Below, in pieces: positions 1 through 37,518 of a DNA stretch of 37,518 nt. The notes beneath the pieces were generated by a model. That model searched no databases. It was not told where the DNA came from and was given only the letters and a program-made list of their open reading frames with translations. Numbering within the stretch: position 1 is the first letter of the stretch; each line of letters starts with the position of its first letter. Location: positions 1 to 37,518 of IMG/VR virus record IMGVR_UViG_3300048839_000434, one strand, 5' to 3'. Made by a program: the position numbers and the translations under genes. Source of the stretch: a virus.

Positions 1-127
1 GCCATAGGCTAGGGGCTTATAAGGGGGATGGGGTATGAAAATCAGTAAAGCAAGCATAGCCGCGTCAATTGGCGGCGTGGTAGGCGTGGCGCTAGGGTCA
101 TTGCTATTCCCGCAAGAGTCAAGGCTG
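1..127. repeat. 127-bp terminal direct repeat, left copy
   Basis: Bases 1-127 are identical to 37392-37518. The repeat lies inside two genes (the end of one and the start of the next) that continue smoothly across the join, so the molecule maps as a circle of 37,391 bp. A length of exactly 127 is what a de Bruijn assembler using k=127 leaves on a circular contig, so this is more likely an assembly overlap than a physical terminal repeat. Confidence 0.95.
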
Positions 128-196
128 TCCGTCATTCTTGGCGCGTTCATTGGCGCTATAGTTGCGGCGCTGTTGTTTGGGGAGGATCAGCCATGA
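35..196 (+). CDS. Small hydrophobic protein, two predicted membrane helices (53 aa)
   Basis: An ATG at 35 opens a 53-codon frame ending TGA at 194-196. The protein is almost entirely two hydrophobic glycine/alanine-rich stretches (about residues 7-24 and 32-48) separated by a short polar turn (PQESR), so it should sit in the inner membrane as a hairpin with both ends on the same side. The start overlaps the end of the gene that wraps round from the right end of the window (GTATGA), and its own stop overlaps the next ATG, so it is the middle gene of a tightly coupled operon. Size and topology would fit a small holin or superinfection-exclusion protein, but nothing in the sequence proves either. 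It is repeated in part at 37426-37518. Confidence 0.7.
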   Translation: MKISKASIAASIGGVVGVALGSLLFPQESRLSVILGAFIGAIVAALLFGEDQP

Positions 197-366
197 GTCA
201 GTGCGTATATTACAACTACAAGCTGTGCAAAAATGGAACGCGCTGCCCATCGCAAGTCATAACGAAAGACGGCATAGCGTGCAGGCAAAACGGCGAGCTA
301 AGCGACGCGATAGAAAAGGAAAGCCCAGGGCCGGACAAGCGCAGGGATAAGACTAAATGGCACTAA
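193..366 (+). CDS. Small cysteine-containing hypothetical protein (57 aa)
   Basis: ATG at 193 overlaps the previous stop (ATGA). The frame ends TAA at 364-366, just before a strong terminator, so this is the last gene of the rightward small-gene operon. Cysteines at about residues 4, 12, 18 and 30 suggest a small metal-binding fold. The C-terminal third is very charged (Lys, Arg, Asp, Glu) and probably unstructured. I recognise no family. The tight coupling upstream and the terminator placed directly after the stop are the main reasons to accept it as a gene. Confidence 0.65.
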   Translation: MSQCVYYNYKLCKNGTRCPSQVITKDGIACRQNGELSDAIEKESPGPDKRRDKTKWH

Positions 367-372
367 ACAGAG

Positions 373-400
373 CCGCCCCACTCGGGGCGGTTTTTATTTT
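373..400 (+). terminator. Rho-independent terminator of the rightward small-gene operon
   Basis: A 7-bp all-GC stem (373-379 with 384-390) closes a 4-base ACTC loop and is followed by TTTTTATTTT. The leftward phosphoesterase gene ends inside the T-run (stop at 394-396), so the hairpin sits between convergent operons. There is no U-tract in the leftward direction, so efficient termination is expected only rightward. Confidence 0.9.
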
Positions 401-1371
401 AAGCTAACCCATTCCGGCCGTATGCGTATAATCTTTTCATCGCGCACGCACATATCTATAATCCAGAAACCAACAAACGCGCGTAGTCTTTTTCGGCGCA
501 TCCACGGCGTTTGCTCTTCAATACATCCGGCCTCTATCGCCATAATGCCGCGTAGGTCAGGAATAAACTCGGCTTTATGGTCATGGCCGGTTACTATCAT
601 TTGTGGCAAAGAGCTTTCTCCTAGCGATTCAACTATTTTCTGTATGCGGTATGACAGAGCATATGAAGCGCCATCTTCGCCATGCCATAAATCACAAGCC
701 GCTCCGTTTAGATATATGCGCCCCTCGTGTTCGCCTAGGTATTCCGCTTGGTCGCCAAGCGCGTTGCATATATCCTCTACGATTAAGGCTCCCGCGTCGC
801 CTTTAGAATAGTACCATAAATCATGGTTGCCCGATATGGCTTTAATTGGATTAGCAAAAGCTTTAAGGCGTGATACTACATAATCGCGTTGCGCCTTATA
901 GCCTATATGCTTCATTTCATGAATATGGCCGTCGCGCCCGCTCATTCCTTCGGTAAGGTCGCCCGGTAGCCATAGCTCTTGACATCCTGCCTTATTGCAT
1001 TCTTCAATAGCCTGTACAAGCTTATAATCATTAAGATACTTTGACCCGCCGTGTATATCGGATAATATACCAACTCTAAACCATTCGCCGGAAAAGTTAA
1101 TTTCTGTTTCATGCGACTTGTCAAAACGCGCTTTACTGTTTTTAAGTATAGCGTATATTTCTTCGTCGCCTAAATGCTCGCCTAGTTTCAATAGCATTTT
1201 TTCGCGCGGCAATTTATCGACTGGCTCGGCCGATTCCTTGCGTTCCTTGACCCTGCGCATCTCACGCCGTACCGTTTCGCGGCTTATGCCTAATTGTTGC
1301 GCCGCACCGTCTATACCTATTTCGGCTACTATCTTAGCAAGCGTTGACGCTCGCTCTGCCGTGTATCCCAT
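394..1371 (-). CDS. HTH domain fused to calcineurin-like metallophosphoesterase (325 aa)
   Basis: Residues 1-45 contain a helix-turn-helix-like segment (AAQQLGISRETVRREMRR). A charged linker follows, and from about residue 100 there is a metallophosphoesterase domain with the expected metal-ligand blocks: D105 and H107 in LSDIHGG, GD at 137-138, GNHD at 181-184, H230 and GHDH at 262-265. The family uses a dinuclear metal centre to cut phosphoester bonds. With a DNA-binding-like N-terminus a nucleic-acid substrate is plausible, but that is inference. It is the last gene of the leftward lysis/accessory block. Its ATG lies 2 nt after the stop of the DUF3310 gene, behind an AAGGGG ribosome site. 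Confidence 0.85.
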   Translation of the reverse strand: MGYTAERASTLAKIVAEIGIDGAAQQLGISRETVRREMRRVKERKESAEPVDKLPREKMLLKLGEHLGDEEIYAILKNSKARFDKSHETEINFSGEWFRVGILSDIHGGSKYLNDYKLVQAIEECNKAGCQELWLPGDLTEGMSGRDGHIHEMKHIGYKAQRDYVVSRLKAFANPIKAISGNHDLWYYSKGDAGALIVEDICNALGDQAEYLGEHEGRIYLNGAACDLWHGEDGASYALSYRIQKIVESLGESSLPQMIVTGHDHKAEFIPDLRGIMAIEAGCIEEQTPWMRRKRLRAFVGFWIIDMCVRDEKIIRIRPEWVSLK

Positions 1372-1373
1372 TG

Positions 1374-1592
1374 TTACCCCTTTGAAAGCCTGGCTATCTC
1401 ATACGCTATCATAACTTGGGCTTTTTGTAAGTCTTCGATTAAAGTTGCCGGGCTTTTGACTCCTGCGCGGAAAATATACTTTATGGCTGAACTGCGGCAA
1501 TATGGTAAATGCGCGATTACGTCTATTAGCTCGATGCCACTAGGCGCGATATAGTGCGCGGGGCGTGTTACTGGATTTGTAGGCTCGCTCAG
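1374..1592 (-). CDS. DUF3310-like protein with apparent CTG start (72 aa)
   Basis: The frame reads SEPTNPVTRPAHY, then GIELIDVI, AIKYIFRAG and LIEDLQKA. This is the usual DUF3310 layout: an N-terminal N.P.HY, a G(I)E.IDVI helix, an IKY.(W/F)R.G.K block and a final DLxKA helix. Such proteins are common in phages and sometimes annotated as nucleotide-kinase-like; their activity is not settled. The frame is open upstream only to a TAA and contains no ATG, GTG or TTG before the conserved start. The codon in front of SEP is CTG (1590-1592), which overlaps the TGA of the spanin-like gene as CTGA. The ATT just upstream is a second possible start. The stop lies 2 nt before the phosphoesterase ATG. 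Confidence 0.75.
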   Translation of the reverse strand: MSEPTNPVTRPAHYIAPSGIELIDVIAHLPYCRSSAIKYIFRAGVKSPATLIEDLQKAQVMIAYEIARLSKG

Positions 1593-2047
1593 AATATCAC
1601 CGCCAAAGTTAGTCCGATAGCAAGCGCTCCAGCAGCTCCGCCGAATACCTTAGCCCATAGCCTAGCCTTGTCACGTTCTACTATCGCTTGTGCTAAGGCC
1701 ATGCGCTCTTGTTCAAGGCTCGCCACGGATGATGCGTAGAGCGTCTCCGATAGCGCTAACGAGTATCGCAATTCGTTTAGTTCGGTCTGTAATGCGGCTA
1801 GCTGTATCGACAGCCTCTCCGAGTCCTCGACCGATGCTATCAGCTCGGCTTGAAGCTGACTCCAAAGCAAGTCGAAGTTTTCCCAATTCGGCGTTAAGAT
1901 TTGCGGCAATGGCGTCACTATCGGCAAGGGCACGCTCGTACCTAGCCCGCTCTGCTCTTGCGCCGCAATAGTACGCACCGTAAAGAGCAATACCAATAAG
2001 AACAATACCAATAGCCACGCAGAGGATGATTGATCGCGCCTGCACAT
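1589..2047 (-). CDS. Spanin-like envelope protein: signal/TM, Pro-rich stretch, coiled coil, C-terminal TM (152 aa)
   Basis: The ATG at 2047 opens a protein with an N-terminal hydrophobic segment (about residues 10-27, ending near TIAAQE). A proline-rich stretch with PLPIVTPLP follows, then a long heptad-rich helix (about 60-130) and a final Gly/Ala/Leu-rich membrane helix ending AVIF. No lipobox cysteine is evident. Residues 1-111 share their DNA with the Rz-like frame 1713-2045, shifted by two bases. Proline richness plus overlap with an Rz-like gene recalls Rz1, but Rz1 is a lipoprotein without a C-terminal TM. A unimolecular-spanin-like variant is another option. Its position directly after the endolysin and holin candidates fits a role in the last step of lysis. 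Confidence 0.65.
   Translation of the reverse strand: MCRRDQSSSAWLLVLFLLVLLFTVRTIAAQEQSGLGTSVPLPIVTPLPQILTPNWENFDLLWSQLQAELIASVEDSERLSIQLAALQTELNELRYSLALSETLYASSVASLEQERMALAQAIVERDKARLWAKVFGGAAGALAIGLTLAVIF
1713..2045 (-). CDS. Rz-like inner-membrane spanin candidate, GTG start (110 aa)
   Basis: GTG at 2045 overlaps the ATG of the other frame (ATGTG), so both starts share one weak AGGG ribosome site. The N-terminal segment SIILCVAIGIVLIGIALYGAYYC is a good signal-anchor helix. After it, RARAERARYERAL and a long amphipathic helix with the block DTASRITDRTKRIAILVSAIGDALRII look like the periplasmic coiled coil of Rz-type i-spanins. At 110 aa it is shorter than lambda Rz (153 aa) but within the usual range. 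Nested Rz/Rz1 frames are well known; here the partner extends past the Rz-like stop rather than being contained in it. The call rests on topology and context, not on a signature motif. Confidence 0.65.
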   Translation of the reverse strand: MQARSIILCVAIGIVLIGIALYGAYYCGARAERARYERALADSDAIAANLNAELGKLRLALESASSRADSIGRGLGEAVDTASRITDRTKRIAILVSAIGDALRIIRGEP

Positions 2048-2049
2048 GA

Positions 2050-2235
2050 TTAGCCCTGCTTAGAGAACTTGCCGGTTGCTATCAGTGCCGCTCCGAAAGC
2101 CATGACAAACTCAAAGCCAGGCACGCGGAAAAAGAAGCCGGCCAAAGCGGCCACTAGAATAAGGAAGCCGCAAAACTTAGTCGCGTCTCCATCCCATTCG
2201 CCGTCCGTAAAAAGCGCTTTGATAAAGTCCTTCAT
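2050..2235 (-). CDS. Holin candidate with two membrane helices (61 aa)
   Basis: ATG at 2235 has AGGAG seven bases upstream. The 61-aa protein has a charged N-terminus (MKDFIKALFTDGEWDGD), a first hydrophobic helix (CGFLILVAALAGFFF) and a second (FEFVMAFGAALIATG), and ends in a basic tail (KFSKQG). Two helices with a short turn and a charged tail are typical of class II holins. It lies directly between the M23 endopeptidase and the spanin-like pair, exactly where a holin is expected. The other membrane protein of the cassette (2703-3017) has only one helix and is the alternative candidate. Confidence 0.7.
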   Translation of the reverse strand: MKDFIKALFTDGEWDGDATKFCGFLILVAALAGFFFRVPGFEFVMAFGAALIATGKFSKQG

Positions 2236-2244
2236 GCTATGCTC

Positions 2245-2706
2245 CTATGCTTCAAAAGCGATATACAGGCAATGTCCATAGCCTGCGGGGTCATCGAGTA
2301 TATGGGTAACGCGGCCAGGCATTGACCTATTCCATTTAATCTTGTAATGGTCTTTGCTTGCTAGCCGGTCGATAGGTACAAGGTCATAAGATGGGTGGAT
2401 TTTTCCAAATGCAATTTGATAACGATAATCGCAATAGTAAGTCGTAATCTCGGGCTTAATGTCAAAAAGCTCTTTATCTATAAATAAGTTTAATTGGCGT
2501 ACTGCCGCGCTAGGCTTGCCATTTTCAATATCTGCCAACGTATAGCGGCTTGTATGCATACCCTCGACGCAGTCTATATGAAGGTGAGCGGCCGTACTCT
2601 TGCCCGTGCTTCCCATTGTCCCGATCACATCACCGCGCCGTATAATCGTGCCAATGGGGAAAAGCGGGCGCTCGGCTAAATGGGCATAGCGGACGGTATA
2701 AATCAT
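2245..2706 (-). CDS. M23 (LytM-type) endopeptidase endolysin, apparently circularly permuted (153 aa)
   Basis: Zn-peptidase motifs of family M23 are clear but in reversed order. Residues 7-43 hold YAHL, RGDVIGTMGSTGKSTAAHLH, normally the C-terminal half of the domain. Residues 100-153 hold GKIHPSYDLVP (H104, D108, matching HxxxD), then GRVTHILDD and GYGHCLYIAFEA, normally the N-terminal half. Joining residue 153 to residue 1 would restore the usual order. The set of zinc ligands (HxxxD plus the second His of HLH) appears complete. It should cut peptide bonds in the peptidoglycan cross-bridge. No signal peptide is seen, so release would depend on the holin. The start overlaps the previous stop as ATGA. 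Confidence 0.82.
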   Translation of the reverse strand: MIYTVRYAHLAERPLFPIGTIIRRGDVIGTMGSTGKSTAAHLHIDCVEGMHTSRYTLADIENGKPSAAVRQLNLFIDKELFDIKPEITTYYCDYRYQIAFGKIHPSYDLVPIDRLASKDHYKIKWNRSMPGRVTHILDDPAGYGHCLYIAFEA

Positions 2707-3017
2707 AGGGCTTCTACTTTAGCGGTTTCAATCAGAAAGGCGTCGAACTTCTTTTTAGCTTTTCTATTTACGTCTAGCGCTTCGTCAACGTTGCCGTTAC
2801 ATTGACCTTTTTGGGCTTCAAGTATGGCTATGATACCTTGCATCATTGGCCCGTTTGTTTCTATCAGCGCATTGACCGCCGGTCTAATCTGCGCGATTGA
2901 CTGCGCTTCAGGCGAGCGTATGGTAATGCGCTTACGGAAGGACGCCGCTAACAAATTGTAAATGCTTGTCAAAATAAGTGCAACTACTACGCCAATGCTC
3001 GCTGATACAATGTCCAT
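2703..3017 (-). CDS. Single-TM membrane protein at head of lysis cassette (104 aa)
   Basis: Start chosen at ATG 3017 (MDIVSASIGVVVAL) behind GGGGGCGGTG. An upstream in-frame ATG at 3050 would lie inside the -10 box. One N-terminal membrane helix (about residues 3-24) is followed by a soluble, helical, charged region with a single cysteine and a Lys-rich segment (NRKAKKKFDAF). N-terminal TM plus cytoplasmic or periplasmic helix fits a pinholin, an antiholin or a DUF2730-like accessory lysis protein; I cannot choose. It is the first gene after the leftward promoter and is translationally coupled (ATGA) to the M23 endopeptidase. Confidence 0.7.
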   Translation of the reverse strand: MDIVSASIGVVVALILTSIYNLLAASFRKRITIRSPEAQSIAQIRPAVNALIETNGPMMQGIIAILEAQKGQCNGNVDEALDVNRKAKKKFDAFLIETAKVEAL

Positions 3018-3048
3018 CACCGCCCCCATATATCGGGTATATGCCGAC

Positions 3049-3077
3049 ATTATATACCATTAGCAGGGTGTATGCAA
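3049..3077 (-). promoter_or_regulatory. Leftward promoter of the lysis/accessory block
   Basis: Read leftward: TTGCAT at 3077-3072, 17-bp spacer, TATAAT at 3054-3049 (perfect -10). Transcription would start near 3042 and reach the ATG at 3017. It is back-to-back with the rightward promoter at 3105-3133, and both use the TTGCAT -35. Confidence 0.75.
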
Positions 3078-3104
3078 GATAGGCCAAAATAGCTAAAATA
3101 GGGC

Positions 3105-3133
3105 TTGCATTGTATTGCATTGCGTGGTATATT
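3105..3133 (+). promoter_or_regulatory. Rightward promoter of the tRNA/recombination block
   Basis: TTGCAT at 3105-3110, 17-bp spacer, TATATT at 3128-3133. The spacer contains ATTGTATTGCATTG, which repeats the TTGCAT element and includes the ATTGTA half-site seen at the ERF promoter. Nothing coding is seen for about 740 bases downstream except two tRNA genes. Confidence 0.7.
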
Positions 3134-3482
3134 CTCTTTGTCAGTCAAGAGCAGAGTTCAGACTGAGGGGGGCGTACTGGAAACGCTTGCAACCGAACAA
3201 GACCATGCCGCCTGCCAGGCGATAATGGCGAGTGCTTTGCTGGCTTGCCTTACTAAACCAGCGTGGAAGCGAGGCCGCAAGGGTAAGGCGGCAGTCGGTG
3301 CGGATAGACGTTAGGTGTAAATCCTAGCTAAGGCTTGACAGAAAGCCCAACACGCCGCAGGGAATGTCCTACCGGGTCAACGCCGGACGCTTCCATATGC
3401 CGTATGGCAGAATATTTTGATGATGTCGTTGCTATTGACGGTGGAATAGACACTAGGAGCGAGGCCGACTACCTCGCAAATT
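3134..3482 (+). ncRNA. Structured non-coding stretch upstream of tRNA-Gly, with a degenerate tRNA-like element
   Basis: No convincing protein frame is present. Simple hairpins are visible: CGCCT/AGGCG around 3210, GGCTT/AAGCC near 3332-3348, CCATA/TATGG near 3393-3407, and a perfect GCGAGG/CCTCGC stem (3459-3464 with 3472-3477) just before the tRNA. Bases 3247-3335 (89 nt) have tRNA-like geometry. An acceptor-like stem GCCTTA/TAAGGC is followed by TA at the position 8-9 equivalents. A five-pair stem around 3274-3292 follows, then an 18-nt variable-like segment and a T-arm-like TTAGG-TGTAAAT-CCTAG immediately before the 3' acceptor strand. The anticodon-like loop is 9 nt and no D-stem is evident, so it would be a decayed or non-canonical tRNA. 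Confidence 0.4.
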
Positions 3483-3554
3483 GCGGATATTGCGCAACGG
3501 TAGCGCCCCTGCCTTCCAAGCAGGTTTGTACGGGTTCAAATCCCGTTATCCGCT
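3483..3554 (+). tRNA. tRNA-Gly (anticodon UCC)
   Basis: Full cloverleaf by eye. The seven-pair acceptor is GCGGATA/TATCCGC (3483-3489 with 3547-3553), with discriminator T at 3554. The D-stem GCGC/GCGC closes the loop AACGGTA. The anticodon stem CCTGC/GCAGG has loop CTTCCAA, giving anticodon TCC at 3515-3517. The T-arm is ACGGG-TTCAAAT-CCCGT. CCA is not encoded. It reads GGA codons. It is the first of two tRNAs in a rightward non-coding stretch. Confidence 0.95.
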
Positions 3555-3628
3555 TTACGGTGCATGTGTCTAAAGTACACGGCCACAAGTACGGGCAACG
3601 GTGCCCCAAAGCGGTGGAATACCAAAGG

Positions 3629-3700
3629 CGGCTACTGCCTTGACCGACAAAGTAGCCGGACTCTTGCCGGTTGTTGCCGTAATGTGTGTAATCGGCTGCT
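3629..3700 (+). other. Mutually exclusive hairpins between the two tRNA genes
   Basis: AGTAGCCG at 3651-3658 can pair perfectly with CGGCTACT upstream (3629-3636) or, with one G-U pair, with CGGCTGCT downstream (3693-3700), which ends one base before tRNA-Thr. A third small hairpin (CCGG/CCGG near 3656-3670) lies between. The sequence shows only pairing potential; a processing or regulatory role is inference. The rest of 3555-3701 shows no gene. Confidence 0.4.
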
Positions 3701-3701
3701 T

Positions 3702-3776
3702 GCTTCCTTAGCTCCAATTGGCTAGAGCGCGCCCTTTGTACGGCCGAGGTTAGGGGTTCAAATCCTCTAGGAAGCT
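3702..3776 (+). tRNA. tRNA-Thr (anticodon UGU)
   Basis: The acceptor is GCTTCCT/AGGAAGC (3702-3708 with 3769-3775), with discriminator T. The D-stem is GCTC/GAGC. The anticodon stem CGCCC/GGCCG has one C-C mismatch and loop TTTGTAC, giving anticodon TGT at 3737-3739 followed by A37. The T-arm is AGGGG-TTCAAAT-CCTCT with one G-U pair. CCA is not encoded. It reads ACA codons. Confidence 0.92.
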
Positions 3777-3870
3777 TGAAAGCAGGGAACGACCGGATTT
3801 TAGCACCGGCCTGCCTGACGTGCTAGTTTCGGACTATACTAGCCTCGTGGCCCCGGAGCAACGGGGCATC
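3777..3870 (+). promoter_or_regulatory. Hairpin-rich leader before the ribbon-helix-helix gene
   Basis: Three hairpins are visible. The first is GCAGG/CCTGC enclosing an inner ACCGG/CCGG element (about 3781-3817). The second is GCTAGT/ACTAGC with a 10-base loop (about 3822-3843). The third is GCCCCG/CGGGGC with loop GAGCAA (about 3850-3867), which ends a few bases before the first ATG. No U-tract follows, so these are not ordinary terminators. The last stem could limit access to the ribosome site of the regulator gene. Confidence 0.4.
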
Positions 3871-3887
3871 TTATGAAAGGGGAGCTT

Positions 3888-4055
3888 ATGCCGAGAGAAA
3901 CGAAAAGCAAAAACGGCGAGCGGCTGATTGACCGCATGGTCATACTCGTAACGCCGGAGTTTAAGCGCAACTATCTTGAAATGTGCGCGCTGGCCGGACT
4001 AAACGCTAGCGAGCATATCCGCGCGCTGCTCGAAGATGATCTAGAAAATGCCTAG
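3888..4055 (+). CDS. Ribbon-helix-helix (Arc/CopG-like) DNA-binding protein (55 aa)
   Basis: First protein gene of the rightward block. The start is ATG 3888 behind AAAGGGGAG; an in-frame ATG at 3873 (5 residues longer) is the alternative. The basic N-terminus is followed by a short strand, RMVILVTPEFK, and two helices (RNYLEMCALAG, NASEHIRALLEDDL). This is the strand-helix-helix order of Arc/CopG/MetJ regulators, which bind operators as dimers through the strand. In this position it could regulate its own operon or the nearby divergent promoters. Its last 8 bases overlap the next gene. Confidence 0.65.
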   Translation: MPRETKSKNGERLIDRMVILVTPEFKRNYLEMCALAGLNASEHIRALLEDDLENA

Positions 4056-4386
4056 CAAGTACCGCGCCGTCAAGACCATTGTTGACGGCGTTACTTTTGC
4101 TTCAAAAAAGGAAGCCGCGCGCTATCAAGAGCTTAGGCTAATGGAGCGCGCTGGTTTAATCTCTGACCTTGAGATGCAACCGGAGTTTGAACTGATACCG
4201 GCTTATAGTACCAAAGACGGACAAAAAGTACGCAAGATCGTTTATCGTGCCGACTTTCGGTATATCGACCGCGCTACATGGACGCGCATAGTCGAGGACG
4301 TAAAAGGCATGAAAACTGCTATTTATAAGCTCAAAAAGAAAATACTACTCTGGCGCTATCCTGAAATTATTTTCAAAGAATCGTAA
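4048..4386 (+). CDS. DUF1064-family nuclease-like protein (112 aa)
   Basis: The N-terminus KYRAVKTIVDGVTFASKKEA, the middle segment MQPEFELIPAY, the block RKIVYRADFRYID and the final VEDVKGMKT with YKLKKKILLWRYPEI match the layout of DUF1064 phage proteins. The D of ADF and the E/K of VEDVKG form a PD-(D/E)xK-like nuclease core, so it probably acts on phage DNA, perhaps on branched intermediates. That substrate is inference. Neighbouring genes are recombination enzymes, which supports a DNA-processing role. At 112 aa it is a normal length for the family. Confidence 0.75.
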   Translation: MPSKYRAVKTIVDGVTFASKKEAARYQELRLMERAGLISDLEMQPEFELIPAYSTKDGQKVRKIVYRADFRYIDRATWTRIVEDVKGMKTAIYKLKKKILLWRYPEIIFKES

Positions 4387-4394
4387 AGTAACGC

Positions 4395-4422
4395 TTGACT
4401 ATTCATATCCTTGCATTATAAT
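4395..4422 (+). promoter_or_regulatory. Strong internal rightward promoter
   Basis: TTGACT at 4395-4400, 16-bp spacer, TATAAT at 4417-4422 (perfect -10). The segment TTGCAT sits just upstream of the -10 (4411-4416). It would drive the genes from 4472 on. Confidence 0.75.
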
Positions 4423-4471
4423 ATATCTTATAGCGCGGACGTAAAAAGGCGTCGGCTAAAGGGGCGTTTAT

Positions 4472-4666
4472 ATGCAATTATTTCTATTAGGTCTACTTGG
4501 CGCGGCTATTTTAGCCTTTGCCGTCAAAGTCATTTACGACGCATTCTCCCATTTTATCGGGTACAATCCGAAAGCTCCGAGCGCGTGGGCTAGGCTCAAG
4601 GCGTGGTGGCCGGGATTCTTAAAGCGGCATATTGTGGACGATTACCCGTTGGATGGTGATTTATGA
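4472..4666 (+). CDS. Small membrane protein, one N-terminal helix (64 aa)
   Basis: ATG at 4472 has AAAGGGG eight bases upstream. Residues 2-21 (QLFLLGLLGAAILAFAVKVI) form a membrane helix. The remainder is aromatic and basic (WARLKAWWPGFLKRH) and could lie along the membrane surface, ending in an acidic tail. I recognise no family. It is the first gene after an internal promoter, and its stop overlaps the next start. Confidence 0.65.
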   Translation: MQLFLLGLLGAAILAFAVKVIYDAFSHFIGYNPKAPSAWARLKAWWPGFLKRHIVDDYPLDGDL

Positions 4667-5136
4667 CTAAAGAACTACAGACAATCCGCGAGGCGCTTGA
4701 GCATGCGCGAGCGTGGACAGAAAATGTGGGCGTAGAATTAAGATGCGGTAAAGCCCTCGCCGCCCTCGATACCCTGTCCGCAGAGCCGAGCGAGGATGCG
4801 CGGGAGTTGGCGACACGATTATTCGAGGGGGTAGCCAAGCGCGTAGACCAATTCTTCAAGGCCAAGAATATACAGGGCGGCGTCCGCTGTGGCGACGATA
4901 TGTTCTCGGCCATAGACAAGCTTGAGCTCGCCAAGTCAATCGAGCGATATGCAGCCGCTCGCGACGAGCGCGTAAGCCAGAAGGTACGGGAAGAGTGCGG
5001 AGAGGAGTATAGGACAGCGATAAGGAAAATAATTGCACATACAGGCTTACTTCGCAACCCATCGAATGAACTGCTCATAGGGCTAATCAATTCAATTAAA
5101 CGAATAGCGTCGGACGCTATCACCGGTAAGGGGTAG
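4663..5136 (+). CDS. Hypothetical helical protein (157 aa)
   Basis: Start ATG overlaps the previous stop (ATGA). The protein is predicted mostly helical and charged, with three cysteines and no membrane segment. A central stretch (AKRVDQFFKAKNIQGGVRCGDDMFSAID) and a C-terminal helix (LLIGLINSIKRIASDAIT) are the only ordered-looking parts. I recognise no family. The context is an early operon of DNA-metabolism genes. Confidence 0.6.
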   Translation: MTKELQTIREALEHARAWTENVGVELRCGKALAALDTLSAEPSEDARELATRLFEGVAKRVDQFFKAKNIQGGVRCGDDMFSAIDKLELAKSIERYAAARDERVSQKVREECGEEYRTAIRKIIAHTGLLRNPSNELLIGLINSIKRIASDAITGKG

Positions 5137-5139
5137 CGC

Positions 5140-5325
5140 TTGCCCGAACGCACGTACTGTCATGGCAAAATATGCTTGTCATACCGCGATGCGCATGAGA
5201 TGATTGCGAGCACAAAGCGACGGCAGCATTTTTGCCATTCTAAAACAATCCCAAAACGCGCGTATAAATGCCCGGACTGCGGTTGCTGGCATTTGACAAG
5301 TTCCGCGCATTATGAGGACGATTAG
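5140..5325 (+). CDS. Small zinc-ribbon-like protein, TTG start (61 aa)
   Basis: TTG at 5140 has GGGG at suitable distance, and there is no in-frame ATG before residue 21. Cysteines lie in CHGKIC near the N-terminus, at C32, and in CPDCGCWH near the C-terminus, the last followed by LTS. The CPxCGxWHLTS ending recurs in small phage proteins and suggests one or two bound zinc ions. A nucleic-acid or protein-adaptor role is possible but unproved. It ends just before the ERF promoter. Confidence 0.65.
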   Translation: MPERTYCHGKICLSYRDAHEMIASTKRRQHFCHSKTIPKRAYKCPDCGCWHLTSSAHYEDD

Positions 5326-5327
5326 GC

Positions 5328-5356
5328 TTGCAATAATGCAAGCATTGTAATACAAT
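5328..5356 (+). promoter_or_regulatory. Promoter of the annealing/exonuclease genes with a possible operator
   Basis: TTGCAA at 5328-5333, 17-bp spacer, TACAAT at 5351-5356. The -10 lies within ATTGTA-A-TACAAT (5344-5356), a perfect 6-bp inverted repeat about one base. CTTGCA-ATAA-TGCAAG (5327-5342) is a second dyad over the -35. The same -35/-10 pair occurs at 29756-29728 on the other strand. Confidence 0.7.
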
Positions 5357-5373
5357 CCAGGCAAGGAGTTTAT

Positions 5374-6138
5374 ATGCAAGAGCAAGATTTATTCCCTAAC
5401 CTTCCGGCGACAAAGGAAGAAACTGCGCCAGTGGTAAGCCGTGAAGATGCGTTACTATCGACCGTGCTAGCGTCCGGCAATATTGAAGTGCTAGAGCGCT
5501 ACATAGCGCTTCGCAAGAGCGAGGAAGAGCGGCAGGCGCGCATTGCTTTTGAGGAAGCATTTAGCCGGATGCGCCGAGAACTTCCTTCGATAGCTAAAAA
5601 AAAGGCTGTTTCCATACGAGGAAACCACGCTTACAGCTATGCGCCAGTAGAAGAAATACAGCGCCTTTGCGACCCGATAATATACAAGCATGGGTTTTCA
5701 TATTCTTGGCGCGAAGATGCCATTGATGCCGGGAAACGCGTGTTTTTAGACATTTTCGGCTATGGACATACTAAAACTAATAGCTTTGATGTTCCTGTGC
5801 TGGGTCAAATAACTTCACGCGACGGGAATCAAGTTACTAACGCAGTACAGGCGGCGGGCGCAATGTCAACCTATGGACGCCGGTATACTTTTATTTCAGG
5901 CTTTGGCATAATCGTAGAAGGCGAAGATGCGGACGGCCAAATAAGCGACGATGGCGAAATCCTTAGCTTTGACCTTAAAGCCATGCTTGAAGAGCGCGAC
6001 GGTTCCGGCAAGTTTATACTGTCACCCGAAGCGCACGAGGCGATTACAAAGGAACTTGCAAAGGCTGAGCCTAGCATTACGCGGCTCAAGCATTTTTACA
6101 AGCTGGGCAAGGAAAAGATACGGAAGGTCAAGCCATGA
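5374..6138 (+). CDS. ERF-family single-strand annealing recombinase (254 aa)
   Basis: ATG at 5374 lies behind AAGGAG. The region from about residue 55 to 190 has the ERF layout: an R..FE.AF..M..ELP.I.K segment, SYAPVEEI, the GYSW-like strand, and AAGAMSTYGRRYTFISGFGI with EGEDADG. ERF proteins (P22 Erf type) bind single-stranded DNA as rings and anneal complementary strands. The C-terminal 60 residues are less conserved and probably form the protein-interaction tail. The next gene is a YqaJ-type exonuclease coupled by ATGA, the usual annealase/exonuclease pair for phage homologous recombination and end processing. Confidence 0.9.
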   Translation: MQEQDLFPNLPATKEETAPVVSREDALLSTVLASGNIEVLERYIALRKSEEERQARIAFEEAFSRMRRELPSIAKKKAVSIRGNHAYSYAPVEEIQRLCDPIIYKHGFSYSWREDAIDAGKRVFLDIFGYGHTKTNSFDVPVLGQITSRDGNQVTNAVQAAGAMSTYGRRYTFISGFGIIVEGEDADGQISDDGEILSFDLKAMLEERDGSGKFILSPEAHEAITKELAKAEPSITRLKHFYKLGKEKIRKVKP

Positions 6139-6752
6139 TAATCCATACCATGCCCCAGCGCTCCGAAGCGTGGTACGCGATACGCTCCGGCAAGTTTACC
6201 GCTAGCGACTTTGAAACGCTTATGCCGTCATCGCGCCAGGGGGTTAACGATTTCAACAAGACGCAAATGGCGATAATCTACCGCGTGGCTGCCGAGCGTA
6301 TGACGGGGCTATCGGTAAGCGACGGCTATGTTTCTAAAGCCATGCAACACGGCATAGACACCGAGGAAGAGGCGCGCGTGTCGTTTATGCTCGAAACTGG
6401 CCTAGACGTTCAAGAGGTCGGCTTTGTCGAGTATAACGAATGGATAGGATGTAGCCCTGACGGTTTAATCGGGGAAGATGCAGGGCTTGAGATAAAGTGT
6501 CCGAACAGCGATACGCACTTGCGGTATTGTATGAATCCTGAAGAGCTAGCGGAAGATTATCGCTTCCAGTGCGTCGGCGGGATGCTATGCACCGGACGCA
6601 AGGCATGGGACCTGTACTCATACGACCCGCGCTTTGAAAAAGAATCAATGCGCTCGGTTCATGTTACCATCGAGCGCAACGATGAAGAGATAGCCAAGCT
6701 TGAGGCTCGGCTTGAGGCGGCTATTGAGAAAGTGAGGCTGATAACATTATGA
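6135..6752 (+). CDS. YqaJ/lambda-exonuclease-family 5'-3' exonuclease (205 aa)
   Basis: Family landmarks are present in order: RSEAWYAIRSGKFTASDF at about 9-26, QHGIDTEEEAR at 71-81, GCSPDGLIG at 105-113 and LEIKCP at 118-123. D109, E119 and K121 make the PD-(D/E)xK catalytic set. The C-terminal half has the usual Q/W-rich helix (FQCVGGMLCTGRKAWDLYSYDPR). The enzyme should resect DNA ends to give the single strands used by the upstream ERF protein. Starts overlap as ATGA on both sides, so expression is coupled. Confidence 0.9.
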   Translation: MIIHTMPQRSEAWYAIRSGKFTASDFETLMPSSRQGVNDFNKTQMAIIYRVAAERMTGLSVSDGYVSKAMQHGIDTEEEARVSFMLETGLDVQEVGFVEYNEWIGCSPDGLIGEDAGLEIKCPNSDTHLRYCMNPEELAEDYRFQCVGGMLCTGRKAWDLYSYDPRFEKESMRSVHVTIERNDEEIAKLEARLEAAIEKVRLITL

Positions 6753-7027
6753 CAATAACAATTGAAGTTTCAGACGATAACGAAGCGACCGCAGAGCCGT
6801 GGTGGGTTATTGTAGACCCTAAGCAAATGATGTCGCCAGACCCGTATTCAGTTATGATGGGTATGATAACTGGGCCGTTTTTTAGTAGGGAAGAGGCCTC
6901 AGAAACACTAAAAGCTAGGCGGCATCATTATAGCCCGCGTGCTGTAGTATATTGCGCGTCTGGTTGCTATACTACTCAATACCGCAAAGCATACCGAGAC
7001 GCAGAAGCAAAGGCTAGGCTTGCATGA
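6749..7027 (+). CDS. Conserved phage hypothetical protein (92 aa)
   Basis: Coupled by ATGA to the exonuclease. The core WWVIVDPKQ, then MITGPFFSREEA, RRHHYSPRAVVYCASG and Y...YR resembles a small soluble protein found in several phages next to recombination genes. No catalytic motif is seen. Function is unknown; the context suggests an accessory to recombination or replication. Confidence 0.65.
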   Translation: MTITIEVSDDNEATAEPWWVIVDPKQMMSPDPYSVMMGMITGPFFSREEASETLKARRHHYSPRAVVYCASGCYTTQYRKAYRDAEAKARLA

Positions 7028-7530
7028 CAATCACGATAACGGCTCCCGGCGAGTATCTATGCGACACTAAGGAAGAGCCGCGCGTCGGGGGCCGGTATCA
7101 GCTTGAGGATGCGGTTAAAGGTAGCGGCGCCCAGGGTCGCGCGTTCCACGCTTTAGCGCATGAATACTATAATTCCGGGCGATGGAGCTACCAAGGCTCT
7201 GGCTATAATGCTGGCGCAACATTTGCAGAGTTTCGCAAGATAATTAAGCGCAAACTAGGAGCGGGCTTTGAGTCTTTCGTGTATGCAGAGATTCTTGACG
7301 GCAGGCCTGTTATACGCGAAGTCGAAAAGTATACCGATATACCAGAATATGTTCGCCGTGATGTCCACCTAAAAGAGCTTGTGTGTGGTCGGCTCAAATC
7401 GTGGGCTGATTATACTAAGCATGAGCGCCATATTACTATTACGAACTTAATAGCCGAGATGGTACAGGTAGGCGTTAACTCGGCCAAGTTCACGGAAATC
7501 ATCGAAGGAATGGGGAGCATGTTTGCATGA
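7024..7530 (+). CDS. Hypothetical protein of the recombination operon (168 aa)
   Basis: Coupled by ATGA to the preceding gene. A central segment GAQGRAFHALAHEYYNSGRWSYQG, then FAEFRKIIKRKLGAGFESF, and a C-terminal KSWADYTKHERHITITNLIAEMVQVGV followed by KFTEIIEGMG give a mostly helical protein. The combination of a Q/R-F-H-L helix, an R..IK...G segment and a final 'ksW.dyt..e' helix recalls accessory recombination proteins of the NinB/Orf type. The match is weak and I do not assign it. The RBS of the next gene follows the stop. Confidence 0.6.
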   Translation: MTITITAPGEYLCDTKEEPRVGGRYQLEDAVKGSGAQGRAFHALAHEYYNSGRWSYQGSGYNAGATFAEFRKIIKRKLGAGFESFVYAEILDGRPVIREVEKYTDIPEYVRRDVHLKELVCGRLKSWADYTKHERHITITNLIAEMVQVGVNSAKFTEIIEGMGSMFA

Positions 7531-7555
7531 ATCAAGTTTTATAGGAGGACTAAAA

Positions 7556-7762
7556 ATGAAAACGGCGATACTAATTATTGAAGGAAAAACGCAGCTTGTG
7601 CTTACTCCTGAAAGCGACTTTGAAAAGCAAACCGTAAAAACGTTTGACAAGTATTCGCTTAACGTGAGAATAATGTCAGGTAGTTTTTATGAATGCGCAG
7701 GCGGGTGGATGCGGCAAAGCACCGATGAATCGTTAATATTAACAGTCGAAAATAATGACTGA
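7556..7762 (+). CDS. Small hypothetical protein (68 aa)
   Basis: ATG at 7556 has a strong TAGGAGGA seven bases upstream; the frame is open further left but without a ribosome site. The short beta-rich sequence (KTAILIIEGKTQLVLTPES, then YSLNVRIMSGSFYECAGGW) suggests a small barrel or sandwich. I recognise no family. It overlaps the HNH gene by 8 bases. Confidence 0.6.
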   Translation: MKTAILIIEGKTQLVLTPESDFEKQTVKTFDKYSLNVRIMSGSFYECAGGWMRQSTDESLILTVENND

Positions 7763-8051
7763 CCGCGAAAAACTAGCTTTGCACGAAGAACGGCTAGCAA
7801 TCTACACGCGCGACCGTGGAATATGCCAAGCCTGCTGGCAGTTTGTGGACATAAATATGTTCCAAATTGCGCACAAAATCGCGAATACTAAGACAAATCG
7901 GCTGAAATACGGCAACGCAGTTATTGACCATCCGTTAAATAAAGCTACCACGCATCCGGGCAGGTGTAACGATAAAATAAACTGCGGATTCAAGCCTAAT
8001 AAATGCGCGGAGATTGTAGACGCGATAGCCGCGCTAAACTTGCCGCTATAG
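7755..8051 (+). CDS. HNH-type endonuclease-like protein (98 aa)
   Basis: The N-terminal RLAIYTRDRGICQACWQFVD is a typical start of an HNH core, with C-x2-C. It is followed by FQIAHKIANTKTN (H of the AH motif), YGNAVIDHPLN and a CN..IN segment with two further cysteines, which give the ligands of the beta-beta-alpha metal site. It ends before a strong terminator. HNH proteins in this position may be homing nucleases, packaging helpers or NinG-like recombination factors, and the sequence does not decide between them. Confidence 0.75.
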   Translation: MTDREKLALHEERLAIYTRDRGICQACWQFVDINMFQIAHKIANTKTNRLKYGNAVIDHPLNKATTHPGRCNDKINCGFKPNKCAEIVDAIAALNLPL

Positions 8052-8116
8052 CGTCAAATCAGCCCGCTACGGCGTTTTGTAGCCAATAGGCGTACATCCA
8101 TAGCATAAATAGAAAA

Positions 8117-8145
8117 GCCCGGTTCACGCCGGGCATTTATTTTTA
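8117..8145. terminator. Bidirectional terminator between converging operons
   Basis: A perfect 6-bp GCCCGG/CCGGGC stem (8117-8122 with 8129-8134) encloses TTCACG. Rightward it is followed by ATTTATTTTTA; leftward by TTTTCTATTTA. It separates the HNH gene (ends 8051) from the lipoprotein gene (ends 8159). No other feature is seen in 8052-8158. Confidence 0.92.
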
Positions 8146-8158
8146 TCAAGCTAGCGCG

Positions 8159-8764
8159 TCAAGGGTAAAGCTCGCCCGCGACAAGGTACGTCAATCCACC
8201 ATCGGCCATAACTTGAAGCTGATAGACAGCGCGACGCTCTAGGTATTCCGCTTCAGTCTCGGGATGCTCCTCGTACTTTATGAAGCCGTTTGCCGTGTAC
8301 ACAAGGTATAGCGCGTACTTTTCATACGCTGGCCGGTCATCGATAATCGGTACAGGAGGAGGCGGCACCTGGTCAACGTATAACACGCCGCCGGACGCCA
8401 TAGCCTGGAAACGCCAAATCTCCCGCCGGTCTGAAATGTCAGCGCGTGGCCAATCAAGATACTCGGCTATAATGTCATGGGTAACAGGCTCAACGATATA
8501 CGCATTGGCTGCCGGAGCCGCTTCAATCGGTACAATCTCCTCGCCTTCAATAAGGAATAGCTGATCTTCTAAGTTTGTAGCGTTGTACTCTGCCGCGTAA
8601 TCCTCATAGCTCTGTATCGTCGTAACGGCACGCGACTGAGCGACGTAGCCCTCTTGCACAATTTCCCATGCAGAATTGTAAAGCCGGACGTTTGGTATAG
8701 GCGCTTCTATCATGCACGAAAAAAGCAAAGGAATAAGCAAAATAAAAAACAATCTATATTTCAT
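8159..8764 (-). CDS. Phage lipoprotein with internal duplication (201 aa)
   Basis: The N-terminus MKYRLFFILLIPLLFSC is a lipoprotein signal peptide with the lipidated cysteine at residue 17. The mature part is acidic and has two related copies of a roughly 30-residue unit: R..ISDRREIWRFQAMASGGVLYV in the middle and AEYLERRAVYQLQVMADGGLTYL near the C-terminus, flanked by a proline-rich VPPPPVP. It is the last gene of the late operon, behind the fibre, with AGGAG before the ATG and an 11-bp overlap with the previous gene. Known phage lipoproteins in such places block superinfection by shielding the receptor (T5 Llp type); a virion or spanin role is also possible. Confidence 0.7.
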   Translation of the reverse strand: MKYRLFFILLIPLLFSCMIEAPIPNVRLYNSAWEIVQEGYVAQSRAVTTIQSYEDYAAEYNATNLEDQLFLIEGEEIVPIEAAPAANAYIVEPVTHDIIAEYLDWPRADISDRREIWRFQAMASGGVLYVDQVPPPPVPIIDDRPAYEKYALYLVYTANGFIKYEEHPETEAEYLERRAVYQLQVMADGGLTYLVAGELYP

Positions 8765-8942
8765 CGGCAGGCTCCTTTATCGGGAACGCATACGGCACTT
8801 CGCCTTTGTACGGCCTCCATGCCCCGCCACGGTTCGCCGCTTCAAGCTCATAAAGCGGCCATTCGTCAACCATTTTCCCGGCGTCAAGAAAATGGGCATG
8901 CGCAAGCTCTTTCGTTTCTTCGTTGTACAAACATACGTACAT
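8754..8942 (-). CDS. Small hypothetical protein after the fibre gene (62 aa)
   Basis: ATG at 8942 has AAGGAG eight bases upstream. The sequence is acidic and aromatic (DEWPLYELEAANRGGAWRPY), with no membrane segment. The location between fibre and lipoprotein suggests a fibre-assembly or attachment accessory, which is inference only. Confidence 0.6.
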   Translation of the reverse strand: MYVCLYNEETKELAHAHFLDAGKMVDEWPLYELEAANRGGAWRPYKGEVPYAFPIKEPADEI

Positions 8943-8953
8943 TATTTAGCTCC

Positions 8954-10156
8954 TTATGGGATGTAGACTGCGCCCCAGGTATAGGCGTATTGTCCGGCGG
9001 TGCGCGGGTCGGTGGTTTTGCCGGTGCGGGGGGTGCCGTTGATGGTGTCTGTTTTAGGTGAGCCGGTATCCCCCGTATCTGCTCCAGCAATATGAGTCGG
9101 AGCCTGTCCACCTCCAGCTCCGACATTTTGGGATGTCTGGATATGATAATGCCCCTGCCCCCGATCCATCTTTCTAAATCCGCCGACGACTTCCCCGCCT
9201 GCATCCCCTGCGGCCACGCCGACAAAGCCTGCAATACGTAAAAGTCGAGCGGTAGTAGCGGCTCCGGCAACGCGATAAGTATAACATGTCGCAGTCTGTG
9301 CGCCTGCTGGCGGATTGACGGCGGTTGTAATCGTCCTTGCTACCGCGTCGGCTCCGGTTATTGCATAGTCAACGCCTGATATAGTAATCGTGCGCTGTGC
9401 AGCGGCTACGGCATAAGTAGCGCCATTAAGGAAGTTAGCAATTTCGCCGGTATCAATGTAATTAGTGACAATGGCGTCGTTTATTATTAGCCCGATTAGC
9501 GCGCTACTGGCCGCTGCTACCGGGAAAGTAATAACATTGCCAGCCACGTTGACGGCATGGTCAGTGACCCCTAAAACGCTAACGGCCTGATTGCGTAACG
9601 CGGCGACTAAGTTAGGCCAATTTGCTGCAAGTATATCTTGGTTGACGTTGCGCGGAATAGCCGGGAACGATGCGCTAGTAGGTAATATCAATTCAGAAAA
9701 TACAAGCTCGCCTAGTACATGGCTGTTTTGTATCGCAAACTCGGTTGTAGCAAGCTGCCCGCTGGCGGTTGACAGTGCGGCAGTCGGGGCGGTCGGCGTG
9801 TTGATAAATACCGGGCTATCCAAATCGGCCTTATTAATAACGGTATTCTGTAAAATAGTAACCTGGTCAATTACGTTTAGATTGCTAAAAATAACAACGC
9901 CGTTTTTATTCCGCACAAGGATGGAAAAGTCGCCGGGTGCAGTGTACAAGAATCCAGCCGCTCCATTGCGAGCAGGGTAGCCCCGAGTAGTTCGTATGTT
10001 CGTAGCGGGCATGGTAAGCGCTTCGTCCCAATACGCTTGACGCGGATTGCTTAACGGATTCAATCCCGCCACGCCAATATTGATATACCCATTTTCTAGG
10101 GGCAAGCCGTCGGTGTCAGTGAATACCGGGAATGGAGAGTTAATCAGTGTAGCCAT
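8954..10156 (-). CDS. Tail fibre / tailspike with P22-like head-binding N-terminus (400 aa)
   Basis: Residues 6-95 (PFPVFTDTDGLPLENGYINIG, then NP..NPRQAYWDE, GYPARNGAAG, FSILVRNKNGVVIFSN) follow the head-binding domain plan of P22 gp9-type tailspikes. The middle is Ala/Thr/Val-rich with repeated short strands. From about 325 the sequence changes to FRKMDRGQGHYH, a Gly-rich segment with TDTINGTPRTGKTTDPRTAGQ, and an aromatic end (YAYTWGAVYIP). This resembles the C-terminal host-contact ends of collar or fibre proteins rather than the P22 beta-helix. So it should attach to the tail at its N-terminus and bind the receptor at its C-terminus. It has its own possible promoter and an AAGGGG ribosome site. 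Confidence 0.85.
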   Translation of the reverse strand: MATLINSPFPVFTDTDGLPLENGYINIGVAGLNPLSNPRQAYWDEALTMPATNIRTTRGYPARNGAAGFLYTAPGDFSILVRNKNGVVIFSNLNVIDQVTILQNTVINKADLDSPVFINTPTAPTAALSTASGQLATTEFAIQNSHVLGELVFSELILPTSASFPAIPRNVNQDILAANWPNLVAALRNQAVSVLGVTDHAVNVAGNVITFPVAAASSALIGLIINDAIVTNYIDTGEIANFLNGATYAVAAAQRTITISGVDYAITGADAVARTITTAVNPPAGAQTATCYTYRVAGAATTARLLRIAGFVGVAAGDAGGEVVGGFRKMDRGQGHYHIQTSQNVGAGGGQAPTHIAGADTGDTGSPKTDTINGTPRTGKTTDPRTAGQYAYTWGAVYIP

Positions 10157-10177
10157 TCGTTACCCCTTCTAATCGTT

Positions 10178-10207
10178 ATCATACTACGTTACGCCGTTAT
10201 CGTTCAA
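10178..10207 (-). promoter_or_regulatory. Possible internal promoter for the fibre gene
   Basis: Read leftward: TTGAAC at 10207-10202, 18-bp spacer, TATGAT at 10183-10178. It overlaps the end of the ejection-protein gene. The -35 is weak, so this is a moderate candidate. Confidence 0.45.
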
Positions 10208-12587
10208 GGTCTGGCGCTTGGCGCTTATCCTGCGCTTGCCTGCCGACTGCCGCAGCTGTCTTAGCCTGAACCGCCGAAAGTATCCATGTATCGAGCTGAT
10301 CGGTAGCCATTGGAAGCTTTACGGCTTTAGCGAACGACTGGAACGCGTTTGACCGTGCAAGCTCTTTAGCACGCGCCGGGCTGATGCTATTAGTTGTAGC
10401 CGCTTCTATAATGGCATCTTGCATAGCCTGGCTTCTAAACAATTTGCCTACGGCTTCAAGCTTTGCCTTTTCTCCGCGTGAAAGAGAATCGACTATGGCG
10501 TTTGACATGCCAGCGCCGACGGATGCGCCAAACGTGCCGCCGCCTAGCGTTCCACCTATTGCTGCTCCGCTTGCGCCTACGGCCGCGCGTCCTACCACGC
10601 TACTAAGCGCTTTTTCTATAAGGTTTTGAGCGGTCAATCCTTCAAGTATAGACTGATTAGCTTTGCCGGTAGTCAGTACTGCCGCGCGCGCATCGGTTAC
10701 GCGCTTAGACACTTCGTACAAGTCGCGAAGCATGGCGTCCGATTCTGGCCCTAGATTTTTTACTATCTGCTTGTATACTTCGGGATTCGCCCGCAAGCCT
10801 TGATAGACTTTTGTAAACTCGGAAAATCCAAAGTTGCCTTTAGTAGCGCCTGAACCTGAACGCGCTACGGATGCAAGCGCCGTCGCCGTTACTTCTTTTT
10901 TAAGGTCATCTGGTACGGATTCAAAGAGCCGAGTGAAAGCGCCAGTATCGCCTTTTGACGATGACGTTATAGCCATGCGCATTTTATCGGCTATCGAGCC
11001 GGAAAAGTCCTTGCCGTATAGGTTTACTATCTGCTTGCCTATTTCGCGCTCTTTACCGTACATGAGATTTGCCGATATGAGCTTTTCTTTAAGCGCTTCG
11101 TTGCCTATTTCGGCCACGCTATCAAGCTGATCTTCAGCCATGGCCCCGTATAGCCTCTTGAGCGCTCCGGCTTCCATGTTGCCATACGGTGAATCTTTTT
11201 TAGCGATAGCCTGCCCTATAAGCGCCTTTTCACGCTGTAGCCGCCCATAGGTTGTAGTCGGGTCGTTTACCATTTCAAGCAGGCGTTTTTCCTGCGCCGA
11301 CATACCGCCCTCGCCTACTTCCTGCGCGATATCGGCAAGCGTGGCTTTTGTGCTATTAAACGTCGCCGGGGTAGACTTGGGCACGGCCGCATCTATTTCG
11401 TCATAGAGCGCTTTCGCTTGCTCGCTTAATTCTTTTTTAGCCGCCATAAGCGAATCTTTGACGCGGGCAGAGGCAACGGCGGGGGCGGGAGCGCCTTCTA
11501 TAAACGTAGCGCCAAAGTCCTCGATAACTTCATCGGCACGCTCTACGGCTGATTTAACGGTATTCTGCCATGACGCTTCCTCGGCGCTACCGGCCACACT
11601 ACGGCCAAGCCCTGCGGCTGAACGTACTTGTGGCTTGTCCGAAAAGACATCGGCGGGTAATTCTATCCCAAGCCTGACGGCTGACTCTCTAGCTTTACGA
11701 TTATACAAAGCCATTTCAGCTATTGCTTGTCTAGCTTCTTTGTTCCCTGTGGCAGCCTTGTTCGCTAATTCTCCTATCGCGTCATCACTCAATTTTGTTG
11801 TTGGAACAAGTGCCGCGCTAGGGGATGCGAGTCGCGAACCAAGCGCACCGGCCACAAGCCCTATGCCCGCCTGCTGTAGCGGGTTAGCGCCCTGTTGCTC
11901 GGCTACTTTGCTAGCGCCCATTGATGCGGCGGAACCGGCTAACTCGGCGGCAGGTTGCGCGGCTAAAGTCTGGCCTATGCCCTGTAGCTTTGTACCCATG
12001 CCAAGAGCGGGAGCGCCCGCACTAAGCGCCGCGCCAGTGCCCAGTGAGGCGGCCCCTGAACCTAAACCCATGCCGACGGACTCTAGAACTTCCTGCGCTT
12101 TTGTCTGCGGGTCTTTTACGCCTAATGCGCTGAACATTACTTCAAGCCCCTGGCTCGGCGGTAACTGTTGCATCTCTGGAGGAAGCACCTTATTGAGTAG
12201 CACGGTAATCGGGTCGGCTATCATGGTAGCGCCGGACATAGCACCTTTAGTCAATCCGCGCGCTAGTACGCCCGCATTTTGCGGAAGCTCAGAGACTACT
12301 TGTCCGGCAAGCTGTAAGCCTGTCTGTTTTTTCGGAACGGTAGACGGCTCGGGCGATGTGATAGCCGAAGCGGACAATCTTGGCGTAGGGTCGCTAGGGT
12401 CTGGCGAGGCGTCAAGCATTGGTGCTTGTGCCTGCTCGGTGCCTAAGCCAAACGGCGCCGAAGTAAGACCTGAAGCCTTCATCTGTTTATACTGCTCGTA
12501 AAGGCGAGGATCATTCTTAGGCACATCGTCTGGGATGCCGGTTATCTTGGTTTTGTCTTTTGCCTCATAGGTGTATGTACCGTTCAA
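10197..12587 (-). CDS. Large internal virion / DNA ejection protein, gp16 position, TTG start (796 aa)
   Basis: The start is TTG at 12587, overlapping the previous stop as TTGA. It is a long Ala/Gly-rich protein. A disordered proline-rich N-terminus is followed by Gly-Ala-rich hydrophobic stretches (AGQTLAAQ, GAALSAGAPALGMG) and a central helical region with many Lys/Glu (about 330-620). Another Gly/Ala hydrophobic stretch (VVGRAAVGASGAAIGGTLGGG) follows near 680, and the end is basic. Such alternation is typical of P22 gp16-like proteins that leave the capsid and line a channel through the envelope. No transglycosylase motif was seen. Order after gp7- and gp20-like genes matches P22 16. Confidence 0.75.
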   Translation of the reverse strand: MNGTYTYEAKDKTKITGIPDDVPKNDPRLYEQYKQMKASGLTSAPFGLGTEQAQAPMLDASPDPSDPTPRLSASAITSPEPSTVPKKQTGLQLAGQVVSELPQNAGVLARGLTKGAMSGATMIADPITVLLNKVLPPEMQQLPPSQGLEVMFSALGVKDPQTKAQEVLESVGMGLGSGAASLGTGAALSAGAPALGMGTKLQGIGQTLAAQPAAELAGSAASMGASKVAEQQGANPLQQAGIGLVAGALGSRLASPSAALVPTTKLSDDAIGELANKAATGNKEARQAIAEMALYNRKARESAVRLGIELPADVFSDKPQVRSAAGLGRSVAGSAEEASWQNTVKSAVERADEVIEDFGATFIEGAPAPAVASARVKDSLMAAKKELSEQAKALYDEIDAAVPKSTPATFNSTKATLADIAQEVGEGGMSAQEKRLLEMVNDPTTTYGRLQREKALIGQAIAKKDSPYGNMEAGALKRLYGAMAEDQLDSVAEIGNEALKEKLISANLMYGKEREIGKQIVNLYGKDFSGSIADKMRMAITSSSKGDTGAFTRLFESVPDDLKKEVTATALASVARSGSGATKGNFGFSEFTKVYQGLRANPEVYKQIVKNLGPESDAMLRDLYEVSKRVTDARAAVLTTGKANQSILEGLTAQNLIEKALSSVVGRAAVGASGAAIGGTLGGGTFGASVGAGMSNAIVDSLSRGEKAKLEAVGKLFRSQAMQDAIIEAATTNSISPARAKELARSNAFQSFAKAVKLPMATDQLDTWILSAVQAKTAAAVGRQAQDKRQAPDLER

Positions 12588-13978
12588 AAGTCACCTCTCA
12601 CGATTGGCTCTTCGGCCGTGGCAGGGGCTGCTGCAGCTCCACCGGGTTGATATTTAGCCACTGATTTAGGGAACTCTCTGCGTAATCCAGCTTCATCGAG
12701 CGCGTCAATTTCGGCGTGTTCCGATGCAGGGCGAATTGATTTGATAAACGCTTTAAGCGCGCCAATGTCAGCGATAGGCGCAGGCGCGGCTGTAGTACCG
12801 TCGGCGGCTTGCGGTGCCGTATCGTCAGCTTTAAGCCCGAATACGTTGTCAGCGTTCAGGCCGTAGCTTTTAACCATAAAATCAAGCCCTTCTCGAACGC
12901 GCTTTTCGTGGTCTGTTGACGCTTGCATATATTGTTTGGAAAGAGCAACAAAGTCTTTTCGTTGGTCTGGCGTTAATATTTGGCCATTCTGTACGCGCGA
13001 GGCGGTAGCAAGTAACTTGCCCATAAGCCCAGCCGTATCTTGCGCTTTGGCAAACTCTGACTCACGTACTACAGATCCGGGGTCTATCATTTTCATAAAT
13101 GTGGTGACAAGCGCTAAGTCGCCAGCGCCGCTTGCCGACTGTGCAGACGTTTCAATGACATCGGCAAGGCGCAGCGATTCGTCATAACCCTTTGTCCGCG
13201 TGGTGTATTCTTTGTTAAGCGCAAGCTCAGAATTGAACTTCTTTTCAGGGTCAAGGCCACCGGCGGCGTTCATCGTTTCCAGGTCAACAGCAAGCTTTTT
13301 CGTCTCCGCGTCAAGCTTGCGAGTCTCGGCTAAAAACTTATTAGTTTGCGCTTCGGTATAGCCAATGTCAGCAAGCCGTTTCTTTATCACATCCGGCTCT
13401 GCGGCGGCTGCCCTTTGCTCTTCGCCAAGCTTTCCAAGCGCTTCCATAGCTTCCTTGCCGCCTGTCATGCCGGTTATGCTCATGGCGAACATATCTTTTA
13501 CGGCCTTAACGCCTTCCGGGCCAGATTGCGCCAAATCTAGCATTGACTGGTATCGCTTTGCGCTTTCGGTATCGCCTGCGTTCTTGGCCGCCTCTATGCG
13601 CTTTTCAATCATTGACAGCGATATTTCCGGCGCGCCCGATTGGAATCCGGCATAGATTGAAACGGTGTCATTGAGCGCTTGCCTCTGTTGCGCCTGGTCA
13701 AGCATATCCCACGATTCCCTAAACGATTTAGCCTGTTCAGGTGGTGACATATCGGCAAGCCTGCGGTAGTTTTCGTATGTCGGGTTTTCTCGCGCGGCAT
13801 TGAACGCTTCTTGTATTTGTGCGTCCTTAGCCGCCTTCTCTTGTGCCGCTAACGCCGCCGCCTCTCGTTGGTCGCGTACCTGGCCCATCTGGCCTAGCAT
13901 CGAACCGAATTGAAGCGTTTGCATCATCGAGTCCATAGGGTTTATAGCCTGTACTCCGTAGTTTATAGGCGCTGGCAT
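12584..13978 (-). CDS. Internal virion / DNA ejection protein, gp20 position (464 aa)
   Basis: ATG overlaps the previous stop as TAATG. The N-terminal MQTLQFGSMLGQMGQVRDQREAAALAAQEKAAKDAQ is a short hydrophobic start followed by a long helix. The remainder is almost all helical, rich in Ala, Glu, Lys and Gln, with TPR-like spacing in the first 150 residues and a disordered Ala/Pro linker near 395-415. P22 gp20 is 471 aa and sits at the same point between gp7 and gp16, so a structural and injection role is inferred from order and composition rather than from a strong motif. Confidence 0.72.
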   Translation of the reverse strand: MPAPINYGVQAINPMDSMMQTLQFGSMLGQMGQVRDQREAAALAAQEKAAKDAQIQEAFNAARENPTYENYRRLADMSPPEQAKSFRESWDMLDQAQQRQALNDTVSIYAGFQSGAPEISLSMIEKRIEAAKNAGDTESAKRYQSMLDLAQSGPEGVKAVKDMFAMSITGMTGGKEAMEALGKLGEEQRAAAAEPDVIKKRLADIGYTEAQTNKFLAETRKLDAETKKLAVDLETMNAAGGLDPEKKFNSELALNKEYTTRTKGYDESLRLADVIETSAQSASGAGDLALVTTFMKMIDPGSVVRESEFAKAQDTAGLMGKLLATASRVQNGQILTPDQRKDFVALSKQYMQASTDHEKRVREGLDFMVKSYGLNADNVFGLKADDTAPQAADGTTAAPAPIADIGALKAFIKSIRPASEHAEIDALDEAGLRREFPKSVAKYQPGGAAAAPATAEEPIVRGDF

Positions 13979-14613
13979 TAGAATACCCCCATCTTGTTCA
14001 TACCGTACAATCCGGCCATTTGGCCTATCATGTTAAGCGGCTGTTGCGCCGCGTTGCCAGCGGCTATTTGCCCGCCTGCTATCGCCGCGCCTTGCTGGCC
14101 GAGTAAATCGGCTACATTCGCGCCGGTCTGCATGCCTGCCGCTCCCACGCCCGCCGCCGACGCCTGGCCCATTTGAGCAAGGCCGCCAAGCCGCCCATAC
14201 TGCTGATTGATAAGGCTTGAAAGCATCTGCGGGCGGAACTGGGCAAGCGCGCCTTGGATATTTCCGCCACGAAGTCCGCCGGTAGCAGCACCTTGCTGAA
14301 GTAGAGCGTTTTCGCCCTGCTGCGCCATAGCGGCCATCTCTGGGCTTTCGCTAATCGACCGCATAGCCGCCGCTTGCGCTTCGGGGCCGTCAAGACCGTT
14401 GAGCGCGCGCATTTGGCTCATAGCGTCCGTGCCAGTGTTGACATACGGCGCTAGGATTTCCTGCATCTTGTCAAACTGGCGGCGCTGTTCCTCGATGCCA
14501 GCATCCGCAGCCGCTGATTGCGTGTCCGCCGCCTTGCCAGCAGCGTCTGCCGCTATTAAAGATGATACAAGCGTTGTACCGCCGACTATGGCCGCTGCTA
14601 CTATCGCGCTCAT
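13978..14613 (-). CDS. Internal virion / DNA ejection protein, gp7-like (211 aa)
   Basis: The N-terminus SAIVAAAIVGGTTLVSSLIAADAAGKAADTQSAAADAG (two overlapping pieces) is a hydrophobic helix followed by an Ala-rich coil. Then come Q..FDKMQEILAPYV and a long Gln/Gly/Ala-rich C-terminal half with many MGQ and GAA repeats. This is the usual make-up of P22 gp7-type DNA transfer proteins (gp7 is 229 aa before processing). It is coupled by ATGA to the gene before and by TAATG to the gene after. Confidence 0.78.
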   Translation of the reverse strand: MSAIVAAAIVGGTTLVSSLIAADAAGKAADTQSAAADAGIEEQRRQFDKMQEILAPYVNTGTDAMSQMRALNGLDGPEAQAAAMRSISESPEMAAMAQQGENALLQQGAATGGLRGGNIQGALAQFRPQMLSSLINQQYGRLGGLAQMGQASAAGVGAAGMQTGANVADLLGQQGAAIAGGQIAAGNAAQQPLNMIGQMAGLYGMNKMGVF

Positions 14614-15068
14614 GCGTTATCCTCCAATTCTTTCTTGGCCAGTATTTCAAGCAGGTTATCCGGGGCCGGTACGGTTATATAATCCCATAAATCATCCGGC
14701 TCGCGCAACTCTTGCGGGTTAGCGTGAAACGTGGTCACGGTCGTATCTTCAAGCGCTAGCCCTAATCGCTTTGAACCTGCCTTGCTGGCCGCCATAAATC
14801 CGGCCCTTGCTTCTATCGGCTCTTCATCGGTCGTAATCAATATCCTGCCGGTTCGCACAAGGAAAAAACACTCATCCTTATGTACTGCCCCGGTTAGTAT
14901 AACCCCGGCCGGTATCGTAACGCTACGGGCATAAAGCCCATTAACGAATTGATGGTCTACAGGTATTTCTACCTGTGGTAGCGATAGCAAATATTGCTCT
15001 ATGCGATATATAGGTAAGTGCTTTGGCTCTATGCCTATCTCGCTTTTAGTAACGCTATTTGCTTCCAA
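14610..15068 (-). CDS. Cupin-like phage protein at the gp14 position, TTG start (152 aa)
   Basis: TTG at 15068 has GGAG eight bases upstream and there is no early in-frame ATG. Residues 40-125 have a small beta-barrel pattern: GLYARSVTIPAGVILTGAVHK, then FLVRTGRILITTDEE, AGFMAASKAGSKRLGLA and TVTTFHANP. This resembles cupin-type phage proteins, with two His at about 63 and 114 as possible metal ligands. Its place between the gp26 and gp7 positions equals P22 gene 14, a head-completion factor, but sequence similarity to gp14 cannot be claimed. Confidence 0.65.
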   Translation of the reverse strand: MEANSVTKSEIGIEPKHLPIYRIEQYLLSLPQVEIPVDHQFVNGLYARSVTIPAGVILTGAVHKDECFFLVRTGRILITTDEEPIEARAGFMAASKAGSKRLGLALEDTTVTTFHANPQELREPDDLWDYITVPAPDNLLEILAKKELEDNA

Positions 15069-15744
15069 TGTTTCGGCTCCCTAGTGTGTCAAGCTGTATA
15101 TGCATTTGTAGCATCGGTATCCAGGGGTTAGACGTAGGGGCCGCACCTGCTGCCGCTACGCGCTTGAGTCTTGCCACCGCATGCCCGCCTATCTTTATCG
15201 GCGGCGTGAAGCTTGTAATCGGTACAATCATCATCGTTTCGTTAGGCGTGTTAGCCGGTATCAATATATCGGGCGAAGTAAACACGGCCGGGAATACCCA
15301 TTGCCCCATGACATCGGCATAGCCGTATTCTAGTTCAAAACGTACGTATCTATCGGTCGCGTCAAGGCCGTTCGTAGTCAAATGAATATGCCAAAATACC
15401 GTTGAGCCTTCTTTCCATCCATGCACGAACTCTTGGCACTCGCATATGTTGGTATCATTGACGCCCCATTGTGGCATAGTGATATTGCCATTGATAGCCA
15501 CAAGCGTAGGGATGCCTGGGCCAGTAGTGCGTATAATTATCGGAAAATCTACGTCAGTCCACGGGTAAGCATTGGACTCCCATTGCTCAGTAGTTTCGTT
15601 GTACGTGAGCAAGCCTAAATCGTTAGTACCCTGAAGTAGCGTGGCGTTGATTAGCGCTGTCAGCTTTTCAAACTCCTTGATGCTCTTAAAATCTTTCCAC
15701 GCGGCCTCTAACTGCGGGCGGCTGAACGATAGTTTTTCAATCAT
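15055..15744 (-). CDS. Beta-rich virion protein at the gp26 position (229 aa)
   Basis: It is coupled to the gp10-like gene by overlap. After a short N-terminal helix, the body is strand-rich. Notable blocks are WTDVDFPIIIRTTGPG, QEFVHGWKEGSTVFWHIHLTTNG, RYVRFELEYGYADV, and a C-terminal QMHIQLDTLGSRNIGSK. The WKEG...HIH and H...DTLGSR blocks recur in a family of phage particle proteins of unknown role. P22 has the coiled-coil tail needle gp26 (233 aa) at this place. This protein has no needle-like heptads, so the position is shared but not the fold. Confidence 0.7.
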   Translation of the reverse strand: MIEKLSFSRPQLEAAWKDFKSIKEFEKLTALINATLLQGTNDLGLLTYNETTEQWESNAYPWTDVDFPIIIRTTGPGIPTLVAINGNITMPQWGVNDTNICECQEFVHGWKEGSTVFWHIHLTTNGLDATDRYVRFELEYGYADVMGQWVFPAVFTSPDILIPANTPNETMMIVPITSFTPPIKIGGHAVARLKRVAAAGAAPTSNPWIPMLQMHIQLDTLGSRNIGSK

Positions 15745-17141
15745 ACCATTAGTGGCTCCAAACCCACTTCTAAACGCGCTACGGATATAAGCGCGCGGCT
15801 ATCGCCCTGGAATCGCTGGACGCGCCAGCTGGTCAAATGCCCTTGCTGGAACCATGCAAGCCGCCTAGTTCGATCGCCCTGCGCCCCTGCGCGTATTGCG
15901 CGCTCTAGGCTCCATGTTACGCCGTCAACGGAATAGCTAGTCGATATGTACGGGTCTTCGCCGTGTTCAACGCGTCCAGTCAAACATACAAGCTCAAGCA
16001 TGGTAAACAACGCTCCGCGCCCTTCGTTGTACGCTATCGCCGTACCAAACTCCCAGCGTACTACTTCGCCAAAGTGCCGCGCGGTGTTAGCGTCAAGGTA
16101 TCCATAGTCGCCGGTTTGGCTATCGCATACAAGCCACTTTTCATAACAATAAACTAAATCAACGGCTCGGTACGCTTCAAATCCTACTTGCGCGCTCGTT
16201 AAAAAATACCATACCGGCTCGCCAACGGCCTTTGACGCTTGAAGGTCGTAAACCATAGTACGGTCGGGCAGTCGTACCCATAGATGCTCATGGCCCGCGT
16301 GAAGCCTGGACTCTAGCACCACGCTTGCAAGTTCGGCGGCGGTGTACTGTAGTAGTATCGTATCAATTTCGCGCGTGCTTAGTTTCTGCGTGCTGCCGAG
16401 TACGCCAAAATAGATACCTGGCGCTTCATTGCGTCCGCTACCGATAAAAGCGATGTACTCGGCAAAGATAGCGGCGGCATAGGTTCCTACCGCGCCTTTC
16501 TGTAACTGCGCGCCGTTTATCCGATTAAACGGAAAGAGCGAGCCGCCGACATTCTGGAAAAACTCGATTGTATAGCGGTTTACCGCGCATATCTCATTGC
16601 GGAGTTTTAGCACATTGACTATCGGGTCGGGGTCAACTTCGGAAGAACCATACTTGAGCGGGTTGACCTGAGTAGGGTCGGCAAGCTCTGTCACCACAAG
16701 GAACTCGCCGTCAGTGGTCATGAAATAACCGTCCACCCATACAACCGATAGCGCCGTGCCTAAATCGGGGTCTATCACCTGCGTAAGTAGCGCGCCATCC
16801 CAGTAGTACATGCGCCCGCCGGACGTAACCGCGAGCCGGTCAAAGGAGTACGCAAACGAACATTGCCCGCCTGCGCCAACGTCGCCTAGGATAGTCTCTA
16901 CCCCGGCCGCGTCAACGCTTACAAGCTTAGTGCCCATTACGCGGTAGCATACGTCATTCCAATTGATGCCGCCTCGCGAAGCCCCCGAGCTGTTACCTAG
17001 CTGAATGGCACCCTCGGCAGGCCGCAGGTATCCGCTTGATATCCCTGTGTTTTTAGGTACTGGAACCATATTGACAGGGTATGAGGTGCGGAAGTCTGCG
17101 GCGCTATCCGAAAAGACGCCATTGAGTATCGGTATTTGCAT
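15741..17141 (-). CDS. P22 gp10-like packaged-DNA stabilisation / tail accessory protein (466 aa)
   Basis: The N-terminus MQIPILNGVFSDSAADFRTSYPVNMVPVP, ending in a GYLRPAEGA-type segment (two pieces), and repeated strand blocks (VDGYFMTTDGEFLVVTELADP, RNEICAVNRYTIEFFQNVG, IAFIGSGRNEAPGIYFG) match the beta-propeller-like gp10 family. Length is close to P22 gp10 (472 aa). Six copies are expected to bind below gp4 and plug the portal after packaging. ATG directly follows the previous stop. Confidence 0.85.
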   Translation of the reverse strand: MQIPILNGVFSDSAADFRTSYPVNMVPVPKNTGISSGYLRPAEGAIQLGNSSGASRGGINWNDVCYRVMGTKLVSVDAAGVETILGDVGAGGQCSFAYSFDRLAVTSGGRMYYWDGALLTQVIDPDLGTALSVVWVDGYFMTTDGEFLVVTELADPTQVNPLKYGSSEVDPDPIVNVLKLRNEICAVNRYTIEFFQNVGGSLFPFNRINGAQLQKGAVGTYAAAIFAEYIAFIGSGRNEAPGIYFGVLGSTQKLSTREIDTILLQYTAAELASVVLESRLHAGHEHLWVRLPDRTMVYDLQASKAVGEPVWYFLTSAQVGFEAYRAVDLVYCYEKWLVCDSQTGDYGYLDANTARHFGEVVRWEFGTAIAYNEGRGALFTMLELVCLTGRVEHGEDPYISTSYSVDGVTWSLERAIRAGAQGDRTRRLAWFQQGHLTSWRVQRFQGDSRALISVARLEVGLEPLMV

Positions 17142-17699
17142 TTACGGCATTACCTGGAAAAGTACGTCAAAGCCGATATTGCCAACGGACGCCACCGCTC
17201 CTTGTACTACGCGGATGCCGGTGCCGGGGCGAATGGTTAGGACGGTATTAAGCCCGGGCTGTGCGGCCTCGACCATGTTACTACGGAAATACGTGGCTAT
17301 ATTTGTTTCTTCGGTGAATATCGAATTGAAGCCAAGTACCGCGCCAGCCGTAGCGCCGCCGCCGGGAGTAAACCTAGCAGAAATACCGGCACGCAAGGGC
17401 GGGCCTTCGGGGTCAAGCCGGGTAAAGGTCGCGGCATTGAGCGCGGTGCCTTCAAGCGTTGCCCCCGTTCCGCCGGTTCCTATCGCCGTGGTACGGGTCA
17501 AGAATAAGTCAACGGCAAGCGTCCCAACTACGGCCACGGCACCAGACGCAATCGGAACTATGCTGGCAACTTCGATAGTCTTGTCCGAGCCGTTCCAAAG
17601 GTCAAAGTAAACCTTATTCGCTCCGGCGGCAGTGGTAGGCACGAATAGCTTGTACGGGACGCCGTCCGGGTCTAGCTTGTCTGTCTTAAAAGTAAACAT
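17142..17699 (-). CDS. Hypothetical virion protein (185 aa)
   Basis: GGAGG precedes the ATG. The protein is beta-rich and low in charge (VYFDLWNGSDKTIEVASIVPIASGAV, read as two strands; FLTRTTAIGTGGTGATLEGTALNAA; AGISARFTPGGGATAG). The strand-loop pattern with Gly/Thr-rich turns resembles small decoration or collar proteins. No family is recognised. The location between the gp4-like and gp10-like genes points to a tail-neck component. Confidence 0.65.
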   Translation of the reverse strand: MFTFKTDKLDPDGVPYKLFVPTTAAGANKVYFDLWNGSDKTIEVASIVPIASGAVAVVGTLAVDLFLTRTTAIGTGGTGATLEGTALNAATFTRLDPEGPPLRAGISARFTPGGGATAGAVLGFNSIFTEETNIATYFRSNMVEAAQPGLNTVLTIRPGTGIRVVQGAVASVGNIGFDVLFQVMP

Positions 17700-17712
17700 G
17701 GGCGCGGCCTCC

Positions 17713-18171
17713 TTAGCCTATCCGATACCACACGTTGAGCGTGGCGTCATATTTCAATGTGAAGTAATCATCGGCGGCAATAATCAAGGGAACGCCGGTT
17801 CCAACCGTTGCGCCATTGCCGTTGACGGTTAACCCGCCTATGGCCTGCGTAAAGTTTACAACTAGCATTTGTTTATCTCTCAGGCTTCCAACTGGAGGAA
17901 GCGTGATAGTAAGCAACGCAAGGCCGATAGCTGGAGTAATTATTAGGTGCGTATCCTCGTCATCGTCATTGACAAGAATAGTGCCTCCGTCTACCGGGGC
18001 GCTATATTGCGTATTAGGTTCTTGCATACCTGCGGCAGTGTTGGCTTGTATCCACGTGAGCAAGTCCGATAGTGAGAAGCGGCGAGAGTCGCCTTTAGCC
18101 GGGTCATAAACCGGCAAGCTCTGGCTCGCTCCCGGTGTCGTCGCGGTAAGCTGGTTGATCTGTATACCCAT
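17713..18171 (-). CDS. Hypothetical virion protein (152 aa)
   Basis: AGGAGG precedes the ATG. The N-terminal MGIQINQLTATTPGASQSLPV is a short start seen in various phage particle proteins, followed by a helical piece (SLSDLLTWIQANT). The C-terminal beta-rich domain (TLPPVGSLRDKQMLVVNFTQ, GGLTVNGNGATVG, DYFTLKYDATLNVWYRIG) looks like a short fibre end or decoration unit. The final 'W Y . I G' strand is common in phage fibre tips. Confidence 0.62.
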   Translation of the reverse strand: MGIQINQLTATTPGASQSLPVYDPAKGDSRRFSLSDLLTWIQANTAAGMQEPNTQYSAPVDGGTILVNDDDEDTHLIITPAIGLALLTITLPPVGSLRDKQMLVVNFTQAIGGLTVNGNGATVGTGVPLIIAADDYFTLKYDATLNVWYRIG

Positions 18172-18182
18172 GCGCGGGCCTC

Positions 18183-18653
18183 CTAATTAAAATCTAGCGT
18201 AGCGTCAGGCCCTGCTATTAGGTCGGGGTCAGGCGCGGGAAGGAACGGGTCATCTATAAACTTATTCCCCGCACCGGCAGGCATGGCGGGCAGCTTCATC
18301 TCGGAAGGCATAGACGCGCGGGCGAGTATCGTATTCAATGCATGGCGCGCGGTTGTCGCCGTCGCTACGTTGACCTGCTTGCCATACGACGGGGCAATGC
18401 GGATAGCCAAGTTAGTAATCACGGCTTCCCATGCGGCGTCCGGCAAGTTGCTATCCACGTCGATATCGGAAGCGGCGGGATTATCCGGCACCGGGTAGCC
18501 CATGCGTAATCCGCGTGTATTCCACTCGGCCATCATGGAATCAAGACGGCGCAAAGCGTTTTCGCGCTGTTCGGGAAGTAGGTCGAAAGCATACGACGCC
18601 AGGCCAATCTCGTTCATAGCGGCATCGATTAGCTGGCGTTTCGTATAGCTCAT
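18183..18653 (-). CDS. P22 gp4-like tail accessory / head-completion protein (156 aa)
   Basis: The N-terminus SYTKRQLIDAAMNEIGLASYAFDLLPEQ, then LRRLDSMMAEWNTRGLRMGYPVP and DAAWEAVITNLAIRIAPSYGK (three separate blocks) is the helical pattern of the gp4 / P22 head-completion family. Length is near P22 gp4 (166 aa). Twelve copies should bind the portal and start tail assembly. The lysozyme-like active residues of P22 gp4 could not be judged by eye. Start overlaps the tiny 18-codon gene upstream as ATGA. Confidence 0.85.
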   Translation of the reverse strand: MSYTKRQLIDAAMNEIGLASYAFDLLPEQRENALRRLDSMMAEWNTRGLRMGYPVPDNPAASDIDVDSNLPDAAWEAVITNLAIRIAPSYGKQVNVATATTARHALNTILARASMPSEMKLPAMPAGAGNKFIDDPFLPAPDPDLIAGPDATLDFN

Positions 18654-18706
18654 TTCTTGCCCTTATTCTTAGGCTTTTTGCCTTTTCCAGATTTTCCACA
18701 CGGCAT
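18650..18706 (-). CDS. 18-residue Lys/Gly-rich mini-protein
   Basis: ATG at 18706 is preceded by AAGGAG at ideal distance and the frame stops at 18650, overlapping the gp4-like ATG as ATGA. The product is MPCGKSGKGKKPKNKGKK: one Cys, nine Lys, no acidic residue. The strong ribosome site plus the coupling suggest it is really translated, either as a peptide or to load ribosomes for the gp4-like gene. Confidence 0.5.
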   Translation of the reverse strand: MPCGKSGKGKKPKNKGKK

Positions 18707-18709
18707 GCT

Positions 18710-18934
18710 TTACTCCTTGGGCGGTCTGCCGCGCTTGGCGGCGGGTTTTTCTGCGGCTTCTATGGAGTCTTTTACTATCTTTACAGCTTCAAGGGCCTCA
18801 GTCACGCTATCAGAATAACCGGCCTCAAGTGCGGCTTTATGCTCTTTAGCATCCTGCACGACTTCATGGTTGTACGTGCCGCCTTGGCATTTATTGTCGC
18901 CCGGACAAATAAAAACAAAACGCGGGTATTCCAT
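18710..18934 (-). CDS. Small hypothetical protein with basic RGRPPK tail (74 aa)
   Basis: ATG 18934 is the best-spaced start behind AAGGAA; ATG 18940 is possible. FVFICPGDNKCQGGTYNHEVV with two cysteines, followed by AKEHKAALEAGYSDSVTEALEA and the end KRGRPPKE, is a layout met in small phage proteins located near the head genes. RGRPPK resembles an AT-hook core, but a single copy is weak evidence for DNA binding. Confidence 0.6.
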   Translation of the reverse strand: MEYPRFVFICPGDNKCQGGTYNHEVVQDAKEHKAALEAGYSDSVTEALEAVKIVKDSIEAAEKPAAKRGRPPKE

Positions 18935-18944
18935 TTGCATTTCC

Positions 18945-19163
18945 TTATGACCGGGCAATTGCCGCATTAGCCCAAAAAACACATTCTTCAAGCTTTGTCA
19001 TTGACAATGACTTTTCGCGGCTACTAGGGGCTACGTTTTCTATTAAGTATGCCAGCTCTTTAGCTTTTGCGCGTATAGCTTCATACTGTGCTGGTTGCCC
19101 ATCTTTAGGTGCGTGATAAGAAAACCTGTTTTCAATATCAACGTTTACAACATTGTCGCCCAT
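18945..19163 (-). CDS. acb2: Acb2/Tad1-hairpin-like anti-CBASS sponge (72 aa)
   Basis: GAGGAG precedes the ATG. The short all-helical protein reads DIENRFSYHAPKDGQPAQYEAIRAKAKEL in two parts, then YLIENVAPSSREKSLSMTKLEE and a final FWANAAIARS. This is the familiar pattern of the Acb2 family (ENRF.YH.PK..QP..Y..IR..AKE.A..I....P.sREks.a.t.lEe.v.WaNAaIAR). Acb2 proteins form hexamers that bind cyclic di- and trinucleotide messengers made by CBASS cyclases and so stop effector activation. Y16 and the Lys residues of the first helix are in the region known to bind ligand. The gene lies between the decoration protein and the gp4-like gene. The match comes from memory of the family, not from a search. 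Confidence 0.8.
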   Translation of the reverse strand: MGDNVVNVDIENRFSYHAPKDGQPAQYEAIRAKAKELAYLIENVAPSSREKSLSMTKLEECVFWANAAIARS

Positions 19164-19178
19164 AATATCTCCTCAATA

Positions 19179-19198
19179 GGGCGGGAGTTACCCCGCCC
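19179..19198. other. 7-bp GC hairpin downstream of the decoration gene
   Basis: Read leftward: GGGCGGG-GTAACT-CCCGCCC, then TATT and the GAGGAG of the Acb2-like gene. There is no proper U-tract, so full termination is unlikely; partial termination or 3'-end protection is possible. It resembles the hairpin at 19843-19864. Confidence 0.6.
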
Positions 19199-19213
19199 CG
19201 TGATAATTAGCTA

Positions 19214-19819
19214 CTAGCCTATGCGATAAGTCACGAACGTATCGGCGGCGGTCTTGCGAGTGCGGAATACGCCGGAAGACGTAAGCGCAACCGCGCCAGC
19301 GCCCACTACGGTATGACCGGAAGCGGCGGCGGTAACGGTAAACGCATTAGCCGCGCCCGTGTTTATCGCGCTCCAATCGAAGCTTTCGCCTATTTCCATC
19401 TCTAAAGCGGCGTCCATTACGGCACCGGTATCGAGCGTGGCGGTTACGGCGGCGGCAGTGGTCGAAGTTACGATGCCAGCCGCAATCATCGCGGCGGTAA
19501 GCGTTCCGGTCGCGTTCAGTACGCCAGGGGCAGCCTGGCCGCGAAGGCCACGGCGCTCAAGTATGACGGCGGCGGTTCCGTTGGCATAGAATACGTCAGC
19601 GGCCCCGGCCTCGATGCGGACATCGGCGGCGGCGGCGAACGCGCCGGATACGTACTCGGTATCGGCGGCTACGTTCTGTAGCAGGCTCCACGACTCGGGA
19701 AAATTGGGATACCCGGCGCGTACGAATACCGATACCGGCTCCTTGGAGTATACCGCCAGCACATCGCTCGCGGGTACGTTGAACTCGATAAGGCCATTGG
19801 CAGGAAGTCTATTCGACAT
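19214..19819 (-). CDS. Head decoration-like protein (201 aa)
   Basis: AAGGAGAAC precedes the ATG. The N-terminal half (LPANGLIEFNVPASDVLAVYSK, read as two parts; EPVSVFVRAGYPNF) and the C-terminal half (GAANAFTVTAAASGHTVVGAGAVALTSSGVFRTRK, two parts; TFVTYRIG) are beta-rich with Ala/Thr/Gly turns. The middle contains RRGLRGQAAPGVLNATG. The C-terminal pattern with FTVTAAASGHTVVG and FRTRKT resembles domains found on phage decoration and fibre proteins. Lying directly downstream of the coat gene and flanked by two similar hairpins, it is likely an abundant capsid protein. Confidence 0.65.
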   Translation of the reverse strand: MSNRLPANGLIEFNVPASDVLAVYSKEPVSVFVRAGYPNFPESWSLLQNVAADTEYVSGAFAAAADVRIEAGAADVFYANGTAAVILERRGLRGQAAPGVLNATGTLTAAMIAAGIVTSTTAAAVTATLDTGAVMDAALEMEIGESFDWSAINTGAANAFTVTAAASGHTVVGAGAVALTSSGVFRTRKTAADTFVTYRIG

Positions 19820-19842
19820 GGCAAGTTCTCCTTATGGGAATA

Positions 19843-19864
19843 GGGGCAGGTTTTACCCTGCCCC
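19843..19864. other. 8-bp hairpin downstream of the coat gene
   Basis: Read leftward: GGGGCAGG-GTAAAA-CCTGCCCC, then TATTCCCATAAGGAG. It is a perfect stem immediately after the coat stop. Like its partner at 19179-19198 it lacks a U-tract. It could set coat:decoration ratios or protect the coat message. Confidence 0.65.
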
Positions 19865-19869
19865 GTAGG

Positions 19870-21132
19870 TTAGAAGGTTATGATACCGCTCATCTCGGGC
19901 TGTTTGTTAACAACGCCGAAAAGCGTATCGAGACGGTACTTAGTGCGCATCGTATTGATGTCGTACTGTTTCTGCATGACAAGCTCGATGCCCTGGTCAG
20001 TGGTCGCGCGCATGATAGCCGCGCCAGCATCGGAGGGAACCGCATAGCGGCCGGGGAGAATCTCTATGGCCTCTTTGTGCCAGAAGGGATTGGCCGCGCG
20101 GGCGGTGGCGTTCAGGAACACGATAGCCGAGTTGTTCACGGGAGTATTCACGACGCAGTTCTGATATTGAAGCTCGGGATCGGTGCCGCCCTGGCCGGAG
20201 ATGTACGGGGGGCAAATGGTCGCGGTATTCGCGCCATCTACGCTTATGATGCGGAAGGTCTTGAGCTGGCCGGTATCCTGCTTGGTAATGTGATGCACGG
20301 CATTGACAGTCGCAATGGTAAACGCATCGCCCGCGCGAACGCCAGCAGCCTGCACGCCCGCTATGGTCACCTGCTGGAAGCGGTTATCGACATTAGAGCG
20401 CTCACCGGTCGCGGCTACGCTAGTAGCTTCGGGAACATAGACGTTACCGCCAGCGGCAAGGGTGTTGAATACCAAACCGGCGGCACCCTGGGCAAGAAGG
20501 CGTACAGCGTAGTCAAGCTTGAAGGTCTCGAAGCTAGCCACGCTGCCGACATAAGCGCGCTCATAGGCAGTAGTAGGCTTGCCGGGCATATACTGGCGCG
20601 CGGCCAGGTCAGCGGCCATGCCGTTATAGTCGCGGGTAGACAGCGCGAGGTAGCGGTCGTAGTCCGGTATGCCCTGCTCGTTCATTATCGCCTCGATAGC
20701 GGCCACGTCGGCAAAGCCAGTCGCGGCAACGCCACGCGCTACCACAAGCGAACCTTGCAGAGCGGCTACGTTCATGACGGCGATATTGATGTCGCTGGCA
20801 AGTTTCTGTTTCGCGGCTTCGCCCAGGCGGTTTTCCTGGAGAGCATCGCGCAACTCGGAAGCGGTCATAACCCACGGCACGGACTTCGAGAAGCCGATAG
20901 TCGCGGGGACGCTAAGCTGCATGCTGTCCTTGAAATTAAGCGTCTGATCGGTTCCGTCAAAGCTCTGTGCTATGTACGGTTCGGGGCGCCAAATGACGTT
21001 ACCCGTGCGCTCCATCATCGACTGGTCGGTATTGTATACCGCCACATTGCGAGAGAGTACGAGCGCATCCTGGAATCCTTCAAGGATATCCTCGAACGCT
21101 ACACGCTCCTCTTTGCTAAATTCGTTAGCCAT
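19870..21132 (-). CDS. Major coat protein, P22 gp5-like (420 aa)
   Basis: ATG 21132 (MANEFSKEERVAFEDILEG) lies behind GAGG; upstream in-frame codons are part of the leader. Length is near P22 gp5 (430 aa). The plan is typical: an acidic N-terminal helix, VYNTDQSMMERTGNVIWRP with a PYIAQS follow-up, then SVPATIGFSKSVPWVMTASELRD and the segment LASDINIAVMNVAALQGSLVV. The conserved tail region contains QDTGQLKTFRIISVDGANTATI and IEILPGRYAVPSDAGAAIMRA (the P22-type 'L.GRY..P' block). It should adopt the HK97 fold with an inserted domain. It has its own promoter behind the scaffold gene and hairpins on both sides. Confidence 0.88.
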   Translation of the reverse strand: MANEFSKEERVAFEDILEGFQDALVLSRNVAVYNTDQSMMERTGNVIWRPEPYIAQSFDGTDQTLNFKDSMQLSVPATIGFSKSVPWVMTASELRDALQENRLGEAAKQKLASDINIAVMNVAALQGSLVVARGVAATGFADVAAIEAIMNEQGIPDYDRYLALSTRDYNGMAADLAARQYMPGKPTTAYERAYVGSVASFETFKLDYAVRLLAQGAAGLVFNTLAAGGNVYVPEATSVAATGERSNVDNRFQQVTIAGVQAAGVRAGDAFTIATVNAVHHITKQDTGQLKTFRIISVDGANTATICPPYISGQGGTDPELQYQNCVVNTPVNNSAIVFLNATARAANPFWHKEAIEILPGRYAVPSDAGAAIMRATTDQGIELVMQKQYDINTMRTKYRLDTLFGVVNKQPEMSGIITF

Positions 21133-21265
21133 AATTAAAACCTCAAAAAGTAAGAGTAGAAGCCCCGCCAACGGCGGTTTGTTCTCATCTCACCCTTTGA
21201 GGCCGGGCGGTTGGCAGTAGACTGCTGTTTTATACGGGCAGCGAGCCGTCAATAAGTCAATGCTA

Positions 21266-21294
21266 ATGCTATACTATTTTGCGCCCTTTGTCAA
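21266..21294 (-). promoter_or_regulatory. Coat-gene promoter at the end of the scaffold gene
   Basis: Read leftward: TTGACA at 21294-21289, overlapping the scaffold stop, 17-bp spacer, TAGCAT at 21271-21266. The leader (21265-21133) contains a CCGCC/GGCGG hairpin about 25-40 bases before the coat ATG. A separate promoter would raise coat over scaffold and portal. Confidence 0.6.
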
Positions 21295-22097
21295 GCCTTG
21301 GCCTTAGAGCGCTTGTACGCCATAACCTTCGTATAATCGCCGGTGCGGTTCGCCTCTTCGCGGAGCCTGGCAAGTGTGCTATCTATCGTGCCGGACGGGC
21401 GAGCGTTGCCTACTATCTTTCCTTCGGGCTGCGTGGCCGGTTTCTTTGTCGATACTTTCAAGGTCGCCTCCAGTTTAGCGATTGCGAACGCGAACTTAAC
21501 CGGGTCTTTAATCGCCGCTATTTCCTTTGCCTTGGCTTCGTTCTTGCCCATGGCATATATCAGTAACGTGGGGTCATTAGCGCCGTGTACGATTATGCCC
21601 TGCTGCGTTTGGTCAAGGACTTCAAGCACGGTCGCCTCGGCTTCGTCGAAGTCGTCAGCCTTGAAGCTGGCCTTTGCTTCCTGATACGCTTCAAGCTTTT
21701 CCGCCCATGACTTCTCTGCCTTCTCGGCTTCAAGCCTGGCCTGCGCGGCTTTTTCGTCGGCTTTTTTCTTGCGGTCGTACCACGTTGTCAAAGCCGTTTC
21801 GTACTTGTCCGTATCGTAGTCATAAGCCTGTAGCGTCGGCTTTTCGCCCACTGCAGGCTCGGCCTTAGCCGCTTCCTTCTCTTCCAGCTTCTTGCGCGCT
21901 TCTCGTAGTTCCTTTTCAAGCTCACGGTTACGCTGGCGCACCTTCTTTACCCATACCGGCGCGGGCTGCTCTTCCTCTACCTCTGGCGCTGGTTCATCGC
22001 CAATCGTAACGGTAATTTGTTCTTGCTCTTCCTGCGGTTCGGTCGTTTCCTCGGCGGCTATCTCGGCTACCGGCTCGGCCTTTTTCTCTTCGTCCAT
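21291..22097 (-). CDS. Scaffolding protein (268 aa)
   Basis: ATG 22097 lies behind AAAGGGA. It is an acidic N-terminus (VAEIAAEETTEPQEEQEQ), a long charged coiled coil (VRQRNRELEKELREARKKLEEKEAAK) and a basic C-terminus rich in Arg/Lys (TLARLREEANRTGDYTKVMAYKRSKAKA, two parts). A basic helix-turn-helix at the end is the coat-binding element of P22 gp8-type scaffolds (303 aa). The gene order portal, scaffold, coat agrees. It should direct procapsid assembly and leave before packaging. Confidence 0.82.
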   Translation of the reverse strand: MDEEKKAEPVAEIAAEETTEPQEEQEQITVTIGDEPAPEVEEEQPAPVWVKKVRQRNRELEKELREARKKLEEKEAAKAEPAVGEKPTLQAYDYDTDKYETALTTWYDRKKKADEKAAQARLEAEKAEKSWAEKLEAYQEAKASFKADDFDEAEATVLEVLDQTQQGIIVHGANDPTLLIYAMGKNEAKAKEIAAIKDPVKFAFAIAKLEATLKVSTKKPATQPEGKIVGNARPSGTIDSTLARLREEANRTGDYTKVMAYKRSKAKA

Positions 22098-22143
22098 GCT
22101 GTATTCCCTTTCTCCCTTGAATAGCGCCAAGGGGAAGCGCGAA

Positions 22144-22878
22144 TTACAATGACGCTAAAAGCGCCAGGATATCCCTATCTTCACGGTCGCGGTCTTTCAA
22201 TGCCCGATGCGATTTCACGCGCGCTACTTGGCTAGGCGTCAAGGCTGATTGCATGCCGCGCACCATAAACGCCGGTTTCTGCGCCATCTTGCGTAACGGC
22301 TTGACCGGCTCTACCTTCGCATTCGCCGCAATCGTTCCGCGCTGGCTCGGAGGCGGCGCGCCTTCGCGTCCCTTTGTCCGTATCGCATAGATAGGCGGAT
22401 AATACGACCACGCGCCACGCGGGCCGCCTGCGCCTAATGGCTTCGGGTTCGCTCCCGGCGTAAAATCCGCTACAATCGCTTGACTCGGTACAAGGAGCGT
22501 TTCTGCTACCGTTACCGGGTAGATTACTTTAGCCTCTGCCGTGATAGCCTGGCTTGGCGCAAGTAATGATTCTACTATAACACAATTGATATTGGTCTGT
22601 ACACTTGCAGCTTGCGACGGCGCTAGCAGAGTCTCCGCGATTGATACCGGCATAACCGTGCCAGCGGTAGCGGCCTGGCTTGGCGCGGGCATAGACTCGG
22701 CAACGGTTATCTGAAAGCTAGCTACTCCGCCGGATGCCGTGCGCGTTGGATACGTCCAAACGGCATAGGCAATATCGTCAATGACGCTACCATCGGACGG
22801 CGCTGGCACTTGTGCGTCAACCGTCCTGGTTACATGAGTCCATACGCCATCGGCATATTCAGCCGGGGTATAAATCAT
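22144..22878 (-). CDS. Virion protein with four tandem PxPSQA-type repeats (244 aa)
   Basis: Coupled by ATGA to the preceding gene. After an N-terminal AEYADGVWTHVTRTV and YAVWTYPTRTA pair, four roughly 22-25-residue units occur, each with an 'xVAE(S/T)(L/M)hxPSQA' core: VAESMPAPSQAA, IAETLLAPSQAA, IVESLLAPSQAI and VAETLLVPSQAI. A proline-rich linker and a basic C-terminal tail (ARVKSHRALKDRDREDRDI) follow. The VWT..TRT motif also ends the protein encoded just upstream, so the two probably share an evolutionary unit. The role is unknown; the position between portal and scaffold suggests head-associated fibres or decoration. Confidence 0.65.
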   Translation of the reverse strand: MIYTPAEYADGVWTHVTRTVDAQVPAPSDGSVIDDIAYAVWTYPTRTASGGVASFQITVAESMPAPSQAATAGTVMPVSIAETLLAPSQAASVQTNINCVIVESLLAPSQAITAEAKVIYPVTVAETLLVPSQAIVADFTPGANPKPLGAGGPRGAWSYYPPIYAIRTKGREGAPPPSQRGTIAANAKVEPVKPLRKMAQKPAFMVRGMQSALTPSQVARVKSHRALKDRDREDRDILALLASL

Positions 22879-23774
22879 GCTGTCAGCGTCCGGCCTACTC
22901 TAGTCCATACTGCCGCGGCTACCTCGGCGGGAGTAGGTGATAGCGATTCTTCGGTACCGGCAACTTGCATAAGCCACCGCGCCCCGTCATCGGTGAAGCT
23001 ATCGGCCTCAAATCCGATATTCGTAGTCTCGCCGATAACGATGCCCCAAAGCGGAAGCGTCAACGCGCCGTAGCATCCGGCGTAGCAACGTGGATCGCCG
23101 AATGTCGGGCTTGACGCCTCTTGCCCCAGGTACGGCAGTTCCATAACCTGCACGCCACCGATACAGATACGGCCTTGGCCGCGTACTTGCCCGATTTGGT
23201 CGCACGTTACGCTGATTGACAGTATCGTCCAATCGGCGGCGGGCGTGTAGTCGAGTAGCGTTTGGTTGGCCGTGGTGAGACTCGTTACAACACGGCTTGA
23301 GCGTATATCGGGGCCGCTTGCGTTCCTGCCGATAATCGTAGTAGTCCACACTGAAGGGCCGGCGCTTGCAGGCGTTGCGCGTACCAGAAACTGCGTAGAC
23401 GCTGGGCAGATAATACCTTCACCTAGCGATGGATTTTGACAGCGGTTTTGCCACGGGCTTACTACCTCGAATCCGCCTGACGCAACTGGCATAGGATTGT
23501 CAAGGTAGCGAGCCTCAAACATCTGTACGCCGCCAATGTCCACGCGATACGTTCCACACGGGATGCCCACAAGATTAAGTAGCCCTGCGACGTTGGCATT
23601 GATCGAGAAGGCAAGCCCCTTGAGCGTCAACCGATTCGCCGCCGGTACGCTATGGCATAGCACATCGATGCCGCTAATATACGGGAACTCCCCACCGATT
23701 ATCTTATCGGACGGCGGCGAGGACATACCGCATTTAGCAGGCCCATCGGCGGCAAATAGCCCCATGTCAAGCAT
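22875..23774 (-). CDS. Hypothetical virion protein (299 aa)
   Basis: The protein has two related halves. Each contains a beta-rich segment followed by a variant of 'G.VQMFEARYLDNPMPVASGGFE / GVQVMELPYLGQEASSPTFGD'. Eight cysteines are spread through the protein. It ends TPAEVAAAVWTRVGRTLTA, the 'AVWT..TRTLT' motif known from several phage tail or head-fibre proteins and repeated in the next gene. No enzyme motif is visible. The internal duplication suggests two similar sandwich domains. Confidence 0.62.
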   Translation of the reverse strand: MLDMGLFAADGPAKCGMSSPPSDKIIGGEFPYISGIDVLCHSVPAANRLTLKGLAFSINANVAGLLNLVGIPCGTYRVDIGGVQMFEARYLDNPMPVASGGFEVVSPWQNRCQNPSLGEGIICPASTQFLVRATPASAGPSVWTTTIIGRNASGPDIRSSRVVTSLTTANQTLLDYTPAADWTILSISVTCDQIGQVRGQGRICIGGVQVMELPYLGQEASSPTFGDPRCYAGCYGALTLPLWGIVIGETTNIGFEADSFTDDGARWLMQVAGTEESLSPTPAEVAAAVWTRVGRTLTA

Positions 23775-23777
23775 GAA

Positions 23778-24131
23778 TCAGCCCTGCCCGAAAAATGCCC
23801 CATACCAGCGCATGGAAGTGGTCGCGGCAGGCGTGACGTGCCATCCTAGCGTTTCCGCCCCGGAGAATACAAGGCCATCGCCCCATGGTATCACGATAAC
23901 GCCAGCGAGCGAAGCAAGGTCGGTATTCTGTACGCGGCCTTCGAACTTATCAACGCCGCCTTGGCGAATGAATACCACGCCCATGTTGGATTCGGTAGCG
24001 CTGTACGCGGTCAGGTAGCCGGATATGGTCGCCGCCTTAAAGCTCGTCGTATTCGCGGGCGTTCCCGATATAACCGTCTGCCCCGCCGTAACGGCGGTAG
24101 TGGTCAAGCCGCCTGCTAAAATTGTTGCCAT
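23778..24131 (-). CDS. Small beta-rich virion protein (117 aa)
   Basis: ATG overlaps the previous stop as TAATG. The sequence is low in charge with alternating strands (GLTTTAVTAGQTVISGTPAN, YLTAYSATESNMGVVFIRQGG, LAGVIVIPWGDGLVFSGAETL), resembling a single-domain decoration or head-fibre protein. No family is assigned. It belongs to the coupled gene set between portal and scaffold. Confidence 0.62.
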   Translation of the reverse strand: MATILAGGLTTTAVTAGQTVISGTPANTTSFKAATISGYLTAYSATESNMGVVFIRQGGVDKFEGRVQNTDLASLAGVIVIPWGDGLVFSGAETLGWHVTPAATTSMRWYGAFFGQG

Positions 24132-24427
24132 TATAAAACCTCCAATTCAGTCTCGACATTGACAGCGCCATTCGTATCGTCATCGTGGACCGTGACTATC
24201 TCGGGCAATTTCCCTGTCGTTTGGTCAACGGGCAATCCAAAAAGCATAGGCTGAAACGGCGTGTACGCATAGCCGTGAGCTATAATCTTGCCTACCATTG
24301 CGCCGAACTCGTCAACCGGCAAGCGAATAAGCCGCGCGACGCCATGATGCACCTTTTTAAGCGCGTGCTGTAGCTCGGTATGAATAGTCGCGTTCAAGTA
24401 TGGGCCTGCGTCAACTAATGGAATCAT
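24131..24427 (-). CDS. Hypothetical protein (98 aa)
   Basis: Coupled to both neighbours (ATGA before, TAATG after). It has a helical first half rich in His (TIHTELQHALKKVHHGVARL), then FGAMVGKIIAHGYAYTPFQPMLFG and an acidic tail. No family is recognised. The position suggests a head-joining or capsid accessory role. Confidence 0.58.
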   Translation of the reverse strand: MIPLVDAGPYLNATIHTELQHALKKVHHGVARLIRLPVDEFGAMVGKIIAHGYAYTPFQPMLFGLPVDQTTGKLPEIVTVHDDDTNGAVNVETELEVL

Positions 24428-24837
24428 CCTAGACTCTCTTGATGCGTAAAGCCGGTGCAGGTTATCTCGCCAAACTGCGTTATTGACGTATTCGGCATTT
24501 CAAGGTCGCTGCCGGATCCGGTTACTCCGCATGTACCATCGCCCATAGGCGTAGTGCCGTCCGATTTGAATAGCCGGTAAAACTGCGCTATGCCGGTATT
24601 GTCCGCGCTTGAGTCCTTCGTTATCGCGTTAGCCGTTATCAGTCCGGCCACCGCCGCGCCGAACGCCGGATTGCCAAAGGTAAGCTCGCCTAGCAACACT
24701 TGAGCGCCTAGCGCCGTGTCTGCCGTTGCTGGCTTGGCCCCGTTGTATATCCTGATAAGCCCCGCATTCATCGCCGTGGCCCATGCGTTCGCTTTCACAT
24801 TGGCCGATTCAATCGATACTTTGATTTCATGCGCCAT
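24424..24837 (-). CDS. Conserved small virion protein (137 aa)
   Basis: ATG 24837 lies behind AAGGGTGG; it overlaps the portal stop by 11 bases. The helical start (MAHEIKVSIESANVKANAWA) is followed by a strand-rich body: LGELTFGNPAFGAAVAGLIT, ADNTGIAQFYRLFKSDG, SDLEMPNTSITQFGEITCTGF. The block 'L..l.FGnPAFg.aa.G...anai' followed by 'A..yR.....g' recurs in small phage structural proteins encoded near the portal. The exact role is unknown. Confidence 0.65.
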   Translation of the reverse strand: MAHEIKVSIESANVKANAWATAMNAGLIRIYNGAKPATADTALGAQVLLGELTFGNPAFGAAVAGLITANAITKDSSADNTGIAQFYRLFKSDGTTPMGDGTCGVTGSGSDLEMPNTSITQFGEITCTGFTHQESLG

Positions 24838-27055
24838 TGCGTCCACCCTTCACAATCTCGGCCGCTATCATCTCGCCATCGGGGCCGCGCTCGATCTTGT
24901 GTATCTTTGTAGTCTGCTCGCCATCGTTATGGATATGCACGGTAATCGGCGGTATCTTCGGCGCGGCTTCGGTAACGGCTAGCTGTTGCTCGACGCTCCG
25001 TAGCTTTTCCTGCATTTCCATCGCAAGGCGCGTACTGTCGCCCTCGGTCTTGCCCAACGCCGCAACGGCCTGCGCTTCCTTTAGCTTCATGCTAGCCTCG
25101 GTTTCGAGCGCCTGGGCTTTCTTCAATTCGACGTTCGCTATGCTTTCAAGAACTTCAGTCCGCGCTTTCGTAGCCTTAGCCTGCGCCTCTTCGGCCATAG
25201 CCTCAAGCGCCTGGTCTTGCGGGGTCTTTTCCTGGGCCTGCGCGGCGAGCATTTGCGCTTCTTCCTCGGTAGGCTCGACAGCTCCCATGCGTACAAGTTT
25301 CTTGCGGAAAAAGTCTCTGACGCCCCCGATGCCTTCGCCTTCCATGTTCATTATCGCCATAGCCTGCAATACCTGCATTGTCTCGGGGTCGCCCTGCGAT
25401 ACTTGCATCATGCCGGTAAGCGCGCGTACGGTCGCTTCACGCCTGGAAGAGCTGGACGGGCCAACGTCAACAGCGACATCGAACGCGGCGCGGGATAAGT
25501 CATTCTCATAAATCACCGCGCCGGACTCGTCGGCGTTAGGCCGCATAAGCTCTACTTTGCCCGCTACATCGGCGCTGCTAATAGTCTTCATTGACCGGCC
25601 GGATTCGACGTAAACGTCCTTTGCCATTGATAGCCATATCTCGCCAACGCGGCGGATAGACTTAGCAAAGTTGGACACGTAGATAAAAGTCTGCATGTCC
25701 ATGCGGGTCTGTATCATCTCAACGGCTTTACCGCTGATATTCGATACCATCTTATCCGCTTCGCCCTGGTTGCCGAGTATAGACTGCATGTCTACCTCGG
25801 TAAGCTGTAAGAGCGCGGCCATAGCGGGCGCAATCTGCGGTGGCTTTGTGTACGACAACGGGCCTGCGGGCATCGGGTTGCCGTCTGCGCCGGTGATAGC
25901 GTTGACAAGCAAGTAAGGATAGTTCTTTAAGTTATCCTCGCTCCACATCTGCGCGTGTCCGGCCATCTGCTCGGGGTTAAATATAGGCTTTTCAGTACTC
26001 GACAGCGCAGACAGTTCCGCAAGCTTTGATAGCTGCATATTCTTTAAGCGCTGGGCGTCTTTGGCTAAGCGAACATGCCCCATGCAGCGCTCTATGTTAT
26101 CCACAAACCAACGCTTGCCGTACACGGGCACTACGGGGATGCACTTGCCAGCGATTAGGCCGCAATCCTCAAGTATCTTATTGCCGGAAAGTATGTACTT
26201 ATGAACGCGCTTTGTCTTTATCTTCTTGCGGCGAGTTTCGCGGTATCCGGTCGCTTCAAGCTCTGGCTCTATATTGTCATCTTCGTTAAGCTCGGATTGC
26301 TTGTACTTTATTTCGTCGCCAGTCGCCACGCTCGTAAAGGTCAAAGCATAATCTGATTCTTCGTCTATCTCGTAGTATTCGGCGACGAATACCATGTCAG
26401 GCGTGAACCAATCGAACTCGGTCTGCTCGACTTCCTTGGACACGCTGGCCGGGCTTGCGTTGTACTCCAGCTCATACGCTTCGGGCGTCATCGAGTAGAG
26501 TACAAAGCAGCACTTCGCGTCCGCTTTATCCTGGCGCTTGGCGTCAAGGTCAAAGAATACTGAGCTATCCGCGTCATAAATAGGCTCTATCTTTATGCGC
26601 TGGCGGTCATCGTCGGGATCTTCGTCATCCTCGTAAACCGTGCGAAGCCTAAGCGCTCCAAAGCCACCGCCCACGGCCTCCTCGAAGGCGTTATCGTAAG
26701 CCTCTTCCGCGCCGCTATCATGTTCGTCTGCGCGGAAAAGCCCGTTGCACGCATCGGAAAGCTTGTCATCGTTGTTGCCGTCTTTGGCTACGAAGTCAAC
26801 GGTTATCCGGTTATTGCGGTATTCGTTGATGATGCGAATTACGGCCAGGTGCACCTTATTGACTTCGAACTTAGGCTTATTCTCAAACTGTTCGCCAAGC
26901 GGCCCTTCCCATTGCGCGCCAGCGAGCGAGTAGAATCGCCTATCTTGTAAACACTGCAAGCGCTCATCACGGAGCGCCGATTGTATACGGTCGAACTCGG
27001 TAATAGCGCGGTAATGGACTTTTGCAAGCCTGTCTTCGGTTGTCGGCCTTGGCAT
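24827..27055 (-). CDS. Portal protein, P22 gp1-like (742 aa)
   Basis: ATG 27055 (MPRPTTEDRLAKVH) lies behind GGGAGG and overlaps the previous stop as TAATG. Length is near P22 gp1 (725 aa). The N-terminal part has the family pattern: FYSLAGAQWEG, FEVNKVHLAVIRIINEYRNNRITVDF and GNNDDKLSDACNGLFR. The middle has the block KRVHKYILSGNKILED. A long C-terminal helix rich in Ala/Glu (about residues 600-720: AQMLAAQAQEK, AEEAQAKATKARTEV, LKKAQALETEASMKLKEA) is the barrel-type extension seen in P22-like portals. Twelve copies form the DNA channel at one vertex and dock terminase and then the gp4-like protein. Confidence 0.9.
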   Translation of the reverse strand: MPRPTTEDRLAKVHYRAITEFDRIQSALRDERLQCLQDRRFYSLAGAQWEGPLGEQFENKPKFEVNKVHLAVIRIINEYRNNRITVDFVAKDGNNDDKLSDACNGLFRADEHDSGAEEAYDNAFEEAVGGGFGALRLRTVYEDDEDPDDDRQRIKIEPIYDADSSVFFDLDAKRQDKADAKCCFVLYSMTPEAYELEYNASPASVSKEVEQTEFDWFTPDMVFVAEYYEIDEESDYALTFTSVATGDEIKYKQSELNEDDNIEPELEATGYRETRRKKIKTKRVHKYILSGNKILEDCGLIAGKCIPVVPVYGKRWFVDNIERCMGHVRLAKDAQRLKNMQLSKLAELSALSSTEKPIFNPEQMAGHAQMWSEDNLKNYPYLLVNAITGADGNPMPAGPLSYTKPPQIAPAMAALLQLTEVDMQSILGNQGEADKMVSNISGKAVEMIQTRMDMQTFIYVSNFAKSIRRVGEIWLSMAKDVYVESGRSMKTISSADVAGKVELMRPNADESGAVIYENDLSRAAFDVAVDVGPSSSSRREATVRALTGMMQVSQGDPETMQVLQAMAIMNMEGEGIGGVRDFFRKKLVRMGAVEPTEEEAQMLAAQAQEKTPQDQALEAMAEEAQAKATKARTEVLESIANVELKKAQALETEASMKLKEAQAVAALGKTEGDSTRLAMEMQEKLRSVEQQLAVTEAAPKIPPITVHIHNDGEQTTKIHKIERGPDGEMIAAEIVKGGRNGA

Positions 27056-27378
27056 TAGCGGCCTCCCTTTGTGGTAAAACGTCGACGGGTAGGGGTTAAT
27101 ATGGATTGTAACTTGAACTTGAACATGCGCCATTTGCGGGCAAGTTCGGACTCGGCCAGGCCCATCTTGACCGCTAGCCTCTGCGCCTGCTTCGGCGTGG
27201 CGCTGGCGTACAGGTCTTTATTGACGCGGTAAAGCATCTCATTTGACAAGCGGGCAAGCGCTGCGGCGTCTAGCCGGTTATGGCGCGGCACGCGAAAATC
27301 CTTGCACATGACTTTGTAGCTGTTTATTAAAACCGCCCTGTCGCGCGCGGCCTTTGCGCCTTTATTGTGTACGGTCAT
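27055..27378 (-). CDS. Basic helical hypothetical protein (107 aa)
   Basis: Coupled by ATGA to the previous gene and by TAATG to the portal. It is strongly basic, with Arg/Lys clusters (RRRFTTKGGR at the end), and helical throughout (LDAAALARLSNEMLYRVNKD, PKQAQRLAVKMGLAESELARKW). The net charge would permit DNA or acidic-protein binding. Lying between terminase and portal genes it may help packaging, which is inference. Confidence 0.6.
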   Translation of the reverse strand: MTVHNKGAKAARDRAVLINSYKVMCKDFRVPRHNRLDAAALARLSNEMLYRVNKDLYASATPKQAQRLAVKMGLAESELARKWRMFKFKLQSILTPTRRRFTTKGGR

Positions 27379-27581
27379 TCGTCAACCTCTCTGGCTTCAA
27401 GCTCAAGATAGTACATAAGCTCTGATATATCGCTAGGGGAATAATGGCGTACAAAGGCTTTAGCTATGCCGCTCCATGTCCAATCAGTGTCGTCATTCAA
27501 TTGGTCAAAGACGGATTGCGCCCGCGCGCTCCAATTCAAGTCATTATCGTAATCGTCATCATCATCGTATAGGTCTGCCAT
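27375..27581 (-). CDS. Acidic small protein (68 aa)
   Basis: ATG 27581 (MADLYDDDDDYDNDLNW) lies behind AAGGGGG. The N-terminus is very acidic, followed by helices with Trp-rich spacing (DWTWSGIAKAFVRHYSPSDIS, LMYYLELEAREVDE). It is opposite in charge to the basic protein encoded directly downstream, so the two may interact. No family is recognised. Confidence 0.6.
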   Translation of the reverse strand: MADLYDDDDDYDNDLNWSARAQSVFDQLNDDTDWTWSGIAKAFVRHYSPSDISELMYYLELEAREVDE

Positions 27582-27591
27582 ATCGGCCCCC

Positions 27592-27852
27592 TTATTCTCT
27601 AAGGCCAGGGAACTCTTCATCAAGCTCCATAAGTGCGCGCTCATAATCTGTTTTTTCGTAATATGGCACAGGGTTGTTTAACGAATTATTAGAAAGCCCA
27701 AAAACATTCGCCATCTGTTGCGCCCGTAGTTGTTGCATGGACTGATCAATTATTGCCTGGCTTTGTTGCTGCGCTAAAGCCATATATTGAGCGGACATAG
27801 ACGGAGCGCACATTATCCCCGATAAAGTATTATAATTAGCCGCATAATCCAT
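27592..27852 (-). CDS. Gln-rich hypothetical protein (86 aa)
   Basis: Glutamine- and methionine-rich helical middle (MALAQQQSQAIIDQSMQQLRA) followed by an acidic C-terminus (YEKTDYERALMELDEEF). The ATG is preceded by AAGGGGG. No family is recognised. It lies directly after the large terminase. Confidence 0.58.
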   Translation of the reverse strand: MDYAANYNTLSGIMCAPSMSAQYMALAQQQSQAIIDQSMQQLRAQQMANVFGLSNNSLNNPVPYYEKTDYERALMELDEEFPGLRE

Positions 27853-27862
27853 ACACGCCCCC

Positions 27863-29188
27863 TTACCAACGATTTACAACGGGCAGCGGGGCCACGGATT
27901 GAACCGGCTTCGTCGCTCGTATCATGCCAGGAAATAGCTCAGCAAGGCCCCATATCAGCGCGTCAGCGCGGTTAGGACTCTTTCCGCCAGTATAACCCGC
28001 CGAAGAGAATCCTGCAAGCTCCTCTTCGAGCTGTACGAATCGGCCTACATGGCGCACTTTGCCCTGCTCATACAACGCACTAAACGGCTCGGCGCGTACG
28101 TACTTGCCCCGGCTAGCGGTTACTGCTTTGAATGGCGTTCGCGGCCTTGACACCTGGATTGTATGCTGAACCATAGCGCCGCCGTAGTTTGTTTCGCCCA
28201 CGATACAATCGGCGGCGTGTCTATCAAATGCCGTCGTAGCAATCCTGCCCCATGTCGCCGGGCCGGCTTTTACGGTTACATCTTCAAGCACATAAGCGTT
28301 TCCGTCCGTTCCTAAGCCGACTACCATAATCCCTATTTCATCGTTGTCCGCGTTGTCAATGTCGCCTGAACCTGAAGGGTCAACCGCCACCACGACGCGC
28401 ACAAAGTCAGGCACCTTGCCATCAATCACGCGCCAGCGGTCTACGTACTCATCGGGGAATAGCGCGTTCGGCGTTGCATCGGCGAACCGGCCTTCAAGGA
28501 ACCGCGCGCGCATCTTGGCGGGCAGGCTCTCAAGCTGGCCTAAATACTCGCTCGATAGGTTCTCTTTATTGTCCACCGGGTTGATAAAGAATACCGCGTA
28601 ATCGTTCGGGTTGGATAGTTGCGCTCTTGTTTCGGGGTCTGATTTTTCTATGAACGTTCGATACGTCCAATGGTTTTTAGAGGGCGGATTTTCATCATAG
28701 AACGCGCGCAGGCGGAGCGGTTCGGGTTCGTAGCCTTCTATCCGTTGCTCTACTTTCTGGCTCAAGCGCGTTCGGGCCATCGTGATTGAATTATAGGGGA
28801 TCTGGCTACACTCGTTAAAGTAAAGCGTAGCGAACTCCATACCCAGGATCTTCTCTGTCCGGTCTTTATCGTCCAGGCCCGCGAACCATATCTCACTCTT
28901 GTTTGGAAGGGTTACATACTTTTCCTGTACGTGCGGGTCATAGTCAACGGTCGGGTAGCATAGCTTCATAACCTTAGGAAAGGTGTCTAAAAACACGGAC
29001 GATACAAGGTGAGAGAGCCGAAAGCGGAATATAGCATGCCGAGACTCGGGAGCTTTGATAGCGCGCATGACTAGATTGCGGGTAAACAAAAACGTCTTGC
29101 CTGAACGTGAGCCGCCTACGCCTAAGACATGCGTTGCATCGCCGGATATGATTAACTGCGCTGCTTCCTGGCGCTCTGTTAGCTTCAA
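27863..29188 (-). CDS. terL: Terminase large subunit, TTG start (441 aa)
   Basis: Walker A GGSRSGKT at 25-32; Walker B-like TLYFNEC at 121-127, with E126 as likely catalytic glutamate. The C-terminal nuclease has VVVAVDPSGSGD near 270, GETNYGG near 355 and NRADALIWGL near 415 as the acidic ligands. Motor plus nuclease at 441 aa is normal for podoviruses (P22 gp2 is 499 aa). It should pump DNA into the procapsid and cut it by the headful mechanism. The start codon is TTG at 29188, overlapping the upstream stop as TTGA; no alternative ATG lies near. Confidence 0.92.
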   Translation of the reverse strand: MKLTERQEAAQLIISGDATHVLGVGGSRSGKTFLFTRNLVMRAIKAPESRHAIFRFRLSHLVSSVFLDTFPKVMKLCYPTVDYDPHVQEKYVTLPNKSEIWFAGLDDKDRTEKILGMEFATLYFNECSQIPYNSITMARTRLSQKVEQRIEGYEPEPLRLRAFYDENPPSKNHWTYRTFIEKSDPETRAQLSNPNDYAVFFINPVDNKENLSSEYLGQLESLPAKMRARFLEGRFADATPNALFPDEYVDRWRVIDGKVPDFVRVVVAVDPSGSGDIDNADNDEIGIMVVGLGTDGNAYVLEDVTVKAGPATWGRIATTAFDRHAADCIVGETNYGGAMVQHTIQVSRPRTPFKAVTASRGKYVRAEPFSALYEQGKVRHVGRFVQLEEELAGFSSAGYTGGKSPNRADALIWGLAELFPGMIRATKPVQSVAPLPVVNRW

Positions 29189-29376
29189 AGCATACTACCT
29201 GGAACTTCCTCGTATTCGGCTAAAAAATCATCTTCGCTCATAGACCATTTGTCTTTTGTATAATAGTGCCCTGCTTTTACATATTCTTCGTCTATATCGG
29301 CCCAGTGTGCAATATCAATCTTGTTTTCAGGCGTGCAAAACCTAGCTTCAAATGCTTTGGCTCGGTACATTGGCAT
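29185..29376 (-). CDS. Small acidic hypothetical protein (63 aa)
   Basis: AGGAAGGA precedes the ATG. It is acidic and aromatic (DIAHWADIDEEYVKAGHYYTKDKWSMSEDDFLAEYEE, two parts). It ends with TTGA overlap into the large terminase, so it may mainly serve coupling. A terminase-partner role is possible. No family is recognised. Confidence 0.58.
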   Translation of the reverse strand: MPMYRAKAFEARFCTPENKIDIAHWADIDEEYVKAGHYYTKDKWSMSEDDFLAEYEEVPGSML

Positions 29377-29390
29377 ATGTCGATTCCTTC

Positions 29391-29720
29391 CTACAGTTTG
29401 GCGTCAAGCGCCGATATGGTAACGGATATTCCGCCGCTATGCTGTACTTTGCTTCCCTCGGTAGCTTCTCGCATCTCTTTAAGCAAAGAAACGGAAGCGC
29501 TGTCGCGGCGGGCCATTATTGCGCTTGCTACTTCGTCAATGGATAGCTTCTCGCCTTCAACGTCAAAGCCCTTTGCTAGCAGGTCGGCATACATGGCGGA
29601 AAGTAGCTTACGCTCCCGCTTTACTTCGCCGGAGCGCTTGCCACCTTTGGCGCCAACTTCTCGTGCTTTTTCCGTGGTAAGAGGCACTAGATTCTCTATG
29701 TTACCGCGCTTCTTTGCCAT
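29391..29720 (-). CDS. terS: Terminase small subunit-like protein (109 aa)
   Basis: The N-terminus LVPLTTEKAREVGAKGGKRSGEVKRERK is the 'T.EkAREiGrKGGkaSgeaRRekk' start of a phage/terminase-associated family often found just before the large subunit. The C-terminal half is helical and should oligomerise. At 109 aa it is shorter than P22 gp3 (162 aa). It would recognise the packaging start and load the large subunit. A promoter (29728-29756) places its start of transcription at or next to the ATG. Confidence 0.65.
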   Translation of the reverse strand: MAKKRGNIENLVPLTTEKAREVGAKGGKRSGEVKRERKLLSAMYADLLAKGFDVEGEKLSIDEVASAIMARRDSASVSLLKEMREATEGSKVQHSGGISVTISALDAKL

Positions 29721-29727
29721 AGTGCTT

Positions 29728-29756
29728 ATTGTAGCATAATATAGCTACGATTGCAA
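29728..29756 (-). promoter_or_regulatory. TTGCAA/TACAAT promoter directly before the small terminase gene
   Basis: Read leftward: TTGCAA at 29756-29751, 17-bp spacer, TACAAT at 29733-29728. Only 7 bases separate the -10 from the ATG at 29720, so the message would be leaderless or nearly so. It has the same -35 and -10 hexamers and spacing as the promoter at 5328-5356. Confidence 0.65.
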
Positions 29757-29758
29757 GC

Positions 29759-29944
29759 CTAGCGCCCCGTGCGTAGCTTCCTGCGCGCCATCTTTGACAT
29801 CCCGGCTATACCGGCAAAGCCTTCCCGTCCGCTTGTGCGGTATCCGCGTACTTGATGCTGTCCGATAGGTTCGGCCGTTGTAAACATCATGGCGGCTATC
29901 CTGGCTAAAAACCCGCGCTTCTTCATTGCTCCCTGTAGTTCCAT
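29759..29944 (-). CDS. Basic small hypothetical protein, first gene of the late block (61 aa)
   Basis: AAGGAG lies six bases before the ATG. It is very basic and Met/Gly-rich (MKKRGFLARIAAMMFTTAEP, SKMARRKLRTGR), with no membrane helix long enough to be sure of. First gene behind the strong promoter at 29967-29995. Function unknown. Confidence 0.55.
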   Translation of the reverse strand: MELQGAMKKRGFLARIAAMMFTTAEPIGQHQVRGYRTSGREGFAGIAGMSKMARRKLRTGR

Positions 29945-29966
29945 TGTTTACTCCTTGCTTAGTCTA

Positions 29967-29995
29967 ATATTACAGTATAACAGTATCACTGTCAA
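29967..29995 (-). promoter_or_regulatory. Strong late-block promoter with a putative operator
   Basis: Read leftward: perfect TTGACA at 29995-29990, 17-bp spacer, TAATAT at 29972-29967. The spacer holds ACAGTGATACTGT (29992-29980), a perfect 5-bp inverted repeat about 3 bases, and a further ATACTGT one helical step on. The -35 overlaps the helicase stop codon. Confidence 0.75.
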
Positions 29996-31251
29996 GCTCT
30001 GCCGTCTATCTCATAGAACTTTACATACTCCCTATGGAAAGTAACCGGAACAACGCCCTTTGCCCCGTCGCGGTTCTTTTTGACCAGTAGCCAGCTTGAT
30101 CGCTCGGCATGTTCGTCTTCGTCCTTTTTAGGCTTCGGGTGATAAATAAAGACTATTGCGTCGGCGTCTTGCTCTAGCTGCTTGGAATAGTCAAGGTCTG
30201 CCATTTCAGGCTCACGGCCTTCAGCATCTCGCTTTAACTGGCTTAGCCCGACGATAGGCACCTTTAGCTCACGGGCAAGCTGCTTTAATCCGCGCGACAC
30301 GGCGGCTACCTGCTCATGGATTGCCAGGCGTGAATCTTCCCATTGGATAATCTGGACGTAATCTATAAAAATTACTTTAACCTTGTAGAGCGTCACCATC
30401 TGCCGCGCTACGCTTTTAAGCTCGCCAAAGCGCACATTAGGCGCGTCATACAGGTATAGCGGGCTTGTGTCCGTCCGCTTGCCTAGCTCCATTAGGCTTG
30501 TAAAGTCTGCCGGAGCAAGTAGGCCGCTCATAATATGATTGCCCTGTATATGCCCTTCGCTTGCTATGGCGCGGGTAACAATCTCATTGTTCGATGACTC
30601 GGCGCTGATTATTCCCGTTGGTATGCCCTGGCTTATTGCGATATTACAAGCCATATTCAAAGCAAGCGCGCTCTTGCCGTCGCTTGGCCTGGCCCCAACG
30701 ATGATATACCGATCATCCTGGAAGCCTCCCGTAAGCTTGTCAAGGCCGGGTAGCCCCGTTCCTATCCCGGGTATCCTGCCCTTAAGCTTGAACCGCTCCT
30801 CAATCTTCCGGAACGCCTCGGGCATGACTTCGCCTATCCGCTGTATTTTTCTCGTCTGCCCGTTCGTGCCAAGCTCTAACAGTTCATTTTCGGCCATCTC
30901 AATTACTTCCGCTGGCGCAGTGGTAGCGCCAAGCTCGGTAAGCTTACGTCCTAAAGCCACAAGCCGATTGCGCTGGTAAGCGTCTATCAGCTTGCCTTCG
31001 TAGTACTTCCAATTAGCCGCGCTCGGTACTTTGTCCGATAGGTCGACGAGGTATATGGGGTCAATCTCTTTGTCTACGTCGCCTATGGCAATGTAGTCAA
31101 TCTTTACGGCCTTATCAGCGCAAGCGTGCATTGCCCGAAAAATGCGACGATTCGCGCCGTTGAAAAAATGTTGCTCGGTTATTGAAGTCTTGAAAATAAT
31201 ATCCGGGGCTAAAAGTATGCAGGCTAAATACGTCGCTTCGTGGTCGCTCAT
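29992..31251 (-). CDS. Replicative DNA helicase, DnaB-type (419 aa)
   Basis: Residues 1-130 form the helical N-terminal collar domain. The RecA-like domain has IGTGLPGLDKLTGGFQ, Walker A GARPSDGKS at 186-194, SAESSN (catalytic glutamate), Walker B KVIFIDYVQII near 291-301, and QLEQDADAIVFIYHP with NRDGAKG near the end. Length is a little below bacterial DnaB (471 aa) but normal for phages. It should unwind the fork as a hexamer, loaded with the help of the initiator two genes upstream. Coupled to the methyltransferase gene by ATGA. Confidence 0.92.
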   Translation of the reverse strand: MSDHEATYLACILLAPDIIFKTSITEQHFFNGANRRIFRAMHACADKAVKIDYIAIGDVDKEIDPIYLVDLSDKVPSAANWKYYEGKLIDAYQRNRLVALGRKLTELGATTAPAEVIEMAENELLELGTNGQTRKIQRIGEVMPEAFRKIEERFKLKGRIPGIGTGLPGLDKLTGGFQDDRYIIVGARPSDGKSALALNMACNIAISQGIPTGIISAESSNNEIVTRAIASEGHIQGNHIMSGLLAPADFTSLMELGKRTDTSPLYLYDAPNVRFGELKSVARQMVTLYKVKVIFIDYVQIIQWEDSRLAIHEQVAAVSRGLKQLARELKVPIVGLSQLKRDAEGREPEMADLDYSKQLEQDADAIVFIYHPKPKKDEDEHAERSSWLLVKKNRDGAKGVVPVTFHREYVKFYEIDGRA

Positions 31252-32678
31252 AACTTACCCTTAATCTGTCGAAATATTAGCTCGGATATTTGCGGCACTA
31301 TCGAGTTACCAAGGCATTTAAGTCTGTCCACCCGAGAGGGTATTTTATGCGCTACACGAGGGATGGCATCCTCCCAGCTATCTCCCGCCCAATTCGGCGC
31401 GCTGTCGAGTGCCAGAATCCGTGACACCATTTGCACAGTGTCTGGATATTCTCCGGTTGATTGTTTGCCTTGTTCTGGTCGATATGGTGAGCCTGTAGCC
31501 ATCGCGTCTCGCCGCAGGATTCGCAGGAAGTCGTCATCAACTTCCTTGCCCTCCACGAGTAGCCGTGCTTGGTCAATTCCGTTTTCGTATTGGCGCAAGA
31601 AAGAGAACAGAATCTCCGCTTGTTGAATGCGCTCAAATCCTCCAATCGCCCTCCGAAGCGTTTTCGATACATGGTCTGACCACAATGCTCGCAAGGCTTC
31701 GACTCTTCTTGTATTTTCTGCATTGCTTACTCCTCTACCGATACATCTGTCCAACCAAGAGGGTAGCCCATCAAGGCTTCGACCCACGTCGGGTTCAGTT
31801 GCCCACTGGGTTCCTGTGCATTCGTAAGAACTCCAAGCCCTGGACTCTTCCTGCGTATCGCTGCTGGACTCGCATTGTCCCTTCCGTCGTGACCCGTCGG
31901 CGTCGGCCACATTGCCTGCTGTTTCAATACCGCTCCGTGCAGATTGATGCCATGATTTCCCGCTATCACTTGCGGGCTGTTGTGGTTCGGGCCTCCGCTG
32001 ACCATGTTCACCGTTGGGGTAGGCCACATCATAGCCGCCATCTGTAGCCCTGGTCTTCCCGAGCTGTCGCGCTGATTCGGCCCGCCGTGCGTTCCTAGTG
32101 TCGATACTGGGGTAGGCAACAATCCAGATTCGTTCCCGCCTGTGGGGCGCTCCGACATCGGAAGCGCGTATATCCGACCATTCCGCATCATACCCGATTT
32201 CGGCAAGGCACCCGAGAACTCGATCAAGTCCCCGGTGAGTAAGCGCTCCGACGTTTTCCATGATTGCGTATCGTGGTCGTATTTCGCCAATGAGACGAGC
32301 GTACTCAAACCAGAGTCCGGAACGTTTTCCATCGATCCCGGCACCCTTACCGGCAACACTGATGTCCTGGCAGGGGAAGCCACCGGCGATGATAAATTCT
32401 CTGCAACACGAGTCGCCAGTCCATGAGCGCTCGCTGTCCCTGATCCCGAGAAATTCGGCCCTTTGTAATCGCTCTTGGTAGCAGTCGGCCACAAGCGCAT
32501 GACCATCGATCTTGCAGACGTCTCCAAGGGGAATAGCGTCGGGGAATCGTTTTCTGTAAACCTTGATTGCATAGTCGTCAACCTCCGAAAAATAATGTTT
32601 GTCGAACTTCATCCCGGCCCATTCCGCTCCGAGAGCGAAGCCGCCGATGCCAGCGAACAAGTCTAAAAAATATCTCAC
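31248..32678 (-). CDS. DNA (cytosine-5) methyltransferase, GTG start (476 aa)
   Basis: Motif I LFAGIGGF at 8-14; motif IV AGGFPCQDIS with catalytic C103; motif VI MENV at 140-143; motif VIII RRERIWIVAYP at 180-190; motif X LGNSIVPQ near 456-463. GTG at 32678 overlaps the initiator stop as GTGA. The long region between motifs VIII and X holds the target-recognition part, with EPDVGRSLDGLPSWLDR near 300. The enzyme should methylate C5 of cytosine, probably protecting phage DNA from host restriction. Unusually, about 1.2 kb of the gene also carries two good frames in a second register (31352-31723 and 31727-32572). Motifs on both sides of the overlap are in one frame, so the gene is not frameshifted. 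Confidence 0.92.
   Translation of the reverse strand: MRYFLDLFAGIGGFALGAEWAGMKFDKHYFSEVDDYAIKVYRKRFPDAIPLGDVCKIDGHALVADCYQERLQRAEFLGIRDSERSWTGDSCCREFIIAGGFPCQDISVAGKGAGIDGKRSGLWFEYARLIGEIRPRYAIMENVGALTHRGLDRVLGCLAEIGYDAEWSDIRASDVGAPHRRERIWIVAYPSIDTRNARRAESARQLGKTRATDGGYDVAYPNGEHGQRRPEPQQPASDSGKSWHQSARSGIETAGNVADADGSRRKGQCESSSDTQEESRAWSSYECTGTQWATEPDVGRSLDGLPSWLDRCIGRGVSNAENTRRVEALRALWSDHVSKTLRRAIGGFERIQQAEILFSFLRQYENGIDQARLLVEGKEVDDDFLRILRRDAMATGSPYRPEQGKQSTGEYPDTVQMVSRILALDSAPNWAGDSWEDAIPRVAHKIPSRVDRLKCLGNSIVPQISELIFRQIKGKL
31352..31723 (-). CDS. HNH endonuclease encoded inside the methyltransferase gene (123 aa)
   Basis: ATG 31723 has a perfect GAGGAG seven bases upstream. The N-terminal KPCEHCGQTMYRKRFGGRLED and RRFCSLSCAN form a zinc ribbon typical of phage HNH proteins. 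The catalytic part reads CESCGETRWLQAHHIDQNKANNQPENIQTLCKWCHGFWH (two parts): HH pair, N and final CxxCH, complete in order. It lies wholly within the methyltransferase gene, in another frame. Such a detailed domain match in a shadow frame is hard to explain by chance. It may be a homing or packaging-type nuclease. Coding in the methyltransferase frame over the same bases is also needed to join motifs VIII and X. Confidence 0.8.
   Translation of the reverse strand: MQKIQEESKPCEHCGQTMYRKRFGGRLEDLSAFNKRRFCSLSCANTKTELTKHGYSWRARKLMTTSCESCGETRWLQAHHIDQNKANNQPENIQTLCKWCHGFWHSTARRIGREIAGRMPSLV
31727..32572 (-). CDS. Overlapping-frame protein with PTPT and LNPTWVEALMGYPLGW motifs (281 aa)
   Basis: ATG 32572 has GGAGG nine bases upstream, inside the methyltransferase gene. 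The frame stays open for 281 codons and ends five bases before the HNH start. It contains WKTSERLLTGDLIEFSGALP, SGMMRNGRIYALP, three (L/M)WPT(A/P)T-like or LLPTP blocks and GQLNPTWVEALMGYPLGWTD. I recall proteins with this combination from many phages, where they are linked to cytosine methyltransferases; I cannot verify this here. ENVGALTHRGLDRVLG of the methyltransferase and KTSERLLTGDLIEFSG are the same bases in two frames. Whether it is made, or conserved only because methyltransferase is, is open. Confidence 0.55.
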   Translation of the reverse strand: MQSRFTENDSPTLFPLETSARSMVMRLWPTATKSDYKGPNFSGSGTASAHGLATRVAENLSSPVASPARTSVLPVRVPGSMENVPDSGLSTLVSLAKYDHDTQSWKTSERLLTGDLIEFSGALPKSGMMRNGRIYALPMSERPTGGNESGLLPTPVSTLGTHGGPNQRDSSGRPGLQMAAMMWPTPTVNMVSGGPNHNSPQVIAGNHGINLHGAVLKQQAMWPTPTGHDGRDNASPAAIRRKSPGLGVLTNAQEPSGQLNPTWVEALMGYPLGWTDVSVEE

Positions 32679-33460
32679 TTGTCGCCCCTTTGGTACGTCC
32701 GCGCGTACATTTCGCGTTCTTCAGGTGTCATGGTAACAGGTTTTAGGCTTGGCGTGCTAGAGTACGATGGGCTAGAAACGGCAGGCTTGGCAAAGTCTCC
32801 GCGCTCCCATGTTCTCACCGCTGCCCGCCAATCTTTCATAGGGTTCTTGCCTACCTTCCACCCGTTTGATTCGTAATGGTCAAGCCATGCCTGCGGGTCT
32901 ACGCGGTTCTTGCGCTCTTGGCAATAGGCGGAAACATCTTCAAGGCTAGGCTTTATAAATCTTTGAAATTGTGAAACGGACGCGCTAGCGGCCTCTCTTA
33001 TATCTTCTTTAGTTTTATTTAGTTTAGTTTCATTTAATTTGCCATTATTTTCCGCGCCATTTTCGTCTTTTTCCGCGCCATTCCAGCGTATTTCCGCGCC
33101 ATTCTTTCCTTTAGTCCTTTTGCGCACTCTTTCACCGTTCAAATGCTCGTAGTTTTCCTGCGTCCGGTCAGTGGTAACAATGCCGTCTTCATACTCGATT
33201 AAACCGCATTCGTCGGGGTCTGCAAGGAACGAAAGGAACTGCTCAAGAGCGTCCGTAGTCATGCCCAATTCACAAGCGGCACCGGCTCGGACAACCTTGC
33301 GCGAAAGGTCTAAACAGGCGCGAGCGCTCCCCGCTATCATCTCGTTAAGCGCCCAGAATTGGCCGTAGCCAGTCCAGCCAAAACGAGCGCGCAAGGCTTT
33401 CATCTTGGCATGGTTGCGGGCATCATTGTCATGAGAAAAATATGGCAGGTCTTCTTTCAT
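32675..33460 (-). CDS. Replication initiator / replisome organiser-like protein (261 aa)
   Basis: Residues 1-105 (YFSHDNDARNHAKMKALRARFGWTGYG, two parts, then FWALNEMI and MTTDALEQFLSFL) match the N-terminal domain of phage replisome organisers (Lin1244/Lin1753-like, winged-helix). A low-complexity linker with three NGAE units follows (about 119-137), then a Lys/Thr/Asn stretch. The C-terminus WLDHYESNGWKVGKNPMKDWRAAVRTWERG is the helicase-loading type end seen in DnaD/DnaT-like phage proteins. It should bind the origin, possibly inside its own gene, and bring the DnaB-type helicase. Coupled by ATGA to the antirepressor. Confidence 0.82.
   Translation of the reverse strand: MKEDLPYFSHDNDARNHAKMKALRARFGWTGYGQFWALNEMIAGSARACLDLSRKVVRAGAACELGMTTDALEQFLSFLADPDECGLIEYEDGIVTTDRTQENYEHLNGERVRKRTKGKNGAEIRWNGAEKDENGAENNGKLNETKLNKTKEDIREAASASVSQFQRFIKPSLEDVSAYCQERKNRVDPQAWLDHYESNGWKVGKNPMKDWRAAVRTWERGDFAKPAVSSPSYSSTPSLKPVTMTPEEREMYARTYQRGDK
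32998..33103. other. Candidate replication origin: three 21-bp-spaced iterons plus AT-rich tract
   Basis: TTTCCGCGCCATT occurs at 33049-33061, 33070-33082 and 33091-33103, each start exactly 21 bp from the next, about two helical turns. To the left lies a strongly AT-rich stretch (32998-33048) with repeated TTTAGTTT / TTTAATTT. The layout, inside the initiator gene with iterons next to an unwinding-type tract, resembles lambda ori in gene O. In protein the repeats give three NGAE units in a linker. Confidence 0.6.
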
Positions 33461-34137
33461 GATGCTACTACCTTGCGTATATAATCCAGGCCGCGCTGAT
33501 ATACAAGCGTTTTTGTATTGACGTGGCTTTCTCCGTATGCGTCCGTGTAGCTTGTCTCGATAACGCGGAAATAGCCTGCATCCTGGAAACGCCTATACGG
33601 CACGTTGTTTGAGTCTAGTACGCCCTTCTCTCGCAACGTCTTAAAAAGATTAGTCCGACCCATGCCTGGAATATTAAGAACGGCGGCGGCTTCGCGCATT
33701 GCTATTGCGTCCTTGCTATCGGCTACCTGGTCAAAAAACGCGGCTTTAGGTTTAAGCTCGGCTATCTGTTTATCCTTTGCTTCAAGAAATTTTGACGCCT
33801 CGATTAAGGCCAGCGCCATTAATTCTTGGCCTGTCGGCAGCGCTCGCGCTTTATTTTCTACTTCTATAAAATACTGTCTGATTTCCCGGCCTTTGTCGTT
33901 TCGTTCCAGCATAGCAATATGCTTGGCGGTATCGATGGTCAAATAGTATTCAACAATAGGGCGGCCGGGGTTATTCATAACTTTATGAAAAAGGTATTCG
34001 GTACCTTCTACAAAGCCGTCCAGCCTTGTTTTAATCCAGTCTCCGAACTGTTGCCTGCTTTCCAACCCTTCCCATAAATCGCGGGCATTGACGGTCTGGA
34101 TTCCGTTATGCTGTTCGATCTTGATTAGTTCATTCAT
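33457..34137 (-). CDS. Antirepressor-type protein, AntA/AntB + KilAC (ANT) domains (226 aa)
   Basis: ATG 34137 lies behind GGAG; a TTG five codons earlier lacks a ribosome site. Residues 10-90 (VNARDLWEGLESRQQFGDWI, then GFVEGTEYLF, EYYLTIDTAKHIAMLERN and GREIRQYFIEVE) match the AntA/AntB domain. From about 115 on, KPKAAFFDQVADSKDAIAMR, LNIPGMGRTNLFKTLREKGVL and Y..F.DAGYF match the KilAC/ANT DNA-binding domain. In temperate phages such proteins inactivate or override the repressor. No repressor gene was recognised here. It heads the coupled set initiator-methyltransferase-helicase and has an attenuator-like leader. Confidence 0.88.
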   Translation of the reverse strand: MNELIKIEQHNGIQTVNARDLWEGLESRQQFGDWIKTRLDGFVEGTEYLFHKVMNNPGRPIVEYYLTIDTAKHIAMLERNDKGREIRQYFIEVENKARALPTGQELMALALIEASKFLEAKDKQIAELKPKAAFFDQVADSKDAIAMREAAAVLNIPGMGRTNLFKTLREKGVLDSNNVPYRRFQDAGYFRVIETSYTDAYGESHVNTKTLVYQRGLDYIRKVVAS

Positions 34138-34148
34138 GATAACACGCT

Positions 34149-34225
34149 CCAAAAAGAAAAGCGCCCTGTGATTCCCCCGGCATGGGTTCGGGCAGCTTAC
34201 GGATGCCCTGGAATCACAAGACGCT
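34149..34225 (-). promoter_or_regulatory. Attenuator-like leader hairpin of the antirepressor operon
   Basis: Read leftward: arm 34225-34210 pairs with 34175-34160 over 16 uninterrupted pairs (three G-U). The 34-base interior can fold as GGGCA/TGCCC or, alternatively, GGCAT/ATGCC. TTTCTTTTT follows directly, then the GGAG ribosome site of the antirepressor. The hairpin begins about 6 bases after the -10 box, that is, at the first transcribed bases. Confidence 0.75.
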
Positions 34226-34230
34226 CTAAT

Positions 34231-34259
34231 AGATTACGCCCCGTAAGGGCCGCTGTCAA
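34231..34259 (-). promoter_or_regulatory. Promoter of the antirepressor-replication operon
   Basis: Read leftward: perfect TTGACA at 34259-34254, 17-bp spacer, TAATCT at 34236-34231. The transcript would begin at the base of the attenuator hairpin. Confidence 0.65.
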
Positions 34260-34288
34260 GTCAGGATGCCGCCTGGTTGACATATAAA

Positions 34289-34317
34289 AACATATCAGAA
34301 ACGCCTGAGAAAGTCAA
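34289..34317 (-). promoter_or_regulatory. Second, upstream candidate promoter
   Basis: Read leftward: TTGACT at 34317-34312, 17-bp spacer, TATGTT at 34294-34289. A small TCAG/CTGA hairpin overlaps the spacer. Direct CATAT repeats separated by AAAAA follow at 34281-34295. With the promoter at 34231-34259 this makes a tandem pair. Confidence 0.45.
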
Positions 34318-34330
34318 TATGCCTTGCCGT

Positions 34331-34618
34331 CTATTTCATCAACCGGCTGACCATATCGTTAAATAGATTGGCCGAGTAGTCCTTGATAGTTTGATGCCAA
34401 TTTAGATCGGCGCCGATAGAAAAACGTACCGTAGGCTTAAACGCGCTAGACGCTGGAATGGTGAGCTGTAGGCGAGGGTCTTCCCAATTAGGCATAGCAA
34501 GGTTGAGATTTGACCGCTGGCCGACTGGAACCGATATGCCCTCGGTTATGGTTTTATTGACCGCATCGCTCGCTTCTCGAACTCGCGTTACGAGCGCCGC
34601 CCATTCTTCATCGTCCAT
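34331..34618 (-). CDS. Hypothetical protein (95 aa)
   Basis: ATG 34618 overlaps the previous gene by 11 bases. A first helix (EEWAALVTRVREASDAVNKTI) is followed by a strand-rich middle (LQLTIPASSAFKPTVRFSIG) and a C-terminal helix (IKDYSANLFNDMVSRLMK). No family is recognised. It is the last gene of the SSB operon before the tandem promoters. Confidence 0.6.
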   Translation of the reverse strand: MDDEEWAALVTRVREASDAVNKTITEGISVPVGQRSNLNLAMPNWEDPRLQLTIPASSAFKPTVRFSIGADLNWHQTIKDYSANLFNDMVSRLMK

Positions 34619-34808
34619 TGTCTACACCTTCCGGCACCGGCCAGGCTAGCAAGTTCTCTAGATAGCTTACGTCTTCGCAACCGCATTGGCTACACTTCAA
34701 AACCTGAACCGGCCTACCATCGCGCCAATCTTCATCCGTTTCTTGCCAGGTATGCCCGCCGCCGGATTGACAACGGGCATCATCGGCAATTTCAAAAGGG
34801 GATATCAT
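34608..34808 (-). CDS. Small zinc-binding-like protein (66 aa)
   Basis: ATG 34808 (MISPFEIADDARC) overlaps the SSB stop by 17 bases; an in-frame ATG at 34820 is the alternative. C13, then H and the CSQCGCED block give a CxxC-type zinc site; a mobile acidic tail follows. The order C...H...CxxC recalls short phage zinc ribbons. The role is unknown; coupling to SSB suggests DNA metabolism. Confidence 0.6.
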   Translation of the reverse strand: MISPFEIADDARCQSGGGHTWQETDEDWRDGRPVQVLKCSQCGCEDVSYLENLLAWPVPEGVDNGR

Positions 34809-35256
34809 CGGGAAAATCATCGGACGGCGCCGCCTGTGCGCGCATAGTGCCGTCAGGGTTATAGGGGCTTTTACGCTCGGCTTGAGCTGCGGGAGCGCTA
34901 GGGGCAGGGTTATGGCTACCTGCGCCGCTATCCTTCCCGCCTAAAAGCTGGACGCTATTGGCGCTGATAATAACCTTCATGCGCTGCGTGCCGTCTTGCT
35001 CCCATCGGTCTTGACGCATCGTGCCTTCTACGGCTACTTGCTTGCCTTTGGTCAAGTACTGATTCAAGCTCTCGCCCTGCTTGCCCCATAGCTCGACATC
35101 CCAAAAGCTAGCCTCATCAATCCAGGCTCCGTCCTTTTTTTTGCGCGTGCCGGTTGCTACGCTGAACTTACATACGGGCGTTCCGGTGTTCAAAAACCTC
35201 AGCTCCGCATCACGAGTGAGCCGCCCGACTAAAACCGCGATAGATAAATCTGCCAT
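34792..35256 (-). CDS. ssb: Single-stranded DNA-binding protein (154 aa)
   Basis: ATG 35256 (MADLSIAVLVGRLTRDAELRF) lies behind AAAGGGA. An OB fold occupies residues 1-105 with the usual LVGRLTRDAELRF, VCKFSVATGTRKK, SFWDVELWGKQGE, LTKGKQVAVEGTMRQDRWEQDG blocks. A Pro/Ala-rich linker follows, and the end DDFPDDIPF is the acidic SSB tip that recruits repair and replication proteins. It should coat single strands at the fork and during ERF recombination. Confidence 0.94.
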   Translation of the reverse strand: MADLSIAVLVGRLTRDAELRFLNTGTPVCKFSVATGTRKKKDGAWIDEASFWDVELWGKQGESLNQYLTKGKQVAVEGTMRQDRWEQDGTQRMKVIISANSVQLLGGKDSGAGSHNPAPSAPAAQAERKSPYNPDGTMRAQAAPSDDFPDDIPF

Positions 35257-35257
35257 G

Positions 35258-35425
35258 CTATTCCCTTTCACTATCTTGATACTGGGGGCAGGCCGGAGCC
35301 TGTTTGCTGTTTTCGTAGTCATCCTCTGGCGGGATGCTAAGGGTCTTAAGTATTTGACCGCTAGCCTCCCAGCACTGCTGAAACGTCTTACAAGTGCCGC
35401 ACTTTCGCGGGAACTGGATTATCAT
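35258..35425 (-). CDS. Small Cys-rich protein (55 aa)
   Basis: ATG 35425 overlaps the previous stop as ATGA; the frame ends TAG at 35258-35260, two bases before the SSB ATG. The product begins MIIQFPRKCGTCKTFQQCWE and has cysteines at 9, 12, 18 and 47 (CxxC plus two), fitting a small zinc knuckle. Coupling on the left, fit into a 165-base gap and coding-like composition support it. Below the usual length cut-off, so easily missed. Confidence 0.65.
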   Translation of the reverse strand: MIIQFPRKCGTCKTFQQCWEASGQILKTLSIPPEDDYENSKQAPACPQYQDSERE

Positions 35426-35811
35426 GCTTTGCTCTCCTTTTTCCTTCGCAAATGCTTAAAGCCCTTCTTTTTATTCTCTGCTGCCCGCTTGGCGCGTAGC
35501 TCCTTTTCATGGGCTTTCATGGCTAAAAGCTTAGCCCGGCGCTTGTCGGACTCGGCTTGCTGTTTTTCTTGCCGTATCTCACGCGCTACCCTGATCGCTT
35601 CATCCCTTGCCGCCCTTTGCTCGCTTGTTAAGGTGCGCTTGTCTTGATAGTCAAAACTAGCATCGGGGTCAAACTCTGGCGACATAACGCAAAGCCATTT
35701 TGGCCGCGCTGGCACCGGGTCGCCGGACAGTTCACGCGCTTCCGTGCTTGACTCTGGCGCTATTATAGGCTGATATGCCGGGTTTTGTAAGCCCCAGTTT
35801 ATGCCGCTCAT
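35422..35811 (-). CDS. Hypothetical protein with long basic coiled coil (129 aa)
   Basis: ATG 35811 overlaps the previous stop as ATGA. The N-terminal 55 residues are Pro/Ser-rich (NPAYQPIIAPESSTEARELSG). From about residue 65 to the end is one long, highly charged helix (SEQRAARDEAIRVAREIRQEKQQAES, two parts, then a KKKGFKHLRRKKESKA tail). The strong positive end suggests nucleic-acid or envelope contact. No family. Confidence 0.6.
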   Translation of the reverse strand: MSGINWGLQNPAYQPIIAPESSTEARELSGDPVPARPKWLCVMSPEFDPDASFDYQDKRTLTSEQRAARDEAIRVAREIRQEKQQAESDKRRAKLLAMKAHEKELRAKRAAENKKKGFKHLRRKKESKA

Positions 35812-36047
35812 CGGGTTTGCTCGATGATTTCTTCTATCGGGTGCCACGGGTGCGCCTCATAAATCGCGTCTATGGCGTCTAATCGGCTCGCCATGGCGTC
35901 CAGGCGCTCCCCGACGTGCGCGAGCATGGCTAAAGCCGCGTCGCATCGTTCTAGCGGGTTTTGCGGTAAATCGTGTTCAATGTCATGTAAGATCCGGTCT
36001 AGCACTTCGTCGGGCATGTCTGAATAGGTAAGCATGGAATTACTCAT
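35808..36047 (-). CDS. Hypothetical acidic protein (79 aa)
   Basis: ATG 36047 lies behind AAAAGGGG, overlapping the previous stop by 8 bases; a second ATG at 36035 is possible. The sequence is acidic and helical (DEVLDRILHDIEHDLPQNPLE, LAMLAHVGERLDAMASRLDAI). No family is recognised. Confidence 0.58.
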   Translation of the reverse strand: MSNSMLTYSDMPDEVLDRILHDIEHDLPQNPLERCDAALAMLAHVGERLDAMASRLDAIDAIYEAHPWHPIEEIIEQTR

Positions 36048-36240
36048 TGTATCCCCTTTTCGAGCGCTCTACTATATTGCGCTCTATGGCGTCGTAGGCT
36101 TCGTTGTAGCCGTAATAGTCCAGCTCTTCGCGCTCTTCGCTGTCCTCAAGCGTTACTTTGACGATTTCCGGCTGTCCGTTCAAGGTTTCATAGTGTACGG
36201 TGTAAACGGTGCCCTGGTAGGTAAAATTAGCCTCTCTCAT
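36040..36240 (-). CDS. Hypothetical acidic small protein (66 aa)
   Basis: ATG 36240 (MREANFTYQGTVYTVHYETL) lies behind GGAGG. A beta-rich N-terminal half is followed by a Tyr/Glu-rich C-terminal half (EEREELDYYGYNEAYDAIER). It is the first gene after the leftward promoter at 36258-36286. No family is recognised. Confidence 0.6.
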   Translation of the reverse strand: MREANFTYQGTVYTVHYETLNGQPEIVKVTLEDSEEREELDYYGYNEAYDAIERNIVERSKRGYNE

Positions 36241-36257
36241 ATATCCTCCATGCCTAG

Positions 36258-36286
36258 AGTGTAGCATTGCAATATAACCGCGTCAA
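36258..36286 (-). promoter_or_regulatory. Leftward promoter of the SSB operon
   Basis: Read leftward: TTGACG at 36286-36281, 17-bp spacer (containing TTGCAA), TACACT at 36263-36258. ATG lies 18 bases on. Divergent to the promoter at 36330-36358; A/T tracts lie between. Confidence 0.6.
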
Positions 36287-36329
36287 TATAAAAAAAGAAA
36301 ATAAATCGCTTTTTTTTGTTGTTTTTCCC

Positions 36330-36358
36330 TTGACGGCCGATATATTGTATTGTAAGAT
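36330..36358 (+). promoter_or_regulatory. Rightward promoter of the small-gene operon
   Basis: TTGACG at 36330-36335, 17-bp spacer, TAAGAT at 36353-36358. The spacer holds ATATTGTATTG with the ATTGTA half-site seen at 5344-5356. An oligo-T run (TTTTTTTTGTTGTTTTT) lies just upstream. Confidence 0.6.
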
Positions 36359-36388
36359 AACTATAGATTGATGATAAGGAGCGATGAG

Positions 36389-36688
36389 ATGAATAAATAC
36401 CAGCTTTTAGGCATAGAAGAAGTTGAAATGACTTGCGAGTTTTGTAATAAACAACACATAGGCAAGGCTTACACCTTTCGCAATAGCGAAACCGGCGATG
36501 TTGTGCGCTACGGTTCAACTTGTGCCAAGAAAGCGCTTGGCCTGACCGCTTCTAAGCTTGACAGCATGAAAGCATCAATAAAAGCTCAAATAACTTTTAA
36601 GTACCAAGACCTTATTAGCAATGCAAACATAGAAGATAAAGCCGCTCTTTTTGCAGAGCAAATAAAAGCAGAAAAACTTTACCGGTAA
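36389..36688 (+). CDS. Small zinc-finger-like phage protein (99 aa)
   Basis: ATG 36389 has AAGGAG seven bases upstream. The N-terminal YQLLGIEEVEMTCEFCNKQHIGKAY (two parts), then FRNSETGDVVRYGSTCAKKALG, shows a CxxC and a later C in 'G..CAKK.LG'. This pattern is found in small phage proteins thought to bind zinc. The C-terminal 50 residues are helical. No activity known. Confidence 0.65.
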   Translation: MNKYQLLGIEEVEMTCEFCNKQHIGKAYTFRNSETGDVVRYGSTCAKKALGLTASKLDSMKASIKAQITFKYQDLISNANIEDKAALFAEQIKAEKLYR

Positions 36689-36730
36689 TCATCGGGGCTT
36701 CGGCCCTGTTAAAATCACAAGGAGGCGACT

Positions 36731-36952
36731 ATGAAATGGCTGATTGACTTTCTAGACGAACAAGAAGAAATGTGCGAATGGTCGCGAAAGCACGAAACCG
36801 ATTTAGCCGATAGAATGTATACCGTCGGCCAAGAATCGCTTATCAAGTCGCTCCGTGATCTGATAGCCACAAAGCAAGCGCCGTATATGAGCAAGCAAGA
36901 TATGATAGACGAGCTTGCTATCATGCGCGACGAAGAAAAAAGGGGGAAATAA
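36731..36952 (+). CDS. Hypothetical charged helical protein (73 aa)
   Basis: AAGGAGG precedes the ATG; a GGGC-TTCG-GCCC hairpin lies in the short gap upstream. The protein is helical and charged (FLDEQEEMCEWSRKHETDLA, SLIKSLRDLIATK), ending in a basic tail. Coupled by TAATG to the next gene. No family. Confidence 0.58.
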   Translation: MKWLIDFLDEQEEMCEWSRKHETDLADRMYTVGQESLIKSLRDLIATKQAPYMSKQDMIDELAIMRDEEKRGK

Positions 36953-37059
36953 TGGCAATCATGCGAAAAGGCGGCAACTGGTACGTCAAAAGCGCTAGCC
37001 GCTGGCATTGGGCCGGTACGCTGGCAAAAGCAGTCGAGATGATGGGGAAGGTAAAATGA
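36952..37059 (+). CDS. Mini-protein, Trp-rich (35 aa)
   Basis: ATG overlaps the previous stop as TAATG and the stop overlaps the next ATG as ATGA. AGGGGGAAAT supplies the ribosome site. The product contains MRKGGNWYVKSASRWHWAGT and a short helix. The pattern 'GG.WYVKSAS.WHWAGTLAKA' is like a small beta hairpin plus helix. Too short for most gene finders. Confidence 0.55.
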   Translation: MAIMRKGGNWYVKSASRWHWAGTLAKAVEMMGKVK

Positions 37060-37250
37060 AATACAATGGCGGCCAAGCATTCCCTAGCCGGGAATACAAA
37101 GGCATGACTCTGCGCGATTATTTTGCGGGGCAGGCTTTAGCAGGAGAAATTATAGCAACACTTCCGACTAACGACCGGGAAGCTTGCGCGCTTGCCGGTC
37201 TATGCTACCGAATAGCCGACGCCATGCTAGCAGAAAGGGCGAAGGAATGA
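37056..37250 (+). CDS. Conserved small phage protein with GMTLRDYFAGQAL motif (64 aa)
   Basis: ATGA overlaps on both sides. YNGGQAFPSREYKGMTLRDYFA (two parts), then GQALAGEI and YRIADAMLAER give a known small phage-protein pattern ('G..AFP......GMTLRDYFA.qAL.....aY..AdAML..R'), common near recombination or replication genes. Function unknown. Confidence 0.72.
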   Translation: MKYNGGQAFPSREYKGMTLRDYFAGQALAGEIIATLPTNDREACALAGLCYRIADAMLAERAKE

Positions 37251-37429
37251 GCGCCCGCCTAGTAAAGCGCTGGACGCACGCCGGGAAAATATTTATTACC
37301 GGGCCACGGCTAAACCTAGTCGCAACGCCCGGCGAAGCAATGCCCGCGTCACATTGTCGCCCCGGTGGCCGTTTGCTATCGGCGGTCGTATGCCATAGGC
37401 TAGGGGCTTATAAGGGGGATGGGGTATGA
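37247..37429 (+). CDS. Small basic hypothetical protein spanning the circle join (60 aa)
   Basis: ATG 37247 overlaps the previous stop as ATGA, behind GAAGGA. The product is basic with a beta-like start (RLVKRWTHAGKIFITGPRLNLVATPG). Its last 13 codons fall in the repeated segment, so its end also appears at bases 1-38. It overlaps the next gene, whose start is at 37426 (same as base 35). No family. Confidence 0.55.
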   Translation: MSARLVKRWTHAGKIFITGPRLNLVATPGEAMPASHCRPGGRLLSAVVCHRLGAYKGDGV

Positions 37430-37518
37430 AAATCAGTAAAGCAAGCATAGCCGCGTCAATTGGCGGCGTGGTAGGCGTGGCGCTAGGGTCATTGCTATTC
37501 CCGCAAGAGTCAAGGCTG
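37392..37518. repeat. 127-bp terminal direct repeat, right copy
   Basis: Identical to bases 1-127. From 37426 it contains a second, truncated copy of the two-TM protein gene annotated at 35-196. Confidence 0.95.

Follow-up and report, generated by a model that had tools for sequence, protein, structure and literature searches.

The window, a 37,518-nucleotide stretch of viral DNA (positions 1 to 37,518 of IMG/VR record IMGVR_UViG_3300048839_000434), comes from a P22-like phage in which we recognised portal, tail-stabilisation protein, terminase, antirepressor and SSB genes. A methyltransferase locus on the minus strand, flanked by a Lin1244-type gene on one side and a DnaB-type helicase gene on the other, contains three open reading frames (ORFs). 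Frame A (31248..32678) has 476 codons and starts with GTG. Frame B, which is offset by +1 relative to frame A, encodes a protein of 281 amino acids (31727..32572) and then one of 123 amino acids (31352..31723). All three ORFs lie where an initial annotation of this DNA had placed them, and both of the ribosome-binding sites that it proposed are present: GGAGG (32582..32586), nine bases before the ATG of the 281-codon ORF, and GAGGAG (31728..31735), within the last codons of that ORF and ahead of the ATG of the 123-codon ORF. Since a second IMG/VR contig, IMGVR_UViG_3300048838_000679, carries an identical copy of the locus, an assembly error is unlikely. Elsewhere on the minus strand, two large neighbouring ORFs (10197-12587 and 12584-13978; 796 and 464 amino acids) had no Pfam match at E ≤ 0.001; judging from the adjoining structural genes, they may encode virion or injection proteins.

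Frame A, which we call the alpha chain, begins with motifs I-VIII of a C5-methyltransferase (C5-MTase; residues ~4-191) and continues through a variable region and an extension to a motif X-like sequence, 'RLKCLGNSIVPQ', close to its C terminus. The Pfam DNA_methylase family matches residues 4-191 only (8e-41). The AlphaFold model of alpha is confident for residues 1-190 and for the last two helices, which contain motif X, and M.HhaI was its best match among solved structures, with M.HaeIII also among the best. The sequence GN..VP is conserved among alpha chains (alignment A3). We did not find motif IX in frame A, which therefore does not encode a complete single-chain enzyme. Thus, the initial description of frame A as an intact C5-methyltransferase is accurate for motifs I-VIII and X, but not for the enzyme as a whole.

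The 281-codon ORF in frame B matches phrog_1008, annotated as 'DNA methyltransferase' (1.5e-31). Two single-chain relatives, L012 and L017, have a homologue of the C-terminal half of the 281-codon ORF fused in frame between motifs VIII and X, where canonical C5-MTases carry their target-recognition domain and motif IX; for this reason we read the ORF as a beta chain. It looks like the second chain of a split C5-MTase, one that bears motif IX as well as the target-recognition region. Frame A and this ORF most likely specify a single split enzyme. The putative motif IX is assigned to beta through the two single-chain relatives; as the AlphaFold model of beta alone was poor (pLDDT 59.7) and was left out of fold searching, this assignment depends on position, not on structure. 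Pfam did not align this part of beta, and motifs IX-X went unrecognised even in L012, a single-chain enzyme. A search of plasmids with beta returned four distant relatives only. The initial annotation was right that the 281-codon frame is unlikely to be open by chance, but missed its probable role as a second methyltransferase chain.

Evidence that the alpha/beta overlap is under selection in both frames came from stop codons and from synonymous sites. Of the 158 beta chains that we collected, 137 lie in the +1 frame relative to alpha. Across 133 scored loci (31,176 overlapping codons), neither frame of the overlap contains a stop, compared with 457 expected in the beta frame and 958 in the alpha frame after synonymous codon shuffling, a result that is partly by construction as these loci were picked for an open beta frame. 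The unused third frame of the same loci contains 1674 stops, with 1608 expected. The synonymous-site test is free of this selection bias. In 4,825 divergent pairs of alpha chains, identity at four-fold degenerate sites is ~1.0 times expectation up to alpha residue 59, as for saturated sites, and rises to 1.1-1.9 times expectation from about residue 90, where beta overlaps. For the window by itself, 3.9 frame-B stops are expected in the 281-codon ORF when the synonymous codons of frame A are permuted, and the probability of finding none is 0.0006. The initial annotation had argued that a shadow frame of this length was very unlikely by chance, and had pointed to synonymous-rate suppression as a mark of dual coding and to frame-B stops in homologues as evidence against it. 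The homologues show the suppression inside the beta overlap, not before it, and the 133 that were scored have no such stops.

The 123-codon ORF matches HNH nuclease families (phrog_1271, 1.5e-13) and has an N-terminal Cys4 zinc ribbon. The zinc-ligand cysteines and the His and Asn positions of the HNH motif are invariant in an alignment of 14 relatives (alignment A1), in agreement with its initial identification as an HNH nuclease in which both the zinc ribbon and the HNH motif are complete. A search of the PDB with the HNH profile gave only a weak, IscB-derived match. Since the HNH ATG is three bases past the beta stop codon, translation of the nuclease is probably coupled to termination of beta. 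Sites resembling Shine-Dalgarno sequences precede 58% of the HNH genes, compared with 39% by chance, so initiation is not clear at every locus.

We gathered relatives by HNH sequence alone, and almost all of them are in frame +1 of a C5-MTase. All 83 distinct family members have a host frame that stays open through the HNH gene, with no stops where 374 are expected; from this set we left out L152, which has an HNH without an MTase, L068, whose match is weak, and L141, whose HNH is of another type. In the window itself, permuting the HNH codons predicts 5.2 stops in frame A (P(0) = 0.0005), and permuting frame A predicts 1.9 stops in frame B over the HNH stretch (P(0) = 0.09). L152, on a contig of the Rhizobiaceae group (3428-3932), is a natural control: its HNH is intact, no methyltransferase surrounds it and the corresponding frame has five stops, as expected when the constraint of the MTase frame is gone. 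With the stop counts in both overlaps and the four-fold sites in alpha/beta, the proposal that real dual coding is under selection is supported for both frame-B ORFs, and neither ORF is a chance shadow.

HNH genes of other types are found in comparable positions. A second type occupies the same site in L062 and L204-L209. In the Dcm gene of Staphylococcus phage CUB-EPI_14 (L141), an HNH gene is in the same relative frame and precedes Dcm's own motif IX. In L070 and L205, compared with the near-identical HNH locus of L062, alpha runs straight on into the beta end 'GGSLNPTWVDWLMGYPLFWTAI' through a frame change.

Comparison with an HNH-less relative, L063, revealed an empty site. Relative to L063, the window contains an insert of ~423 nt, a multiple of three, and ~37 bp of the empty site is present on both sides of the HNH gene. 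We place the inserted cassette at 31324..31746 (minus strand; 141 codons); its ends could shift by up to one repeat length, and they are approximate because L063 is a relative (its alpha is 60% identical) and not a near-identical allele. The upstream copy of the duplicated target (31747..31782, minus strand) encodes the beta end, EALMGYPLGWTD. The downstream copy, which is the older one (31324..31359, minus strand), would encode a beta-like end, YPLGWTDLN, in frame B, and leads into motif X in frame A. Only 25 of 105 loci have a significant flanking repeat, so the argument for duplication depends mainly on the comparison with L063. The HNH appears to be a mobile element of the homing type that has lodged in the methyltransferase gene and left it unbroken. 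Absorption of a nuclease gene into the methyltransferase had been one of two possibilities raised in the initial annotation, and it is supported by the host frame open in 83 of 83 members, the empty site and the duplication.

In frame A, the cassette is read as an extension of ~141 residues before motif X, for which AlphaFold confidence is low. Identity among these extensions exceeds the level forced by the HNH frame by 12-28%. Some residues are clearly held: Trp in 74 of 79 cases (21 expected) and Ser in 70 of 83 (23 expected). The extension looks like a tolerated linker with a few residues of its own, on which the main demand is that it contain no stop.

The distribution of the HNH is patchy. 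On a tree of alpha chains from 123 loci, presence of the HNH requires 17 changes, at least eight of which are forced by well-supported branches, compared with ~40 when the labels are shuffled. The HNH is therefore clustered, yet not simply inherited vertically. The alpha chains nearest to that of the window, those of L065 (82% identity over 158 columns), L066 and L063, come from loci that lack the HNH. The correlation between the HNH and alpha trees is weak (Spearman 0.37), and of the 14 HNH splits that are supported, seven conflict with the alpha tree. Between the window and L027, the HNH is ~72% identical, while the recognition chain is only ~31% identical. Some of the changes in HNH presence could reflect losses, or recombination of whole methyltransferase 3′ halves, rather than homing.

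In approximately 18 of the 83 loci, L027 and L029-L033 among them, alpha stops early while beta continues through the extension into motif X, leaving three staggered frames with the HNH in the third. Loci noted with this layout are L027, L029-L033, L035-L037, L039-L045, L047, L054 and L056. In them, the split has moved from the EcoHK31I-like form to an AquI-like one.

M.EcoHK31I has a similar layout, with its motifs divided between a large and a small chain much as we propose for alpha and beta. Its small chain is reportedly encoded inside the large chain, in another frame. In the part of PMC3404938 that describes this YGGCCR-specific enzyme (Lee, Kam and Shaw, 1995), motifs I-VIII and X are on the large chain and motif IX is on the small one. 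That account also puts the target-recognition domain on the large chain, whereas in the window the recognition region is apparently on beta, and it describes no HNH inside the gene, unlike the window. M.AquI is a C5-MTase split into motifs I-VIII and motifs IX-X (PMC3404938). The early-alpha-stop loci (class II: L027, L029-L033 and others) resemble it in that beta carries motif X; the window differs in keeping motif X on alpha.

Phage homing endonucleases such as the T4-like mob and seg genes and I-HmuI are found between genes, in introns or splitting a host gene. Like these, the window has a small nuclease gene, of HNH or similar type, associated with a conserved phage gene that it adjoins or lies within, and shows signs of horizontal spread, but its host frame passes uninterrupted through the nuclease gene. 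Another parallel is the ShiLan domain, described in 2025 as a hidden, out-of-frame homing HNH in a mycobacteriophage methylase (PMC11855218, PMC9957025). Both loci have an alternate-frame HNH in a phage methylase, an insert free of stops in the host frame and a disjunct distribution, and the start of the ShiLan insert resembles sequence past the insertion site, a repeat similar to that in the window (PMC11855218). However, the ShiLan host, gp65, is an N6_N4-type methylase and not a C5-MTase, and it is not a split two-chain enzyme. The ShiLan HNH has 195 amino acids in frame +2 and a GTG start without a ribosome-binding site, whereas the window HNH has 123 amino acids in frame +1 and an ATG preceded by such a site. 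The two HNH sequences are similar over 29 residues only (E = 0.002). Given these differences in host enzyme, reading frame and nuclease sequence, we rejected the idea that they are the same element.

We favour the interpretation, to which we give a probability of roughly 0.7, that the locus encodes a split two-chain C5-MTase with a homing-type HNH element threaded through its gene. Two frames would yield three proteins: alpha, beta and the HNH. Alpha would supply the SAM-binding and catalytic motifs I-VIII together with motif X, beta would supply target recognition and motif IX, and the two are predicted to assemble into one active enzyme. The HNH element would have entered the methyltransferase gene with duplication of ~37 bp of target around it. 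Because the target was duplicated, beta would keep its C terminus; because the DNA of the element is stop-free in the methyltransferase frame, the element could persist, with alpha reading through the cassette and so gaining ~141 poorly ordered residues ahead of motif X. Beta and the HNH would each start from their own ribosome-binding site, and the HNH may cut empty alleles and spread by repair.

The initial annotation offered a different view, that a nuclease and a protecting methyltransferase on the same bases would be inseparable by recombination. The HNH would then be the cognate restriction enzyme of a compact restriction-modification unit and, in the family tested, it is almost always found with a C5-MTase. 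This idea is not supported by the comparisons above. HNH presence changes 17 times on the alpha tree, and the HNH and alpha trees conflict. Many methyltransferases of the same type, the window's nearest relatives included, lack the HNH. The 72% identity of the HNH contrasts with 31% for the recognition chain, the target is duplicated around the HNH, and an unrelated HNH type occupies the same site in other loci. We regard a restriction-modification unit as very improbable. Domestication, in which the HNH or the alpha extension has become a working part of the methyltransferase (for example, as a third subunit or in nicking for replication or recombination), is a somewhat better candidate, if still an unlikely one. 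It would explain extension residues held beyond what the HNH demands, such as the tryptophan, and one branch of the HNH has long been tied to the methyltransferase across host phyla. However, the excess identity of the extension is modest (12-28%), its model confidence is low and the HNH is often absent.

The weakest explanation is that the frame-B ORFs are chance shadows kept open by base composition and the constraint on frame A. The HNH stretch in the window alone, given frame A, is compatible with this (P = 0.09). We nonetheless rejected it on the stop-codon and synonymous-site tests, as hundreds of stops are expected and none occur over 133 loci for beta and 83 for the HNH, and synonymous-site conservation is raised. 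The complete HNH with its invariant catalytic residues and the ribosome-binding sites also argue against it, and we consider its chances negligible.

Both halves of the favoured arrangement, a split methyltransferase with a threaded HNH element, have precedents: M.EcoHK31I for the split overlap and the ShiLan domain for the hidden HNH. New are the way the two are combined, the host enzyme, frame offset and nuclease involved, and the breadth of the distribution. We found no description of an HNH in an overlapping two-chain methyltransferase in the literature searched, which included few subscription journals and no preprints.

A comparable arrangement is present outside methyltransferases. In viral contigs L057 and L059, and in the related L214, L216-L220 and L222, the terminase large subunit contains an intein (Pfam Intein_splicing, 9e-14 and 2.5e-14) with an HNH_3 gene (1.6e-17) on the same strand but in another frame, and the host frame is open for more than 700 codons. 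In relatives L223-L228, the open host frame is at the opposite offset. Since out-of-frame nucleases are found in split C5-MTases (two or more HNH types), in the monomeric Dcm of a Staphylococcus phage, in the ShiLan amino-methyltransferase and in terminase inteins, such threading may have arisen several times. We suggest, at a little under even odds, that it offers homing nucleases a general option in place of introns and inteins, here stacked on an enzyme that is already dual-coded.

Gene callers discard long overlaps on the same strand. The GenBank entry for Komagataeibacter phage phiKX1 (L143) lists neither alpha nor a complete HNH gene; the annotation of Staphylococcus phage CUB-EPI_14 misses the HNH inside Dcm, and that of Streptomyces phage Heather (L213) calls beta ~400 bases late.

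If the threading interpretation is true, ~1.4 kb of this phage genome uses two frames to encode three working proteins. With an empty site, a filled site and a constant frame offset to compare, homing can be tested directly. If the genes are real, split overlapping C5-MTases would be common in phages and not a curiosity, and mobile nucleases would be able to inhabit a conserved gene without splicing.
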